Shown here: positions 1 to 21,576 of the stretch, in pieces
Position numbering within the stretch: position 1 is the stretch's first letter
Layout: each line of letters starts with the position of its first letter
Notes under the pieces: generated by a model
Databases searched by the model: none
What the model was told of the DNA's origin: nothing
The model's input: only the letters and a program-made list of their open reading frames with translations
Source: a virus
IMG/VR virus record: IMGVR_UViG_3300025652_000660
Span: 1 to 21,576 of that record
Direction: 5' to 3' (one strand)
Length of the DNA: 21,576 nucleotides
Made by a program: the position numbers and the translations under genes

Positions 1-95
1 ACATATCCATCATCAGTTGATCCTAAATGAGACCCTAGATAAAAGCGGTTTCTTTTAGTGTCATGCCAAATATATACAAATCCTATTTTACTCAT
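1..95 (-). CDS. GIY-YIG endonuclease, 5' end only (partial)
   Basis: The gene starts with ATG at 95 and runs off the left edge, so only about 31 codons are seen. The peptide begins MSKIGFVYIWHDTKRNRF and continues YLGSH. This matches the start of the GIY-YIG fold: the first G-[FI]-[VIY]-Y strand, then the second Y-[IL]-G strand. Proteins of this kind are free-standing or intron/intein-linked homing-type endonucleases, common in T4-like phages. A good ribosome site (GAGGAG) lies just before the ATG. A T4-type late promoter motif (146-153) lies about 50 bases upstream, so late expression is likely. The catalytic Arg/Glu region is outside the window, so activity cannot be judged. Confidence 0.7.
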   Translation of the reverse strand, partial: MSKIGFVYIWHDTKRNRFYLGSHLGSTDDGY

Positions 96-145
96 TTGCT
101 CTCCTCAGGTTTTGCGTACACTAACTGGGAGTAGTTAGTTTTTAT

Positions 146-153
146 TATTTATA
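146..153 (-). promoter_or_regulatory. T4-type late promoter TATAAATA
   Basis: TATAAATA on the minus strand, the T4 late consensus, about 50 bases upstream of the GIY-YIG start. It lies inside a perfect 10-bp inverted repeat (136-145 and 151-160) that touches the stop codon of the upstream gene. The same bases may therefore form an AT-rich hairpin in read-through RNA. Confidence 0.5.
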
Positions 154-157
154 AAAA

Positions 158-1387
158 CTATTTTTGCCAACCTTTCATTATTTCAGGCGAGAAATTGGCA
201 CGGCTAAACTCCCATCGGTCAACGAGTTTTACAGCACCACCTTTGAGTTTGTCGATTGCCACAAATCCTTCTTGTTTCGTCACTTGAAACCCTTTCGCAG
301 TTTTTAGTAGCGTATCGATTTCTTGTGCTTTATCAAACTGAGCGATCACCATACCTTTGAGTTCAACAAGAATCTTCATCAGACTAAACATCGCTTCAAT
401 TTGATTTTTATTCATTACAATTTTATTCACAAGAATATCACGCTTTTCTTTCCAAACTGCTTTACCTTTTTCGGTTTTCTTTTTATCTATCTCCTTCTGA
501 TACCAGTCAGTAAGATAGTCAATCAATTCTTTCGTCATTTTATTTGGATCAGGAAAGTTTTTACCGCCACGTACATATGTGTTTACAAATGTCATTACTT
601 TTTCACGAAGGTCTTTATCTTCTGTAATCGTTCGGAATGCTTCACCGTCCATCTTTTGAAACAGTTTGCCAGCACCAGAGAGCATTGTATCGAAGTCTGT
701 CGATTCTTTTGCACTGAATGTAGCTTTACCGGATATATCACGGTAGTTCGCATCGTCCATCCAAATGGTAGAAGACTTCTTTAACTTATTAGCAATTCCT
801 TTACCAAAAGATGCTTTCATGTTCTGAATGGAATTACCTGTATATGTCGTATGCCAAACAACACCAATCTTCGCCTTTGATATTTGCTTACCAAGAAGTG
901 TATTGACAGGAACCGCATAAACAATCGTGTTGGGCTGAAATGTATAATACTTCTGCTTGTCTATCGTCTCAACTTTGACATCGCCTTTCGTAAACATCAT
1001 ATCGCCTTGATAGACGCCTTTCTTAATACCAAGTTTCGAGAACTCAGCCAGAGCAACTTTAAACTTCTTCGCAAGGTCACCAGAAAGTTCGTTATCGATG
1101 TCTTTGTTCGTCTTGTACATCTTAGGGGTCTTAGCGAACAATCCTTTTTTCGCCACGAAAAACTTACTGTCTTCTGGATCAATACCAGCAAATATGGCTG
1201 GGGCACCGTCCCACTTCACTGTAATATCAACTGCTTTATCGGCGTTACCACGAAGCATATCACGCAGATCACGTAAGAAGTTAATCGCTTGGCGTGTACC
1301 ATTAACGCCGCCGAGGAATATCAACTCCTCGATGTGATTCATATGAGTATTTTTTTCTTCGACTATGAATTGTTTAAGATTGAACAT
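158..1387 (-). CDS. Conserved phage protein with KWDG ligase-like motif (DUF6267-like)
   Basis: This is a 409-residue protein. The N-terminus (FNLKQFIVEEKNTHMNHIEE) and the C-terminal GGAVKLVDRWEFSRANF stretch are typical of a family common in marine T4-like phages; from memory it is DUF6267. Residues 58-61 are KWDG, like motif I (KxDG) of covalent nucleotidyltransferases (DNA/RNA ligases, capping enzymes). YQGDMMF (126-132) could be motif III, IGVVWHT (174-180) motif IV, and VKLVDR near the C-terminus motif V. That reading is inference from motif order only. The ATG at 1387 overlaps the stop of the upstream gene (TAATG), so translation is probably coupled. A second ATG at codon 16 is possible. 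With its upstream partner it probably forms a late transcript from the promoter at 2406-2413. Confidence 0.75.
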   Translation of the reverse strand: MFNLKQFIVEEKNTHMNHIEELIFLGGVNGTRQAINFLRDLRDMLRGNADKAVDITVKWDGAPAIFAGIDPEDSKFFVAKKGLFAKTPKMYKTNKDIDNELSGDLAKKFKVALAEFSKLGIKKGVYQGDMMFTKGDVKVETIDKQKYYTFQPNTIVYAVPVNTLLGKQISKAKIGVVWHTTYTGNSIQNMKASFGKGIANKLKKSSTIWMDDANYRDISGKATFSAKESTDFDTMLSGAGKLFQKMDGEAFRTITEDKDLREKVMTFVNTYVRGGKNFPDPNKMTKELIDYLTDWYQKEIDKKKTEKGKAVWKEKRDILVNKIVMNKNQIEAMFSLMKILVELKGMVIAQFDKAQEIDTLLKTAKGFQVTKQEGFVAIDKLKGGAVKLVDRWEFSRANFSPEIMKGWQK

Positions 1388-2382
1388 TATTTTTTGACCA
1401 CTAATACATTCTTATTGATTCTTGTTTTGCCAACGGCAAGAACACGTATACCTGGATATATTTTTGATCCTTTTCGAGAACTGTCATTTCTTATCAAGAA
1501 ATAAACAGAGTGATCTCCACTTTCCACTTCTCGCTCGTTAGTATATATTTTTGATGTTGTAATTTCTAAATTACCATTTTCGGTCACTTTAAAGTCGCTT
1601 GCTTTCCAAGTTCTATAAAGAACAGCGCCTTTGCCTAATAAATCGGAACCAAAAACAACATCTTTTGCTTCTCTTTTTGTTGCTTTAATCGCTATATTAG
1701 GAGTAATCTTTTTAATATTTCCACCAGACAACGTTACTTTTTTGTCAATAATAAGTTTATCAATTGTATCTTTTGCTCTTTTGGCATAGTAAGAATCCGC
1801 AGATTCCCACATCTCTGCTCCATCTTTCTTTAAAGAGATAGGAATTATTTTTCCACTTTTTGTTTGTAAATTGACATCTGATTTTTTTCTACCAGAAGTA
1901 TCACGGCCCATTTCAATAGCTTTAATCACATCATCAACTTGAAATGTTTTTCTGGCGGCAATGAACTTTATATTCATCGGTCCATTTTTAACAAAAGAAT
2001 TAATGTTATCAATTAAAGTATCTTCGTTATCTAATCCAGCAGATTTTTTTCCTTGTTTACTAGCGGGAGATGCTCCTATTGTAAACCGACCAACAACTAC
2101 CATTCCCACTGAAGACGATCCTTTTTCAGGATCATATTTTGCGCGTTCAGGAGAAAATATTTTTTCAATTTTTTGTAATAGCTCTACTCGATTGACATTA
2201 TCGACAAGAACAAATACTTGGCGGCTAGACCTATCTTTGAACTTATTATATCCAGCAGCGGTTAACCTAGACTTTATCTCTTCCATAGTCAAATCAGCTT
2301 TGGCATCGGCTTCAGCAATAACTGTGTCTACGGTTTTAGCAACCATATCTTGTTCCTCTAAGTATCTGCTAAATGTCTTCAT
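1387..2382 (-). CDS. Hypothetical protein, PD-(D/E)XK nuclease-like motif
   Basis: This is a 331-residue protein. The start at 2382 (MKTFSRYLEEQ) is preferred because GAGG lies 5-6 bases upstream; an earlier in-frame start at 2418 has no such site. The middle part has a helix with Glu (NEDTLIDNINSF), then KSDVNLQTKSGKIIPISLKK and WESADS. The D-(x)n-S-L-K arrangement after an N-terminal helix with Glu resembles the PD-(D/E)XK nuclease core. No family is firmly recognised, and a structural non-enzymatic role is equally possible. The gene is AT-richer than its downstream neighbour: 18 G+C in 1741-1800 against 29 in 1201-1260. It is the first gene after the late promoter at 2406-2413. Confidence 0.7.
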   Translation of the reverse strand: MKTFSRYLEEQDMVAKTVDTVIAEADAKADLTMEEIKSRLTAAGYNKFKDRSSRQVFVLVDNVNRVELLQKIEKIFSPERAKYDPEKGSSSVGMVVVGRFTIGASPASKQGKKSAGLDNEDTLIDNINSFVKNGPMNIKFIAARKTFQVDDVIKAIEMGRDTSGRKKSDVNLQTKSGKIIPISLKKDGAEMWESADSYYAKRAKDTIDKLIIDKKVTLSGGNIKKITPNIAIKATKREAKDVVFGSDLLGKGAVLYRTWKASDFKVTENGNLEITTSKIYTNEREVESGDHSVYFLIRNDSSRKGSKIYPGIRVLAVGKTRINKNVLVVKK

Positions 2383-2405
2383 AATAGCCTCGAATATCTT
2401 TTGAC

Positions 2406-2413
2406 TATTTATA
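2406..2413 (-). promoter_or_regulatory. T4-type late promoter TATAAATA
   Basis: TATAAATA on the minus strand, about 24 bases upstream of the ATG at 2382 and ahead of its GAGG ribosome site. It directly follows the stop of the small gene at 2415, marking a switch from early to late genes. Confidence 0.65.
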
Positions 2414-2414
2414 A

Positions 2415-2624
2415 TCAATGCACAGTAGAAGTAGGCTCAAGATACTCCTTCCAGTATTCTTTGCAAAGTTTTGCGAATGATTCCTTCTTTCCCATTAAGT
2501 TCATCTCATAGATCCAGTCATCAATCGCACCTTCGTCTGGGTACTCGCCGTTTCTACGCAGATCCCAAGCAGCAATATCACGAGTAACGCTGTTTATCAT
2601 ATCAATCGTATCATCATAGTTCAT
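2415..2624 (-). CDS. Small hypothetical protein (69 aa)
   Basis: It starts MNYDDTIDMINSVTRD at 2624, chosen because AAGGAG lies about 10 bases upstream; longer in-frame starts lie inside the preceding gene and lack a site. The protein is acidic and soluble-looking, rich in Trp, Tyr and charged residues, with no recognised domain. It overlaps the end of the upstream HExxH gene by 11 bases, so the two are probably co-translated in the small early gene operon. The function is unknown. Confidence 0.65.
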   Translation of the reverse strand: MNYDDTIDMINSVTRDIAAWDLRRNGEYPDEGAIDDWIYEMNLMGKKESFAKLCKEYWKEYLEPTSTVH

Positions 2625-3057
2625 TATCGATAAACTCCTTTGCATACTTCCAGGAATCACGATACGCTTCGACTTCCCATGGTTTTGACTCATGAGGAAG
2701 ATTGTCATACCGACGATACTTACCATCGCGACATAACCATTTTTGAACATATGGTGGTTTCATAAAGTCAACCAATTGTTTACGAACAATCTGCTTACAG
2801 TGTATCATCTCATGGCAGATTGTATCAATAAGGTCTTCTCTATTCTTTTTATTACAAAGGTCATAACTCAAAGAGATATAGATATCACGCTCGTTTTCAC
2901 CAGCGTAACAAAATCCCCATTCGTCTATCTTTTCGAACTCGACCCAGACTTGAACGGTGCGATGACGAGGTAGCATCTTGTTCAAACAAAATGCAACGAC
3001 ACGCTCTGCAAGATCACGATTTTTCTTAGAACCATTTTCGACATAGATATCGTTCAT
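2614..3057 (-). CDS. SprT-like zinc metalloprotease-like protein
   Basis: This is a 147-residue protein starting MNDIYVENGSKKNRD. Residues 82-86 are HEMIH, the HExxH zinc-binding and catalytic motif. PHESKPWEVEAY (about 120-131) supplies a likely third ligand (Glu128), as in SprT-like or small phage zincins. The ATG at 3057 overlaps the stop of the upstream membrane protein gene (ATGA), which fixes this start over the longer in-frame one at 3156. There is no signal peptide, so it is probably cytoplasmic. The substrate is unknown; host-protein cleavage or a structural zinc site are both possible. A second HExxH gene lies just upstream (3274-3741). Confidence 0.75.
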   Translation of the reverse strand: MNDIYVENGSKKNRDLAERVVAFCLNKMLPRHRTVQVWVEFEKIDEWGFCYAGENERDIYISLSYDLCNKKNREDLIDTICHEMIHCKQIVRKQLVDFMKPPYVQKWLCRDGKYRRYDNLPHESKPWEVEAYRDSWKYAKEFIDNEL

Positions 3058-3272
3058 GTAAACCACCTGTACATACCCAATATATTTATTGCAGTAAATA
3101 CTATAGACATTCGCATCAGTTGATACTCTTTCATTTTCCAAGCAGCAAACGTCCAAGCAACAGAACTAATAGTGAAAGCGATAAAACCAAAAGCAGAAAC
3201 ATCAGTATTGGTAGCAATCATCAAAGCTCCAAGAATGCCACCAACTTCGCCGATTATTTTTACTTCTTTCAT
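3054..3272 (-). CDS. Small membrane protein (72 aa)
   Basis: It starts MKEVKIIGEVGG at 3272, with AGAGGA six bases upstream. Most of the chain is hydrophobic. The first segment (about IGEVGGILGALMIATN) is followed by FGFIAFTISSVAWTFAAW and then MSIVFTAINILGMYRW, giving two to three membrane helices. The Gly-rich first helix and a late N-x-x-G-x-x-x-W pattern recall half-size PnuC/SemiSWEET-type phage membrane proteins, but this is a loose resemblance. It begins one base after the upstream HExxH gene stops and overlaps the next gene by ATGA, so it is sandwiched between two zincin genes in one operon. The function is unknown. Confidence 0.7.
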   Translation of the reverse strand: MKEVKIIGEVGGILGALMIATNTDVSAFGFIAFTISSVAWTFAAWKMKEYQLMRMSIVFTAINILGMYRWFT

Positions 3273-3273
3273 A

Positions 3274-3741
3274 TTATGTCCTCTTTGATTCAATTATTGG
3301 ATTCACAAGACCGCCACGAAGATATCTGTATATCGTTTGGAATCCTTCGCCGTGACCACGATCTTTCATACATTTTTTACGAAGATATTCTGGCATCGCA
3401 CTCCAACAAGTATACTGTACAAAGTGAGCAACTTCATGAGCAACCAAGCACATAAGAATATCACGGTCATCGACAACATCGATTGAGCCAAACACTTTAT
3501 TATCTCTAAGACGTTTGTACTCAGACCATTGTTTGTTACCAAACTGCCAGCATTGGAGATTAATCTTCAAGCTGTAGAAGCCAGCTCTCGATCTTCCATT
3601 CTTACGGTTGTAGATTTTGAGGCAATTTAGAGCAGTCTTCGTGTCGCTTGGTTTAAGATTGAACTCATATTTCTTTTTACGAAGTTCTTTCATGCATAAC
3701 TTCACTGCGGTGATTACGTCTTTTTCTGTAATCACGCTCAT
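3274..3741 (-). CDS. Second HExxH (SprT-like) zincin-like protein
   Basis: This is a 155-residue protein starting MSVITEKDVITAVK. Residues 102-106 are HEVAH. About 24 residues on is GHGEGFQTIYRYLR, whose His130 fits the third zinc ligand of SprT-type proteins (HExxH...H). The ATG at 3741 overlaps the stop of a 26-codon ORF (ATGA) and is preferred to a TTG eight codons upstream. It is basic in the N-terminal half (KELRKKKYEFNLK). Substrate and role are unknown. Its zinc-ligand spacing differs from the downstream zincin, where the third ligand is probably Glu, so the two look like separate families and not a recent duplication. Confidence 0.75.
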   Translation of the reverse strand: MSVITEKDVITAVKLCMKELRKKKYEFNLKPSDTKTALNCLKIYNRKNGRSRAGFYSLKINLQCWQFGNKQWSEYKRLRDNKVFGSIDVVDDRDILMCLVAHEVAHFVQYTCWSAMPEYLRKKCMKDRGHGEGFQTIYRYLRGGLVNPIIESKRT

Positions 3742-3818
3742 GCGAAAGCCACCAATGCAAACCAACCAGCGGCAAAGAAAACGAGAAGAGTAGTAAATTC
3801 AGCAAGACGTGTAAACAT
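3738..3818 (-). CDS. 26-residue hydrophobic small protein
   Basis: A very short ORF encodes MFTRLAEFTTLLVFFAAGWF followed by ALVAFA. It has a full GGAG ribosome site seven bases before the ATG, starts two bases after the upstream gene stops, and ends in ATGA overlap with the HExxH gene. Residues 8-26 would make one membrane-spanning helix behind a short N-terminus with a single Arg. The precise packing between neighbours argues that it is a real gene. It may also couple translation of the zincin. Confidence 0.6.
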   Translation of the reverse strand: MFTRLAEFTTLLVFFAAGWFALVAFA

Positions 3819-3820
3819 AA

Positions 3821-4099
3821 TTAAGCTCCTACTGCACGATAGTAACCATCGGCACTCACGTAGTAAAGTTTTCCGTTAGCAGCGACCTCATCAATCTCAA
3901 GAATGCTACCAGTAAAAAACTCACATGCCTCGCTATACATATCAAATGTCCTGGCGAGAACGAAAGAACGAATTGGATCTTTCCAATTGTCCATATGAAG
4001 AGTAAGATCGTCAAAAGCAGTTTTCAACTGAGCATAGGTAAATCCCTTTTTGCTCACGACTTTTGCGCCGATGTCTGCATCAAGATAATCAAATTTCAT
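3821..4099 (-). CDS. Small hypothetical protein (92 aa)
   Basis: It starts MKFDYLDADIGAK at 4099, where the ATG overlaps the upstream stop (TGATG). A GTG five codons earlier is the alternative start. The sequence is mixed alpha/beta and acidic, with an Asp/Trp-containing middle (DDLTLHMDNWKDPIRSFV) and a C-terminal beta-like region (GKLYYVSADGYYRAV). No family is recognised. It is part of the run of small early genes downstream of the promoter at 4635-4663, and its end carries the ribosome site of the 26-residue ORF. Confidence 0.6.
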   Translation of the reverse strand: MKFDYLDADIGAKVVSKKGFTYAQLKTAFDDLTLHMDNWKDPIRSFVLARTFDMYSEACEFFTGSILEIDEVAANGKLYYVSADGYYRAVGA

Positions 4100-4335
4100 C
4101 AACTGATATTCCACTTCACTTCAAGTTTGCCATTTTCAAGAAGACTGGTAAGATGTTCTATGTATCGTATAGCCATATCTTTTTCATCTGAAGCACCTTC
4201 CCTCAACTGAATAGCGGTATCTTTCAGATTGTTTGCCAGATTTATTTCTGACTCACCGTAGTTAAAAAGAAACTGACCATCTTCACGCTCAACTGTCAAT
4301 TTTTTATGACGCCAATCACTATAACAATAACCCAT
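4099..4335 (-). CDS. Small hypothetical protein (78 aa)
   Basis: It starts MGYCYSDWRHKKLTVER at 4335 with a very strong AAGGAGG site; the longer in-frame ORF has its upstream codons in the previous gene. It is a soluble, charged protein with a helical middle (NLANNLKDTAIQLREGASDEKDM, given here only as a landmark around residues 32-54). No family is recognised. It is separated from the upstream gene by two bases and overlaps the downstream start, so it is translated from the polycistronic early mRNA. Confidence 0.65.
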   Translation of the reverse strand: MGYCYSDWRHKKLTVEREDGQFLFNYGESEINLANNLKDTAIQLREGASDEKDMAIRYIEHLTSLLENGKLEVKWNIS

Positions 4336-4337
4336 AA

Positions 4338-4601
4338 TTAAACCTCCTTCACTTTCGAGGGTTTGCATACGGCGATCCCCTCCTCTATTATATCACATGC
4401 CTTCTCGAATAGTGTTACATACTTGTCGTTAAGGCTATTACTGCTACGAACATCATATAGCTTTGCCAAGTGCATGTACACATCTGCGTCTACATAACTC
4501 CAATTGACAGCACCATCGCTATGATAGTTTTTTGTTCTGGATAAGGCCTCATTCATACCTACCCAAAGTTCGTTGTGGAATTCGTCTGAAATCTTTTTCA
4601 T
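4338..4601 (-). CDS. Small hypothetical protein (87 aa), first gene of an early operon
   Basis: It starts MKKISDEFHNELWVGMNEAL at 4601, chosen because AAGGAG lies six bases before this ATG; several upstream in-frame ATGs lack a site. It is a soluble, mostly helical, acidic protein of unknown family. It is the first gene after a strong sigma70-type promoter (4635-4663). It shares that promoter and leader design with the gene at 16011-16274, suggesting both are expressed immediately after infection. Confidence 0.65.
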   Translation of the reverse strand: MKKISDEFHNELWVGMNEALSRTKNYHSDGAVNWSYVDADVYMHLAKLYDVRSSNSLNDKYVTLFEKACDIIEEGIAVCKPSKVKEV

Positions 4602-4634
4602 TATCATCTCCTTATCAATCATCATCATATACAC

Positions 4635-4663
4635 AGTATACTCTAGGATAAGAAATAAGTCAA
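4635..4663 (-). promoter_or_regulatory. Sigma70-type promoter TTGACT-17-TATACT
   Basis: On the minus strand, -35 TTGACT (4658-4663) and -10 TATACT (4635-4640) are separated by 17 bases. It drives the small-gene operon starting at 4601. The -35 flank (TTGACTTATTTCT) and the leader with GATTGATAAGGA are nearly repeated at 16272-16339. Confidence 0.8.
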
Positions 4664-4669
4664 CCCTCT

Positions 4670-4695
4670 AAATCATTTTTTTGAAAAAAAGATTT
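4670..4695. other. AT-rich hairpin between 4704 gene and early promoter
   Basis: AAATC, A, T7, then G, A7, GATTT form a near-perfect hairpin just after the stop of the 4704-4901 gene. It could act as a weak terminator in either direction. It has no GC-rich stem, so this is tentative. Confidence 0.35.
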
Positions 4696-4703
4696 GTTGA
4701 TTA

Positions 4704-4901
4704 TCAATGACTTAGTAATTTAACTCCATATTTTTTTCCAGACATAAAGAAATTAGGAATATCTCCTTCGAATCCTTTGTTCCTCAGAATATCGGTAACA
4801 TACTTTTCTGCTAGGTTTTTATCTTGAGTATGTGCAACATATTTTTCGTTCTCACGGTCATAGATACGATATGTGTTACCTGCTTTCCTAATCTCATACA
4901 T
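4704..4901 (-). CDS. Small hypothetical protein (65 aa)
   Basis: It starts MYEIRKAGNTYRIYDRENEK at 4901 with GGAGG nine bases upstream; the longer in-frame ORF to 5012 lies inside another gene and has no site. The pattern of short beta strands, an A-x-K-Y-x-x-D-I helix, and a tail GKKYGVKLLSH suggests a compact domain, but no family is recognised. It overlaps the end of the 4894-5076 ORF by eight bases. It ends before the AT-rich hairpin and the next promoter, so it closes the helicase operon. Confidence 0.6.
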   Translation of the reverse strand: MYEIRKAGNTYRIYDRENEKYVAHTQDKNLAEKYVTDILRNKGFEGDIPNFFMSGKKYGVKLLSH

Positions 4902-5076
4902 TCTTTGCTGCCTCCAAAATTTCTTTATAGAACTCGATAGACCATCCATCATTTCGAAAATTTTTCGATTCAATTTCACATTCCTTGATATATTGTTCGC
5001 GTTGTTCTTCACTTAGATGTCTCAGTTCGAGAATAACCCGCTGAAATCTCGCGTCCCCGCGGTTTTCGTCATCCAT
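4894..5076 (-). CDS. Small hypothetical protein (60 aa) overlapping the helicase 3' end
   Basis: It starts MDDENRGDARFQRV at 5076, inside the last 55 bases of the gp41 C-part in another frame, with GAGGA about ten bases upstream. The C-terminal two thirds (SEEQREQYIKECEIESKNF onward) look like helical, charged coding sequence. It ends in an eight-base overlap with the next gene. The unusually long overlap lowers confidence, but no other gene fits this stretch. The function is unknown. Confidence 0.5.
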   Translation of the reverse strand: MDDENRGDARFQRVILELRHLSEEQREQYIKECEIESKNFRNDGWSIEFYKEILEAAKNV

Positions 5077-6254
5077 TTCATTTGATCCTCTTCTTTTGAT
5101 CTTTCTCCATAAGTTGTATTATCCATCACAGGTTTATCTTGCATGATGTCATCTTGCGCCGATTGTTCGGTATTGAACAGACGCATCTTCGCTCGGTCAA
5201 TCCCGACTACGAATCGCTTGTAAGCAGTTATATCATTATATCGGTTCTTCAACTGCTTTATCATAATCTGACCAAGATTTTCCATCTCTTCGGTTGAGAT
5301 GAGAGCGCACATAAAATCGACAGTTGCTGGCAAACCAAATGACTCCGAGGTATCTTCGAGACCAGGGTCAGTATTCGTAGAGCCAGTACGATTGATTTGT
5401 GTCGCGCTTACGATGGGTAGATTTTTCTCAACAGCAAGACCACGAAGTTCTTCGGCAATCGCTTTGATATATGAATAACTGTTAACATTTGCACCGAACT
5501 TCAATCTTGCCGACGAGCATATATTCAGATAGTCGATATAGATGATATCAGGTCGAAAGTTCTTTTTAAGATGGAGTTCGTTGAGTAAGTGTCGAAAGTG
5601 CCCAGAACCAGCAGCGGCAGTAGGATATTCTTTGACAATCAGTTTACCACCAGTCTTGAGGCGTAGACGGTTAATCTTATCTTCGTATATTTTCTTAGGA
5701 AACCCTTCGAGTTCAGCAATCGGAATATTGAGAAGATTCGCGTCGATACGTTGAGCAATACGTTCTTCTGCCATTTCCATTGTGATGTAAAGAACATTCT
5801 TGCCAGCGAGGAGATTTGCCGCAGCAAAGTGAGTCATGAATAAACTTTTACCGACACCGGTGTTATGCGAAGAAACACCATTCGTATAATATCTATGGTT
5901 TGGATGGTCAACGTTGATATCAACAATAGAAATTGTGTCGCCAGTTTTTACAACGCTACATGGTTTATACGACCCGTCATCCATAAGAATATGGATACTG
6001 ATGTTGTTGGTATTGACGAGTTGTGACGCAGATACCCATCCAACTGTGCTTTGAAATAGATGTCCAGCATTACATCTCACCAACTCGTTGCCGGTTAAGT
6101 CATCTCGGAGAATGTATTCTTCAAACATTCCTTTATTGACAAAGAAGTTTACAGAAACATATCCATCGGGTGAATCTACTTCAACATCATAACCATTCTC
6201 AAGAAGAGTTTCAATCTCAGCAATAGCAACTTCTTTTTCAATATAATCTTCCAT
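5022..6254 (-). CDS. 41: gp41 replicative helicase C-part, fused behind a C-intein
   Basis: This is a 410-residue product. Residues 1-131 are a split-intein C-fragment. It contains the block-B-like CNAGHLFQ, the GWVSASQL segment, and the C-terminal block RYYTNGVSSHN. The next residue is the extein Thr. The extein (279 residues) begins TGVGKSLFMTHFAAANLL, completing the Walker A loop whose first half (LLAG) ends the partner gene. A Walker B region (DIIYIDYLN) and a DnaB-type core with SATQINRTGS follow. Joined exteins total 193+279=472 residues, close to T4 gp41 (475 from memory). The start at 6254 is preferred because AAAGGG lies seven bases upstream; an ATG five codons earlier has no ribosome site. 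The ring helicase unwinds DNA ahead of gp43 and works with primase. Confidence 0.9.
   Translation of the reverse strand: MEDYIEKEVAIAEIETLLENGYDVEVDSPDGYVSVNFFVNKGMFEEYILRDDLTGNELVRCNAGHLFQSTVGWVSASQLVNTNNISIHILMDDGSYKPCSVVKTGDTISIVDINVDHPNHRYYTNGVSSHNTGVGKSLFMTHFAAANLLAGKNVLYITMEMAEERIAQRIDANLLNIPIAELEGFPKKIYEDKINRLRLKTGGKLIVKEYPTAAAGSGHFRHLLNELHLKKNFRPDIIYIDYLNICSSARLKFGANVNSYSYIKAIAEELRGLAVEKNLPIVSATQINRTGSTNTDPGLEDTSESFGLPATVDFMCALISTEEMENLGQIMIKQLKNRYNDITAYKRFVVGIDRAKMRLFNTEQSAQDDIMQDKPVMDNTTYGERSKEEDQMKWMTKTAGTRDFSGLFSN
5862..6254 (-). other. Split intein C-fragment (131 aa)
   Basis: It spans the ATG at 6254 to the terminal Asn codon (5862-5864). The terminal SHN and following Thr fit the intein C-terminal splice junction (His-Asn, then Ser/Thr/Cys). 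Block B, normally in the N-half, is here in the C-fragment, so the split lies far closer to the N-terminus than in canonical split inteins. With the 17-residue N-piece the total of 148 residues equals a mini-intein without an endonuclease domain. Confidence 0.85.
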
Positions 6255-6269
6255 TAAAAACCCTTTCAT

Positions 6270-6277
6270 TATAAATA
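6270..6277 (+). promoter_or_regulatory. T4-type late promoter TATAAATA for the HNH gene
   Basis: TATAAATA on the plus strand, about 72 bases before the HNH ATG. It predicts a late transcript starting near 6283, exactly at the foot of the hairpin at 6283-6313. Phage homing endonuclease genes are often late-expressed and held down by 5' hairpins; the parallel is inference. Confidence 0.55.
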
Positions 6278-6282
6278 AAGAT

Positions 6283-6313
6283 GTAGGTCACGGAGGTACG
6301 AACTCCTACCTAC
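6283..6313. other. Hairpin in the shared leader of HNH and gp41 C-part
   Basis: GTAGGT (6283-6288) pairs with ACCTAC (6308-6313), and GGAG (6292-6295) with CTCC (6303-6306). The hairpin lies at the 5' end of the predicted late HNH RNA and also in the minus-strand leader of the gp41 C-part. The two leaders are complementary. Confidence 0.5.
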
Positions 6314-6326
6314 TCTATATCTATCT

Positions 6327-6355
6327 ATTATATACGGAGATACAGCATATGTCAA
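6327..6355 (-). promoter_or_regulatory. Perfect sigma70 promoter TTGACA-17-TATAAT for gp41 C-part
   Basis: On the minus strand, -35 TTGACA is at 6350-6355 and -10 TATAAT at 6327-6332, with a 17-base spacer. The -35 box is made of the start codon region of the plus-strand HNH gene (ATG at 6349). It gives the second half of the broken helicase gene its own early promoter, with a leader of about 65 bases. Confidence 0.8.
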
Positions 6356-7014
6356 TTATTTATTCTACTATCTATCACAACCTTTGTGAATCTAAAAAAT
6401 ATCGTATTGTTGAATATGTTCCGGGATCTGGTCTTCACAAGCACCACATAGTTCCAAAACATATGGGCGGAGAAGACGAACCATTCAACTTTACATATCT
6501 TACAGTTAGAGAACATATTATAGCACATTTTTTGTTGTGGAAAATATACAAAGAACCAAACGACCTTCGAGCAATGAATATGCTTGGCGCTAATCTAACT
6601 GTTACCCAAAGAAGAGTGGTTGGAATTTGGTGTAGAGATAATGGCATTGGATTTCATGGTGCTACTCCAGAACAACGAAGAGAGTGGAGTTTGCGAGGGA
6701 TTGAATCTCAAAAAGAAAGTGGTTCAAAAAACTCATTTTATTGGTGGTCCACAGAAAAAGGTAGAAAAGAAAGAGCAAGTATAGGTGGTAAAGCATCGCA
6801 ACAATCTGGTAATGCGTTCAATCTTCAATCTCTTTCCAAAGAAGATACGATAAAAAATGCCAAAAAGGGTGGAAAACTGTCTGCCAAGAAGCCAGCAACT
6901 AATGGCACCATAACAAAGAAGTTCCATACTGATGAAGATAGAAATGCGTTTCTTTCAACAAATCCTGATTGGAGAATAGGACAACATTGGACAAACGGAA
7001 TGGAAAAATGTTAA
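6349..7014 (+). CDS. HNH homing-type endonuclease, antisense within the fractured gp41 gene
   Basis: This is a 221-residue protein. HKHHIVPKHMGGEDEPFNF then TYLTVREHIIAHF (about residues 30-62) is an HNH nuclease core of the phage type: HH, then Asn, then His. The C-terminal part has Gly/Lys-rich repeats (IGGKASQQSGNAF; AKKGGKLSAKK) and KKFHTDEDRNAF...NPDWRIGQ, resembling NUMOD-type DNA-binding modules. It is the only plus-strand gene in the window. It lies exactly between the two intein halves and stops eight bases from the N-part stop. GGAG lies about nine bases before the ATG. Known split-intein fractured genes often carry a free-standing endonuclease in this position; cutting of intein-less gp41 alleles is the likely role. 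Confidence 0.85.
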   Translation: MSIIYSTIYHNLCESKKYRIVEYVPGSGLHKHHIVPKHMGGEDEPFNFTYLTVREHIIAHFLLWKIYKEPNDLRAMNMLGANLTVTQRRVVGIWCRDNGIGFHGATPEQRREWSLRGIESQKESGSKNSFYWWSTEKGRKERASIGGKASQQSGNAFNLQSLSKEDTIKNAKKGGKLSAKKPATNGTITKKFHTDEDRNAFLSTNPDWRIGQHWTNGMEKC

Positions 7015-7022
7015 TATTGAGA

Positions 7023-7655
7023 TTATGTCTGCTTCTTTCGATACCTAATCTTTACCTTAGTTTCAGGATGAACACAACCGGCAAGAAGAACATTGAGTGT
7101 CTTGTTTGGCAAGCCGCCGTCTGTAATCTTATTAAAATATTCAAGATCAAACTCAACCTTATCTTCTTTCTGATTATAGAAGTCATATCGTTCTTCAGCA
7201 TTCTCAATAAAATCGTGGCCGATATGATCATCAAAAGAAACGCCAAGTGCTTCAGACAATATGGTAGGTATGCTACCCTTATCTTCAGATTTACTTTTAC
7301 CCTCGATGATATCAATCGAACTCATAATGGCATTGAAGACCGCTTTCTCTTGACAGAACTCTTCAGTATTATTTACAAGCCAAGCCGAATCTTTTTTCTC
7401 AAAAGTAAGTTCATCAATATATTCAACAAGGCTAGAGAATGTTTGTTCAGGAATGCCCTCTTGTTTGTTGAGTTCAATGAGCAAAGTCTCTTTCGTCGGC
7501 AAACCATTATATTTGCCAACAAACTTGTCAATCTCTTGGAACAGAATCTTTTCAGTTTGATCTTGAAAATAGTCACCTTTCAGAAATGGTAATACTCTTC
7601 GAGCATATTCTTCATCATAGATTAGGTTGCTTAGTATTGTCTGTTCCAGTCTCAT
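7023..7655 (-). CDS. 41: gp41 replicative helicase N-part, fused to a very short N-intein
   Basis: This is a 210-residue product. Residues 1-193 match the N-terminal domain and the start of the RecA-like domain of gp41/DnaB helicases (MRLEQTILSNLIYDEEYARR; LPNKTLNVLLAG). The gene then reads CVHPETKVKIRYRKKQT and stops. This begins with the nucleophilic Cys of an intein after Gly193, in the middle of the Walker A loop. The start at 7655 has AGAGGA upstream and overlaps the upstream gene by about 40 bases. The fragment lacks most of the ATPase core, so it is useless alone. Protein trans-splicing with the product of 5022-6254 would restore LLAG-TGVGKS. It belongs to the uvsX transcript from 9195-9223. 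Confidence 0.9.
   Translation of the reverse strand: MRLEQTILSNLIYDEEYARRVLPFLKGDYFQDQTEKILFQEIDKFVGKYNGLPTKETLLIELNKQEGIPEQTFSSLVEYIDELTFEKKDSAWLVNNTEEFCQEKAVFNAIMSSIDIIEGKSKSEDKGSIPTILSEALGVSFDDHIGHDFIENAEERYDFYNQKEDKVEFDLEYFNKITDGGLPNKTLNVLLAGCVHPETKVKIRYRKKQT
7026..7076 (-). other. Split intein N-fragment (17 aa)
   Basis: The sequence CVHPETKVKIRYRKKQT runs from Cys (codon 7074-7076) to the stop. It contains only block A. Canonical split inteins have N-fragments of about 100 residues. Such tiny N-pieces are known only for the atypical class seen in phage metagenomes (AceL-TerL and VidaL types, recalled from the literature). Confidence 0.85.
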
Positions 7656-7938
7656 TCGATGTTGCTTCCTCTATGATTGATACTAAAATGTCGCCAAGAT
7701 GATTTTCAAATTCTTGATGGTCTTCTTGTGTGAGATTATCAACGTCTAACTCTTCAGGCGTGGATATTACATCATACTCAAATTTAAGTGTGGCATTTTC
7801 TTCGTCTTCTTCCAGAAATCGAACTGTGTGGTAGTTGTATATTATACCATCCCATTTCTGAGAAGTCAACTTAATTCGAGCAAGATTTTCTTCTTCGTAT
7901 TCATCGAAGAGAACTTCGTAATCATTCTGTATCGTCAT
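7615..7938 (-). CDS. Conserved hypothetical protein between uvsX and 41 (107 aa)
   Basis: It starts MTIQNDYEVLFDEYEEENLARI at 7938, with GAGG six bases upstream and a 17-base overlap with the end of uvsX. The protein is very acidic, especially at both ends (EEDEENAT; TQEDHQEFENHLGDIL), and probably beta-rich in the middle (WDGIIYNYHTVRFLE). Similar acidic ORFs occur next to uvsX in marine T4-like phages, from memory, with no known function. Position between recombinase and helicase genes suggests a replication or recombination accessory role, which is inference. Confidence 0.7.
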   Translation of the reverse strand: MTIQNDYEVLFDEYEEENLARIKLTSQKWDGIIYNYHTVRFLEEDEENATLKFEYDVISTPEELDVDNLTQEDHQEFENHLGDILVSIIEEATSNETGTDNTKQPNL

Positions 7939-8983
7939 CTTCAGCCTCACTTTCGCTCATAATCGGAGTTGTTGCCATGCTGTAAGTTGTATGAATGTAG
8001 TCTTGAAAGTCTGTCTTCTCGAACATCATCATCCAGAAATCTTTGTTATCGATGATTTCTTTTGCGCGAAGAAGTTTTTCAGACAATACTTCACCGGTTG
8101 CTGGATCAACGGCTTCGTACCAACCCATCTTCGGTTTGTTGATATATCCACCGCCTTCTGCTACATCAAGCAGACCAGACCATTTACTGATGCCACCTTC
8201 AAATGTGACCGTGATTGGAATCTTTGACTTCTCACGCACATGACGAGACTTCTCAATATTGATAACGAAGTGATAGCCTTTAATCTCTTTGCCATCTTTT
8301 TCCTGTTGGCGACCAACAATCCAGATAGCATCGGAACTGTAATACGCGCCTGTACCACCCGATACGATATCTTTCGGGTATAGACCAATCTCTTTATAAG
8401 TGTGATTGACAACAACCATTGGAATATCTTTGAGATTGAGATGTGGTGTAACGATACGAAACAGCGACTTCATCTGTTTTGCACGAGACATATCAGCGAC
8501 CGACTTTTCATTCAGTGCATCTTCAACTTCTTTCTTCGACGCAAGATTACCGACAGAATCAATGATGATACAAACATGGTCGCCCTTGTCAATCTCTTTC
8601 AACTGATTTGTAATGTCAAACTTGAGTTCTTCGATATCAGTGATTGGAGTATGAACAACCCGATCCATATCAATACCGAACGACTCAAAATATGCTTGCG
8701 GTGTACCAAACTCTGAATCATAGAATAAGATTACCGCATCATCGTATTTCTTCTGATAGGCTGCTGCCATCAAGAGAGCAAACGCTGACTTAAAGTGTTT
8801 CGATGGACCTGCAAGCATCAACATACCAGGTACAAGACCACCATCAACACGACCAGACAACGCAACATTAATCATAGGCACCGGAGTTGGAGCCATATCT
8901 TTTTTACCAAAAACTTTCGATTCAGTAATTACTGATGTAAGTTTAATCGTGGAGTTCTTCGTAAGTTTTTCAAGTACCGACAT
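7922..8983 (-). CDS. uvsX: UvsX RecA-like recombinase
   Basis: This is a 353-residue protein. Walker A is GPSKHFKS (59-66), the form typical of T4-like UvsX. The Walker B strand is VCIIIDSVGNL (about 137-147). VVVNHTYKEIGLYPKDIVSGGTG matches the loop region around the L2/Q-loop of the family. The C-terminus is acidic (SESEAEDDDTE), as in RecA and UvsX. It is somewhat shorter than T4 UvsX (about 390 residues). It forms filaments on ssDNA and catalyses strand exchange for recombination-dependent replication and repair. The start at 8983 lies two bases after a small membrane protein gene, with GAGGT upstream. Both are driven by the perfect promoter at 9195-9223. Confidence 0.95.
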   Translation of the reverse strand: MSVLEKLTKNSTIKLTSVITESKVFGKKDMAPTPVPMINVALSGRVDGGLVPGMLMLAGPSKHFKSAFALLMAAAYQKKYDDAVILFYDSEFGTPQAYFESFGIDMDRVVHTPITDIEELKFDITNQLKEIDKGDHVCIIIDSVGNLASKKEVEDALNEKSVADMSRAKQMKSLFRIVTPHLNLKDIPMVVVNHTYKEIGLYPKDIVSGGTGAYYSSDAIWIVGRQQEKDGKEIKGYHFVINIEKSRHVREKSKIPITVTFEGGISKWSGLLDVAEGGGYINKPKMGWYEAVDPATGEVLSEKLLRAKEIIDNKDFWMMMFEKTDFQDYIHTTYSMATTPIMSESEAEDDDTE

Positions 8984-8985
8984 AT

Positions 8986-9171
8986 CTACCTCATTAAAAA
9001 ACCAATAATAATATACAACACAATAATTAAAATGCCTAACGTTATTTTTTGATTGCTCTTAATCACTCGTTTTAGATAACTTATTAATAGTATAAGCATG
9101 TAAATTAAGAGTGGAATACATAATATCAAAAATAGACCAAAAGTAATTCCCATAAATGTTTGCCATTCCAT
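8986..9171 (-). CDS. Small membrane protein with two helices (61 aa)
   Basis: It encodes MEWQTFMGITFGLFLILCIP and onward. A long hydrophobic segment (about 7-33), a basic turn (YLKRVIKSNQK) and a second hydrophobic segment (about 43-59) give a helical hairpin in the inner membrane. AAGGGA lies eight bases before the ATG. It is the first gene after the strong promoter and is tightly linked to uvsX (two-base gap). No family is recognised. Confidence 0.7.
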   Translation of the reverse strand: MEWQTFMGITFGLFLILCIPLLIYMLILLISYLKRVIKSNQKITLGILIIVLYIIIGFLMR

Positions 9172-9194
9172 TTTATTCCCTTGTGATAGTTTCT

Positions 9195-9223
9195 ATTATA
9201 TGACGAATAGATTAAGATGTCAA
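9195..9223 (-). promoter_or_regulatory. Perfect sigma70 promoter TTGACA-17-TATAAT
   Basis: On the minus strand, TTGACA (9218-9223) and TATAAT (9195-9200) have a 17-base spacer. The -35 box overlaps the stop region of the upstream membrane protein gene. It drives the small membrane gene, uvsX and downstream genes. Confidence 0.88.
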
Positions 9224-10281
9224 TCTTTTTTTGTAGGACCGTATGTACCATTTTCGCGCAATGCTTTTTCGTTTTTAGTCTTACGAATTTCAGTAATCGA
9301 CCCATAGTCTGTGCTTGTATTTGCAACAGGTTTTTTCTTTCTCGGGCGGCCGCGCTTGCGCTTTGGCTTTGGCTCTTCTACAACTTCAGGTTCTTCTGGC
9401 ACAGAAAACTCCACAGTATTTGATGGATCTTCGTTTTCTATTTTGAACTCTGGTTGAGGCACGTCTGTTTCGACGGTGATCTCCGACCACTCTTTATCAA
9501 CTTCTTCGACGTTGACTGCGGTCCGAAGTGTTTTAGGTTTGTATAAACTGATATTTGCGGCTATCAAAAGGAGAACAGCCAGAGGATCAAACACAAAAAT
9601 AATAGCAATAATAACCCATCTGACTGCTGATTCGAGCATTTCTTCATTTGCTCGTTCAGCATAGATAAATTCTGCAATATATCGTATTGGTCCAACTTCT
9701 GCTTCATACTTCAGTTGCTCCTTCGATAGTTCTTGCCTTTCTTCTCGATATGATATAATTCGTCCATTCGCTTCTTCAATGATTCCGTTGAGTGACTCTC
9801 TTTCCACAGTTTGGCTTTCACGCACGGCGATTGCTCCCTGTGGTCCTCGAATGCGGTCGAACTCAATGAGCGTCTCGACACCTGCGTCCAACTGTGATAT
9901 GACCTTCGTCGCATCAGTCACTCTCCTTTGCTGTTGTTTGATTCTTGAATCTATTAATTCAATTTGAAGAGTATTATTTCCACCTACCAACGTCTGATCA
10001 ATATGAGCCTTCGACAAGAAGCCAAAGATTCCCATGGATGTAATGAACATCAATACAACAACAGACGCTGTAAGATATCCACGAAGCATCTTATGTGTGG
10101 TGTGCCAGTTCTGATACAACCAAGATGCTGTAACAAGTTTACCAACTTCAAGAACACCGCCCATAACAGCGATAGCAAATGCGGCTGAAGCAAAGATAGC
10201 CATCAGACCGACAATAGAATACCAAGCGGCAACGCCAGATATGGCAAGTGCGACTATGAGAGTAAGAATAGCCACGGGCAT
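9220..10281 (-). CDS. Membrane protein with coiled coil and AT-hook-like tail
   Basis: This is a 353-residue protein. Hydrophobic helices lie at about 4-45 (two, with GGVLEVGKLV after) and 71-91. A long, probably coiled-coil segment follows at about 105-205 (QLDAGVETLIEFDRIRG; REERQELSKEQLKYEAEV). Another hydrophobic region lies at about 217-245. The C-terminal tail is acidic/proline-rich and then KPKRKRGRPRKKKP (about residues 307-320), an RGRP AT-hook-like motif. The tail probably lies in the cytoplasm and could touch DNA; this is inference. GAGG lies upstream of the ATG at 10281, and the stop of the preceding gene is two bases away. Similar membrane proteins of unknown role occur in marine T4-like phages. 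Confidence 0.75.
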   Translation of the reverse strand: MPVAILTLIVALAISGVAAWYSIVGLMAIFASAAFAIAVMGGVLEVGKLVTASWLYQNWHTTHKMLRGYLTASVVVLMFITSMGIFGFLSKAHIDQTLVGGNNTLQIELIDSRIKQQQRRVTDATKVISQLDAGVETLIEFDRIRGPQGAIAVRESQTVERESLNGIIEEANGRIISYREERQELSKEQLKYEAEVGPIRYIAEFIYAERANEEMLESAVRWVIIAIIFVFDPLAVLLLIAANISLYKPKTLRTAVNVEEVDKEWSEITVETDVPQPEFKIENEDPSNTVEFSVPEEPEVVEEPKPKRKRGRPRKKKPVANTSTDYGSITEIRKTKNEKALRENGTYGPTKKD

Positions 10282-10282
10282 A

Positions 10283-10681
10283 TTAACCTCTTGTAATTTT
10301 TAAAACTTTATCAATTTGACCCTGCACTTGGTCTTTTCTGTTTGGCCAGTAAAGATATTCTTTGTCGGCAGTTTTTAGTAGATTGACAAGAAGAGGCATA
10401 ATAATCTGTTCAAGTTCTGCGACTTTACCAGAAACTTCATCTTGAGCCTGTGCAATAGCAAGTTGAACGTCATCGGATTCTTCGGCTTGACGGCGCTGAA
10501 GCAACAGATCAATCTTATCTTCGAGCGGAGCAAGAGAGTTCAACACAACACGATTCAAGTCATTCTCATCAATTGCAGGAGGAGTAACTTCTGCTTCTGC
10601 TTGATTGGCTTTAAACTCTGCTTCATCTACGGCACTAAAACCGAAGTCGATATTTGAATATTCGGCGGGTATATTACTCAT
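10283..10681 (-). CDS. Hypothetical protein with C-terminal WPNR motif (132 aa)
   Basis: The N-terminal half is acidic and low-complexity (EFKANQAEAEVTPPAIDEND). A probable coiled coil follows (SLAPLEDKIDLLLQRRQAEE to VAELEQIIMPLLVNLLK). The end is YLYWPNRKDQVQGQIDKVLKI. This WPNR ending is common in small proteins of marine T4-like phages, without known function (memory). The ATG overlaps the polymerase stop (ATGA), so it is translationally coupled to gp43 and followed by the membrane protein gene. Confidence 0.7.
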   Translation of the reverse strand: MSNIPAEYSNIDFGFSAVDEAEFKANQAEAEVTPPAIDENDLNRVVLNSLAPLEDKIDLLLQRRQAEESDDVQLAIAQAQDEVSGKVAELEQIIMPLLVNLLKTADKEYLYWPNRKDQVQGQIDKVLKITRG

Positions 10682-13191
10682 GTGAAAAAGTCCTCAATCG
10701 TGTTTGTCTTTTCAGAAGTCCAATCTATTGCAGTCAGAATATGGTTCATCGGCTCAAGATACGACTTGTCAAATTGTTTGTCATGATCAATAAAGTTTTC
10801 AAGATTGAGTTCAACCGGCAAGACATCCGGGAAAGCAAATACGTTCTCTTTGATGCGATTTGGTACTTTGAGATACGCAAACTTAATCTTGTCGCCACTC
10901 TTAATGAGCGGGTATTTCTTTTCTAGTTTATTATTTATGACAGTTTGATTATACAAAATCGAAGCACGAACATGTATTGGAGTGCCTTTCGCGTATCCGT
11001 TGAGACCCTTTTTATCAGTATATTTTTCGAGGTCAGATACGCCACGCGGAAACGCAACTTCTTCTGGTCGAAGAGCGCGAAATGCCACGCGGGCGTCTGC
11101 GATAAACTTCTGCACAGCGGTTTCATCTTCGTTGATGATAATCTCCAGTGTTTTCTCAATCAGAGTACGGCAGACTTGCGGAGTTGATGAACGAACAGAT
11201 TCGATACCAGTAATCTTCATCTTTGGTTTTGCATACTGAACGCCTTCACTGTTCAATACGTTAGCAATGTAGCGTTTCTTGCCAGTGATAATCATCTTAC
11301 TCGCAATGACTTCGCGCTTCATCACCATTCGTTGTTCACGAGCGCCGACAGCATTCATAAGTTTAGCATAACAATCTTCAAGCAGAGGTTCAATCTTTTG
11401 CTCCGCTACTTTATCTATGAAAAAACAAATACTCTCATCATTGCCTTGAGGCACTTCGTTCACGAGATCACCAAGGTTCACATAGATGCTGTCGGTATCA
11501 CTGGCGAGAACATAATCTTTTTTTGTTTTCAAAATATTTTGAAGATACGCATTCACATTATTTGCAGCCCAGCGAACAGCAAACTGACCAGAGATGGTAA
11601 TTGCTTCTGCCATGCGAATATCATAATAGCGAAAGTATGTATTGCTGAGGGCACCATAAAGTGAGTTCATCAAAATTTTTATCGCCATCTGCTGGTTATC
11701 GCATTGACTGATAATCTTTTCAAGTTCGAACCGCTTGAACTTTTCTTTCTTGTCCAGGTCTTCGAGTTCTTGCTTTGTGTCGAGCATCTTCTTTTTGATG
11801 TCTGACCGTTCTGCATAGAGTTTATCAATGATACTCGGGAACACGCCCTTCTTCTTTGTAGAGAAGAGTTGACCAGTTGCTGCTACGCAAGTGTTTTGAG
11901 GTATGTCGAACTTTTCTTCTGACAAAAGAGCATCAACACTCACGCCAGGAAAGACAGCATCTTCAATCGTTTCTGGGCTCATGTTCCATTGCATAATGAT
12001 ATGCGGATAAAGAGAGTTAAGGTCGAAAGAACAAACCCAATCGTGCATACCCGTAATCGGCTCTTTCACATACGCACCTTCGATACGGCGGTCATTCAGT
12101 ACTGGCTTCTGTGGACTGAGTACAATGTTTTGCTTCTGAAGAATATTGTAGATAAACGTATCCCATATCTTCGTAGTGCCAAATGGAGTTTCGTAGTTGA
12201 CATTCGCTTTGTGGGCCAACGTCATACAGAGAGAAATAAGACCAAGTTTGTCATCGAGCCGTTCGACCAACTGAACATCTTTGATGTTGTAGTCGATGAA
12301 CTTCTGGTAATCTTTCGTATAAAGTTCGTTGAGAGATGCGAACTCAGAGTAGTCAATCTTCTTCTCGCCAAGGATCACATACGCAACATGATTGAGCGCA
12401 TATGACTCCATCGGAATATACATGAACTTTTTGAACAGGCGCATGTAATCGAGGTGTGACATGCCAGGAATATCAAACGAAACTTCGTCAGTAAACCGAT
12501 CAGTCTTTGCATTCGGCATCATGTGGTGTATAGACAATCGCTTGAGTTCTTCGTCACCAAAGAGACGGGCGATACGGTTGACCAAATACGGTAAGTCGAA
12601 CCCTTGGGAGTTCCAGCCACTAATGATGTCCGGATAGTTCATCTGCCAGTGAGCGAGAAATCGGTTCAGAAGAGAGTGTTCGTCTTTGCACTGGATGTAC
12701 TTCGTCTTCACATCTTGTATCATGCAGTTAGATTCATCATACTCACCGACACCCCACGTATAATAGATGTGGTCGATGTTGTTCTTGAGCGTAATCGCAG
12801 TGACGGGAAATGCAGCATCGTTCGGATGAGGAAAACCTTGGTCTGACTGAACCTCAATATCGATAAACGAAACATTTAATGTGTCACGATCAAACTCGCA
12901 AGTGTTAGGAAATTGATCATTGATATACTGAGCAACATAATCAGTATAACCATAGACAGTGAAGTTTGATGCGGTGTGAGTTTCGATAAACTCTTTGCAT
13001 TCACGCATCGTACCAGGCTCAATCGCATCTACACTGATACCATCGAGCGTCTTGTACTTCGTTGTATTATTTGTTTTGAGAAATAAAGTTGGGTGAAACT
13101 TTATGGACTCTTTAACCCGTCGACCATTCTCATAGCCGATATACAGGATATTGTTGCCGTAGCGAGATACATTTGTATAGAATTTTGTCAT
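10678..13191 (-). CDS. 43: gp43 family B DNA polymerase
   Basis: This is an 837-residue protein (T4 gp43 is 898). The 3'-5' exonuclease motifs are FIDIEVQ (Exo I, D111/E113), GWNSQGFDLPY (Exo II, about 192) and YNIKD (Exo III, 301-305). The polymerase motifs are DLNSLYPHIIMQ (A, D390), KILMNSLYGALSN (B, about 505-517) and SDTDSIY (C, 564-570). The set is intact, so it should polymerise and proofread. The C-terminus (IEDFFT) is short and probably binds the gp45 clamp. No intein is present. The ATG at 13191 aligns with the T4 start (MKEFYIS against MTKFYTN), yet no Shine-Dalgarno is visible and the promoter -10 ends only seven bases upstream. Confidence 0.97.
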   Translation of the reverse strand: MTKFYTNVSRYGNNILYIGYENGRRVKESIKFHPTLFLKTNNTTKYKTLDGISVDAIEPGTMRECKEFIETHTASNFTVYGYTDYVAQYINDQFPNTCEFDRDTLNVSFIDIEVQSDQGFPHPNDAAFPVTAITLKNNIDHIYYTWGVGEYDESNCMIQDVKTKYIQCKDEHSLLNRFLAHWQMNYPDIISGWNSQGFDLPYLVNRIARLFGDEELKRLSIHHMMPNAKTDRFTDEVSFDIPGMSHLDYMRLFKKFMYIPMESYALNHVAYVILGEKKIDYSEFASLNELYTKDYQKFIDYNIKDVQLVERLDDKLGLISLCMTLAHKANVNYETPFGTTKIWDTFIYNILQKQNIVLSPQKPVLNDRRIEGAYVKEPITGMHDWVCSFDLNSLYPHIIMQWNMSPETIEDAVFPGVSVDALLSEEKFDIPQNTCVAATGQLFSTKKKGVFPSIIDKLYAERSDIKKKMLDTKQELEDLDKKEKFKRFELEKIISQCDNQQMAIKILMNSLYGALSNTYFRYYDIRMAEAITISGQFAVRWAANNVNAYLQNILKTKKDYVLASDTDSIYVNLGDLVNEVPQGNDESICFFIDKVAEQKIEPLLEDCYAKLMNAVGAREQRMVMKREVIASKMIITGKKRYIANVLNSEGVQYAKPKMKITGIESVRSSTPQVCRTLIEKTLEIIINEDETAVQKFIADARVAFRALRPEEVAFPRGVSDLEKYTDKKGLNGYAKGTPIHVRASILYNQTVINNKLEKKYPLIKSGDKIKFAYLKVPNRIKENVFAFPDVLPVELNLENFIDHDKQFDKSYLEPMNHILTAIDWTSEKTNTIEDFFT

Positions 13192-13197
13192 GTAGAT

Positions 13198-13226
13198 ATA
13201 TTACTACTTTCATAACCAAATGTCAA
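13198..13226 (-). promoter_or_regulatory. Sigma70 promoter TTGACA-17-TAATAT for gp43
   Basis: TTGACA (13221-13226) and TAATAT (13198-13203) have a 17-base spacer on the minus strand. Transcription would start at or next to the gp43 ATG (13191), predicting a leaderless or nearly leaderless mRNA. Its -35 region is repeated at 14596-14616. Confidence 0.7.
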
Positions 13227-13232
13227 GAGAAA
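13212..13232. repeat. Direct repeat, left copy (21 bp)
   Basis: A 21-base segment ending CAAATGTCAAGAGAAA recurs at 14596-14616 with one mismatch. The two copies bracket hairpins A and B, the DEDD gene and hairpin C. Each contains the -35 box of a promoter, so they may be promoter modules or the scar of the insertion. Confidence 0.6.
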
Positions 13233-13301
13233 CTATCGGAATAAGTTAGGATTAAAATTCCAATCAAATTGGAGTTACACGTAAAATTTATTCCGATAGT
13301 T
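13231..13301. repeat. Hairpin repeat copy A
   Basis: The outer arms are perfect: AACTATCGGAATA (13231-13243) with TATTCCGATAGTT (13289-13301). Inside lie AGTTAG, variable GATT, then an apical stem AATTCCAAT/loop CAA/ATTGGAGTT, then AC, variable ACGT, AA and AATT. The fold on the plus strand has a symmetric 8x8 internal loop (AG-GATT-AA against AC-ACGT-AA). It lies between the DEDD gene and the gp43 promoter. Confidence 0.8.
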
Positions 13302-13306
13302 ATAAT

Positions 13307-13377
13307 GGTAAATCAAGGAGTTAGGAAGAAAATTCCAATCAAATTGGAGTTACTAAAAAAATTCCTTGACTATTTTA
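13307..13377. repeat. Hairpin repeat copy B
   Basis: It has the same core as copies A and C: AGTTAG, variable GAAG, apical AATTCCAAT/CAA/ATTGGAGTT, variable TAAA, AATT. The outer stem is TCAAGG with CCTTGA (six pairs, then an imperfect extension). Its right arm contains the stop codon of the DEDD gene, which may explain the weaker stem. Confidence 0.75.

Positions 13378-21576: not shown

What the first reader, a model, noticed from the sequence alone, without database searches (positions are those of the whole stretch)
5862..7076. Fractured gp41 helicase: atypical split intein inside the Walker A loop, 17-residue N-intein
The gp41 N-part ends ...LLAG then CVHPETKVKIRYRKKQT-stop. The C-part begins with 131 residues ending GVSSHN, then TGVGKS. 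Splicing would give LLAGTGVGKS, a Walker A loop, and a 472-residue helicase. Block B sits in the C-fragment, so the split is near the N-terminus, a rare class (AceL/VidaL-like). An essential replication gene therefore depends on protein trans-splicing.
Basis: partly seen in the sequence, partly recalled or inferred. Interest (0 to 1): 0.85.

Follow-up and report, generated by a model that had tools for sequence, protein, structure and literature searches.

The report
Helicase gene split by mobile intein
A phage's essential DNA-unwinding enzyme is encoded as two separate pieces that carry the halves of a self-splicing protein, with a 'homing' nuclease gene wedged backwards between them, and relatives show intein-free, uninterrupted-intein, split and split-but-nuclease-lost versions of the same element, including one pair that differs by a cleanly inserted nuclease cassette.

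Summary
gp41 is split at its Walker A loop (LLAG|...|TGVGKS) by an intein with a 17-residue N-part (7026-7076, minus) and a 131-residue C-part (5862-6254, minus). The nearest solved structure, by sequence and predicted fold, is VidaL, an atypically split intein broken at the same point but natively in uvsX. About 60 IMG/VR gp41 loci carry the same split intein at the same codon; 77 are intein-less with exteins abutting exactly; 9 carry it uninterrupted. A sibling pair shows one whole allele and one with a clean HNH-cassette insertion whose edges complete a stop and a start codon. Other loci kept the split but lost the endonuclease. Pairs whose gp41 is only ~70-75% identical share intein and HNH at 95-99%, so the element moves as a unit. 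Some relatives add the gp41-1 split intein, leaving the helicase in three pieces. No isolate phage searched has the gp41 version. Trans-splicing and HNH cleavage are inferred, not shown. New variant of a known kind ('fractured genes', VidaL-type split inteins).

The parts
7077..7655 (-). gp41 N-extein, 193 aa, ending LLAG
   Evidence: phrog_19 profile positions 161-361, E=1e-43
7026..7076 (-). N-intein, 17 aa, CVHPETKVKIRYRKKQT
   Evidence: same split point as VidaL; N-inteins of 14-20 aa in homologous loci
7023..7025 (-). Stop codon of the gp41 N-part
   Evidence: also in L084
6349..7014 (+). HNH homing endonuclease gene, 221 aa, antisense to gp41; GGAG at 6336-6339
   Evidence: phrog_655 E=4e-18; homologues in the same place in 50 split loci; median dN/dS 0.12
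6270..6277 (+). TATAAATA, T4-type late-promoter motif in front of the HNH gene
   Evidence: present in 37 of 39 distinct homologous loci
5862..6254 (-). C-intein, 131 aa, MEDYIEK...GVSSHN
   Evidence: VidaL 6vgv E=1e-11; alignment; fold of contiguous homologue
6261..6267 (-). GAAAGGG, likely ribosome-binding site of the gp41 C-part
   Evidence: Sequence
5022..5861 (-). gp41 C-extein, 279 aa, beginning TGVGKS, plus stop codon
   Evidence: phrog_19 profile positions 362-603, E=7e-75

Best explanation
This is a mobile fractured-gene element. It is a class 1 intein of the VidaL lineage sitting in the Walker A loop of a T4-like phage replicative helicase (gp41), broken after residue 17 by an antisense, late-expressed HNH homing endonuclease gene. 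The helicase is made as two polypeptides, neither with a complete P-loop. The 17-residue N-intein docks into the 131-residue C-intein, the usual steps (Cys1 N-S acyl shift, transfer to Thr+1, Asn cyclisation) join LLAG to TGVGKS, and a 472-residue helicase results. Independently, the HNH protein is inferred to cut gp41 genes lacking the element during co-infection, so that repair copies N-intein + HNH + C-intein as one unit. Placement in the P-loop makes inaccurate removal lethal. Shown: anatomy, homology, predicted fold, selection, the empty / contiguous / split / HNH-lost alleles, and co-transfer of intein with HNH. Inferred: trans-splicing, HNH cleavage and its target site, late expression, and that the split arose by HNH insertion into a contiguous intein.
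For: Intein identity: C-intein vs VidaL PDB 6vgv E=1e-11; AlphaFold model of the contiguous homologue L142 pLDDT 96, best PDB match VidaL, TM 0.89, rmsd 1.6 A, then other inteins; Cys1, block B Asn-x-x-His, block F HxNHRYY and SSHN conserved. Same split point as VidaL (S1 site per PMC13014065). Alleles: 77 gp41 loci intein-less with exteins abutting (gap 0), 9 contiguous, 50 split with antisense HNH, 8 split without a detected HNH. Insertion pair: L088 and L094 flanks 96-97% identical; AAGATTTCTTG^GTGGATTG intact in L087-L092 and interrupted by a 687-701 bp cassette in 23 other loci with no base lost; cassette A completes TGA, cassette AT + host G makes ATG. HNH-loss scars: L111, L119, L103/L132. 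Mobility: L161/L162 exteins 69%/75% nt identity but HNH 97.5% and C-intein 98.7%, with a sharp drop at the C-intein/extein edge; presence on the extein tree needs 7 changes. Selection: median dN/dS 0.19 (C-intein), 0.12 (HNH). TATAAATA before HNH in 37/39 loci vs 0.11 per kb per strand.
Against: No experiment shows splicing or cleavage. The HNH model is only moderate (pLDDT 70) and its Foldseek matches are not significant. The polarity contiguous-to-split is not settled: the L087-L092 contiguous allele is nested inside a split clade, so it could be a reversion by recombination. The window's own lineage has no near contiguous sibling, so its exact cassette edges are unknown. Locus counts come from similarity-ranked lists, include near-copies and are not prevalences.
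Confidence: 0.88

Rival explanations
1. Genes in pieces: the HNH insertion cut gp41 into two parts that work as separate, non-covalently associated subunits, with no splicing (as reported for a phage ribonucleotide reductase split by a homing endonuclease, cited in PMC10448857).
For: A precedent for such splits exists; both parts are intact open frames.
Against: The inserted coding sequence is a conserved intein with all catalytic residues and dN/dS about 0.2. The break is inside the Walker A loop. Contiguous alleles of the same intein exist, where the helicase cannot work without excision unless the intein is tolerated.
Confidence: 0.04
2. Decaying gene or assembly artefact: the phage has no working gp41 at this locus, or the split is a misassembly.
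For: Metagenomic contig; one relative (L085) does look decayed or chimeric.
Against: The same arrangement is seen in near-identical contigs from other samples and in dozens of loci from many samples; both parts and the HNH gene are under purifying selection.
Confidence: 0.02
3. The intein is split and functional, but the HNH gene is a passenger, and the patchy distribution comes from ordinary phage recombination around a conserved gene rather than from homing.
For: HNH cleavage is not shown; phages recombine freely; some split inteins of the family persist without HNH.
Against: The transferred block has an edge at the C-intein boundary, HNH is under strong purifying selection, insertion is clean to the base and a late promoter motif is conserved.
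Confidence: 0.1
4. RNA-level rescue: an intron or programmed bypass removes the spacer and yields a contiguous intein-bearing message.
For: T4-like phages are known to use group I introns and a translational bypass (own knowledge).
Against: No Rfam match in 5000-7700; the spacer encodes a gene on the other strand; each part has its own stop and start, and in L111 the spacer is only a few bases.
Confidence: 0.01

Closest known systems
VidaL atypically split intein (PDB 6vgv; native contigs L244-L247)
   Same: Same lineage (E=1e-11; model TM 0.89), same S1 split point, 16-aa N-intein, Walker A insertion in a RecA-fold ATPase.
   Different: VidaL as found here is in uvsX (FAGESG|SGKS, Ser+1) with no endonuclease in the 58-nt gap; this one is in gp41 (LAG|TGVGKS, Thr+1), 33-34% identical, with an antisense HNH gene.
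'Fractured genes' of Dassa et al. 2009 (gp41-1, gp41-8, NrdJ-1, IMPDH-1); known here from citations and memory, paper not held
   Same: Essential phage gene + split intein + free-standing endonuclease gene between the parts.
   Different: Those are canonical splits with a long N-intein (own knowledge and PMC13014065); this breaks after 14-20 residues at the Walker A site. gp41-1 itself co-occurs at a second site in some relatives.
PolB16 OarG (15-aa N-intein), AceL-TerL and GOS-TerL
   Same: Atypical split near the N-terminus.
   Different: PolB16 is Ser1/Ser+1 in a polymerase (PMC10189870); AceL and GOS TerL are split later, at S2 (PMC13014065).
Pseudomonas phage MIJ3 split PolB intein with HNH gene, and the Salicola SCTP-2 mini-intein (PMC6892783)
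   Same: Split intein with an HNH gene between the parts and a contiguous relative.
   Different: Different gene and intein; no nucleotide-level insertion pair or HNH-loss series in the passages read.
Mycobacterial DnaBi1 / DnaBi2 (PMC6195587)
   Same: Inteins of a replicative helicase at the P-loop and at motif H4, analogous to the present site and, by position in the protein, perhaps to the gp41-1 site.
   Different: Contiguous inteins in bacterial DnaB; DnaBi1 is class 3.

Membership tests
Class 1 intein | Cys/Ser at position 1, block B His, C-terminal His-Asn followed by Cys/Ser/Thr | tested here: met
   Cys1, block B Asn-x-x-His invariant, SSHN|T
Class 1 intein | Hint (horseshoe) fold | tested here: met
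   AlphaFold model of the L142 intein pLDDT 96; best PDB matches are inteins
Class 1 intein | Protein splicing activity | not testable with these tools
   Needs co-expression and mass spectrometry
Atypically split (S1) VidaL-type intein | Natural split after beta-strand 2 giving an N-intein of about 15-17 aa | tested here: met
   17 aa; same point as VidaL; falls in the loop between strands 7-13 and 20-25 of the L142 model
Atypically split (S1) VidaL-type intein | Sequence relationship to VidaL | tested here: met
   E=1e-11, 33-34% identity
Fractured gene (split intein + free-standing endonuclease) | Endonuclease gene lying between the two parts of an essential gene | tested here: met
   HNH gene 6349-7014, antisense
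HNH homing endonuclease | HNH catalytic motif and homing-endonuclease family match | tested here: met
   phrog_655 E=4e-18; invariant H30, H32, N47, H56, H60; Pfam HNH only below its cut-off
HNH homing endonuclease | Site-specific cleavage and homing | not testable with these tools
   Co-transfer pattern is indirect support only
gp41 / DnaB-like replicative helicase | Extein homology and complete Walker A after joining | tested here: met
   phrog_19 for both parts, profile positions 161-361 and 362-603 abut; LLAGTGVGKS

The most novel reading that the evidence does not exclude
A previously undescribed family of composite mobile elements: a VidaL-lineage intein whose splitting is part of the mobile unit. 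An antisense HNH cassette inserted cleanly into the intein supplies, at its very edges, the stop codon of one half and the start codon of the other, and the whole (half-intein + nuclease + half-intein) homes into helicase P-loops. After nuclease loss the split is fixed, and together with gp41-1 it leaves some phages with a helicase that must be assembled from three polypeptides by two orthogonal trans-splicing reactions.
Probability: 0.6. Interest if true: 0.82.

Novelty: new variant of a known kind. Interest (0 to 1): 0.72.

Why it matters
How contiguous inteins become split, and why they stay split, is an open question usually argued from distant comparisons. Here nearly identical phages carry the contiguous and the interrupted intein at one nucleotide, and others carry the scar after the endonuclease was lost, so the steps can be rebuilt and tested in ordinary laboratory constructs. 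It also adds dozens of natural split inteins with very short N-parts (14-20 residues), the type wanted for protein semisynthesis; neither Pfam nor NCBIfam recognised any of the 14 tested family members above its cut-off, so routine annotation overlooks them. Three-piece helicases with two different split inteins would be natural evidence of orthogonality.

Tried and rejected
Group I intron or other RNA element in the spacer: no Rfam match. Hairpin 5' of the HNH start as a regulatory structure: folds, but no better than shuffles (z=-0.9), dropped. Cultured phages with this gp41 intein: none found. Bacterial and archaeal genomes: pattern hits but none encode a relative. Pfam/NCBIfam recognition of the intein: none above cut-off. 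PDB sequence search with the HNH protein: nothing relevant; HNH fold search not significant. Published description of this gp41 family: not found in the searchable library; the Dassa 2009 and Burton 2020 papers were not held, and a 'VidaL T4Lh-1' intein that I recall from memory (perhaps a T4-like helicase intein, which would be an earlier member of this family) could not be checked.

Full report
Observation. The gp41 gene on the minus strand is in two parts. The N-part (7023-7655) ends LLAG followed by CVHPETKVKIRYRKKQT and a stop. The C-part (5022-6269) contains two in-frame ATGs; the second, at 6254, is preceded by GAAAGGG and gives 131 residues ending GVSSHN before TGVGKS. Both parts match the DnaB-like helicase profile phrog_19, at profile positions 161-361 and 362-603, which abut. 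A second, 99.84% identical contig shows the same arrangement.

The 753 bases between the two ORFs hold a 221-residue HNH endonuclease gene on the opposite strand (6349-7014), matching the homing endonuclease family phrog_655 at E=4e-18. A T4-type late-promoter motif TATAAATA stands at 6270, the only plus-strand copy in the window. The motif lies between the HNH start and the C-part start in 37 of 39 distinct homologous loci, against 0.11 per kb per strand in the same DNA (the loci are related, so this is conservation rather than 39 independent events).

What the intein is. The C-intein matches VidaL (PDB 6vgv) at E=1e-11. VidaL's N-intein is 16 residues and ends at the equivalent point, the S1 split site after beta-strand 2 (PMC13014065). 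A model of the contiguous homologue from L142 has pLDDT 96, and its best PDB match is VidaL with TM 0.89. The native VidaL contigs, fetched here, place it in the Walker A loop of uvsX (FAGESG|SGKS) with no endonuclease in the 58-nt gap. VidaL and the present element are thus related inteins in the P-loops of two RecA-fold ATPases, at nearby but different positions in the loop.

The family. IMG/VR holds many relatives at the identical gp41 codon. Of 154 gp41 loci measured, 77 are intein-less with the exteins abutting exactly, 9 are contiguous, 50 are split with the antisense HNH, 8 are split with no HNH detected, and the rest are cut off by contig ends. N-inteins are 14-20 residues. No isolate phage has this version: of 2,559 phage records matching gp41, none covers 80% of the intein-bearing query, and the best isolate relatives of the intein are only about 33% identical, mostly in UvsX of Pseudomonas jumbo phages.

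Nucleotide-level insertion pair. L088 (contiguous) and L094 (split) have 96-97% identical flanks around the site. Contiguous alleles L087-L092 read AAGATTTCTTG GTGGATTGAAAAAG. In 23 split loci a 687-701 bp cassette lies exactly between those two blocks with no host base lost, apart from a G-to-A change at the left edge in two of them; L094 itself has a slightly altered left edge. At the left edge host TG plus cassette A makes TGA; at the right edge cassette AT plus host G makes ATG. The cassette therefore supplies both the stop of one half and the start of the other. Polarity is not proven: the contiguous allele is nested among split ones, so repeated homing into contiguous alleles and reversion by recombination are both possible.

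Endonuclease loss. L111 keeps only 12 bp of the cassette edge and is still split, with the ATG coming from that remnant. L119 keeps an HNH remnant with a large internal deletion. L103 and L132 keep the tail of a sense-oriented HNH gene, and L145 has a complete sense-oriented one, so two orientations have occupied the same site. The split can outlive the nuclease.

Mobility. Over 741 pairs of split loci, mean nucleotide identity is 0.69 and 0.74 for the N- and C-exteins but 0.78 for HNH and 0.81 for the C-intein. In L161/L162 the exteins are 69% and 75% identical while HNH is 97.5% and the C-intein 98.7%. Identity falls abruptly at the C-intein/C-extein border and more gradually on the N side. 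Intein presence needs seven changes on the gp41 tree, six of them forced by well-supported branches. Median dN/dS is 0.19 for the C-intein and 0.12 for HNH. Between the window and its near-identical twin, 9 of 17 substitutions in 10.7 kb fall within 335 bases in and just past the 3' half of HNH (p=6e-10), as expected from local gene conversion or fast change there.

Two split inteins in one helicase. L119, L128 and L130 also carry the gp41-1 split intein (PDB 6qaz, E=4e-77 for the sequence taken from these loci) at SATQTTRSG[YF]|, with a second endonuclease-like ORF (GIY-YIG-like by eye) between its halves. L119 and L130 show all three gp41 pieces; L128 begins after the N-part. L087-L090 combine a contiguous P-loop intein with a split gp41-1. 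The window itself is uninterrupted at that second site.

Mechanism. The anatomy supports trans-splicing to a 472-residue helicase and homing of the whole unit. Splicing, cleavage, the HNH target (P-loop DNA or the contiguous intein's S1 site) and late expression are inferences.

Novelty. Each ingredient is known: S1-split inteins, fractured genes, HNH genes between split-intein halves (PMC6892783) and P-loop helicase inteins (PMC6195587).

Noticed in passing
L119 1315-4891; L130 640-4299; L128 1556-4499: gp41 also split by the gp41-1 intein at a second site, with an endonuclease-like ORF between its halves; L119 and L130 show a helicase in three pieces, L128 lacks the N-part only because the contig is cut.
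   Followed up: partly
L093 2105-4184; L138 2215-3857: The neighbouring uvsX gene in these phages is also fractured by a canonical split intein (GGG|CLVAGTKIQTENG ... NGVVSHN|SGLKYA) with a NUMOD/HNH-like ORF between, so recombinase and helicase both appear to need trans-splicing.
   Followed up: partly
window 6688-7022 versus L084: 9 of the 17 substitutions between two near-identical phages over 10.7 kb cluster in and just past the 3' half of the HNH gene (6 amino-acid changes), suggesting gene conversion or rapid change.
   Followed up: partly
L085 3908-5915 and 8923-10269: gp41 intein, HNH and Walker A region all lack pieces, and the DNA polymerase gene is broken around another HNH gene; decayed element or chimeric contig.
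   Followed up: no
L118 4659-5222; L125 4448-5218; L131 4835-5296; L119 1967-2350; L128 3655-4011: An extra gene with a shared C-terminal motif (DIILSHLLDEGYAETPEAAEAIMVNMSEEWR) sits beside the endonuclease inside several of these split genes; family unknown.
   Followed up: no
L145 791-1441; L103 about 2845-2890; L132 about 4140-4230: HNH gene or its remnant in sense orientation at the same split point, against antisense elsewhere: a separate insertion or an inversion.
   Followed up: partly
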